DNA of 36,265 nt from Candidatus Mediterraneibacter excrementigallinarum (GTDB taxonomy: Bacteria > Bacillota > Clostridia > Lachnospirales > Lachnospiraceae), in the NCBI GenBank assembly GCA_019120075.1, contig DWVT01000009.1:1-36265 (forward strand). The letters run 5' to 3'. Position numbers and translations under genes: made by a program. The notes beneath the pieces are model-generated. The model ran no database searches, was not told the origin of the DNA, and saw nothing but the letters and a program-made list of their open reading frames with translations. This document shows, piece after piece, positions 1 through 36,265 of the stretch (position 1 is the first letter of the stretch; each line of letters opens with the position of its first letter).

Positions 1-354
1 GTTCTTCCTTTGGGCGGTCTGGATCAGCCGGGAGCGGTGCTTTCCACAACGATGGGAATGTTCTTTACCCAGATCCTCTTTTTTGCCCTGGGGCTGCTGT
101 TTGCCAGCGTGCTCCTGTCCTATAAGGCTGCGGTGCGGACAGGAACAATTTCCATGCTGGCTGCCTATGCGTTGGCCTTTACTGCCGAGTACACAGGTAA
201 TCATTTTCTGGACTATCTGACCCCATTGCGTTATTTTGATGTGTACGAGGTAGCACTGCACGGTTTCCACCTTCCCTATATCTTCTTAACAATCGTTGTG
301 GCAGGCATTTGTGTCGCAGCTGCCCTGAAGCAATGGAAACGGCGGGAATTGTGA
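1..354 (+). CDS. ABC-2 type transporter permease, C-terminal part (partial at left edge)
   Basis: The reading frame is open through the left edge, so this is the end of a longer gene; the TTG at 10 is only an internal codon. The visible 117 residues hold about three hydrophobic segments, a loop with a LTPLRYFD-type sequence, and a short basic tail (KQWKRREL), as in the last helices of ABC-2 permeases. Such subunits pair with an ATPase to export peptides, antibiotics or polysaccharides. The ATPase would lie to the left, outside the window. The substrate cannot be told from this fragment. It could be cargo of the mobile element that follows. Confidence 0.6.
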   Translation, partial: VLPLGGLDQPGAVLSTTMGMFFTQILFFALGLLFASVLLSYKAAVRTGTISMLAAYALAFTAEYTGNHFLDYLTPLRYFDVYEVALHGFHLPYIFLTIVVAGICVAAALKQWKRREL

Positions 355-412
355 TTTTACATGAATCGTGTATCTTGAAAAAGGCAGCTAACGATATATG
401 GAGGAAATATTT

Positions 413-775
413 ATGTTACGACCAAAAGAAGTAGTATGTAAATGGGTAGATGCGTTCAATAATCACGATGTAGAAGCAATCGTGAGCTTGTACCATGATA
501 ACGCAACCAACCATCAAGTGACAAATGATCCCGTGATTGGGATAGATGCAATCCGAGAAATGTTTACAACAGAATTTGCCACTGCCGATATGACTGCCAG
601 TGTAGAGAACATCTTTGAAGATGGACAGTGGGCGATTTTAGAATGGAAGGATCCTCTGGGACTGCGGGGATGCGGCTTCTTCCATGTTGTAAATGGTAAA
701 ATTCTGTTCCAGAGAGGATATTGGGATAAGCTGTCCTTTTTGAAGCAGCATAATTTACCTATTGAATCGTTGTGA
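413..775 (+). CDS. NTF2-like / SnoaL-like small domain protein
   Basis: A 120-residue protein with the cone-fold NTF2/SnoaL pattern: an N-terminal helix with WVDAFNNHD, then YHDNATNHQV, a GIDAIREMF helix, and C-terminal strands with GCGFFHVVNGKI and RGYWDK. Family members are small isomerases, hydrolases or binding proteins; the substrate here is unknown. I place the start at ATG 413 because GGAGG at 400-404 lies 8 bases before it; the upstream in-frame ATG at 398 overlaps that ribosome site. The gene is AT-richer than the right half of the window. It is followed 38 bases later by the kinase pseudogene, and both may be cargo. Confidence 0.7.
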   Translation: MLRPKEVVCKWVDAFNNHDVEAIVSLYHDNATNHQVTNDPVIGIDAIREMFTTEFATADMTASVENIFEDGQWAILEWKDPLGLRGCGFFHVVNGKILFQRGYWDKLSFLKQHNLPIESL

Positions 776-813
776 AAAAGTGAACAAAGCACGAAGTTGA
801 AGGGATCAGTAAA

Positions 814-1360
814 ATGGAGCGAGGAAGAATTATCGTAATTACAGGCCCTCCGGGAACTGGAAAATCGACAGTATCAGCTATTGTTGCGAAGGAATCCTGT
901 ATGGAAAAATCAGTGCATATGCATACCGATGATTTTTACCATTACCTGAGCAAAGGGGCAATATTGCCGCATTTGCCGGAATCCAATGAGCAAAACCTGA
1001 TTGTGATCGAGGCCTTTTTAGAAGCCGCAAAGCGTTATGCCCGTGGTGGATATGATGTAATCGTGGATGGAATTATCGGCCCGTGGTTTTTGCAGCCTTG
1101 GTTAAATATCGTTCACGAAGGTTATGAAGTACATTATATCATTTTGAGAGCAAGCAAGGAGGAAACCCTGAACCGGGCGACTGGACGTTTGAAATTGGAT
1201 AGCGAAACAAATACTGAATTTGGTAGAAGTGATGTGGGAGCAATTCCATCATCTTGGAGTATATGAGCGGAATGCTATAGACACAACAAATGATTCGATT
1301 CAGGATACAGTTTCCGCAATAAACGAGAAAATTTCAAATAAAACAGCGTTGTTATTGTAA
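814..1360 (+). pseudogene. P-loop kinase/phosphotransferase-like gene broken by a +1 frameshift
   Basis: The protein opens with a clear Walker A motif (GPPGTGKST, residues 10-18), then HTDDFYHYL and a DGIIGPWFLQPW segment, like small AAA/zeta-toxin or chloramphenicol-phosphotransferase-like kinases. The frame stops at 1266 after a nonsense tail. If one T of the TTT at 1219-1221 is removed, the frame continues as NTELVEVMWEQF and on through DTTNDSIQDTVSA to a TAA at 1358-1360, giving about 181 residues. So the ancestral gene ran 814-1360 and carries one inserted base. A sequencing error in the short T run is the main alternative. Substrate unknown. Confidence 0.75.
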
Positions 1361-1381
1361 CGGAATACCACCAGCGAAAAA

Positions 1382-1424
1382 CCGCTGCTACATGGAATTA
1401 AAACCATGCGGCAGCGGCTTTTTT
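1382..1424. terminator. Bidirectional intrinsic terminator
   Basis: CCGCTGC (1382-1388) and CATGG (1391-1395) pair with CCATG (1404-1408) and GCAGCGG (1411-1417). A T run follows on the plus strand and an A run precedes the stem, giving a T run on the minus strand. It separates the convergent kinase remnant and the leftward regulator. Confidence 0.85.
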
Positions 1425-2244
1425 ATTTCCGGGCTTTATTCTTATGACTTGGGAAACTCTTTAACAACTTAGATTTCTTAAATATTCTCTTCATGGTGTC
1501 ATGCTCGTCATCAAGAAGCTTATCGTAATCAATTTGCAGTTCTTCGCAGAAGTAACGCCAAAATTCTTCAATCGGATTACTCTTGTATTTCATGGACTGC
1601 AAAAGCCGCTGCATCTTTTTGTCGTTGGATGCGGGGCGTTCAATGGGAGCGGATTCCGTGGCATTTTGGTTTTTCTCACGGATGCTGCGAATGACCCGAT
1701 CCAGATCGCCGTGGATGTTATGGAAGAAGTATTCCTCTTCGTCGATGCGGGCAGCGTCCAGAACCTGAACATACAGGTCGTTGCTTTCCGGGTTGTGCTG
1801 CTGCACAATTTGGAGCCGAACCGCATTCAGCCAGTCGTTCATATTCTTAATCTGCATGGTAGCGATGCCGTCCACATAGATTTCGGTGTCACTCATCAGC
1901 TTTAGAAAATCCGGGTGCTTAATCATCTCGCAGAGCAGACGGTTGTTGAGTCTGCCGCTTTTTAGAATATCCAAGGTTTCATCGTCCAGATGAAGCTCCG
2001 ATATATCGTGATTCTGAACTTCACGGGATTCGGTGAGTCCCAGCAGCCAGTCGGTAGAAACATGGTAGTATTCGGCAAGGATCACCAGATTTGTATGACT
2101 GATGTCTTTGTAATCATCGCTTTCATAGCTGCCCAGAGTGGATGAAGCGATTCCGGTTTCATCTGCAAGCTGTTTTAGCGTGAATCCTTTTTCCACAACT
2201 CGCAAATCTTTTAGTTTTTCTTGTATTGATAAGCCTTTTTTCAT
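1423..2244 (-). CDS. Helix-turn-helix (XRE/Cro-type) transcriptional regulator of the mobile element
   Basis: A 273-residue protein. Residues 8-70 form an HTH_3/XRE domain (LKQLADETGIASSTLGSYE as the helix-turn-helix, then NLVILAEYYHVSTDWLLGL, a typical end of Cro/C1 folds). The remaining 200 residues are helical and charged, and I recognise no known domain. The start is ATG 2244: on the minus strand GGAAGGAG lies about 8 bases upstream, and an internal-promoter-like extended -10 lies beyond it, so the longer frame to 2373 is rejected. The gene is transcribed away from the mobilization genes, as is common for regulators of integrative elements. An inverted repeat upstream suggests autoregulation. 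Confidence 0.8.
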   Translation of the reverse strand: MKKGLSIQEKLKDLRVVEKGFTLKQLADETGIASSTLGSYESDDYKDISHTNLVILAEYYHVSTDWLLGLTESREVQNHDISELHLDDETLDILKSGRLNNRLLCEMIKHPDFLKLMSDTEIYVDGIATMQIKNMNDWLNAVRLQIVQQHNPESNDLYVQVLDAARIDEEEYFFHNIHGDLDRVIRSIREKNQNATESAPIERPASNDKKMQRLLQSMKYKSNPIEEFWRYFCEELQIDYDKLLDDEHDTMKRIFKKSKLLKSFPSHKNKARK

Positions 2245-2287
2245 GGCAAAATCTCCTTCCTGCGGCTGCATTTCTGCCGCTGTTTTC

Positions 2288-2317
2288 ATTATATCATGCC
2301 TTGTCCACAATCGTGGA
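2288..2317 (-). promoter_or_regulatory. Extended -10 promoter and inverted-repeat operator of the HTH regulator
   Basis: On the minus strand TGATATAAT is a perfect extended -10 (TGnTATAAT), with the hexamer at 2288-2293. TCCAC and GTGGA arms (2304-2308 and 2313-2317) separated by four bases lie where the -35 would be. A dimeric HTH protein bound there would block its own transcription. The promoter is seen directly; autorepression is inference. Confidence 0.6.
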
Positions 2318-2605
2318 AATTTTTGTTTTTCAGCCGGAAATCCTACTTTGCGGATATCCGGCACGGGGGTCAAAAATGTTCCATAATGTAGTCAGTTCAT
2401 CGATGGATTATTCCAATCGAATGACCGTCCTGATGGGATATGCTTCCCGGCGAAGCACCGCAGAGACTATCGGCAGGAACATGGAGGAACCCTGACCGAT
2501 ACGAGCGTGCCAACGGAAGCAAAACGCCGCAGAGAAACTGGGGCAGGAACGACATCAGGGTACAGCGGCGAACTGACACAAAAAATGATACCGAAACACG
2601 ACAAT

Positions 2606-2697
2606 CTGACAGGGGGATAGTCTACCCTGTCAGCAATCCTTCGGGGATTTTTGCACCGCTCCAAGGCGGTGTTTTGGTTAAAAATCGCCCCGAAACC
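2606..2697 (+). promoter_or_regulatory. Nested inverted repeats upstream of the mobilization genes
   Basis: A 9-bp perfect repeat (CTGACAGGG at 2606-2614 with CCCTGTCAG at 2625-2633) is followed by a hairpin CACCGC/GCGGTG (2654-2659 and 2666-2671) with a TTTT tail. This is enclosed by a wider stem, ATTTTT with AAAAAT and CGGGG with CCCCG. It lies before the first plus-strand gene of the element. It could be a transcription attenuator, a binding site, or part of a transfer origin. The rest of the 2245-2723 gap shows no convincing gene. Confidence 0.55.
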
Positions 2698-2723
2698 ATA
2701 CACAAAATCGGGAGGATACCATT

Positions 2724-2912
2724 GTGCCGAGAATGAGCCAAAAGAGGAAACAGGAACTTTCCTGTTTCCTGAATGACCGGGGGCGTGTTAGCTACAACGA
2801 TCTGTGCCGGAAGTGCCAGCATGAATGCAGGCAGAGTTTCCGGGCAGTTGTGGTTGACTGCCCTCGTTATTTATCCAAACGAGCGAAGAAAAAGGAGAAC
2901 CCAACCAAATGA
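2724..2912 (+). CDS. Small cysteine-rich basic protein of mobile elements, function unknown
   Basis: A 62-residue protein starting at GTG 2724, with GGGAGG at 2710-2715 eight bases before it. It is basic and contains LNDRGRVSYNDLCRKCQHECRQ, with a CxxCxxxC arrangement and a later cysteine in VVVDCPRYLSKRAKKK. The cysteines could bind a metal and the tail could bind nucleic acid. Similar short proteins occur at this place in Firmicutes mobilizable elements, to my knowledge without an assigned role. It overlaps the next gene by four bases, so the two are translated together. Confidence 0.65.
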   Translation: MPRMSQKRKQELSCFLNDRGRVSYNDLCRKCQHECRQSFRAVVVDCPRYLSKRAKKKENPTK

Positions 2913-3250
2913 ATTTTGAATTTATGACGATAGACACACCGCTGCCGCCATGTATGCCCTTTCCCAGAGCGTTGCTGGGATTCCCGGTCAGCAGCACTGC
3001 TAAGGTCATGTACTGCCGGATGCTGGATGCCATGCTTTCAGATGGACAAGAGGACAAGAACGGCATCCTGTTTGTCTGTTTCCCTGTGACTGCAATCGCT
3101 GCCGCTCTGTCCAGAAGTTCCATGACGGTGAAGCGTTCTTTGAACGAGCTGGAAACCGCAGGACTTATCATGCGGGTGCGCCGGGGCGTTGGAGAACCGA
3201 ACAGGATTTATGTGCTGACTCCGAGAGAGGACGAAGATGTTTCCTCCTGA
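2909..3250 (+). CDS. RepA_N-type replication initiator domain protein (short form)
   Basis: A 113-residue protein matching the N-terminal domain of RepA_N plasmid initiators: FPRALLGFPVSSTAKVMYCRMLDAML, a glycine/aspartate turn, ILFVCFPVTAIAAALSRSSMTVKRSLNELETAGLI as a winged helix-turn-helix, and VRRGVGEPNRIYVL as the wing. Full-size initiators are around 300 residues or more; only the DNA-binding part is present here, as is usual in integrative elements of gut Firmicutes. It may bind an origin or control the operon. Its ATG overlaps the preceding stop (ATGA). Terminator-like hairpin follows. Confidence 0.8.
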   Translation: MNFEFMTIDTPLPPCMPFPRALLGFPVSSTAKVMYCRMLDAMLSDGQEDKNGILFVCFPVTAIAAALSRSSMTVKRSLNELETAGLIMRVRRGVGEPNRIYVLTPREDEDVSS

Positions 3251-3315
3251 GTTCGCTTGAAAGCTCTCAACGCTGTTGAGAGAAAATCGAATGTGACCGC
3301 CAAGGTCAGATGAGA

Positions 3316-3367
3316 AGCCGCTGTCAGTTTTTGCGTGAATGCAAAATCCGGCAGCGGCTATTTTTTC
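3316..3367 (+). terminator. Intrinsic terminator after the RepA_N gene
   Basis: AGCCGCTG (3316-3323) pairs with CAGCGGCT (3352-3359); an inner TTTTGC/GCAAAA stem lies between them, and a run of T follows (3361-3366). It ends the small-protein/RepA_N transcript before the relaxase leader. Confidence 0.8.
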
Positions 3368-3460
3368 GGAAGTCCCTTGGGGAGTTGCGAAAAAGCCGAA
3401 GAAGCTGAAAGGAGCCATGGAGGAAATGGCGAGGTTCAGGTCTTTCGGGCAGGAGTACAG

Positions 3461-3659
3461 AGGGCGCAGCCCTTTGTGCATGGGTACAGGGTCGCACAAG
3501 GTCCAGGGGACCTTGGTATTGCGTGGACCGAAGCGGAGCGTAGATGCAATACCCCTGTGCAGGTCAAGGGCGGCAGCCTTGCCCAGTTAAGTGGCGTTGC
3601 GCCGCTTAGTACTGGGTATTACTTGGCGCAGAAATGCAGCAAGGAAGCAGCTTCGCTGC
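3461..3659. other. Structured non-coding region before the relaxase gene, candidate oriT
   Basis: About 200 bases hold at least five inverted repeats in a row: AGGGC/GCCCT (3461-3473), CAAGGTCC/GGACCTTG (3497-3515), GGTATTGC/GCAATACC (3515-3553), a long hairpin starting CCCAGT and ending ACTGGG (3582-3616) with TAAG/CTTA and GGCG/CGCC inside, and GCAGC/GCTGC (3647-3659). No ribosome-site-led gene fits. Origins of transfer of MOBV elements commonly lie just before the relaxase gene and contain such repeats. The nick site cannot be named from sequence alone. Confidence 0.55.
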
Positions 3660-3704
3660 CCCTCCCCCTGCGGGGAAAATCTTAAAGAAACGGAGGAACC
3701 AAGT

Positions 3705-4979
3705 TTGAAACTGACAAAACACAACGGTCGTGCCGGAAAGAATGGCGTTTACAATCCCAAGCACAATGACCGTAATTTCGATGTGAGCAACAGCGAACAC
3801 ATTGACGAGCAGCGAGCCGAACACAACATCTACTGGGACTGCTACAACGGTTATCGGCAGCTGGCAGAAAAGAACAGTGACGAGATTGAGCTGGCTTCAA
3901 CCTTTGAAGAAGTCGAGCAGATTTATTATCACACCCATTATTCCGATTACACGGATGGACAGAACGCCCGCAATGAAAAGAACCGACACACGGAGCGCAA
4001 CCGCACTACAGATGAAATCCTGAAAAATAAAAAGACCTGCCCGGAGGAAAGTTTACTCCAAATCGGAAAGATGGAGGAACACGCTTCTGCGGAAACCCTC
4101 TTTCTGGTGGCTACGGAATTTTTTGCGGAGCTGGAAAGACGCTTCGGCTCCCATGTCCACATTTTGGACTGGGCATTGCACATTGATGAAAGCACGCCTC
4201 ACATCCATGAACGCCATGTCTTTGACTGTGAAAATCAGTACGGGGAGCTTTGTCCCCAGCAGGAGAAAGCTTTGGAAGCTCTTGGCTTTGAACTGCCGGA
4301 GCCGGACAAGAAGCTGGGTCGCCACAACAACAGAAAAATGGTCTATGATGCCGCCTGCCGGGCTTTGCTGTTCGATATTTGCAGGAAGCACGGATTGCAG
4401 CTGGAGGAGGAGCCGGAGTACGGCGGTCGCAAGTATCTGGAAAAGCAGGACTTCATTCTTGCCAAGCAGAAGGAGCAGCTGGTGGCTCAGTCTCAGACGA
4501 TTCAGGAGCAGGAAGCCGTCATTCAGGAAAAGGAAGAAAAGTTGGACGAGCTGACCTTGAAGCTGGATGATGTGGAAGCTCTGATTGATGATGTTTCCGA
4601 GATTGCTTATGATAAGGCGGTGGAGGTTGTGACCGATACCGTCAGGGTGGAAACACACAAGCAGGACATTCAGCTGGTGGAGGAAACAAAGTTCTGGCTG
4701 CTGTCCCCAGAGCGCAAGGCTCCCAAAAAGGAGCGGGAGTACGCTGCCGCCCGACTGGACAATGTGGTTTCCAAAATCACCAAAGCCATGCAGACAGCTC
4801 TTAGTGTAATGAAGGATGCGCTGACGAAGCCGGAGGTCAGGAAAGCAAACACCCAGCAAATCAAGGAAAAAGCCAGAACTTCCATTTATGAAATGCTGAA
4901 CCGCAACAAGGCGATTGTGGCGGCTGAGGATGCCGCACGGAAAAAGGAAACTCACAAAAAACAGGATATGGAACGCTAA
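3705..4979 (+). CDS. MOBV (Mob/Pre)-type relaxase
   Basis: A 424-residue relaxase that would nick the element's transfer origin and lead the strand into a recipient. The histidine motif HIDESTPHIH at residues 159-168 matches the HxDExTPHxH signature of Mob/Pre proteins. Residues about 265-320 form a glutamine/glutamate-rich coiled coil (EQLVAQSQTIQEQEAVIQEK), and the tail is basic and helical. The start is TTG 3705, with GGAGG at 3692-3696 eight bases ahead; the longer frame from 3591 runs through the hairpin region and is rejected. No coupling protein or mating-pore gene is present, so transfer would need a helper element. Confidence 0.85.
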   Translation: MKLTKHNGRAGKNGVYNPKHNDRNFDVSNSEHIDEQRAEHNIYWDCYNGYRQLAEKNSDEIELASTFEEVEQIYYHTHYSDYTDGQNARNEKNRHTERNRTTDEILKNKKTCPEESLLQIGKMEEHASAETLFLVATEFFAELERRFGSHVHILDWALHIDESTPHIHERHVFDCENQYGELCPQQEKALEALGFELPEPDKKLGRHNNRKMVYDAACRALLFDICRKHGLQLEEEPEYGGRKYLEKQDFILAKQKEQLVAQSQTIQEQEAVIQEKEEKLDELTLKLDDVEALIDDVSEIAYDKAVEVVTDTVRVETHKQDIQLVEETKFWLLSPERKAPKKEREYAAARLDNVVSKITKAMQTALSVMKDALTKPEVRKANTQQIKEKARTSIYEMLNRNKAIVAAEDAARKKETHKKQDMER

Positions 4980-5043
4980 CAGGCACTTGCCATTTTCGTA
5001 TTGAGAATGTCAGGTGCCTTTCCTATTTTCAGGAGGAAATGAT

Positions 5044-5688
5044 TTGAATGTATTTGAAACAGTCAAGCAGTCTGTGACCACCCGGCAGGCTGCGGAACAC
5101 TACGGAATCCGGGTAGGCAGAAACGGAATGGCTTGCTGCCCGTTCCACAACGACAAGACCCCCAGCATGAAGCTGGACAGGCGTTACCACTGCTTCGGCT
5201 GTGGGGCAGATGGGGATGTGATTGACTTCACGGCAACCTTGTACGGGCTTGGAAAGAAGGAGGCAGCTATTCAGCTGGCAAGGGACTTTGGGCTGTCCTA
5301 CGAGGAAGGGAAGCTCCCAGATAAGATGAAAAAGCCCAAGCCCCGGTACAAATCCCCGGAGGTACAGTTCAGGGAAGCGCAGAGCCATTGCTTCCGTGTT
5401 CTTGCCGATTATCGCCATCTGCTGGAACGGTGGAAAACCGAGTATGCGCCGGAGTCCCCGAATGAGGAATGGCATCCCCGGTTTGTGGAAGCCTTGCAGA
5501 AAACCAGCCATGTGGAATATCTGCTGGACACGCTGCTGTCCAGCGATACGGAGGAACGGGCGCAGATTATGACTGAATACGGAAAGGATGTGATAGAGCT
5601 TGAAAAACGATTATCAGAACTTGCCGCCCCAGATGCGGGAGGCCCTGAAAAATACAGTAAACGCCATGCAACCGCCCCAGAGCGTTGA
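5044..5688 (+). CDS. CHC2 zinc-finger (DnaG-type) primase-like protein
   Basis: A 214-residue protein with the DnaG zinc-binding domain at its N-terminus: CCPFHNDKTPS (C32, H35) and CFGCGADGDVIDF (C50, C53), followed by the helix of CHC2 domains. The TOPRIM catalytic domain of full primases is absent; the rest is helical. It probably helps start replication of the element with the VapE-type ATPase whose gene overlaps its 3' end by 89 bases. Start TTG 5044 follows AGGAGG (5031-5036) by seven bases; the upstream frame in the same ORF lacks a ribosome site. Two successive genes with TTG starts suggest a low-expression module. Confidence 0.85.
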   Translation: MNVFETVKQSVTTRQAAEHYGIRVGRNGMACCPFHNDKTPSMKLDRRYHCFGCGADGDVIDFTATLYGLGKKEAAIQLARDFGLSYEEGKLPDKMKKPKPRYKSPEVQFREAQSHCFRVLADYRHLLERWKTEYAPESPNEEWHPRFVEALQKTSHVEYLLDTLLSSDTEERAQIMTEYGKDVIELEKRLSELAAPDAGGPEKYSKRHATAPER

Positions 5689-6994
5689 AGAAGTGAAAGC
5701 CGAATTGGAAAGCACGGAGAAAGGCGGTGTCCGGCAGAGCATCCGCAACTGTCTGACGGTGTTCCAGCGTGACCCGGTGCTTGCCGGGGCCATTGCCTAT
5801 AACATCCTGACTGACCGCAAGGACATTATAAAGCCCATCGGCTATCACAGGACTGGTACAGCCCTGACAGATACGGATATGAAATATCTGCTGCTCTATT
5901 TGGAAGAAAATTATGGGCTGACCAGTGAGAAAAAGATTGAAAACGCCATTGGTATTGTGGCGAATGAAAATAAGTACCATCCAATCCAGGACTGCTTGAA
6001 CAGCCTTGCGTGGGACGGGACAGAACGCATCCGATATGCCCTGCACCACTTCCTTGGAGCGGAGGTCAGCGAGTATAGCTATGAAGCCCTGAAACTGTTT
6101 ATGTTGGGGGCGATTACGAGGGCTTTTAAGCCCGGCAACAAGTTTGAAATCATGCTGTGTCTCGTCGGCGGTCAGGGAGCGGGAAAGTCCACATTCTTCC
6201 GGCTGCTGGCTCTCCGGGACGAGTGGTTTTCGGATGATCTGCGAAAACTGGACGATGAAAATGTGTACCGCAAGCTGCAAGGTCACTGGATTATCGAAAT
6301 GTCCGAGATGATGGCAACTGCCAACGCCAAGAGCATTGAGGAAATCAAGTCCTTCCTGAGCCGCCAGAAGGAGGTTTACAAAATCCCCTACGAAACACAC
6401 CCGGCAGACAGACCGAGACAGTGTGTATTTGGCGGCACATCCAATGCGCTGGACTTCCTGCCCCTTGACCGTTCCGGCAACCGCCGCTTTATTCCGGTCA
6501 TGGTGTACCCGGAGCAGGCCGAGGTTCACATTTTGGAGGACGAAGCCGCTTCCAGAGCCTACATCCGGCAGATGTGGGCAGAAGCCATGGAAATTTACCG
6601 CAGCGGAAACTTCAAGCTGAAATTTAGCCCGGAAATGGCAAAGTACCTGAAAGAGCATCAGCGGGATTTTATGCCGGAGGACACGAAAGCCGGGCAGATT
6701 CAGGCGTATCTGGACAAGTACACCGGGGACACGGTCTGTTCCAAGCAGCTATACAAGGAAGCTCTGAACCATGCCTTTGACGAGCCGAAGCAATGGGAAA
6801 TCCGGGAGGTCAATGAGATTATGAACCAGTGCATTTCCGGCTGGCGGTATTTCTCCAATCCGAGGATGTTCGCCGGATTCGGCAGACAAAAGGGCTGGGA
6901 GCGTGAAGTGGCAGCAACGGACAATGGCAACCAGCCCGGTAATATCCCGGCTGGGTTCGTAGAAATCACCGAACAGATAGAGTTGCCGTTTTGA
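5600..6994 (+). CDS. VapE family P-loop ATPase / helicase-like replication protein
   Basis: A 464-residue protein of the virulence-associated E family. It shows a Walker A motif GGQGAGKST (190-198), a Walker B-like WIIEMSEM, SFLSRQKEVYKIPYE, and the sensor-like VFGGTSNALDFLPLDRSGNRRF typical of these SF3-helicase-like proteins. Members accompany primases in satellite phages, pathogenicity islands and integrative elements and replicate the excised circle. The TTG start at 5600 lies inside the primase-like gene; ribosome site weak (GATAGAG), so coupling to upstream translation is likely. The last codons run into the GTTGC repeat region. Confidence 0.85.
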   Translation: MKNDYQNLPPQMREALKNTVNAMQPPQSVEEVKAELESTEKGGVRQSIRNCLTVFQRDPVLAGAIAYNILTDRKDIIKPIGYHRTGTALTDTDMKYLLLYLEENYGLTSEKKIENAIGIVANENKYHPIQDCLNSLAWDGTERIRYALHHFLGAEVSEYSYEALKLFMLGAITRAFKPGNKFEIMLCLVGGQGAGKSTFFRLLALRDEWFSDDLRKLDDENVYRKLQGHWIIEMSEMMATANAKSIEEIKSFLSRQKEVYKIPYETHPADRPRQCVFGGTSNALDFLPLDRSGNRRFIPVMVYPEQAEVHILEDEAASRAYIRQMWAEAMEIYRSGNFKLKFSPEMAKYLKEHQRDFMPEDTKAGQIQAYLDKYTGDTVCSKQLYKEALNHAFDEPKQWEIREVNEIMNQCISGWRYFSNPRMFAGFGRQKGWEREVAATDNGNQPGNIPAGFVEITEQIELPF

Positions 6995-7206
6995 AAATGA
7001 CAGCTCGTTGCCTACTTTGTTGCAATCCCGTTGCCGACCCGGTTGCCGGGAAAAACCTTTATTTCCAACGCTTTTTCCCTTCTGACAACCAAAACAACAA
7101 AATAATTAAAGAAAAGTAAATAGATAACCAAAAACCAGGTGGAGAATGATTTTGGGGTCTTTTGAAGTCCGTTGCCGGACTTCGTTGCTGACCGTTCTCT
7201 GCCTGG
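6982..7206. repeat. Phased GTTGC repeats, AT-rich stretch and hairpin, candidate origin
   Basis: GTTGCC or GTTGCA/T occurs at 6982, 7007, 7019, 7030, 7042, 7171 and 7184. The four middle copies are spaced 11-12 bases, about one helical turn. An AT-rich stretch follows (about 7085-7134). Then a two-level hairpin: CCAGG and GAGAA (7135-7146) pair with TTCTC and CCTGG (7195-7206), around a perfect GAAGTCC/GGACTTC stem (7164-7183) whose loop is GTTGCC. Iterons next to an AT-rich unwinding zone, beside primase and helicase genes, suggest an origin; integrase or excisionase sites are the alternative. Confidence 0.5.
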
Positions 7207-7229
7207 CACATTTCATTTATGGAGGATAA

Positions 7230-7442
7230 ATGCCTATGACGAAAACGATGGATATTCCTGTTTGGCGCAGATATACGCTGACCATTGAAGAAGCTGCCGG
7301 ATATTATCATATCGGAGAAGGAAAGCTGCGCCTAATCATTGACGGGCATCCCAACGAGGATTTCTATGTGATGAACGGAAACCGTGCCCTCATTAAGCGT
7401 GAGAAATTCGAGCGGTATCTGGATCAGGCAACGGCAGTATAA
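7230..7442 (+). CDS. xis: Excisionase of the Tn916 Xis family
   Basis: A 70-residue basic protein with the Tn916 Xis pattern: DIPVWRRYTLTIEEAAGYYHIGEGKLR (winged-helix core), MNGNRALIKREKFERYLD (wing and last helix). Xis bends the element ends and directs the integrase toward excision. Two starts are possible: ATG 7230 (4 bases from GGAGG at 7221-7225) and ATG 7236 (10 bases); the spacing does not decide. The gene lies directly before int, separated by a hairpin. Confidence 0.9.
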   Translation: MPMTKTMDIPVWRRYTLTIEEAAGYYHIGEGKLRLIIDGHPNEDFYVMNGNRALIKREKFERYLDQATAV

Positions 7443-7487
7443 AAAAGTGCTTGGCAGAATTTCCGATTTCCTATGATAGACCTATAC

Positions 7488-7537
7488 GGAGAGCCAAACT
7501 TGTGCTATTATAACGGTGCAAGTCTGGCTCTCCTTTT
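7488..7537 (+). terminator. Hairpin with T run between xis and int (attenuator or terminator)
   Basis: GGAGAGCC (7488-7495) and ACTTG (7498-7502) pair with CAAGT (7519-7523) and GGCTCTCC (7526-7533), followed by TTTT. The loop holds TATTATAAC. It could limit read-through from xis so that int is expressed separately. Confidence 0.7.
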
Positions 7538-7557
7538 ACAGTAAAGGAGAGATTTCA

Positions 7558-8757
7558 ATGAGTGAAAAAAGACGAGACAACCGTAATCGAATTTTGCATG
7601 AAGGCGAGTACCAGCGTGCAGATGGGAGGTATCGGTTCCGTTACATTGACGAGGACGGAAAAGAGAAAAATGTGTACAGTTGGCGTTTGGACAAAAACGA
7701 CCCCATGCCCAAAGGCAAGAAACGGGAACTTTCGCTGCGAGAGAAAGAAAAGCAGATTGAAGCGGATTTGTTTGACCACATCGTAACCAATGGCGGCAAT
7801 TACACGGTGCTGGAACTGGTGGAGAAGTATGTGTCCCTGAAAACGGGTGTCCGGCACAATACCGTTGCCGGGTACAAGACGGTAATCAATGTCCTGAAAA
7901 AAGAAGCATTCGGGAAACAGCGCATTGACAAGGTGCGCTTGTCGGATGCAAAAGCGTGGCTCATCAAGCTTCAGCAGGTGGATGGCAGGGGCTACAGCTC
8001 CATTCATTCCATCCGGGGCGTTCTCAGACCGGCTTTTCAGATGGCGGTGGACGATGACCTGATTCGGAAAAATCCCTTTGGATTTGAGCTGGCATCGGTG
8101 ATTGTCAACGATTCTGTGACCAGAGAAGCAATCACCCGGAAGCAGGAGCGGGATTTGCTGAAATTTATCAAGGAAGATGCACATTTCAGCAGATACTACG
8201 ATGCAATCTATATTCTCTTTCACACGGGGCTTCGTATTTCGGAGTTCTGTGGACTGACGGTTTCGGAGATTGAGTTCGATGAAATGCGTATCAAGGTAGA
8301 CCATCAGTTGCAGCGCACATCCCAGATGAAATATGTGATTGAGGAGCCAAAGACAGAGAGTGGTACCCGCTATGTGCCAATGACCGAAGAAGTGGCAGAG
8401 TGTTTTCGCAGAATCATTGCCAATCGTGAAGCACCGAAGGTCGAGCCGATGGTGGATGGGTATATTCGCTTCCTGTGTCTGGACAAAAACGATATGCCGA
8501 AGGTCGCCCTTCACTGGGAGAAGTATCTGGAACATATCGTGGAGAAGTACAACAAGATTTACCGCATCCAGATGCCGAAAGTAACCCCTCATGTATGCCG
8601 ACACACATTTTGCTCCAACATGGCAAAATCCGGAATGAACCCGAAAACATTGCAGTATATCATGGGTCACTCAGACATCAGTGTAACCCTGAATGTCTAT
8701 ACCCATGTAAACTTCGATGATGCAAAAGCAGAAGTGCTTCGGGTAGCAAATGGCTAA
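7558..8757 (+). CDS. int: Tyrosine recombinase integrase, Tn916 family
   Basis: A 399-residue integrase. The N-terminus (1-75) resembles the Tn916 arm-binding domain (NRILHEGEYQRADGRYRFRYIDEDGK), a SAM-like core-binding domain follows (80-175), and the catalytic domain carries R225 (HTGLRISEF), K265, H345-x-x-R348 (TPHVCRH), H371 and the nucleophile Y381 (NVYTHVNF). All catalytic residues are present, so the protein should be active. Start ATG 7558 follows AAAGGAGAG; the longer frame from 7516 crosses the hairpin and is rejected. The gene is last in the element, next to the right end. Confidence 0.95.
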   Translation: MSEKRRDNRNRILHEGEYQRADGRYRFRYIDEDGKEKNVYSWRLDKNDPMPKGKKRELSLREKEKQIEADLFDHIVTNGGNYTVLELVEKYVSLKTGVRHNTVAGYKTVINVLKKEAFGKQRIDKVRLSDAKAWLIKLQQVDGRGYSSIHSIRGVLRPAFQMAVDDDLIRKNPFGFELASVIVNDSVTREAITRKQERDLLKFIKEDAHFSRYYDAIYILFHTGLRISEFCGLTVSEIEFDEMRIKVDHQLQRTSQMKYVIEEPKTESGTRYVPMTEEVAECFRRIIANREAPKVEPMVDGYIRFLCLDKNDMPKVALHWEKYLEHIVEKYNKIYRIQMPKVTPHVCRHTFCSNMAKSGMNPKTLQYIMGHSDISVTLNVYTHVNFDDAKAEVLRVANG

Positions 8758-8764
8758 AACAGCC

Positions 8765-8793
8765 CGTTGGTAAAGCGGTTCCCTTTACCAACG
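8765..8793. repeat. Perfect 11-bp inverted repeat just after int
   Basis: CGTTGGTAAAG (8765-8775) and CTTTACCAACG (8783-8793) flank a 7-base loop, and a further TTTACCAA lies at 8796-8803. No T run follows, so it is a weak terminator at best; an integrase or excisionase binding site near the element end is as likely. Confidence 0.55.
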
Positions 8794-8820
8794 AATTTAC
8801 CAATATTGCAGGGAAAAACA

Positions 8821-8914
8821 TGAGAAGATATGGTACGATTTGAGAAGATAACCCGGAAACAGCCGGGAAACCAAAGCCCGAAAAACCCTGTGATACCAAG
8901 CATTTGAGAAGAAA
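8821..8914 (+). repeat. TGAGAAGATA direct repeats at the integrase end of the element
   Basis: TGAGAAGATA occurs identically at 8821-8830 and 8841-8850, exactly 20 bases apart, and as TGAGAAGAAA at 8905-8914. Tn916-type integrases bind short direct repeats inside each element end through their N-terminal domain; these copies are candidates for such arm sites. The crossover core should lie shortly after, before 8943, but cannot be fixed without the left end. Confidence 0.5.
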
Positions 8915-8942
8915 TACAAGACTTATATGGAGTTATAAAAAG

Positions 8943-9407
8943 ATGATAAAAGTACTATTTATCTGCCACGGCAATATCTGCAGATCAACAATGGCACAGT
9001 CTGTTTTCCAGTATCTGACGGATCAGGCTGGTCTGTCAGAACAATTCTATATTGATTCCGCCGCCACAAGTCGGGAAGAGATCGGAAACCCGCCCCACTA
9101 CGGAACGCAGCAAAAACTGCGCCAGGTCGGGATTCCCTGTATTCCTCACTGTGCCCGTCAGATGCGCCGGGAGGAGTATGACCAGTTCGACTACATCATC
9201 GGGATGGACTCCTGGAATATACGGAATATCAACCGGATTCTTGGAAACGGCGATCCGGACGGGAAAGTTTCAAAACTGCTGGATTTTACGGACCGGAAAG
9301 GGCAGGACATTGCGGACCCGTGGTATACGGGGAATTTTGATGAAACTTACAGAGACGTAAAAGAGGGCTGTGAAGCCCTCCTGGATGAATGTCTCCTACG
9401 CCTCTAA
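8943..9407 (+). CDS. Low-molecular-weight protein-tyrosine phosphatase
   Basis: A 154-residue phosphatase with the CX5R active-site loop at the very N-terminus (VLFICHGNICRSTMAQ) and the catalytic acid loop near the C-terminus (DIADPWYTGNFDETY). Such enzymes remove phosphate from tyrosine, often controlling polysaccharide synthesis or stress proteins; the target here is unknown. I choose ATG 8943 because the fold begins at MIKVLFI; GGAG lies ten bases upstream. The mobile element ends immediately before the gene, so its promoter may now come from the element. Its 3' end overlaps the opposing J-domain gene by 12 bases. Confidence 0.93.
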   Translation: MIKVLFICHGNICRSTMAQSVFQYLTDQAGLSEQFYIDSAATSREEIGNPPHYGTQQKLRQVGIPCIPHCARQMRREEYDQFDYIIGMDSWNIRNINRILGNGDPDGKVSKLLDFTDRKGQDIADPWYTGNFDETYRDVKEGCEALLDECLLRL

Positions 9408-10118
9408 GGAGTAGGAGAGCAGCTTTTTTAAGTTGTTATGGAACTGGCGGTTGTATGAGCGAAGTTTCAGTTTCTCGGAACTGGATTTGTTTTTCTCCAC
9501 GTATGCCGCATAGCGGGAAAACAGGATATGATAATCCGTGTCCTGTTTCTGTCCCCAGCGGACAAGAACCCAGTTCATTGCGTCGGAATGCCAGTACTGC
9601 ATGGGGATGCCAGCCATTTTCAGTGTAGTAATATACTGAACTGCTTCCATGGACAGTTTTGCGATCTGCCGGCTACGGTACTCATCCGGGATTTCGGCGT
9701 TTTTGTTTCCGATCTTTCGGAAAAACCTGTGGGAAATAGATTTTTTCTGGGACTCTTTTTCCATCAGACGCATGCTGCGTCGGAGTGTTTCGTTGAGACG
9801 GCTTGCCGCATTCCAGTAGGTGACGAAGGAGGATGACTCATCTTTGCTGTCGTCATCGGGTCCTACTTTAAATGTACGGAAAACACGGGGGGCTGTCTCG
9901 CCGAATGTGTCGTGATTGTAGGCTTTCCTTTTCTCCGGGTCTGAGAGAACCTGATATGCCTCCAGAATCTCCTGCATGAAGGCGGTTGTATCTATATCTT
10001 TATGCGCATTTGCATCAGGATGATATACTTTTGCAAGTGCATTTTTTGCATTCGTTATCTCTTCTAAAGTCGCATCTCTTGATACACCTAATACATCATA
10101 ATAAGTGTGAGATTTCAT
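9396..10118 (-). CDS. J-domain (DnaJ-like) protein with unknown C-terminal domain
   Basis: A 240-residue protein. Residues 1-70 form a J domain with the HPD motif at 33-35 (KVYHPDANAH) and EAYQVLSDPEKRKAYN, so it should stimulate the ATPase of a DnaK-type chaperone. There is no G/F region, zinc finger or DnaJ C-terminal domain, so it is not DnaJ itself. The rest is helical and basic with aromatic clusters (YWNAASRLNETLRR, MQYWHSDAMNWVLVRW), and I recognise no family. Start ATG 10118 has AAGGAGG upstream; the longer frame to 10190 would run through the promoter. It ends tail-to-tail over the phosphatase gene. Confidence 0.85.
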   Translation of the reverse strand: MKSHTYYDVLGVSRDATLEEITNAKNALAKVYHPDANAHKDIDTTAFMQEILEAYQVLSDPEKRKAYNHDTFGETAPRVFRTFKVGPDDDSKDESSSFVTYWNAASRLNETLRRSMRLMEKESQKKSISHRFFRKIGNKNAEIPDEYRSRQIAKLSMEAVQYITTLKMAGIPMQYWHSDAMNWVLVRWGQKQDTDYHILFSRYAAYVEKNKSSSEKLKLRSYNRQFHNNLKKLLSYSLEA

Positions 10119-10161
10119 GAATAACCTCCTTATTAACTCTTCCTTTTTTCTCCCACCGATT

Positions 10162-10190
10162 AATATACGCCAGGTATTTCCAAAAGTCAA
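10162..10190 (-). promoter_or_regulatory. Promoter of the J-domain gene
   Basis: On the minus strand TTGACT (10185-10190) and TATATT (10162-10167) are separated by 17 bases, close to the sigma-A consensus. Confidence 0.6.
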
Positions 10191-10214
10191 TCAGAGACAT
10201 ATTTTTATTTTGGG

Positions 10215-10243
10215 CTGACTATATTGTTAACAGACGATATATT
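10215..10243 (+). promoter_or_regulatory. Promoter of the first D,D-carboxypeptidase gene
   Basis: CTGACT (10215-10220) and TATATT (10238-10243) with a 17-base spacer, followed by GGAGG before ATG 10262. It lies back-to-back with the J-domain promoter. Confidence 0.45.
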
Positions 10244-10261
10244 TCGGAGGAGAACGTAATA

Positions 10262-11545
10262 ATGAAAAGGGTTCTTGCAGTTGTTCTCGGACTGGTGCTT
10301 CTCATGCAGATACAGAGCCCGGCTGTGCCGATGCTCTGCGTGTATGCGGAGGAAGAGGAGAAAACGGCGACAGAAGAAACAGTGGAAGAAACGGCAGAGG
10401 AAGCCGCGGAGGGAACAGCGGATGAGGAGGGATCAACGGAAGAAACGGCAGAGGATGCGCAGGAAGGTACCCAGGTGAGTGCGCCGTCAGCCATCCTGAT
10501 GGAAGCTTCTACAGGAACCGTACTCTATGAGAAGGATGCGGATACGGCGAGACCTCCGGCAAGCGTGACAAAGGTTATGACCATGCTCCTTATCTTTGAA
10601 GCTATTGAGCGTGGGGATATCAGTCTGGAGGACGAGGTGACTACTTCAGAGTATGCGGCTTCCATGGGAGGATCTCAAGTCTTCCTCGAGGCGGGAGAGG
10701 TACAGACTGTGGATACGATGCTGAAATGCATCTCGGTCGCCAGTGCGAACGACGCCTGTGTAGCGATGGCTGAGTACATATGTGGAAATGAGGAGGAGTT
10801 TGTAAACCGGATGAATCAGCGGGCGTCGGAACTGGGAATGAAAAACACTCATTTTGTCAACTGCAACGGGCTTGACGCGGACGGCCATCTGACCAGCGCG
10901 AGAGATATTGCCCTGATGTCGAGAGAGCTGATCACAAAGCACCCGCAGATCCGCGATTACTGCATGATCTGGATGGAGAACATCACCCATACTACCTCGA
11001 AAGGAACAACAGAGTTCGGACTTACTAATACCAACAAACTGGTCCGTCAGTATGAGTACGCGACAGGGCTGAAAACCGGTTCTACAGGAGAGGCAAAGTT
11101 CTGCGTGTCTGCCACGGCAGAGAAGAACGGTGTGGAGCTGATCGCAGTCATCATGGCGGCAGAAAATTCAAAGGACAGATTCCGTGATGCAGTGACTCTT
11201 CTGAATTATGGTTTCGGCAAGTGCCAGCTTTATACCGATGAGGAACAGGGAACCCCAGGTCCGGTAGAAGTGGAGGGAGGAGTGGAAGATCAGGTAGGCG
11301 CGGTATATTCTGACAGCTTTACTTATCTGGATACTTCCGGTGCAAATCTGAATCAGATTGAAAAGAAAGAACAGACAGAACAGCCGGTCAAGGCTCCTGT
11401 GAAGAAAGGCGATGTGCTGGGGCGGCTTACCTATTTCCTGGATGGGAAGGAGATTGGCTCTGTAGACATTCTGGCCGCGGAGGATGTGGAAAAAGCGGGC
11501 TTCCCTGATTACCTTCTGGAAGCTCTGGGAGAATTCAGGCTTTAA
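10262..11545 (+). CDS. D-alanyl-D-alanine carboxypeptidase (S11 family), first copy
   Basis: A 427-residue penicillin-binding carboxypeptidase that trims the terminal D-Ala of peptidoglycan stem peptides outside the membrane. A signal peptide spans residues 1-29. Residues 30-70 are a low-complexity acidic Glu/Thr/Ala linker. The catalytic triad motifs are S101-VTK, S161-AN and K271-TG. The C-terminal part (about 330-427) fits the all-beta PBP5_C domain. There is no clear C-terminal membrane anchor. The family's usual length is about 380-440. A paralogue lies at 14733. The acidic linker is unusual and may keep the enzyme off the membrane. Confidence 0.92.
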
Positions 11546-11603
11546 AGCCTTTATAATGCATTGTAATAAAGTAACGCAGAAAAGGGAAAAGCGAAAAACA
11601 TAC

Positions 11604-11633
11604 TTGTGCCCTGCATACAGGATGCTTTATAAT
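11604..11633 (+). promoter_or_regulatory. Promoter of deoC
   Basis: TTGTGC (11604-11609) and a perfect TATAAT (11628-11633) with an 18-base spacer, about 60 bases before the deoC start. Confidence 0.6.
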
Positions 11634-11693
11634 GAAGGACAGCCGGGAAACGGAAAATCCGTTTCTGTACAATACCAGAAGGAGGATAACATT

Positions 11694-12350
11694 ATGGATT
11701 ATGCAAAAATGATCGACCATACATTGTTAAAAGCGGATGCTACAAAGGAACAGGTGAAAAAACTCTGCGAGGAGGCAATGGAGTACGGGTTTCACTCGGT
11801 CTGTGTCAACTCCAGTTTTGTGTACTACTGCGCTCAGCTTCTGAAAGATTCTGATGTAAAAGTTTGCACTGTCATCGGATTCCCTCTTGGAGCCATGTCC
11901 ACTGCGGGCAAGGCTGCGGAAGCAAAAGCAGCGGTAAAAGACGGCGCGGAGGAACTTGATATGGTGATCCATGTGGGGATGATCAAGAGCGGAGACTGGG
12001 ATTATGTGAAACAGGATATTGCTTCCGTAGTGGAGGAGGCGCAGGACAAAGCCATCGTTAAGGTGATCCTGGAAACATGCCTTCTTACAGAGGAAGAAAA
12101 GAAAGAAGCCTGCCGGATCGCAAAGGAAGCCGGGGCGGCGTTTGTGAAGACGTCCACAGGTTTTTCCACAGGCGGCGCCACCGCTGAAGATGTGGCGCTT
12201 ATGCGGTCTGTGGTGGGGCCGGATATGGGCGTGAAGGCCTCCGGAGGGATCCGTACTCTGAAGGATGCTGAGACAATGGTCCGGGCGGGAGCCAGCCGGA
12301 TCGGGGCAAGCGCCGGAATCGAAATTGTAAAAGAGCAGAGAGGACAGTAA
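11694..12350 (+). CDS. deoC: Deoxyribose-phosphate aldolase
   Basis: A 218-residue class I aldolase that splits 2-deoxyribose 5-phosphate into glyceraldehyde 3-phosphate and acetaldehyde in nucleoside breakdown. The Schiff-base lysine is K152 (AFVKTSTGF), the second lysine K181 (GVKASGGIR) and the aspartate D89 ([10 protein letters not shown]). Start ATG 11694 follows GGAGG at 11681-11685 by eight bases; the frame extended upstream to 11484 overlaps the preceding gene and is a shadow. No other deo genes adjoin. Nine bases separate it from the metallophosphoesterase gene, so the two probably share a transcript. Confidence 0.96.
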
Positions 12351-12359
12351 AGGAGAACT

Positions 12360-13253
12360 ATGTCGTTAATTTGGATTCTGATCATTGCTGCGGTTATTAT
12401 CATTGCAGCAATTTGTATTGAAATCTACAGGGAGACTCATAACTTCTGTGTGACACGTTTCAGTGTACATTCAAAGAAGATGGATGATCTTGAAGATGAT
12501 AAGATCAAGATCATCTTTCTTAGTGATCTTCACAATAAAGAGTACGGGGAGAAAAACGAGCGGCTTCTTCGAGCCATAAGGCAGACGTTTCCGGATCTGA
12601 TCCTGATCGGCGGCGATATGCTGGTGGGAAAAGAAAAAGCATCTTATGGGCCGGCCCTGTCTTTTGTGGAGAGTCTGACAGCATTCTGTCCGGTTATCTA
12701 TGCAAACGGAAATCATGAGCAGCGGATGAAGGAGGAGCCGGAGAAATACAGCTCCTCTTATAAAGAATACAGAAGGCTGCTCAGGTCAAAAGGTGTTCTG
12801 TTTCTGGAGAACGGAAGTACACAAGTGAAAGTCCACGGAAAAAAGATCCGGATAAGCGGACTGGAACTGCCGCTGGAGACGTACAAGAAATTCCGAAAAG
12901 AACATGTTGACGGCGGTACAGTGGAAGAATGTCTGGGATTTGTTCCCCGGGAGAGAGCGGACAGGGATTATCAGATCCTGCTTGCTCACAATCCCGCTTA
13001 TATGGATGCATATAAAGAATGGGGAGCTGATCTGATCCTGTCCGGCCATCTTCACGGAGGGATCGCCAGGATTCCCGGAATCGGCGGCGTGATCTCTCCA
13101 CAGGCGTTCCTTTTTCCCAAATATTCCGGGGAGATGACTACAGAAGGAGAGCAGACGATCATTGTGAGCAGAGGCCTGGGAAGTCATACCATTAACATCC
13201 GTCTCTTTAATATGCCGGAGGTGATACTGATCGAGCTGAAAAAATCATTGTAA
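12360..13253 (+). CDS. Membrane-anchored metallophosphoesterase (YaeI-like)
   Basis: A 297-residue protein with one N-terminal membrane helix (residues 3-21) and a calcineurin-like phosphoesterase domain: SDLHNKEYG, IGGDML, NGNHEQ, LAHNP and SGHLHGG supply the two-metal site. GEMTTEGEQTIIVSRGLG near the end is typical of the YaeI/YkuE group. Relatives cleave lipid-linked or nucleotide pyrophosphates; the substrate here is unknown. The catalytic domain would face outside or inside depending on helix orientation, which I cannot settle. Its TTG-TAA end doubles as the -35 of the scpA promoter. Confidence 0.88.
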   Translation: MSLIWILIIAAVIIIAAICIEIYRETHNFCVTRFSVHSKKMDDLEDDKIKIIFLSDLHNKEYGEKNERLLRAIRQTFPDLILIGGDMLVGKEKASYGPALSFVESLTAFCPVIYANGNHEQRMKEEPEKYSSSYKEYRRLLRSKGVLFLENGSTQVKVHGKKIRISGLELPLETYKKFRKEHVDGGTVEECLGFVPRERADRDYQILLAHNPAYMDAYKEWGADLILSGHLHGGIARIPGIGGVISPQAFLFPKYSGEMTTEGEQTIIVSRGLGSHTINIRLFNMPEVILIELKKSL

Positions 13254-13276
13254 AAGAGGCGGGCATCCCTTATAAT
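13248..13276 (+). promoter_or_regulatory. Promoter of scpA
   Basis: TTGTAA (13248-13253, made of the last two codons of the preceding gene) and TATAAT (13271-13276), with a 17-base spacer. Confidence 0.6.
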
Positions 13277-13321
13277 AGAAATATTGACGTGAAATGAATC
13301 TATACCTTGAAGGAGAGTTTT

Positions 13322-14101
13322 ATGGGAATACCGGTTAAGCTGGAGGTGTTTGAGGGACCTCTGGACCTGCTTCTTCACCTGATCGACAAGAATAAGATCG
13401 ACATTTATGATATCCCGATCGTTGAGATCACGAACCAGTATATGGACTATATCAGACAGATGCAGAAGGAAGACCTGAATGTCATGAGCGAGTTTCTTGT
13501 CATGGCGGCGACTCTTCTGGATATTAAATGCCGGATGCTGCTTCCAAAGGAAGTGACAGAAGAAGGGGAAGAAGTGGACCCGAGACAGGAGCTGGTGGAA
13601 CAGCTCCTTCAGTACAAAATGTATAAATATATGGCATACGAGCTGAAGGACCGTCAGGTGGATTCGGACCAGATCCTTTACAAAGCGCCCACAATACCGG
13701 AGGAAGTGGCAGAGTATGTGGAGCCGGTGGATCTGGACGTCCTTCTTGACGGGCTGACGCTGAGAAAGCTGAACCGGATCTTTCACGAAGTGATGAAACG
13801 GCAGACGGACAAGATCGATCCGGTCAGGAGCAAGTTCGGGAAGATCGAGAAAGAAGAAGTCTCCCTTTCTGACAAATTTGATCATATCCACGAGTATATG
13901 AAAGAACATCAGAGGTTCAGTTTCCGGCAGCTGCTGCAGGAACAGCACAGCAAGATGCATATCGTCGTGACCTTCCTTGCTGTTTTGGAGATGATGAAGC
14001 TGGGAGAGATTCGTGTGGAGCAGGAGGAAAACTGCGGTGAGATTATGATTGAAAGGACTGGGTATATCAATGAAAATAGAGAAGCTTCAGGGAGCGATTG
14101 A
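13322..14101 (+). CDS. scpA: Segregation and condensation protein A
   Basis: A 259-residue kleisin that bridges SMC heads and binds ScpB in the chromosome condensation complex. The N-terminal signature LEVFEGPLDLLLHLIDKNKIDIYDIPI and the C-terminal winged helix (VVTFLAVLEMMKLGEIRVEQEE) are clear. Start ATG 13322 follows AAGGAGAG; the TTG at 13307 is not used because it overlaps that site. The end overlaps scpB by 32 bases, which suggests translational coupling and fits complex subunits made together. Confidence 0.95.
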   Translation: MGIPVKLEVFEGPLDLLLHLIDKNKIDIYDIPIVEITNQYMDYIRQMQKEDLNVMSEFLVMAATLLDIKCRMLLPKEVTEEGEEVDPRQELVEQLLQYKMYKYMAYELKDRQVDSDQILYKAPTIPEEVAEYVEPVDLDVLLDGLTLRKLNRIFHEVMKRQTDKIDPVRSKFGKIEKEEVSLSDKFDHIHEYMKEHQRFSFRQLLQEQHSKMHIVVTFLAVLEMMKLGEIRVEQEENCGEIMIERTGYINENREASGSD

Positions 14102-14639
14102 GGCGATCCTTTTTACAATGGGCGATTCTGTGGAGCTTGAGAAGATCGCCGCGGCGATCGGCCATGATGAGGAGACGACGCGAAAACTGATCCACAATAT
14201 GATGGACCGGTACGAGGAGGAAAGCCGGGGGATCCGCATCATTGAACTGGACAACTCATTTCAGATGTGCACAAAGAAAGAAATGTATGAGTATCTGATC
14301 CGTGTCGCAAAGCAGCCTAAACGGTATGTGCTCACGGATGTTCTTCTGGAGACGCTTTCGATCATTGCGTACAAGCAGCCGGTGACCAAGCTGGAGATCG
14401 AGAAGATCCGGGGAGTCAAGTCGGACCATGCGGTAAACAAGCTGGTGGAATACGGACTGGTGGAAGAGACAGGAAGGCTGGAGGCCCCGGGGCGTCCGCT
14501 GCTTTTCGGGACAACAGAAGAATTCCTGCGCCGGTTCAGCGTCCATTCTCTGGATGAACTGCCCAGACTCAATGAAGAACAGATTGAACATTTCAAAGAA
14601 GAGGCGGAGGATGAAGCTCAGCTTAAGCTGGATATTTAG
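14070..14639 (+). CDS. scpB: Segregation and condensation protein B
   Basis: A 189-residue protein with two winged-helix domains: LQGAIEAILFTMGDSVELEKIA at the start and ETLSIIAYKQPVTKLEIEKIRGVKSDHAVNKLVEYGLVEE, GRPLLFGTTEEFL in the second. It dimerises and holds ScpA on SMC. ATG 14070 fits the family start; the upstream TTG at 14049 adds seven residues not seen in the family. The 3' end of scpA overlaps it. Confidence 0.95.
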   Translation: MKIEKLQGAIEAILFTMGDSVELEKIAAAIGHDEETTRKLIHNMMDRYEEESRGIRIIELDNSFQMCTKKEMYEYLIRVAKQPKRYVLTDVLLETLSIIAYKQPVTKLEIEKIRGVKSDHAVNKLVEYGLVEETGRLEAPGRPLLFGTTEEFLRRFSVHSLDELPRLNEEQIEHFKEEAEDEAQLKLDI

Positions 14640-14732
14640 GCGGGACAGATATCCTGTGCTGCCTGCAGTTCTATCTTCGGGCAGACATGCATAGATTGTC
14701 AGTAAGACGTATACGGCGGGAGAGAACCTGCG

Positions 14733-15977
14733 ATGAAGGGAAAAAGAGTAATAAGGCGAAGGATGAAAGCATTTGTCCTGACAGTTTTCTTCTTTTTGCT
14801 GTCGGTCTGGAACGTGATTCTGGCAGAGGCGGAGGAAACTTCGGACGAGATCACTGCTTCGGAGCTGTACGCCCGGTCTGCAGTCCTGATGGACGCGGAC
14901 AGCGGGCGTATTTTATTTGCCAAAAACGGAGAGGAGAAGCTTGCCATGGCGAGTACGACGAAGATCATGACCTGTATTCTTGCTCTGGAAAACGGCTCTA
15001 TGTCTGATCAGGTCAGTGTGAGCTCCAATGCGGCGTCTCAGCCGGCGGTCAGGCTTGGAATGAGAGAGGGACAGAAGTTTTTTCTTGAAGATCTGCTGTA
15101 CTCTCTGATGCTGGAGTCTCATAATGATTCTGCTGTCGCTGTTGCGGAACACATCGGAGGCAGTGTGGAGGGATTCGCCTCCATGATGAATCAGAAAGCA
15201 ATGGAACTGGAGTGCACAGATACATATTTTATCACCCCCAACGGACTTGACGCCGAGGATGAAACAGGGTTCCACCACACGACGGCAGAGAATCTGGCGA
15301 GAATCATGAGATACTGCATCATGGAGTCGGGAAAAAGGGAGGATTTCCTGAAAATCACGCAGACGCAGGAACATGATTTTTCTGACTGCGAGGGGAACGG
15401 TTCCTATCAATGCCACAATCATAATCTGTTTCTTCAGATGATGGAGGGCGCTCTCTCCGGAAAAACCGGATTTACCGCCGATGCAGGGTACTGTTATGTG
15501 GGCGCACTGCAAAGGGATGAGAGAACGTTTATCGTAGCACTTCTTGCCTGCGGGTGGCCGAATAATAAGGGGTATAAATGGTCTGATACGAGAAAGCTGA
15601 TGGAGTATGGGCTGGATAATTACGAATACCGTCAGATCGACATCAGCAAGGATACGGGCAGTGTCCTTGTGGAAAATGGAGCAGCGGGAGGATTTCCCGG
15701 AACAGAGGCGGCGGAACTGAAAGTGGAAGTCAATGCAGAGCCCTTTCGCGTTCTGCTGAGGCGGGATGAAGATGTAAGTGTATTCTGTGATCTTCCTGAA
15801 AAAATTCAGGCACCTGTGGAAAAGGGACAGAAGATTGGTACAATGACCTGCAGTCTGGACGGAATTGAGCTGAAGACCTATCCTCTGACTGCAGCAAAGA
15901 GTATGGAGGAGAGGAGCTTTCAGTTATGCCTGTGTTATATCCGCGATGCTTTTTTCAATGTTTCTGATATTATCTGA
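14733..15977 (+). CDS. D-alanyl-D-alanine carboxypeptidase (S11, DacF-like), second copy
   Basis: A 414-residue secreted S11 peptidase that trims peptidoglycan peptides. Signal peptide in residues 11-32. Catalytic motifs S74-TTK, S129-HN and K244-TG. The C-terminal PBP5_C-like beta domain follows (about 295-395). This copy lies after scpAB, as in related Firmicutes where dacF neighbours scp genes. It lacks the acidic linker of the first copy at 10262, and the two differ well beyond the motifs, so they are old paralogues rather than a recent duplication. ATG 14763 is an alternative start that would still leave a signal peptide. Confidence 0.92.
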   Translation: MKGKRVIRRRMKAFVLTVFFFLLSVWNVILAEAEETSDEITASELYARSAVLMDADSGRILFAKNGEEKLAMASTTKIMTCILALENGSMSDQVSVSSNAASQPAVRLGMREGQKFFLEDLLYSLMLESHNDSAVAVAEHIGGSVEGFASMMNQKAMELECTDTYFITPNGLDAEDETGFHHTTAENLARIMRYCIMESGKREDFLKITQTQEHDFSDCEGNGSYQCHNHNLFLQMMEGALSGKTGFTADAGYCYVGALQRDERTFIVALLACGWPNNKGYKWSDTRKLMEYGLDNYEYRQIDISKDTGSVLVENGAAGGFPGTEAAELKVEVNAEPFRVLLRRDEDVSVFCDLPEKIQAPVEKGQKIGTMTCSLDGIELKTYPLTAAKSMEERSFQLCLCYIRDAFFNVSDII

Positions 15978-16138
15978 AGTGGTGCTGCACAACGGTAGCA
16001 AAAAAGTATAAAAAAGCTAAAATGTTAAAAAAGATCAATGCAAATGATTAATTTTGCCACTGGAATCATGGGAGAAGCTATGTTAGTATTAGTGAGGATA
16101 AAATAAAACAACCAAATTGATTAAATATAAGGAGACGG

Positions 16139-18133
16139 ATGACAATGGAAAACTGGAAGAAATATGAAAAATCCTATTTTATGCCGCCCGAGCCATGCTA
16201 TGACTGGGTGAAGAAGGATGCGATCGAGAAGCATCCGATCTGGTGCAGCGTGGATCTGCGTGACGGAAACCAGGCGCTGATCGAACCGATGAGCCTGGAT
16301 GAAAAACTGGAGTTCTTCCAGCTTCTTCTGGATGTGGGATTCAAAGTGATCGAAGTCGGATTCCCGGCTGCATCTGAGACAGAGTATCAGTTTGTAAGAA
16401 CACTGATCGAACAGAATATGATCCCGGATGACGTCACCATTCAGGTGCTGACTCAGGCGAGAGAGCATATCATCAAACGTACTTTTGAAGCTGTTAAGGG
16501 AGCTCCTCATGCTATCATTCATGTATACAATTCTACATCAGTGGCTCAGAGAGAGCAGGTCTTTAAGAAAGATAAAGAGCAGATCAAGAAGATCGCTACG
16601 GACGGAGCGGAGCTTCTGAAGAAGCTTGCGGATGAGACAAAAGGAAACTTTACCTTTGAGTACAGTCCGGAAAGCTTCCAGGGAACGGAAGTGGACTATG
16701 CTCTTGAGGTCTGCAACGCAGTTCTGGATATCTGGCAGCCGACGCCGGAGAACAAGGCGGTCATCAATCTTCCGACAACGGTGGAAAACGCGATGCCCCA
16801 TGTTTTTGCAAGCCAGGTAGAATATTTCAATAAACATCTGATCCACAGAGACAGTGTGATCCTTTCCCTTCATCCTCACAATGACAGGGGATCCGGAGTC
16901 AGCGACGCGGAAATGGGTATCCTCGCCGGAGCGGACAGGATCGAAGGAACATTGTTTGGAAACGGAGAGCGTACAGGAAATGTGGATATTGTGACTCTGG
17001 CGATGAACATGTTCTCTCAGGGTGTTGATCCGGGACTGGATTTCTCAAATATGAGTGATATATGTGAAGTCTATGAGCGTGTTACGAGAATGAAAGTATC
17101 TCCGAGACAGCCGTATGCGGGCGAGCTTGTGTTTACTGCGTTCTCAGGCTCGCATCAGGATGCCATCGCAAAGGGAATGGCGTGGAAAGAGGAGAAGCAT
17201 CTGGAAAAATGGAGCGTTCCCTACCTTCCCATCGATCCTCAGGATGTTGGAAGAAGATACGATTCCGATGTCATCCGTATCAACAGCCAGTCAGGAAAAG
17301 GCGGCGTAAACTACATCCTGAAACAGGGATTCGGAATCAGTCTTCCGGAGAAGATGAGAGAGGAAGTCGGATATCTGGTAAAAGATGTGTCCGACAAAGC
17401 GCATAAGGAGCTTACACCGGATCTGGTCTATCGTATTTTTGAGGACAATTACATCAATGCAAAACCCGTGTTTACTGTTGATGAATGCCACTTCAAACAG
17501 GAGGACGGCATTGTTGCGGAAGCTACCATCCATCACAATGGAAATGATCTGAAGATCACAGGAGTCGGAAATGGACGTCTTGACGCGGTGAGCAATGCGA
17601 TCAAACATTATTTTGATGTAAGCTATGAGCTCGCTGTTTATGAAGAACATTCTCTGACGAAAGGTTCTTCTTCAAGAGCAGTTGCATATGTGGGCGTGAT
17701 CTGCAACAAGAAGCGGTACTGGGGCGTAGGCATCGATCCGGATATCATCAAAGCTTCCATCGAAGCGCTGGTCGTTGCGGTCAATAAGATCAAAGAGATC
17801 GCTGAGTCTGATGTGAACAAAGATGAACGGCTTCTGGAGATCACAAATTATATCTATGCAAATTATAAAGATGTTACTCTGGATGACCTTGCGGAGAAGT
17901 TTTTCCTCTCCAAGCCCTATCTCTCAAAATATATTAAAGAGAAGTCGGGGATGACATTCGGGGATATCCTTAAGAAGGTTCGGATGAAAAAGGCGCGGGC
18001 AATGTTAAAAAGCAGCAATGCCACTGTCGAGAGCATTGCAGAGTCCGTCGGATATCAGAATGTAGAACACTTTAACAGGGTCTTTAAGAAAATGTATAAT
18101 ATCACGCCGGTCCAGTACAGGAACCGTCACTAA
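16139..18133 (+). CDS. leuA: 2-isopropylmalate synthase fused to a C-terminal AraC-type DNA-binding domain
   Basis: A 664-residue protein. Residues 30-310 are the HMGL-like catalytic barrel of the LeuA type 2 branch: [13 protein letters not shown] with R41 and D42, HPHNDRG (H245, H247) and GNGERTGN. It condenses acetyl-CoA with 2-oxoisovalerate, the first step of leucine synthesis. Residues about 435-555 are the LeuA dimerisation/leucine-feedback domain ([24 protein letters not shown]). Residues 560-664 are a complete AraC-type double helix-turn-helix ([23 protein letters not shown] and [22 protein letters not shown]). Normal type 2 enzymes end near 560. The frame is continuous across the joint. 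Starts at ATG 16139 or 16145. The leader (15978-16138) is AT-rich with AAAAAAG-type repeats. Confidence 0.93.
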
Positions 18134-18134
18134 A

Positions 18135-18630
18135 CAGGGACTGTCTGTGGGAAGTCCGCCAGAATAGATGTATTGCCCTCAGACACACTTCCGTTCGGAA
18201 AACCGCGCAGCGGTACATAAGATCGCAAATGACGCGATCTAAGTACCGGCGCGGTTTTAACGTTCTTCGAGCAACACATCTATTCTGGCAGGGCTGTCCC
18301 AAACGGCAGTCCAGGTTCAGGAACGGCCGGGAGAACGCGCTTTCGCGCTGCTCCCGAGTTACTGGTGCCGAGAATATAAAATTGACAGATCAGAAGGGTC
18401 TTTTTGGCTGAACGGTAAAACTGCCGCAGTCAAAAAAGTCCCTTTTTCTTCTGCAAATTTCCCTGCCGTCCGATCTGCCGGAGCGGGGAGCAGCCCAGCC
18501 GGAGAGAGAGGTTGTCTAAGGACCGTTAAACCAATGCCGGCACTTAGAGCGCGTCCTTTGTGCTCTTACGTGTCCGCTTCATTGGTTTCCGAGCGGGAGC
18601 GTGTCCGCAGACAACCTCTCCCTCCGGCTG
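18135..18630 (+). repeat. Structured repeat element, copy 1 (candidate non-coding RNA)
   Basis: Fills most of the gap after leuA. Module A: GGGAC/GTCCC (18137, 18296), GCCAGAATAGATGT with ACATCTATTCTGGC (18158, 18276), AAAACCGCGC/GCGCGGTTTT (18199, 18249), CGGTAC/GTACCG (18211, 18243), AGATCGC/GCGATCT (18220, 18234). Module C: CGGGAG/CTCCCG around CGCG/CGCG (18328-18356). Module D: terminator-like stem (18396-18442). Module B: outer stem 18496-18517 with 18609-18630 (21 of 22 pairs), GGAC/GTCC (18520, 18603), AAACCAATG/CATTGGTTT (18528, 18580), GGCAC/GTGTC (18539, 18570), AGAGCGC/GTGCTCT (18546, 18560). The same modules, in order, recur at 30620-31149. No protein is encoded. Whether it acts as RNA or as a DNA cruciform is inference. 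Confidence 0.75.
18396..18448 (+). terminator. Terminator-like stem within structured element copy 1 (module D)
   Basis: GGG, a T run and GGCTG (18396-18410) pair with CAGTC, an A run and CCC (18427-18442), followed by TTTTT (18443-18447). A small CGG/CCG hairpin sits on top. It probably ends the leuA transcript or the element's own RNA. Confidence 0.6.
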
Positions 18631-18659
18631 ACGCCCTCTCCCGCCAAATCGCACAAAAT

Positions 18660-18688
18660 TTGTTGTTTTGGGGATATTTTAGTGTTAT
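18660..18688 (+). promoter_or_regulatory. Promoter of the Xaa-Pro aminopeptidase gene
   Basis: TTGTTG (18660-18665) and TGTTAT (18683-18688) with a 17-base spacer, just after the structured element and before AGGAGG at 18712. Confidence 0.45.
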
Positions 18689-18723
18689 CATGGGAATGGA
18701 TTTTACTGACAGGAGGCTTTTGT

Positions 18724-20511
18724 ATGAAAGTTCATGAGAGGATAGATGCTCTCCGCCGCGAGATGGAGAAGGAAGGCATTGACATTTATATAGTACCGAC
18801 GGCAGACTATCACCACAGCGAATATGTTGGGGAATATTTTAAAGTGCGGCAGTTTCTCACGGGATTTACCGGTTCTGCCGGAACAGCGGTGATTACAAAA
18901 GACAAAGCGGGACTCTGGACAGACGGCAGATATTTTATCCAGGCGGACAGGCAGCTTTCCGGGAGCGGGATCTGTCTGTATCGGATGGGTGAGCCGGGAG
19001 TAGATACGATTGAAGAATTTGTTGAAAGAGAACTCCCGCGAAAAGGCGTGATCGGTTTTGACGGAAGAACAGTAGGGATAAAGGACGGCAGAATATACGA
19101 GGAGATCGCCCGGAAGAAAGAAGGAAGACTGGAGTACAGTTATGATCTTGGAGGACGGGTGTGGACGGAACGCCCTGAAATGCCGAAGGCGAAAGCTTTC
19201 CGGCTTGACGTGAAATATGCCGGTGAACCTGCAGCTTCAAAACTTGACCGTATACGGAAGAAAATGATGGAGAAAGGGGCAGATGTGCATATCATTTCCA
19301 GCCTGGATGATGTCGCGTGGACTCTGAATATCAGAGGAGGGGATGTGGCTTACTGTCCTCTGGTACTTTCCTATGCAGTGATCTGGACGGATCACGTGGA
19401 TCTCTATGCAGACCGCGGAAAATTTTCTGAGGACATCCTGCAGGAGTTCGCGGAAAACGATATCCGCGTCCTTCCATACGGGCAGATATACGAAGATGTC
19501 CGAGGCATAAGCGGAAAGCCGGTCATTCTTCTGGACCCGGAGCGCACCAGTTATGCACTTTATAAAGATATCCCGGAGAATGTGAAGATCGTGGAAGAAC
19601 AGAACCCGTCTGTCCTGATGAAATCAGAGAAGAATGATGTTGAGGCGGAAAATATCAGGAAGGCCCACCTGAAAGACGGGATCGCGCACACTCGCTTCAT
19701 GTACTGGCTCAAGAAAAATATCGGAAAGATCCCGATGACGGAAATGTCTGCATCTGATAAACTGGAGGAGTTCCGGGCAGAACAGGAAGGGTATCTGGGA
19801 GCCAGCTTTGCGCCGATCAGCGCGTTTGCCGACCATGGGGCCGTGATCCATTACAGCGCAACGGAAGAGACTGATGTGAAGCTTGAAAAAGGAAAGCTGT
19901 TCCTCACGGACACAGGCGGACATTACTGGGAAGGTACGACAGACATTACAAGAACGGTTGCCCTTGGAGAAGTCTCAAGAAAAGAAAAAGAGCATTTTAC
20001 TCTGACCGCCAGAGCTATGCTGAGGCTTGCGAATACAGTTTTTCTTCACGGCTGTACGGGAGCAAATCTCGACTGTATCGCCCGGGAGATCTTCTGGAAA
20101 GAAAAGCTGAATTTTAACCATGGAACCGGACACGGTGTGGGATATCTGACGAATGTCCACGAAGCGCCCATTAATTTCAGATGGAAAGAGGGGAATTACC
20201 CCGTGCAGCCTCTGGAGAAAAATATGGTGATCTCGGACGAACCGGGAATCTATATTGAAGATTCTCACGGGATCCGTCTGGAAAACCTGCTCCTGGTGCA
20301 GGAAGATGAAAAGAACGAGTACGGTCAGTTTATGAGATTTGAAATCCTGACCTATGTGCCGATCGACCTTGATGCCCTGCTTCCGGAGATGATGACGGCA
20401 GAAGAGAGGAAAATGCTCAATGAATATCACAGGAAAGTATATGAGCTGATCGGGCCTCATCTGAATGAGGAGGAACGGGCCTGGCTGAAAGAGTGTACGA
20501 GGCCGGTATGA
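18724..20511 (+). CDS. Xaa-Pro aminopeptidase (M24B family, three-domain type)
   Basis: A 595-residue cytoplasmic metallopeptidase that removes the residue before proline. Two creatinase-like N-terminal domains (FLTGFTGSAGTAVIT, LWTDGRYFIQA, then SSLDDVAWTLNIRGGDVAYCP) precede the pita-bread catalytic domain with metal ligands in TDTGGHYWEGTTDITRT, GTGHGVGY, SDEPGIYIE and RFEILTYVP. The length fits the large eukaryote-like form rather than the 440-residue PepP. Start ATG 18724 follows AGGAGG; the frame extended to 18601 runs into module B of the structured element and is rejected. Confidence 0.95.
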   Translation: MKVHERIDALRREMEKEGIDIYIVPTADYHHSEYVGEYFKVRQFLTGFTGSAGTAVITKDKAGLWTDGRYFIQADRQLSGSGICLYRMGEPGVDTIEEFVERELPRKGVIGFDGRTVGIKDGRIYEEIARKKEGRLEYSYDLGGRVWTERPEMPKAKAFRLDVKYAGEPAASKLDRIRKKMMEKGADVHIISSLDDVAWTLNIRGGDVAYCPLVLSYAVIWTDHVDLYADRGKFSEDILQEFAENDIRVLPYGQIYEDVRGISGKPVILLDPERTSYALYKDIPENVKIVEEQNPSVLMKSEKNDVEAENIRKAHLKDGIAHTRFMYWLKKNIGKIPMTEMSASDKLEEFRAEQEGYLGASFAPISAFADHGAVIHYSATEETDVKLEKGKLFLTDTGGHYWEGTTDITRTVALGEVSRKEKEHFTLTARAMLRLANTVFLHGCTGANLDCIAREIFWKEKLNFNHGTGHGVGYLTNVHEAPINFRWKEGNYPVQPLEKNMVISDEPGIYIEDSHGIRLENLLLVQEDEKNEYGQFMRFEILTYVPIDLDALLPEMMTAEERKMLNEYHRKVYELIGPHLNEEERAWLKECTRPV

Positions 20512-20542
20512 GAGAATAGAAATAAAATAAGGAAATATAAAA

Positions 20543-21481
20543 ATGGAACCAACAGAAAACACAACCAATGAACTGATTGCCAGGATAGAGTCAAAATATT
20601 CAAAATTGAGCAAAGGTCAGAAAAGGCTTGCGGATTATGTCCGTCAGAATTATGATAAGGCGGTCTTCCTGACGGCAGCCAGGCTGGGAGAGATCGTCGG
20701 GGTGAGCGAGTCCACAGTAGTCCGATTCGCGACCCAGCTCGGGTACAAAGGGTATCCGGGGTTCCAGAAGGCGTTGGAAGAACTGGTTAGGAACAAGCTG
20801 AATTCGATCCAGAGGATGGAAGTGACATACGGAAGGATCAGCCAGAGTGAGATACTGGAGACAGTGCTGCACTCTGACATTGAGAAGATAAAGCAGACGT
20901 TGTCGGCAATCGACCACAAGGCGTTCAACCTTGCGATCGACACGATCCTGGGAGCAGAGAAGATCTATGTCATAGGGATCAGAAGCTGTGCTCCGCTTGC
21001 GTCGTTCCTAAGCTTTTATCTGAACCTGGTCTGTCAGGATGTTACAGCGGTGACGACGAACAGCTCAAGCGAGATATTCGAACAGCTGATCCGTATCAAC
21101 GAGAAAGATGTCATCATCGGGATCAGCTTTCCACGCTATTCCATGCGTACACTGAAAGCGCTGGAGTTTGCGAGCAACAGGCAAGCCAAAGTAATCACAC
21201 TGACGGACAGCGTGCATTCCCCGATGAATCTCTATTCGTCCTGTAATCTGATCGCCCGGAGTGATATGGCGTCGATCGTAGATTCACTGGTAGCTCCGCT
21301 GAGTGTGATCAATGCGCTGATCGTTGCTCTCTGCATGAAGAAGCAGGATGAAGTGGTGAGTACGCTGGAGACACTGGAAAAGATCTGGGGAGAATACCAG
21401 GTGTACAGCGGAGATGAACTGAATCCGGTGAGCGGCACGGTTTCTGTGGAGAATGACGGCAAAGATACGGAGGGCAGATAA
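20543..21481 (+). CDS. RpiR/MurR-type transcriptional regulator with SIS domain
   Basis: A 312-residue regulator: N-terminal RpiR helix-turn-helix (residues 15-80, KLSKGQKRLADYVRQNYDKAVFL, LGEIVGVSESTVVRFATQLGYKGYPGFQ) and a sugar-phosphate-binding SIS domain (about 115-255, IYVIGIRSCAPLASFL, VIIGISFPRYSMRTL). Family members respond to phosphosugars and control their use. No sugar operon adjoins, so the ligand is unknown. The gene lies four bases before the flavoprotein gene and probably shares its transcript. Confidence 0.92.
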   Translation: MEPTENTTNELIARIESKYSKLSKGQKRLADYVRQNYDKAVFLTAARLGEIVGVSESTVVRFATQLGYKGYPGFQKALEELVRNKLNSIQRMEVTYGRISQSEILETVLHSDIEKIKQTLSAIDHKAFNLAIDTILGAEKIYVIGIRSCAPLASFLSFYLNLVCQDVTAVTTNSSSEIFEQLIRINEKDVIIGISFPRYSMRTLKALEFASNRQAKVITLTDSVHSPMNLYSSCNLIARSDMASIVDSLVAPLSVINALIVALCMKKQDEVVSTLETLEKIWGEYQVYSGDELNPVSGTVSVENDGKDTEGR

Positions 21482-21484
21482 AAG

Positions 21485-22729
21485 ATGAGCAGTGTGATCG
21501 TGATCGGCGGAGGCCCTGCAGGAATGATGGCGGCCATTTCGGCAGCCGAATGCGGAGCCAGAGTAAGCCTTCTGGAAAAAAATGAAAAGCTTGGAAAAAA
21601 ACTCTTCATCACCGGAAAAGGGCGGTGCAACCTGACTAATGCGGCGGATATTGAGGAGTTTTTCCGCGCCGTGATCAGCAATCCTAAATTTTTGTACAGC
21701 GCTTTTTACTCCTTTACAAATGAACAGACGATTGCTTTTTTTGAGAGCCTCGGCCTGAAGACGAAAGTGGAGAGGGGCGGAAGAGTGTTCCCCCAGTCTG
21801 ATCATTCCTCGGATGTGATCAGCGCTCTGAGCAGGGAACTTTCACGTAGAAAAGCAGATGTCTTACTTCATACGGAAGTAAAGGAGCTTATCATAGAAGA
21901 AGGAAGAGCAGCGGGAGTACTCCTGTCTTCCGGGAAAAAGCTGTATGCAGATGCAGTGATCGTGGCTTCCGGAGGGATATCCTATCCTTCCACCGGTTCT
22001 ACAGGAGACGGATACCGGTTTGCGGAATCGTGCGGGCATCGGGTCACGGAACTTTCTCCCGCTCTGGTTCCGATGGAAGTGAAAGAATGGTATGCAAAAG
22101 AATTGATGGGGCTTTCTCTGAGAAATATACAGATCCGTATCACAGAAGGGAAAAAGAAGCTGTACGAAGAATTCGGGGAAATGCTTTTTACCCATTACGG
22201 AGTGACAGGACCTGTGATCTTAAGTGCCAGCAGTGTTGTCGGAAATCGTCTGAAACAGAAAGAACTGACACTCCATATCGATCTGAAACCGGCGCTTTCG
22301 GAAGAGCAGCTCGACAAGAGAGTGCTGAGAGAGTTTGAGGCAAATCATAACCGACAGTTCAAAAACGCGGTGGACAGTCTTTTCCCTGCAAAGTTGAAAC
22401 CGGTGATGGTGGAACTTTCTGAAATTCCGGAGGACAAAAAAGTACATGAGATCACAAAGGAAGAGAGACTTCGCTTTGTCCGCCTGATCAAAGATTTTAC
22501 AATGACACTTACGAATCTGAGAGGTTATAATGAAGCGATCATCACGAAGGGGGGAGTTTCCGTCAAAGAGGTTGATCCGGGGACTATGGAGTCCAAAAAG
22601 GTTTCCAGTCTGTATTTTGCGGGAGAGGTCCTGGATCTGGATGCGGTGACCGGAGGATATAATCTTCAGATCGCATGGTCTACAGGATATCTGGCGGGAA
22701 TGAGTGCGGCAGAAAGGGAAAAGAATTAA
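21485..22729 (+). CDS. NAD(P)/FAD-dependent oxidoreductase, BaiN/HI0933 family
   Basis: A 414-residue flavoprotein. The Rossmann motif GGGPAGMMAA (8-17), LEKNEKLGKKLFITGKGRCNLTN and the C-terminal FAGEVLDLDAVTGGYNLQIAWSTG are the family's hallmarks. BaiN of Clostridium scindens, from this family, is linked to bile-acid 7-dehydroxylation, but most members have no proven substrate, and here the neighbours (RpiR regulator, cmk) give no bile-acid context, so I do not assign that role. Seven-base-spaced ribosome site lies in the end of the regulator gene. cmk follows after 27 bases. Confidence 0.93.
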   Translation: MSSVIVIGGGPAGMMAAISAAECGARVSLLEKNEKLGKKLFITGKGRCNLTNAADIEEFFRAVISNPKFLYSAFYSFTNEQTIAFFESLGLKTKVERGGRVFPQSDHSSDVISALSRELSRRKADVLLHTEVKELIIEEGRAAGVLLSSGKKLYADAVIVASGGISYPSTGSTGDGYRFAESCGHRVTELSPALVPMEVKEWYAKELMGLSLRNIQIRITEGKKKLYEEFGEMLFTHYGVTGPVILSASSVVGNRLKQKELTLHIDLKPALSEEQLDKRVLREFEANHNRQFKNAVDSLFPAKLKPVMVELSEIPEDKKVHEITKEERLRFVRLIKDFTMTLTNLRGYNEAIITKGGVSVKEVDPGTMESKKVSSLYFAGEVLDLDAVTGGYNLQIAWSTGYLAGMSAAEREKN

Positions 22730-22756
22730 AATATTTCTATATTATGGAGGAAAAAG

Positions 22757-23413
22757 ATGGGATACAATGTAGCGATAGACGGACCGGCAGGAGCGGGAAA
22801 GAGTACGATCGCAAAGCTGGTTGCAAAGGAAAAAGGATATATCTATGTGGATACCGGGGCAATGTACAGGGGACTCGCGATCCATTTCCTGAAAAAAGGA
22901 GTCGACCCCGAGGATAAGAAGGCGGTTGCGGAAGCGTGCAAAGATGCTGAAGTGACCATCGGATATGAAAATGGGATCCAGCAGATTTATCTGAACGGAG
23001 AAAATGTTACAGGGATGCTCCGTACAGAAGAGGTTGGAAATATGGCATCCAAAACATCAGCCATTCCGGAAGTGAGAAATAAACTTCTGGATCTGCAGCG
23101 CTCCCTTGCGAAAGAAAAGGACGTGATCATGGACGGAAGAGATATCGGAACTAATATCCTTCCGGATGCAGATGTCAAGATCTATCTTACGGCCAGTGTG
23201 GAGACCAGGGCAAAACGCAGGTTTGACGAACTCAAAGAAAAGGGGGAGGACTGCAGTCTGGAAGAGATCTCAAAGGATATCCGGGAGAGAGATGAAAGAG
23301 ATATGACGAGAGAGATTGCCCCCCTGAGGAAGGCGGAGGATGCTGTCCTCGTCGACAGTTCAAATATGACTATTCCGGAAGTGGTGGATGCGATCTGCAG
23401 TTACTGCAGGTAG
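22757..23413 (+). CDS. cmk: Cytidylate kinase
   Basis: A 218-residue kinase that phosphorylates CMP and dCMP with ATP. Walker A GPAGAGKST lies at residues 9-17, followed by YVDTGAMYRG, the NMP-binding MASKTSAIPEVRNKL, MDGRDIGTNILPDADVKIYLTAS and the lid RDERDMTREIAPL. Full length. GGAGG at 22746-22750 precedes the ATG. The order cmk-ispH-S1 gene is widely kept in Clostridia. Confidence 0.96.
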   Translation: MGYNVAIDGPAGAGKSTIAKLVAKEKGYIYVDTGAMYRGLAIHFLKKGVDPEDKKAVAEACKDAEVTIGYENGIQQIYLNGENVTGMLRTEEVGNMASKTSAIPEVRNKLLDLQRSLAKEKDVIMDGRDIGTNILPDADVKIYLTASVETRAKRRFDELKEKGEDCSLEEISKDIRERDERDMTREIAPLRKAEDAVLVDSSNMTIPEVVDAICSYCR

Positions 23414-23449
23414 AAACCGGTGAAAAAAGCAGACAGGAGAGACGGGACG

Positions 23450-24307
23450 ATGAAAGTAATAAAAGCGAAAACAGCGGGATTCTGTTTTGGCGTCAAGCGG
23501 GCGGTCGACACAGTATATGAACAGCTGGATAAAAAGAAGGATGGGGAGAGGATTTATACTTATGGACCGATCATCCATAACGAAGAAGTGATCAAGGATA
23601 TGGAGGCAAAAGGAGTTGAGGTCCTCCGGTCGGAAGAAGAGCTTGAAAAACTTCAGGGAGGGACAGTTATTATCCGTTCTCACGGCGTGGAGAAAAGAAT
23701 CTATGATATCCTGGATGAGAAGCATGTAAAGATCGTTGACGCCACCTGTCCCTTTGTCAAGAAGATCCACAATATCGTACAGGAGCAGAACCGTGAGGGC
23801 AGATACATTGTGATCATCGGGAACCCGGAACATCCGGAGGTGCGAGGCATAAAAGGATGGGCCGGAGAAGAGGCATGTGTTATTCAGGACAGAGCCGACG
23901 CGGAAAAGTTTTCTGTTGATGCAAATAAAAAAATCTGTATAGTTTCCCAGACGACATTTAATTACAATAAATTTAAAGATTTAGTTGAAATTATTTCTGA
24001 AAAGAGTTATGATGTAAGTGTTTTAAATACAATCTGCAATGCTACAAAAGAACGTCAGACAGAGGCTCAGAGCATCGCAGAGACGGTGGATGCTATGATA
24101 GTGATTGGTGACAAGCATAGTTCCAATACCCAGAAGTTATTTGAAATATGCCATGGGGCATGTAACAATACGTACTATATACAGACACTTGACGATTTGG
24201 ATTTGAATCAATTAGGGTCAGTGGAAACAGTAGGTATTACAGCAGGGGCATCCACGCCCAACAATATAATTGAGGAGGTTCAAAATAATGTCAGAATTAT
24301 CTTTTGA
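23450..24307 (+). CDS. ispH: 4-hydroxy-3-methylbut-2-enyl diphosphate reductase
   Basis: A 285-residue iron-sulfur enzyme making IPP and DMAPP in the last step of the MEP isoprenoid pathway. The three cluster cysteines are in GFCFGV, DATCPFV and NTICNAT; the TQTTF-like SQTTFNYN and HSSNTQKL motifs bind substrate. I choose ATG 23450, with AGGAGA nine bases upstream; GTG 23420 would add a non-family leader. The 3' third (about 23930-24300) is clearly AT-richer than the rest. The stop overlaps the S1 gene start by 20 bases, so this is the stand-alone arrangement of what is a fused IspH-RpsA in some Clostridia. Confidence 0.95.
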   Translation: MKVIKAKTAGFCFGVKRAVDTVYEQLDKKKDGERIYTYGPIIHNEEVIKDMEAKGVEVLRSEEELEKLQGGTVIIRSHGVEKRIYDILDEKHVKIVDATCPFVKKIHNIVQEQNREGRYIVIIGNPEHPEVRGIKGWAGEEACVIQDRADAEKFSVDANKKICIVSQTTFNYNKFKDLVEIISEKSYDVSVLNTICNATKERQTEAQSIAETVDAMIVIGDKHSSNTQKLFEICHGACNNTYYIQTLDDLDLNQLGSVETVGITAGASTPNNIIEEVQNNVRIIF

Positions 24308-25370
24308 ACAGATGTTAGACGAGTCATTTAAAACAATTCATAACGGTGAGGTAGTTGAGGGTACTGTTATCGATGTGAAACCGGATGAGATTATCCTGAA
24401 CATCGGATATAAGGCAGACGGAATCATCACAAAGAATGAATATTCAAATGATCAGTCTCTCGATCTGACAACAGTTGTGTCTGTAGGAGATACGATGACG
24501 GTAAAGGTGCTGAAAGTAAATGATGGAGAAGGACAGGTCCTTCTTACATATAAGAGACTTGCGGCAGAGAAAGGAAATGAGCGTCTCCGTGAGGCGTATG
24601 AGAACAAGGAAGTTCTCAAAGCCACGGTTACACAGATTCTTGGAGGAGGTATCTGTGCAACGGTCGACGAGGTAAGAGTATTTATCCCGGCAAGCCTTGT
24701 ATCAGACTCCTATGAAAAAGATCTCAGCAAATATGAAGGAAAAGAGATTGAATTTGTGATCAGCGAGTTCAATCCGAGAAGAAACAGAGTGATCGGCGAC
24801 AGACGCCAGCTCCTTGTTGCAGAACGCGCAGAGAAACAGAAAGAGCTGTTTGCAAAACTTAAAGTCGGCGATACAGTAGAAGGAACTGTTAAGAATGTAA
24901 CAGATTTCGGCGCATTCGTTGATCTTGGCGGTGTGGACGGACTGCTCCACATTTCAGAGATGTCCTGGGGAAGAGTTGACAACCCGAAGAAACTTTTCCA
25001 CGTTGGAGATCAGCTGAAAGTTCTCGTAAAGGATATCCACGATACAAAGATCGCGCTCAGCCTGAAATTCCCGGAGACAAATCCGTGGGCAAATGCAGCA
25101 GAAGATTTTGCAGTTGGAAAGGTGATCACCGGAAAAGTAGCGCGTATGACAGATTTCGGAGCTTTTGTAGAACTTGCTCCGGGAGTGGATGCATTACTCC
25201 ATGTATCCCAGATTTCCAAAGCTCATGTGGATAAGCCGTCAGATGTATTATCAATCGGACAGGAGATCACAGCAAAGATCGTTGATCTCAATGAGGCAGA
25301 GAAAAAGATCAGCCTGAGCATGAAAGCTCTTGAAAATGAGAATCACGCAGAGGATGCTGAGGAAGAATAG
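24288..25370 (+). CDS. rpsA: S1 RNA-binding domain protein (ribosomal S1-like)
   Basis: A 360-residue protein with four S1 repeats (about residues 18-85, 103-168, 186-255 and 271-340); the last two show the strong consensus VEGTVKNVTDFGAFVDLGGVDGLLHISEMSW and TGKVARMTDFGAFVELAPGVDALLHVSQIS. Escherichia coli S1 has six repeats; four is usual for Firmicutes. It probably helps mRNA bind the ribosome. Start ATG 24288 follows GAGGAGG, which lies inside ispH. The acidic tail NHAEDAEEE is typical. Confidence 0.93.
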   Translation: MSELSFEQMLDESFKTIHNGEVVEGTVIDVKPDEIILNIGYKADGIITKNEYSNDQSLDLTTVVSVGDTMTVKVLKVNDGEGQVLLTYKRLAAEKGNERLREAYENKEVLKATVTQILGGGICATVDEVRVFIPASLVSDSYEKDLSKYEGKEIEFVISEFNPRRNRVIGDRRQLLVAERAEKQKELFAKLKVGDTVEGTVKNVTDFGAFVDLGGVDGLLHISEMSWGRVDNPKKLFHVGDQLKVLVKDIHDTKIALSLKFPETNPWANAAEDFAVGKVITGKVARMTDFGAFVELAPGVDALLHVSQISKAHVDKPSDVLSIGQEITAKIVDLNEAEKKISLSMKALENENHAEDAEEE

Positions 25371-25380
25371 AGCAGATAAA

Positions 25381-25407
25381 ACAGCCGGAGTACCGGCTGT
25401 TTTTTTA
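25381..25407 (+). terminator. Intrinsic terminator after the S1 gene
   Basis: ACAGCCGG (25381-25388) and CCGGCTGT (25393-25400) with loop AGTA and a run of seven T. It separates the cmk-ispH-S1 transcript from the Rnf operon. Confidence 0.95.
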
Positions 25408-25598
25408 TGCGATTTTTACGGAAAAATATAAGGCTTTTTGTTAAAAAATCATCAGGGTGTTTACAAAAATATGCAATCTTTATTGCTAAATTACTGGATT
25501 TTAAGTCTGTTTTTTAGTAAAATAGTCTTATTGTGAAAAATATGCGCATATTTTGCTGGATAAAGCGAAATACGCTGCAGAAAGAAAGGAAGAGAAAA

Positions 25599-26918
25599 AT
25601 GGGACTTTTGACATTCAAAGGCGGAATCCATCCGGATGATGGAAAGCGTTTCTCGAAAGACCAGGCAGTCAAGCCTCTTTTGCCAAAAGGAGATATGGTT
25701 TACCCGCTCTCTCAGCATATAGGGGCTCCGGCCAATCCTGTCGTGAAGAAAGGAGACCATGTCCTGAAAGGACAGATGATCGCCGATGCAGGCGGGTTTG
25801 TCTCTGCTCCGGTCTATTCTTCGGTATCCGGGACTGTAAAAGGACTGGAACAGCGGTTTAATCCTGCGGGAACGAAGACCGAATGTATCGTCATTGAAAA
25901 TGACGGTCAGTATCAGGAGGTGGACTATGAACCTGTGAAGCCTCTTGAGGAATTGACCAGAGAAGAGATCCTCGATATGATCGCACGCGCGGGAATCGTA
26001 GGTATGGGCGGCGCGGGCTTCCCGACAAGAGTGAAGCTTTCACCGAAGGAGCCGGACAAGATTGATTATATTATCGCAAACTGTGCGGAATGCGAGCCGT
26101 ATATCACAGCGGATTACAGAAGGATGCTGGAGAATACGGAGGATCTGGTCAGCGGAATGAGGGTTGTGCTTTCATTGTTCCCCAATGCAAAGGGAATCTT
26201 TGCGGTGGAGGATAATAAAAAGGACTGCATCGAGAAACTGAATCAGGTTGTAGCTAATGAGCCGAGAATGGATGTGAAGGCCCTGATGACCAAATATCCT
26301 CAGGGAGCAGAACGCCAGCTTATCTATGCGGTGACGAAACGAGCTATCAATTCGTCCATGCTGCCGGCAGATGCGGGCTGCATCGTAGACAATGTAGAGA
26401 CTCTGATCGGGATACATAATGCGGTTATCAATGGAAGACCGCTGACCGAACGTGTTGTCACTGTGAGCGGTGATGCGGTGGAAAATCCCGGCAACTTCAG
26501 GGTCCTTCTGGGAACGAACCACAGAGAACTGATCGAGGCGGCGGGAGGATTCAAGGCGGAACCGGAGAAACTGATCTCGGGCGGTCCGATGATGGGATTC
26601 GCTATGGTGACTCTGGACGCGCCTGTGACGAAGACGTCCTCATCCATCCTTGCATTTAAAGAGGATGCAGTGTCCAGAAATCCGGAAACGGCATGCATTA
26701 ACTGCGGAAGATGCGTAGAGGTATGCCCGAGCAGGATCATTCCTTCCAGACTTGCCGATTACGCAAACCGCCAGGATGAAGAGTCCTTTGTCGCTATGAA
26801 CGGTCTGGAATGTGTAGAGTGCGGTTCATGCAGTTACGTCTGTCCGGCAAAACGTCAGTTGAAACAGGCAATCGGCGGTATGAGAAAGATCGCACTTGCA
26901 AATAAGAAGAAAAAATAA
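25599..26918 (+). CDS. rnfC: Rnf complex subunit C (NADH-side iron-sulfur flavoprotein)
   Basis: A 439-residue peripheral subunit that passes electrons between NAD and the rest of the Rnf ion pump. The N-terminal RnfC domain (HPDDGKRFSKD) precedes a glycine-rich FMN/NADH site (GMGGAGFPT, 135-143), the SLBB region and two 4Fe-4S motifs: C366, C369, C372, C376 and C405, C408, C411, C415. No long C-terminal alanine-rich extension as in proteobacteria. Start ATG 25599 follows AAAGGAAGAG. First gene of rnfCDGEAB; the 190-base upstream region is AT-rich and must hold the promoter, which I cannot place with confidence. Confidence 0.96.
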   Translation: MGLLTFKGGIHPDDGKRFSKDQAVKPLLPKGDMVYPLSQHIGAPANPVVKKGDHVLKGQMIADAGGFVSAPVYSSVSGTVKGLEQRFNPAGTKTECIVIENDGQYQEVDYEPVKPLEELTREEILDMIARAGIVGMGGAGFPTRVKLSPKEPDKIDYIIANCAECEPYITADYRRMLENTEDLVSGMRVVLSLFPNAKGIFAVEDNKKDCIEKLNQVVANEPRMDVKALMTKYPQGAERQLIYAVTKRAINSSMLPADAGCIVDNVETLIGIHNAVINGRPLTERVVTVSGDAVENPGNFRVLLGTNHRELIEAAGGFKAEPEKLISGGPMMGFAMVTLDAPVTKTSSSILAFKEDAVSRNPETACINCGRCVEVCPSRIIPSRLADYANRQDEESFVAMNGLECVECGSCSYVCPAKRQLKQAIGGMRKIALANKKKK

Positions 26919-26934
26919 GAGAGGTGACTGAAAA

Positions 26935-27867
26935 GTGAACGAGAATTATAAAGTATCAGCTTCTCCGCATATCCGCGACCGGATCAAGAGCAGCAACATC
27001 ATGCTTATGGTGGTCATCGCGCTTCTTCCTGCAACGATCTTTGGAATCTGGAACTTCCGTCATGAGAATGCGTGGATCCTGGTTGTCGTTACGACAGCCT
27101 CTGCGGTGCTGGCTGAATACATATATGAAAAACTGATGCATAAACCGATCACGATCAATGATTTCAGTGCGGTTGTCACAGGACTTCTGCTTGCGCTGAA
27201 CCTTCCGCCTACACTTCCCTGGTGGATGGGAGTCCTGGGCTCTGTTTTCGCAATCGTTGTCGTGAAACAGCTTTTTGGAGGTCTTGGACAGAATTTCATG
27301 AACCCGGCTCTTGCAGCAAGGTGTTTCCTGCTGATCTCCTTTGCCGGAAATATGACTTATTTTGTATATGACGGAGTGACAGGGGCGACCCCTCTTGCTC
27401 AGTTGAAAGCCGGCGAGGCTGTAAATACAATGGATATGCTGATAGGAAATATCCGGGGTACGATCGGAGAGACCTCTGTCATTGCCATCATGATCGGGGC
27501 AATGTTCCTGCTCCTGATGGGTGTGATCGACCTGACGATCCCGGCATCCTATCTGATTTCCTTTGTTGTATTTATCGTGATCTTCGGCGGACACGGACTT
27601 GATGCGCAGTATATCACCGCTCATCTGTGCGGAGGAGGACTGATGCTGGGTGCCTGGTTTATGGCAACGGATTATGTGACTTCACCGATCACCACAAAGG
27701 GCAGGATCGTATACGGAATCTGTATGGGACTTCTGACTGGACTGTTCCGTCTTTTCGGAGGTTCTGCCGAGGGCGTTTCCTATGCGATCATCATCAGCAA
27801 CCTTCTTGTACCTCTGATCGAGAAGGTTACCCTTCCGAAACCATTTGGCAAAGGAGGAGAGAAGTAA
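26935..27867 (+). CDS. rnfD: Rnf complex subunit D (membrane flavoprotein)
   Basis: A 310-residue membrane subunit with about nine helices. The covalent FMN site is T152 in DGVTGATPLAQL, which matches the (S/T)GAT attachment motif. It starts at GTG 26935 after AGGTG. It overlaps rnfG by one base (TAATG), so the two flavinylated subunits are translationally coupled. In the complex it binds RnfG and takes part in Na+ or H+ movement. Confidence 0.96.
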   Translation: MNENYKVSASPHIRDRIKSSNIMLMVVIALLPATIFGIWNFRHENAWILVVVTTASAVLAEYIYEKLMHKPITINDFSAVVTGLLLALNLPPTLPWWMGVLGSVFAIVVVKQLFGGLGQNFMNPALAARCFLLISFAGNMTYFVYDGVTGATPLAQLKAGEAVNTMDMLIGNIRGTIGETSVIAIMIGAMFLLLMGVIDLTIPASYLISFVVFIVIFGGHGLDAQYITAHLCGGGLMLGAWFMATDYVTSPITTKGRIVYGICMGLLTGLFRLFGGSAEGVSYAIIISNLLVPLIEKVTLPKPFGKGGEK

Positions 27868-28481
27868 TGAATAAAATTATAAAAAACACATTGATCCTCA
27901 CCGTGATCACTGTAATATCAGGACTTCTCCTTGGAGTCGTATATGGCATTACAAAAGAGCCTATTGCAGCGGCGCAGGAGAATACAAAACAGGAGGCGTT
28001 CCGCTCAGTACTTTCTGACGCATCTTCTTTTGAAACAATGGAAGACTTCGACGCTTCCGGAGCTTTGTCTCTCCTTCAGGAAAACGGCTACACGTCTGAT
28101 GAGATCGTGGAAGTGGCGCAGGGGGTTGACGACAGCGGCGAGACAGTCGGATATGTCATCAACGTTATGTCTCATGAAGCATATGACGGCGATCTGGAGG
28201 TTTCTGTAGGCATTGCCAGCGACGGCACTGTAAAAGGAATCGAGATGCTTTCCATCAGTGAGACGGCAGGTCTGGGAATGAAGGCGAATGAGGCTGAGTT
28301 CAAGGATCAGTTCAAGGATAAAAACGTAGAGAAGTTTTCTTATACAAAATCAGGCGAGAGCGGCGATGATAAGATCGACGCTATCAGCGGTGCGACAATC
28401 ACGACAAATGCGGTGACAAATGCGGTAGATTCAGCACTGGTATATTTTCAGAATGAGTTAGGAGGCGGTGTCAATGAATAA
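27867..28481 (+). CDS. rnfG: Rnf complex subunit G (FMN-binding)
   Basis: A 204-residue protein with one N-terminal membrane helix (residues 5-27) and an extracytoplasmic FMN-binding domain. FMN is attached by ApbE to T177 in DAISGATITTNAV. Start ATG 27867 shares a base with the rnfD stop; AGGAGG lies at 27852-27857. The longer frame from 27627 lies within rnfD and is a shadow. Confidence 0.96.
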   Translation: MNKIIKNTLILTVITVISGLLLGVVYGITKEPIAAAQENTKQEAFRSVLSDASSFETMEDFDASGALSLLQENGYTSDEIVEVAQGVDDSGETVGYVINVMSHEAYDGDLEVSVGIASDGTVKGIEMLSISETAGLGMKANEAEFKDQFKDKNVEKFSYTKSGESGDDKIDAISGATITTNAVTNAVDSALVYFQNELGGGVNE

Positions 28482-29193
28482 GTGTACAGAAAGAATATTC
28501 AACGGCCTTGTCAAAGAGAATCCGACCTTCGTTCTGATGCTCGGTATGTGTCCCACGCTTGCGGTCACAACATCTGCCATTAACGGAATCGGTATGGGAC
28601 TTTCCACGACAGCCGTACTTGTGATGTCAAATATGCTGATCTCAATGCTGAGAAAGATCATTCCTGATTCTGTCAGGATGCCGGCGTTCATCGTTGTTGT
28701 TGCATCTTTCGTGACAATCGTGGATTTCCTTCTTGAGGGATTTGTCCCGAGCCTTTATTCCGCACTCGGACTCTACATCCCCCTGATCGTTGTAAACTGT
28801 ATCATCCTTGGCCGTGCGGAAAGTTATGCGTCGAAAAATCCGGTCCTTCCGTCTATCTTCGACGGAATTGGAATGGGACTTGGTTTTACGGTCGGCCTTA
28901 CCTGCATCGGTATCGTCCGCGAGCTGATCGGCTCAGGAATGATCTTCGGGATCCAGGTCCTTCCGGATTCTTATGTTCCGATCACGATCTTTATTCTTGC
29001 ACCCGGAGCTTTCCTTGTGCTTGCCTGTCTTGTGGCGCTCCAGAATAAGATCAAGAGAAACCTTGCGAAAAAGGGCAAAAAGGTTCCTGAGACAGCCGGA
29101 TGCGGCGAGGGATGCGCGTCTTGTGGAAACCGTGGAGCCTGCAGCGGACATATGTTTCTTGATGTTACAGAAGATAAGAAGGATAAGGAATAG
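28474..29193 (+). CDS. rnfE: Rnf complex subunit E with a cysteine-rich C-terminal tail
   Basis: A 239-residue membrane subunit of the RnfE/NqrD family (six helices). C26 and C109 in the helices fit the conserved cysteines that, with RnfA, hold a cluster in the membrane. After the last helix the protein continues for some 40 residues with C210, C214, C217 and C223 (AGCGEGCASCGNRGACSG), a CxxxCxxCxxxxxC pattern that could bind a metal or Fe-S centre. Most RnfE proteins end soon after the last helix. Start ATG 28474 lies eight bases from GGAGG (28461-28465); GTG 28468 is too close. Confidence 0.94.
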   Translation: MNKCTERIFNGLVKENPTFVLMLGMCPTLAVTTSAINGIGMGLSTTAVLVMSNMLISMLRKIIPDSVRMPAFIVVVASFVTIVDFLLEGFVPSLYSALGLYIPLIVVNCIILGRAESYASKNPVLPSIFDGIGMGLGFTVGLTCIGIVRELIGSGMIFGIQVLPDSYVPITIFILAPGAFLVLACLVALQNKIKRNLAKKGKKVPETAGCGEGCASCGNRGACSGHMFLDVTEDKKDKE

Positions 29194-29205
29194 GAGGGGA
29201 CTGAT

Positions 29206-29808
29206 ATGGGAGAACAAATACAGAATCTGTTGCTGATCGCGGTCGGTTCCGCGTTCGTAAATAATGTCGTACTCAGCCAGTTCCTCGGAATCTGTCCGTT
29301 CCTTGGAGTATCGAAGAATGTAAAGACAGCTGCCGGAATGGGAAGTGCCGTGGTATTCGTAATCACGATCGCATCTTTCGTCACCGGTCTGATCTATAAA
29401 TTCATACTTGGCAATCCGAACATCATGGGCGGTGAGCTGGAGTATCTGAATACGATTGTTTTTATTCTTGTGATCGCTGCGCTGGTGCAGTTTGTAGAAA
29501 TGGTACTCAAAAAATCCATGCCTTCTCTGTATAATGCGCTGGGAGTTTATCTTCCGCTGATCACAACGAACTGTGCTGTGCTCGGTGTGGCTCTGACAAA
29601 CGTTCAGGAGGGATATGATATCCTGACAGGCGTTGTCAACGGATTTGCCACTGCAGCCGGATTCCTTGTATCCATCGTGCTGATGGCCGGCATCCGGGAG
29701 AAGATCGAACACAATGACATTACGGAATCATTTCAGGGAACACCGATCGTCCTTGTGACGGCAGGTCTGATGGCGATCGCGTTCTTTGGATTCTCAGGTT
29801 TGATATAG
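29206..29808 (+). CDS. rnfA: Rnf complex subunit A
   Basis: A 200-residue membrane subunit with six helices, paralogous to RnfE in inverted topology. C30 (FLGICPFLG) and the cysteine of TTNCAVLG match the conserved pair that holds an Fe-S centre with RnfE. AGGAGGGG precedes ATG 29206. Thirteen bases lie between it and rnfB. Confidence 0.96.
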   Translation: MGEQIQNLLLIAVGSAFVNNVVLSQFLGICPFLGVSKNVKTAAGMGSAVVFVITIASFVTGLIYKFILGNPNIMGGELEYLNTIVFILVIAALVQFVEMVLKKSMPSLYNALGVYLPLITTNCAVLGVALTNVQEGYDILTGVVNGFATAAGFLVSIVLMAGIREKIEHNDITESFQGTPIVLVTAGLMAIAFFGFSGLI

Positions 29809-29821
29809 GAGGACAGAAGAT

Positions 29822-30628
29822 ATGAGTATTACCGGAATTATTTTGGCTGCTGTTGTTGTCGGCGGCACAGGACTTTTTATCGGCGTCTTCCTCGGAATTG
29901 CAGGGAAAAAATTTGCCGTAGAGGTGGATGAAAGAGAGGAAGCAATCCTGGAAGTGCTTCCCGGAAACAACTGCGGCGGATGCGGATATGCCGGATGCTC
30001 CGGCCTTGCGGCTGCTATTGTGGCAGGAGAGGCTGAGGTGGGCGGATGTCCCGTTGGAGGCGCGCCGGTTGCCGATAAGATCGGAAAGATCATGGGTGTG
30101 GATGCAGGAGCGCAGGAGAGAAAAGTTGCGTTTGTAAAATGTGGAGGCACCTGTGAGAAAGCAAAGACAGAATATGAATACTACGGGATCAAAGACTGTA
30201 TCATGGCCAGCCAGATGCAGGATGGCGGTGCAAAGGGATGTGAATATGGATGTCTCGGGTATGGTTCCTGCGTAAAGGCGTGTCCTTTTGACGCGATCCA
30301 CATCGTGGACGGAATCGCTGTTGTTGACAAGAACGCCTGCAAAGCCTGCGGTAAGTGTGTTGCCGTTTGTCCGAAGCATCTGATCGAGCTGATCCCATAT
30401 AAACAGAAGACATTTGTACGGTGTAATTCCAATGAAAAAGGAAAAGCACTTATGTCTGTCTGTGAAGTCGGGTGTATCGGCTGCCGCCTGTGCGAGAAGA
30501 ACTGTGAGGCAGGCGCCATCACTGTAAATAATTTCCTGGCGCACATTGATGCGGACAAATGTACGAACTGCGGTTTGTGTGCAGAGAAATGTCCGAGGAA
30601 GATCATTTCGATGCAGGTACAGGGATAA
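29822..30628 (+). CDS. rnfB: Rnf complex subunit B (ferredoxin-side polyferredoxin)
   Basis: A 268-residue iron-sulfur subunit receiving electrons from ferredoxin. An N-terminal membrane helix (3-26) is followed by the Fe-S domain with C51, C54, C59 and C76 (NNCGGCGYAGC), then a CxxxC-rich stretch and 4Fe-4S pairs: YGSCVKACPFD with CKACGKCVAVCP, and CIGCRLCEKNC with CTNCGLCAEKCP. About four to six clusters are expected. The last codons (CAG GGA TAA) are also the first strand of the outermost stem of the structured element that follows, so gene end and element start are one sequence. Confidence 0.96.
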   Translation: MSITGIILAAVVVGGTGLFIGVFLGIAGKKFAVEVDEREEAILEVLPGNNCGGCGYAGCSGLAAAIVAGEAEVGGCPVGGAPVADKIGKIMGVDAGAQERKVAFVKCGGTCEKAKTEYEYYGIKDCIMASQMQDGGAKGCEYGCLGYGSCVKACPFDAIHIVDGIAVVDKNACKACGKCVAVCPKHLIELIPYKQKTFVRCNSNEKGKALMSVCEVGCIGCRLCEKNCEAGAITVNNFLAHIDADKCTNCGLCAEKCPRKIISMQVQG

Positions 30629-31149
30629 TTACGCCGGATGGATATCCTGCTTTCAGGCACGCTTGCGCTTGTAGAACAACGCAGCGGATACATAGGAGCG
30701 CACAATACGCGCTCCAAGTACCGGCGTTGTTCTACAGCCTTTAAGCAGGACATCCATCCGGCTGGGCTTTCCCTGCCGGTAAGAGTTGACGAGTTGGGGG
30801 AAGGGGGCACGCCTTTGGCGCTGCCTTCCCCCTCTGGATTCAGGACAAAAGGAAGGGAGCGTTCCCGGCTGAACAGATTATCTGTAACAGTCGGAAATGC
30901 TCCCCTTTTTTACGCACAAATTTAATCATCTCTTCTACGGTTTCAGGGAGGCAGCGCCGCCCGCGGCGCATCCCTCCCGTCCCCTGTCCAGAAGATCCTG
31001 CCGACTGGAAAAAGCCAAGCCGGAGGCATCCGTTGTCTAAGGGCCGTTAAACCAATGCCGGCACTTGGCGTGCGTCCTTTGCACGCTTATGTGTCCGCTG
31101 CATTGGTTTCCGAGCGAGAGCGTGCCCGCAGACAATGGATACCTCCGGC
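30620..31149 (+). repeat. Structured repeat element, copy 2 (candidate non-coding RNA)
   Basis: Same modules and order as copy 1. A: CAGGGA/TCCCTG (30620, 30770), a 19-pair stem 30633-30652 with 30743-30762, GTAGAACAACGC/GCGTTGTTCTAC (30671, 30724), CGG-A-TAC/GTACCG (30685, 30718), GGAGCGC/GCGCTCC (30695, 30709). C: GGGGGAAGG/CCTTCCCCC (30796, 30824). D: GGGAGC/GCTCCC (30855, 30899), T run. An extra GC-rich hairpin (about 30945-30979) is absent from copy 1. B: outer stem 31019-31038 with 31130-31149, GGGC/GCCC (31041, 31124), AAACCAATG/CATTGGTTT (31049, 31101), GGCAC/GTGTC (31060, 31091), GCGTGC/GCACGC (31068, 31081). It lies between the convergent rnfB and apbE. No gene is encoded in this gap. 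Confidence 0.75.
30855..30911 (+). terminator. Terminator-like stem within structured element copy 2 (module D)
   Basis: GGGAGC, TTCC and CGGCTG (30855-30871) pair with CAGTCG, GGAA and GCTCCC (30888-30904), with an ACAGA/TCTGT tip and a TTTTTT tail. It would also end the Rnf transcript. Confidence 0.7.
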
Positions 31150-31176
31150 GGATGCTATATCCAAACGACAGGGATA

Positions 31177-32178
31177 TCACTGCGTCAGGGGCAGATCCTC
31201 CGTGGACAGATGCAGTTCATAGTCATCCGTTACAAATACAGCCTCAACGCCGTCCAGACTCCGGATCAGTTCCATCCCTTTTTCCAGTCCCAAAGCATAG
31301 CATGTAGTGCTCAGGGCGTCTCCGTTCACAGAACTGTCGGAGATGATAGTGACCTGATACAGATTGTTTTGAACAGGGTAGCCTGTAGAGGGATCCAGAA
31401 TGTGATGATAAATGATCCCGTCTTTTTCAAAATAGCGTTCATAATTTCCGGAAGTGACAACAGACTGATCATTCACATCCAGAACGGCGATGGTTGTTCC
31501 GTCCGGTTCAAAGGGCTTTTGAAGACCGACTCGGAAGGGCGTGCCGTCATAGCGCTCACCGACTGCAAGCATATTTCCACCAAGGTTGATCAGGGCGTGC
31601 TCCACGCCTTCACTTTCCAGATATTCTTTCAGGCGGTCTGCTATATAGCCTTTGGCAATACCGCCAAGGTCGATCTTTGCCATAGGATCAGTCAGAGTGA
31701 CAGTATTTCCCTCCACTTTGACATTATGGTAATCAATATGTGTGACTGCATCCGCCAGAGTTTCAGGATCCGGAAGATATTTTTCTTCGTTGTCGGTAAA
31801 GTTCCACAGCTCGCTGGCGGAAGCAATGGTAATGTCAAAATATCCGTGAGAGATATCTCCGTATTCTAGACCGAGCCGGATCAGCTCCGCTGTTTCATCT
31901 GATACAGTGACAGGCTGTCCCGCTGACGCGTTGATCTTTGATATTTCACTGTCCTCAAGAGTACGGCTGAACAGATGCTCGTAGCGGTTACAGAGTTCTT
32001 CGCAGTGATCCAGGACTTCTCTCGTTGTGCCCCAGGCCTCGACCGTTACCACAGTGTCAAAATACATTCCCGTCATACTGAGTGACTCACTCTGTTTTGG
32101 CGTTGTACATCCGGAAATCAGCAGAGCGGATACGACAGCTGTGAACAGCGGCAGCGCAGTGTTTCTTTTTTTAGTCAT
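31177..32178 (-). CDS. apbE: FAD:protein FMN transferase (ApbE), lipoprotein
   Basis: A 333-residue lipoprotein: signal peptide with lipobox LISGC (C24). The ApbE fold shows MTGMYFDTVVTVEAWG, FSRTLEDSEISKINA, GYFDITIASASELWNF, KIDLGGIAKGYIADRL, LINLGGNMLAVG and HHILDPSTGYPV. It moves FMN from FAD to a threonine of target proteins outside the membrane; RnfD (T152) and RnfG (T177), encoded upstream on the other strand, are the evident targets. Start ATG 32178 has GGGAGGGAG upstream; the longer frame to 32235 crosses the promoter and is rejected. Confidence 0.96.
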   Translation of the reverse strand: MTKKRNTALPLFTAVVSALLISGCTTPKQSESLSMTGMYFDTVVTVEAWGTTREVLDHCEELCNRYEHLFSRTLEDSEISKINASAGQPVTVSDETAELIRLGLEYGDISHGYFDITIASASELWNFTDNEEKYLPDPETLADAVTHIDYHNVKVEGNTVTLTDPMAKIDLGGIAKGYIADRLKEYLESEGVEHALINLGGNMLAVGERYDGTPFRVGLQKPFEPDGTTIAVLDVNDQSVVTSGNYERYFEKDGIIYHHILDPSTGYPVQNNLYQVTIISDSSVNGDALSTTCYALGLEKGMELIRSLDGVEAVFVTDDYELHLSTEDLPLTQ

Positions 32179-32240
32179 ACAATCTCCCTCCCGTACCGCA
32201 TCTGGGTGCGGCACAAAAGTAATTCGGCATATCATCGGAT

Positions 32241-32310
32241 ATTATACCGGTTTTAAGCGGGATGTACAACCGAACGTTTGGTTGCATTCTGGATTTCTGT
32301 GTGCTATGAT
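32241..32310. promoter_or_regulatory. Divergent apbE and NusG-II promoters with a shared palindrome
   Basis: Leftward: TTGTAC (minus strand of 32264-32269) and TATAAT (minus strand of 32241-32246), 17-base spacer. Rightward: TTGCAT (32282-32287) and TATGAT (32305-32310), 17-base spacer. The palindrome CAACCGAACGTTTGGTTG (32267-32284) overlaps both -35 boxes, so one bound protein could shut both promoters. Confidence 0.7.
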
Positions 32311-32332
32311 ATTGGACAAAAGAGGTAACAGT

Positions 32333-32689
32333 ATGAAGAAAAATGACTGGATTCTCGCAGGAGTCATTGTTGTGATCGCCGCTGTTGTCCTCCTTTTTCA
32401 GCTTACAAGAAAAAACAGCGGAGAAGGAGAAGTGTCGGTCAGTGTGGATGGCGAGAAATTTGGAATATACAGTTTGACGGAAGACCGGACTGTAGATATA
32501 AATGGTACAAACCGTCTTATCATCGAAAATGGAACTGCCCGGATGGAGTGGGCGGACTGCCCGGATCAGATCTGTGTTGATCATAATGCAATATCCAGGG
32601 AAGGAGAAAGCATCATCTGTCTTCCGAATAAGGTTGTTGTATCCGTGGAGAGCGGTGAAGAGGCAGAACTGGACGGGGTTGTACGGTAA
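32333..32689 (+). CDS. NusG domain II-containing membrane-anchored protein
   Basis: A 118-residue protein with one N-terminal membrane helix (residues 6-22) and a NusG-II beta domain (EVSVSVDGEKFGIYSL, TNRLIIENGTARMEWADCPDQICVDH, IICLPNKVVVSV). The CPDQIC pair is typical. It does not bind RNA polymerase as NusG does; the domain lies outside the membrane. Function unknown, but such genes usually stand with apbE and a Gx transporter near rnf genes, so a role with flavinylated electron-transfer proteins is inferred. Start ATG 32333 follows AGAGGT. Confidence 0.88.
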   Translation: MKKNDWILAGVIVVIAAVVLLFQLTRKNSGEGEVSVSVDGEKFGIYSLTEDRTVDINGTNRLIIENGTARMEWADCPDQICVDHNAISREGESIICLPNKVVVSVESGEEAELDGVVR

Positions 32690-32700
32690 GAGGAGAAAAG

Positions 32701-33228
32701 TTGAAGAACAGAGCAGCTTATTTTGGTGTTTTTACAGCGCTTGCGCTGATCCTGAGTTATGTGGAAATACTGATCCCGATCAGTTTTGGCGTTCCGGGAG
32801 TGAAGCTGGGACTGGCGAATCTCATCATTGTGATCGTACTTTATAAGACGGACTGGAAGGAGGCGCTTCTCCTTTCTGTGGTGAGGATCGTGCTGGCGGG
32901 ATTTATTTTCGGTAATATGTTCAGTATCCTGTACAGTCTGGCCGGAGGAATGCTGAGTCTCGCTGTCATGGCGGTGCTGAAAAAAGGCGGAAGTTTCAGT
33001 GTGGCTGGGGTGAGCGTTGCCGGAGGAGTGAGCCATAATATCGGACAGCTTATTGTCGCGATGATCGTTGTGGAGACATATCAGGTGGGATATTATCTTC
33101 CGGTGCTGTTGATCGCGGGGGTTCTGACCGGATTCGTGATCGGGATTATTTCCGGTGAGGTCCTGAAACGGATTCAGCAGATTGATCTCACTCCTGACAG
33201 GTCCCGCAAAGAACAGACGGAAAAATAG
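32701..33228 (+). CDS. Gx transporter family membrane protein (Hpre_diP_synt_I family)
   Basis: A 175-residue integral membrane protein with about five helices, many glycines (VPGVKLGLANLIIV, RIVLAGFIFGNMFSILYSLAGG, GGVSHNIGQLIVA). The family was once annotated as heptaprenyl diphosphate synthase component I, but it resembles ECF-type substrate-binding membrane proteins; the substrate is unproven. TTG start at 32701 with AGAGGAG upstream, 12 bases after the NusG-II gene, so both form one operon. The tail is polar and charged. Confidence 0.88.
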   Translation: MKNRAAYFGVFTALALILSYVEILIPISFGVPGVKLGLANLIIVIVLYKTDWKEALLLSVVRIVLAGFIFGNMFSILYSLAGGMLSLAVMAVLKKGGSFSVAGVSVAGGVSHNIGQLIVAMIVVETYQVGYYLPVLLIAGVLTGFVIGIISGEVLKRIQQIDLTPDRSRKEQTEK

Positions 33229-33245
33229 AAAGAAAGAGGAATAGC

Positions 33246-33857
33246 ATGATATCATTTATACGCGGAGAACTTGCAGCGGTGGAAGAGGATAAGGCCGTTA
33301 TTGACGTGGGGGGCGTCGGATATGGGGTTTTCATGTCCGGACAGGCCCTCAGCCTTCTTCCACCGGCTGGAAATGAAGTAAAGGTCTATACATATCTCAA
33401 TGTGAAAGAGGATGCGATGCAGCTCTTTGGCTTCCTTACCAGAGAGGATCTTGAAATTTTCAGGCTGGTGATCGGAGTGAGCGGGATCGGTCCGAAAGGC
33501 GGGCTTAATATCCTTTCCTGTCTTTCGCCGGATGAACTCCGTTTTGCAGTCCTGTCGGGGGATGCAAAGGCAATCTCGGCGGCACCGGGAATCGGAAAGA
33601 AGACGGCAGAGAAACTGATCCTGGAACTGAAGGACAAGATGAAGATTGAGGATGTACTGGAACATGCAGCTCACGGCGGCGAAGTGCCTGACGCGGTATC
33701 CGGATCATCGGACAGCGGAATGCAGGCAGAAGCAGTTCAGGCTCTTGTGGCTCTGGGATACGGAAGCGCAGAGAGTATGCGGGCCGTAAAGAAAACTTCT
33801 CCAGATTGCGGTACGGTGGAAGACATCCTGAAAGAAGCGTTGAAATATCTTTTCTGA
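33246..33857 (+). CDS. ruvA: Holliday junction DNA helicase subunit RuvA
   Basis: A 203-residue protein that binds four-way junctions as a tetramer. OB-fold start MISFIRGELAAVEEDKAVIDVGGVGYGV, helix-hairpin-helix motifs GVSGIGPKGGLNIL and APGIGKKTAEKLILEL, and a C-terminal RuvB-binding helix bundle (ALVALGYGSAESMRAVK). Full length. Sits 44 bases before ruvB. Confidence 0.96.
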   Translation: MISFIRGELAAVEEDKAVIDVGGVGYGVFMSGQALSLLPPAGNEVKVYTYLNVKEDAMQLFGFLTREDLEIFRLVIGVSGIGPKGGLNILSCLSPDELRFAVLSGDAKAISAAPGIGKKTAEKLILELKDKMKIEDVLEHAAHGGEVPDAVSGSSDSGMQAEAVQALVALGYGSAESMRAVKKTSPDCGTVEDILKEALKYLF

Positions 33858-33901
33858 CCTGAGCGGGGACGGAAAACTAAGTACATCGGAAGGTGAGCAT
33901 T

Positions 33902-34909
33902 GTGGGAAAGCGAATCATAACAACGGAAAATCTGGAAGAGGATATTAAGATAGAGGGACAGCTGCGTCCTCAGTTTCTGGACGATTATATCGGACAGGAG
34001 AAGGCGAAGAAGACATTGAAAGTCTATATCGAGGCGGCGAAAGCGCGGGGGGAAGCACTGGATCATGTGCTTTTTTACGGGCCTCCCGGTCTGGGAAAGA
34101 CAACGCTGGCGGGGATCATTGCAAATGAGATGGGCGTCAATCTGAAGGTGACATCCGGACCGGCGATCGAGAAGCCGGGCGAGATCGCGGCGATTCTGAA
34201 CAGCCTTCAGGAGAATGACGTGCTTTTTGTGGATGAGATCCATCGATTGAACCGGCAGGTAGAAGAGGTGCTCTATCCGGCGATGGAAGATTACGCGATC
34301 GATATCATGATAGGAAAAGGGGCAAGCGCCCGATCGATCCGTCTGAATCTGCCGAAGTTTACTCTTGTGGGGGCAACAACACGAGTCGGGATGCTGACTG
34401 CCCCGCTGAGAGACAGGTTCGGCGTGGTGGACCGCCTTGAATTTTATACTAACGAAGAACTCAAGACGATCATCCTGCGCTCTGCGCGTGTGCTTGATGT
34501 GGAGATCGAAGAAGAGGGCGCGATGGAACTGGCGAGAAGATCAAGAGGAACTCCCAGACTGGCAAACCGTCTGCTGAAGCGGGTGCGGGATTTCGCTCAG
34601 GTAAAATATGACGGGAGGATCACTCGTCAGGTGGCGGATTACGCGCTGGATCTGCTGGATGTGGACAGGTACGGCCTGGATCACAATGACCGGATGATCC
34701 TGCTGACCATGATCGAGAAATTTCAGGGTGGACCTGTGGGACTGGACACGCTTGCGGCTGCCATATCTGAGGATGCGGGCACACTTGAAGATGTGTATGA
34801 GCCTTATCTTCTTCAGAACGGTTTTATTCAGAGAACTCCGCGGGGACGTATTGTGACAGAGCGCGCATACGGGCATCTTGGGATTCCTTCTCCCCTTGGC
34901 GAGGTATAA
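33902..34909 (+). CDS. ruvB: Holliday junction branch-migration ATPase RuvB
   Basis: A 335-residue AAA+ motor. Walker [10 protein letters not shown], Walker [11 protein letters not shown], sensor [18 protein letters not shown], and the winged-helix end [38 protein letters not shown] start at GTG 33902, seven bases after AAGGTGAG; GTG 33893 lies within that ribosome site. Works with RuvA in recombination. No ruvC, as normal for Firmicutes. Confidence 0.96.
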
Positions 34910-35033
34910 ACCTGACGGCTGAGAGTCCCGGAGGCGGTATGTCCTGAACCGGAAATCCGTATCCGTCCGGCGGGGAAAGTATGGCGCCGTGGCGGGGAAG
35001 TCCTGGATTCGCCAAGCTTCAGCAAAAAAACAG

Positions 35034-35062
35034 TTGGTTTTTGCTGGTAAATAGTTTATAAT
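35034..35062 (+). promoter_or_regulatory. Promoter of zapA
   Basis: TTGGTT (35034-35039) and TATAAT (35057-35062), 17-base spacer. An imperfect palindrome, CAGCAAAAA with TTTTTGCTG (about 35020-35047), covers the -35 and could be a weak ruvB terminator or an operator. Confidence 0.65.
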
Positions 35063-35090
35063 AGCTTTTAGGAAACACGAGGAGGATGCT

Positions 35091-35501
35091 ATGAGTTCGG
35101 CAAAACATTATACGGAAGTATTGATCGGGGGAAAAGTATATACTCTCAGCGGTTTTGAGGGAGAAGAGTATCTGCAGAAAGTATCTTCCTATCTGAACCA
35201 TAAGATAACAGAGTGTGCAAACAGTGAGGGGTATCGGAAGCAGAGTGCAGACACAAGGAACGTCCTTCTTGCCCTGAATATTGCAGATGACTATTTTAAG
35301 GCGAAGAAGCAGGGAGACTCCCTTGAAAACGATATCGAGATGAAGGACAAGGAAATGTACGATCTGAAGCATGAGCTGATCTCCGCACAGATCAAACTGG
35401 AAAATGCGGAGAAAGAGCTGGCGAAGATGAAAGAGGAGAACAACGACCTTCAGATGCAGATCGTCAAGCTTGAAACAGAGATGAAAAACCGGAGAAGGTA
35501 A
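35091..35501 (+). CDS. zapA: Cell division protein ZapA-like
   Basis: A 136-residue protein. The N-terminal ZapA domain (VLIGGKVYTLSGFEGEEYLQKVSSYLNHKI) is followed by a long charged coiled coil (about 75-136). ZapA crosslinks FtsZ filaments at the division ring. It is longer than most ZapA proteins (about 85-110) because of its coiled coil. AGGAGG precedes the ATG. Terminator follows. Confidence 0.9.
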   Translation: MSSAKHYTEVLIGGKVYTLSGFEGEEYLQKVSSYLNHKITECANSEGYRKQSADTRNVLLALNIADDYFKAKKQGDSLENDIEMKDKEMYDLKHELISAQIKLENAEKELAKMKEENNDLQMQIVKLETEMKNRRR

Positions 35502-35504
35502 AAG

Positions 35505-35533
35505 ATAGGCTGTCAGAAACGACAGCCTATTTC
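35505..35533 (+). terminator. Intrinsic terminator after zapA
   Basis: ATAGGCTGTC (35505-35514) pairs with GACAGCCTAT (35521-35530), loop AGAAAC, followed by a short T-rich tail (TTCATT). Confidence 0.8.
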
Positions 35534-35563
35534 ATTAACAGAACAGAAACGGAAATCAGGAGT

Positions 35564-36265
35564 ATGGACAGAAAAAACTTACACAGAAAGATAGAAATCC
35601 TGGCACCGGCAGGATCCTACGACTGCTTTCGGGCGGCGGTGAATGCCGGTGCCGATGCGGTTTATGCAGGAGGCCCCAGATTCGGTGCCAGGGCATATGC
35701 TGATAATTTTACGGAAGAGGAACTTGTTCGCGCGATCGGTGAGGCGCATCTTCACGGGTGCAGGTTTTATCTGACGGTGAACACTCTTTTAAAAGATGAC
35801 GAGATAACAGGGCTTTACGAATATCTTGCGCCACTGTATGAGGCCGGACTTGACGCGGTTATTGTTCAGGATACAGGAGTATTTTATTTTGTGAAGACAT
35901 ATTTTCCCGGGATGGATATCCATATCAGCACCCAGATGACGATCACCCATGCGCGGGGAGCGAAGTTTTTTGAAGAACAGGGGGCATCACGGGTAGTTCC
36001 GGCAAGGGAACTTTCGCTTCAGGAAGTGCGGAAGATTCGGGAGGAGACCGGACTGGAGATCGAGTGTTTTGTGCATGGGGCGCTTTGTTACTGCTATTCG
36101 GGACAGTGCCTTCTGAGCAGTATGATCGGCGGAAGAAGCGGAAACCGGGGACAGTGCGCTCAGCCCTGCAGGCTTCCGTGGACGGTAAGCGGGAGACAGA
36201 AGTATTATATGAGTCTGAAAGATATGTGCGCGCTGGAACTGATCCCGGATCTTGTCGATGCGGGG
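35564..36265 (+). CDS. U32 family peptidase / tRNA or rRNA hydroxylation protein (partial at right edge)
   Basis: The frame runs from ATG 35564 through the right edge without a stop (234 codons). It begins KIEILAPAGSYDCFRAAVNAGADAVYAGG, has a TIM-barrel pattern (VIVQDTGVFYFVKTYFPGMDIHISTQMT), and carries the U32 signature ECFVHGALCYCYSGQC followed by GNRGQCAQPCR. The cysteines fit the iron-sulfur site of TrhP/RlhA-type RNA hydroxylation proteins, to which many U32 members belong. The ribosome site (AGGAG at 35558-35562) is unusually close to the ATG. The C-terminal part is outside the window. Confidence 0.9.
   Translation, partial: MDRKNLHRKIEILAPAGSYDCFRAAVNAGADAVYAGGPRFGARAYADNFTEEELVRAIGEAHLHGCRFYLTVNTLLKDDEITGLYEYLAPLYEAGLDAVIVQDTGVFYFVKTYFPGMDIHISTQMTITHARGAKFFEEQGASRVVPARELSLQEVRKIREETGLEIECFVHGALCYCYSGQCLLSSMIGGRSGNRGQCAQPCRLPWTVSGRQKYYMSLKDMCALELIPDLVDAG

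What the first reader, a model, noticed from the sequence alone, without database searches (positions are those of the whole stretch)
18135..18630. Half-kilobase multi-stem element after leuA, with a second copy 12.5 kb away
Seen directly: copy 1 contains four modules (A, C, D, B), built from at least ten inverted repeats nested in each other. Copy 2 has the same modules, order and orientation. Unpaired blocks are kept (TACATA, AAGTACCGGC, GCTGAAC, AAATTT, TTGTCTAAGG, GTCCTTT, TTTCCGAGCG), while stem sequences differ but still pair. I know of no Rfam family I can match with certainty. It may be an undescribed large structured RNA, or a non-autonomous mobile element that forms cruciforms.
Basis: partly seen in the sequence, partly recalled or inferred. 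Interest (0 to 1): 0.9.

Follow-up and report, generated by a model that had tools for sequence, protein, structure and literature searches.

The report
Structured-end mobile elements at gene ends
The half-kilobase block behind leuA is one copy of an apparently undescribed family of small mobile DNA elements of gut Lachnospiraceae, whose ends each fold into a large RNA-like structure and which, in some species, sit exactly at the ends of genes.

Summary
The window's copies match no Rfam family. The unit covaries strongly (38 of 49 pairs change on both sides; 24 sequences) and carries a GNRA-type loop. The own genome holds 31 units; 61 of 150 sampled genomes of its family have it. No match in the phage, plasmid and viral collections searched.

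It is mobile: sites lack it in relatives, and one other species (G374) holds 20 near-full-length copies of a sharply bounded ~615-bp version. That version has our unit at one end and Rfam's TwoAYGGAY RNA at the other, both facing outwards; four further G374 elements with the same termini have our unit at both ends.

In G374 the element's terminal TAA is the host gene's stop codon in 30 of 36 readable ends, and one element starts at the base after the tmRNA gene. In G020 11 of 11 readable ends lie within 2 nt of a stop; in G411 only 2 of 11.

Best reading: a non-autonomous modular mobile element recognised by folded single-stranded ends and tolerated as a 3'-UTR/terminator cassette. The mover is unknown; Y1, IS630-type DDE and reverse-transcriptase genes do not track it. 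A domesticated 3'-UTR RNA is the main rival.

The parts
18131..18133 (+). stop codon TAA of leuA(-AraC HTH); left limit of copy 1
   Evidence: leuA homologues without the element end at the same codon position
18154..18295 (-). copy 1, unit A (core match to model R1; outer arms reach to about 18134 and 18312)
   Evidence: 127.5 bits
18328..18356 (.). copy 1, module C, small G+C-rich hairpin
   Evidence: sequence, by eye
18392..18449 (.). copy 1, module D, stem-loop followed by a T run on the + strand (terminator-like, inferred)
   Evidence: z -5.4 on +, -1.1 on -; the simple terminator scan, limited to loops of 3-8, found none
18492..18632 (+). copy 1, unit B (core; outer arms about 18470-18655)
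   Evidence: 141.0 bits
30626..30628 (+). stop codon TAA of the rnfB-like gene; left limit of copy 2
30629..30768 (-). copy 2, unit A
   Evidence: 152.6 bits
30794..30836 (.). copy 2, module C
   Evidence: sequence; resemblance to copy 1 by eye
30848..30912 (.). copy 2, module D, terminator-like stem-loop plus T run
   Evidence: z -5.7 on +, -4.7 on -; the simple scan found none
31013..31153 (+). copy 2, unit B
   Evidence: 146.3 bits
31177..31179 (-). stop codon of the convergent apbE gene; right limit of copy 2

Best explanation
It is a non-autonomous, modular mobile element. Each end is a large hairpin unit whose base lies at the element's terminus and whose folding strand reads outwards, so that each strand of the element has the functional fold at its own 3' end. 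An unidentified enzyme acting in trans recognises the folded single strand (RNA or ssDNA; unresolved) through conserved loops and terminus, not through the stem sequence. This leaves stems free to drift as long as they pair and lets different end modules (this unit with several stem types; TwoAYGGAY) be swapped. The element settles at gene 3' ends, displaces the simple terminator there, and serves the host as a structured 3' UTR/terminator, which makes it harmless and lets it persist. Shown: repeated discrete copies and presence/absence, modularity, fold, orientation, placement. Inferred: recognition in trans, single-stranded intermediate, terminator role.
For: Discrete repeated element with exact ends at unrelated loci in G374. 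Sites without it in relatives at the copy-1 and copy-2 loci. Neighbouring units: 33 (-)(+), 1 (+)(-), 8 tandem. Fold. GNRA-type loop in 99 of 107 and 99 of 104 distinct model-found units and 23 of 24 BLAST-found ones. Folding strand: G-T 34 vs A-C 14 (p 0.006), RNA MFE lower on the unit strand in 18 of 24. Interchangeable ends in G374: unit plus TwoAYGGAY, both outward, in 20 of 20 copies of one composite picked by similarity to it; unit at both ends with the same termini in L354, L355, L356, L362. Placement: G374 30 of 36; G020 11 of 11 ends with a detectable gene; L356 element starts at the base after the tmRNA gene. LeuD, IlvC and PotD, complete at the C-terminus by their profiles, end exactly at the element's TAA.
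Against: No mobilising gene found. No target-site duplication beyond the terminal TA was seen by eye. Stop-exact placement is not general: 2 of 11 ends in G411, G002 mixed, and Mediterraneibacter copies lie at varied distances. Transcripts of the adjacent genes carry the complement of the folding strand at the near unit, so an RNA role needs read-through or outward transcription. DNA folding energies show no clear strand preference (14 of 24, p 0.12). G-U pairs are few (4-5% of cells, about half of them one conserved pair), which hairpin-templated correction could explain. In-situ compensation is matched by broken pairs.
Confidence: 0.6

Rival explanations
1. A host 3'-UTR RNA (ribosome-termination structure, 3'-end protection, or protein sponge) that selection keeps behind genes; mobility is ancient and incidental.
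For: Same-locus presence in five genomes of the genus at copy 1, with three two-sided compensatory pairs in unit A, G000 vs G007. Position directly behind stop codons. Structures behind stop codons are widespread and affect re-initiation (PMC7518266, abstract and outline seen). A CsrA-sponge role has been proposed for TwoAYGGAY (PMC4333381, passage seen).
Against: Similar copies behind unrelated genes in G374 and G020; at the rnfB locus 12 of 29 loci read have only a short intergenic; broken pairs also occur at orthologous copies (2 in unit A G000 vs G007, 3 in unit B G000 vs G494).
Confidence: 0.22
2. Stem covariation comes from hairpin-templated (quasi-palindrome) correction, not from selection on a folded molecule; the element is a plain palindromic MITE.
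For: All four Watson-Crick pair types common with few G-U intermediates; transversion double changes in situ.
Against: Internal loops, junction, GNRA-type loop and a conserved G.U pair are kept across genera; correction should erase them.
Confidence: 0.13
3. REP/REPIN-type element moved by a Y1 tyrosine transposase (RAYT/TnpA).
For: Inverted doublets, hairpins, intergenic places.
Against: Y1_Tnp in 33 of 61 unit-bearing and 53 of 89 other genomes; none found in G374, G411, G348, G394 (draft genomes).
Confidence: 0.03
4. TA-targeting MITE of an IS630/mariner transposase.
For: G374 and G411 termini begin with TA.
Against: DDE_3 in 1 of 16 unit-bearing and 1 of 10 unit-free genomes; G020 ends abut TGA as well as TAA.
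Confidence: 0.02

Closest known systems
TwoAYGGAY RNA (Rfam RF01731)
   Same: Occupies the opposite end of a G374 element type, same outward orientation, long outer stem with a multi-hairpin head; function unknown; listed from human gut, gamma-proteobacteria and Clostridiales (table passage of PMC2864571).
   Different: The window's copies do not match RF01731, nor do 16 own-genome loci; no AYGGAY hairpin pair seen by eye.
REP / BIME / REPIN with RAYT transposase
   Same: Palindromic intergenic repeats in single, doublet and tandem form.
   Different: Unit ~140 nt rather than 20-40 bp (PMC3733652, listing and passages); no GTAG/CGTC end tag by eye; stems free and loops fixed; no Y1 association.
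Bacterial MITEs (ERIC, RUP, Correia) and BOX elements (all recalled)
   Same: Small, non-autonomous, structured, intergenic; BOX is modular.
   Different: Each end is a complex conserved fold; exact gene-end placement in two species; no known transposase.
Integron attC sites (recalled)
   Same: Structure recognised rather than sequence, bottom strand folds, sits behind a stop codon.
   Different: Inverted pairs between ordinary chromosomal genes; R boxes and IntI were not looked for.
Ribosome termination structures (PMC7518266, abstract and outline)
   Same: Stable structure directly behind stop codons.
   Different: Described as a feature of many genes, not as one mobile homologous family.

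Membership tests
Any Rfam 15 family (window copies) | score at or above gathering | tested here: not met
   window 0 hits; 16 own-genome loci 0 hits; at E<=10 only weak sub-threshold hits, mostly microRNA families
TwoAYGGAY RNA RF01731 | match above 43 bits for the window's units | tested here: not met
TwoAYGGAY RNA RF01731 | match above 43 bits at the other end of the G374 composite | tested here: met
   20 of 20 loci, 62-101 bits; loci were picked by similarity to one composite
REP/REPIN | associated RAYT (Y1) transposase | tested here: not met
REP/REPIN | short (20-40 bp) palindrome tagged by GTAG or CGTC at one end | tested here: not met
   unit is ~140 nt; definition from PMC3733652; tag judged by eye
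MITE | small, no coding capacity, discrete repeated copies with constant inverted termini | tested here: met
   (G374)
MITE | target-site duplication | tested here: inconclusive
   none beyond a terminal TA seen by eye
MITE | cognate autonomous transposon | tested here: inconclusive
   Y1, DDE_3 and RVT_1 not associated; other families untested
IS605/IscB omega-RNA (HEARO) or IS110 bridge RNA | RNA next to its nuclease/recombinase gene | not tested
   such genes were not searched for; Rfam gave no hit in the window
Integron attC | R'/R'' boxes and IntI nearby | not tested
   -
Intrinsic terminator | G+C stem plus T run (module D) | tested here: inconclusive
   fold and T run by eye; the automatic scan found none

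The most novel reading that the evidence does not exclude
These elements read RNA 3' ends or translation stops: an RNA-level (retro-type) process joins the folded element to the 3' ends of mRNAs at stop codons, or of mature RNAs such as tmRNA, and writes the product back, replacing the intergenic stretch between two convergent stop codons. TwoAYGGAY and the new unit would then be the recognition structures of an unknown class of gene-end-homing element.
Probability: 0.1. Interest if true: 0.95.

Novelty: new variant of a known kind. Interest (0 to 1): 0.72.

Why it matters
It adds a structured unit of RNA-like type that Rfam 15 did not recognise in the window, found in 61 of 150 sampled genomes of a major gut family. 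It gives TwoAYGGAY, an RNA family listed in 2010 and still of unknown function, a concrete setting in one species: one end of a mobile element. It also raises a testable puzzle: how an element comes to start exactly at the stop codon of intact housekeeping genes such as ilvC and leuD, or at the end of the tmRNA gene.

Tried and rejected
One 0.5-kb RNA: rejected, A and B are on opposite strands. Known Rfam RNA for the window copies: rejected (also 104). Phage, plasmid or viral origin: no match in viral contigs (one exact pattern), phages or plasmids (unit B, blastn). Autonomous version with an internal transposase: none seen; the longer interiors of L120 and L099 were read by eye and L352 by ORF list. 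Y1, DDE_3 and RVT_1 as mover: no association. Sites without the element for G374: it is the only species of its genus held. First attempt at the copy-2 locus used a wrong reading frame and was redone. In one search the G512/G501 rows were taken on the wrong strand and are not used. Unit A of copy 2 in G000 is 73-74% identical to the orthologous units of G494 and G007 but unit B about 96%, so the many two-sided changes of unit A are read as module exchange, not in-situ evolution. Literature: searches listed no description of this unit (open-licence PMC only; listings seen, few papers opened); one search found TwoAYGGAY papers, read in passages.

Rows dropped: model R1 used 24 of the 27 units first found (L037, L042 and one L039 unit left out). 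One search used 98 elements (76 single, 22 pairs) typed, leaving out units near contig ends, weak ones and most near-identical copies; orthologous copies remain. One search shows only ends that I picked as 50 nt or less from a stop. One search left out antisense hits, L095 and L096 (same places as L140 and L128) and rows with one unit per locus. Searches scanned 10 proteins each of the 19 listed.

Full report
WHAT IS THERE. Copy 1 begins at the leuA stop codon (TAA 18131-18133) and ends before a downstream M24-type peptidase gene (ATG 18724). Copy 2 lies between the stop codon of an rnfB-like gene (30626-30628) and that of a convergent apbE gene (31177-31179). Both fold far better than shuffled sequence. 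Modules A and B are one ~140-nt unit in opposite orientations. Between them lie small G+C-rich hairpins (C) and a stem-loop with a T run (D), which looks like a terminator although the simple scan did not list it.

THE UNIT. From 24 of 27 units first found in the own genome, 49 pairs were predicted, 38 with changes on both sides. 96.2% of 1170 cells are paired; slid controls give 35-50%, and 0 of 500 shuffles reach the observed value on any of five measures. Some stem positions show all four Watson-Crick pairs in similar numbers; loops and one apical G.U pair are kept. A 4-nt loop is GNRA in 99 of 107 and 99 of 104 distinct sequences (found and aligned with the model, which leans towards it; six of the exceptions have no letters there) and in 23 of 24 of the BLAST-found set. 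As RNA the unit strand folds better in 18 of 24 (p 0.007); as DNA in 14 of 24 (p 0.12). G-T exceeds A-C mismatches 34 to 14 (p 0.006) after leaving out one conserved G.U pair and one poorly aligned pair. So a folded single strand of that orientation appears to be what is kept; RNA versus ssDNA is open.

DISTRIBUTION. Own genome: 31 units at E <= 1e-13. 15 of 41 genomes in the relatives search, own included; 4 of 299 in a phylum sample, own included, all four of the same family; 61 of 150 in a family sample, own included (stricter filters above 40 genomes). No match in viral contigs, phages or plasmids.

ARRANGEMENT. Of 42 neighbouring unit pairs closer than 1300 nt, 33 are (-)(+), 1 is (+)(-), 8 are tandem. 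In 76 single units the outer (3') side faces a gene's 3' end in 58, a 5' end in 15, unknown in 3; 47 of the 58 lie within 50 nt of the stop. The inner side gives 50, 22 and 4 (simple ORF caller, 8 singles lie inside an ORF call).

PRESENCE AND ABSENCE. At the leuA locus the element is orthologous in G512, G501, G494 and G007; G002 has a unit-bearing element with another terminus at the same stop codon (L084). Species read without it have short intergenics (G006 148 nt, G019 108, G013 144, G515 191), and G020, G004 and G495 have long palindromes without the unit, by eye (30 loci fetched, not all with both genes on one contig). At the rnfB/apbE locus, of 29 loci read, 4 carry this element (G494, G007, G512, G501, the last two with unit B partly replaced), 12 have 63-156 nt, G004 and G495 have another palindrome running from stop to stop, and 11 lack apbE nearby (with sequence).

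G374. A ~615-bp element recurs with exact limits: 20 near-full-length places at 80-100% identity, the query included. The terminus TAAACTGYAGNTTA has 45 forward and 36 reverse matches, 0 in the reversed control; palindromic sites count twice. Several end classes with different stems share this terminus and combine. In four elements (L354, L355, L356, L362) model R1 finds the unit at both ends.

LINK TO TwoAYGGAY. In 20 of 20 further places picked by similarity to the composite of L240, one end is the unit and the other TwoAYGGAY (62-101 bits, gathering 43), on opposite strands and both reading outwards (more). These are copies of one composite, so the count shows constancy, not independence. 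TwoAYGGAY was not found in 16 own-genome loci nor in 16 loci of other genomes, so the pairing is known from one species. In 2010 the family was listed as probably RNA and not cis-regulatory (table passage, PMC2864571), while Rfam now types it Cis-reg; a CsrA-sponge role was proposed (passage, PMC4333381).

GENE ENDS. Of 59 distinct G374 termini, 36 have a frame of at least 80 codons running in: 30 use the terminal TAA as stop, 4 the second frame (one of these is an inner repeat, one ambiguous), 2 the third (p 9e-10 against one third). Eight of the rest have a gene stop within 80 nt upstream and 15 have none. Genes so ended include LeuD, IlvC and PotD, whose profiles are matched to within a few positions of their ends. 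One element starts at base 638 of L356, the tmRNA gene ending at 637. In G020, six right and five left ends lie 0-2 nt from TAA or TGA; the twelfth has no gene detected (termini with small variants aligned by eye). G002 is mixed and G411 shows 2 of 11, so the rule is lineage-specific. No mechanism for it is shown.

IN-SITU EVOLUTION. At the leuA locus unit A differs between G000 and G007 by three two-sided compensatory pairs, one G-U change and two broken pairs; unit B between G000 and G494 by one, two and three. This supports upkeep of the fold at a fixed place only weakly.

MOVER. Y1_Tnp: 33 of 61 unit-bearing versus 53 of 89 other genomes, none found in G374, G411, G348 or G394. DDE_3: 1 of 16 versus 1 of 10. 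RVT_1: 9 of 16 versus 6 of 10. None fits; draft genomes may miss genes.

JUDGEMENT. A new family of modular non-autonomous elements with structured, interchangeable, outward-facing ends. It is like REPINs and MITEs in habit but fails the REP tests made here (short tagged palindrome, Y1 association). The gene-end placement and the link to an orphan Rfam family are the surprising parts.

Noticed in passing
16139-18133: LeuA (2-isopropylmalate synthase) carries a C-terminal AraC-type HTH domain (HTH_18, residues 584-663); its last 199 aa are about 92-98% identical in the relatives' loci read, so the fusion is real and may link leucine synthesis to regulation.
   Followed up: partly
L280, L285, L306, L307, L309, L318, L321: Other long palindromic stretches, seen by eye, abut the same leuA or rnfB-like stop codons in other Mediterraneibacter genomes; these gene ends look like repeated landing sites.
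   Followed up: partly
L356:281-638: In G374 one element begins at the base after the tmRNA (ssrA) gene.
   Followed up: partly
L245:1414-1928, L246:1113-1745: Head-to-tail arrays of three and four units at 187- and 164-nt spacing in G447.
   Followed up: no
L039:1846-2296: Interior of one pair holds a short hydrophobic-peptide ORF, resembling a type I toxin module (by eye).
   Followed up: no
30629-30768 versus L300, L301: Unit A of copy 2 was apparently swapped for another subtype at a fixed site (73-74% identity against about 96% for unit B).
   Followed up: partly
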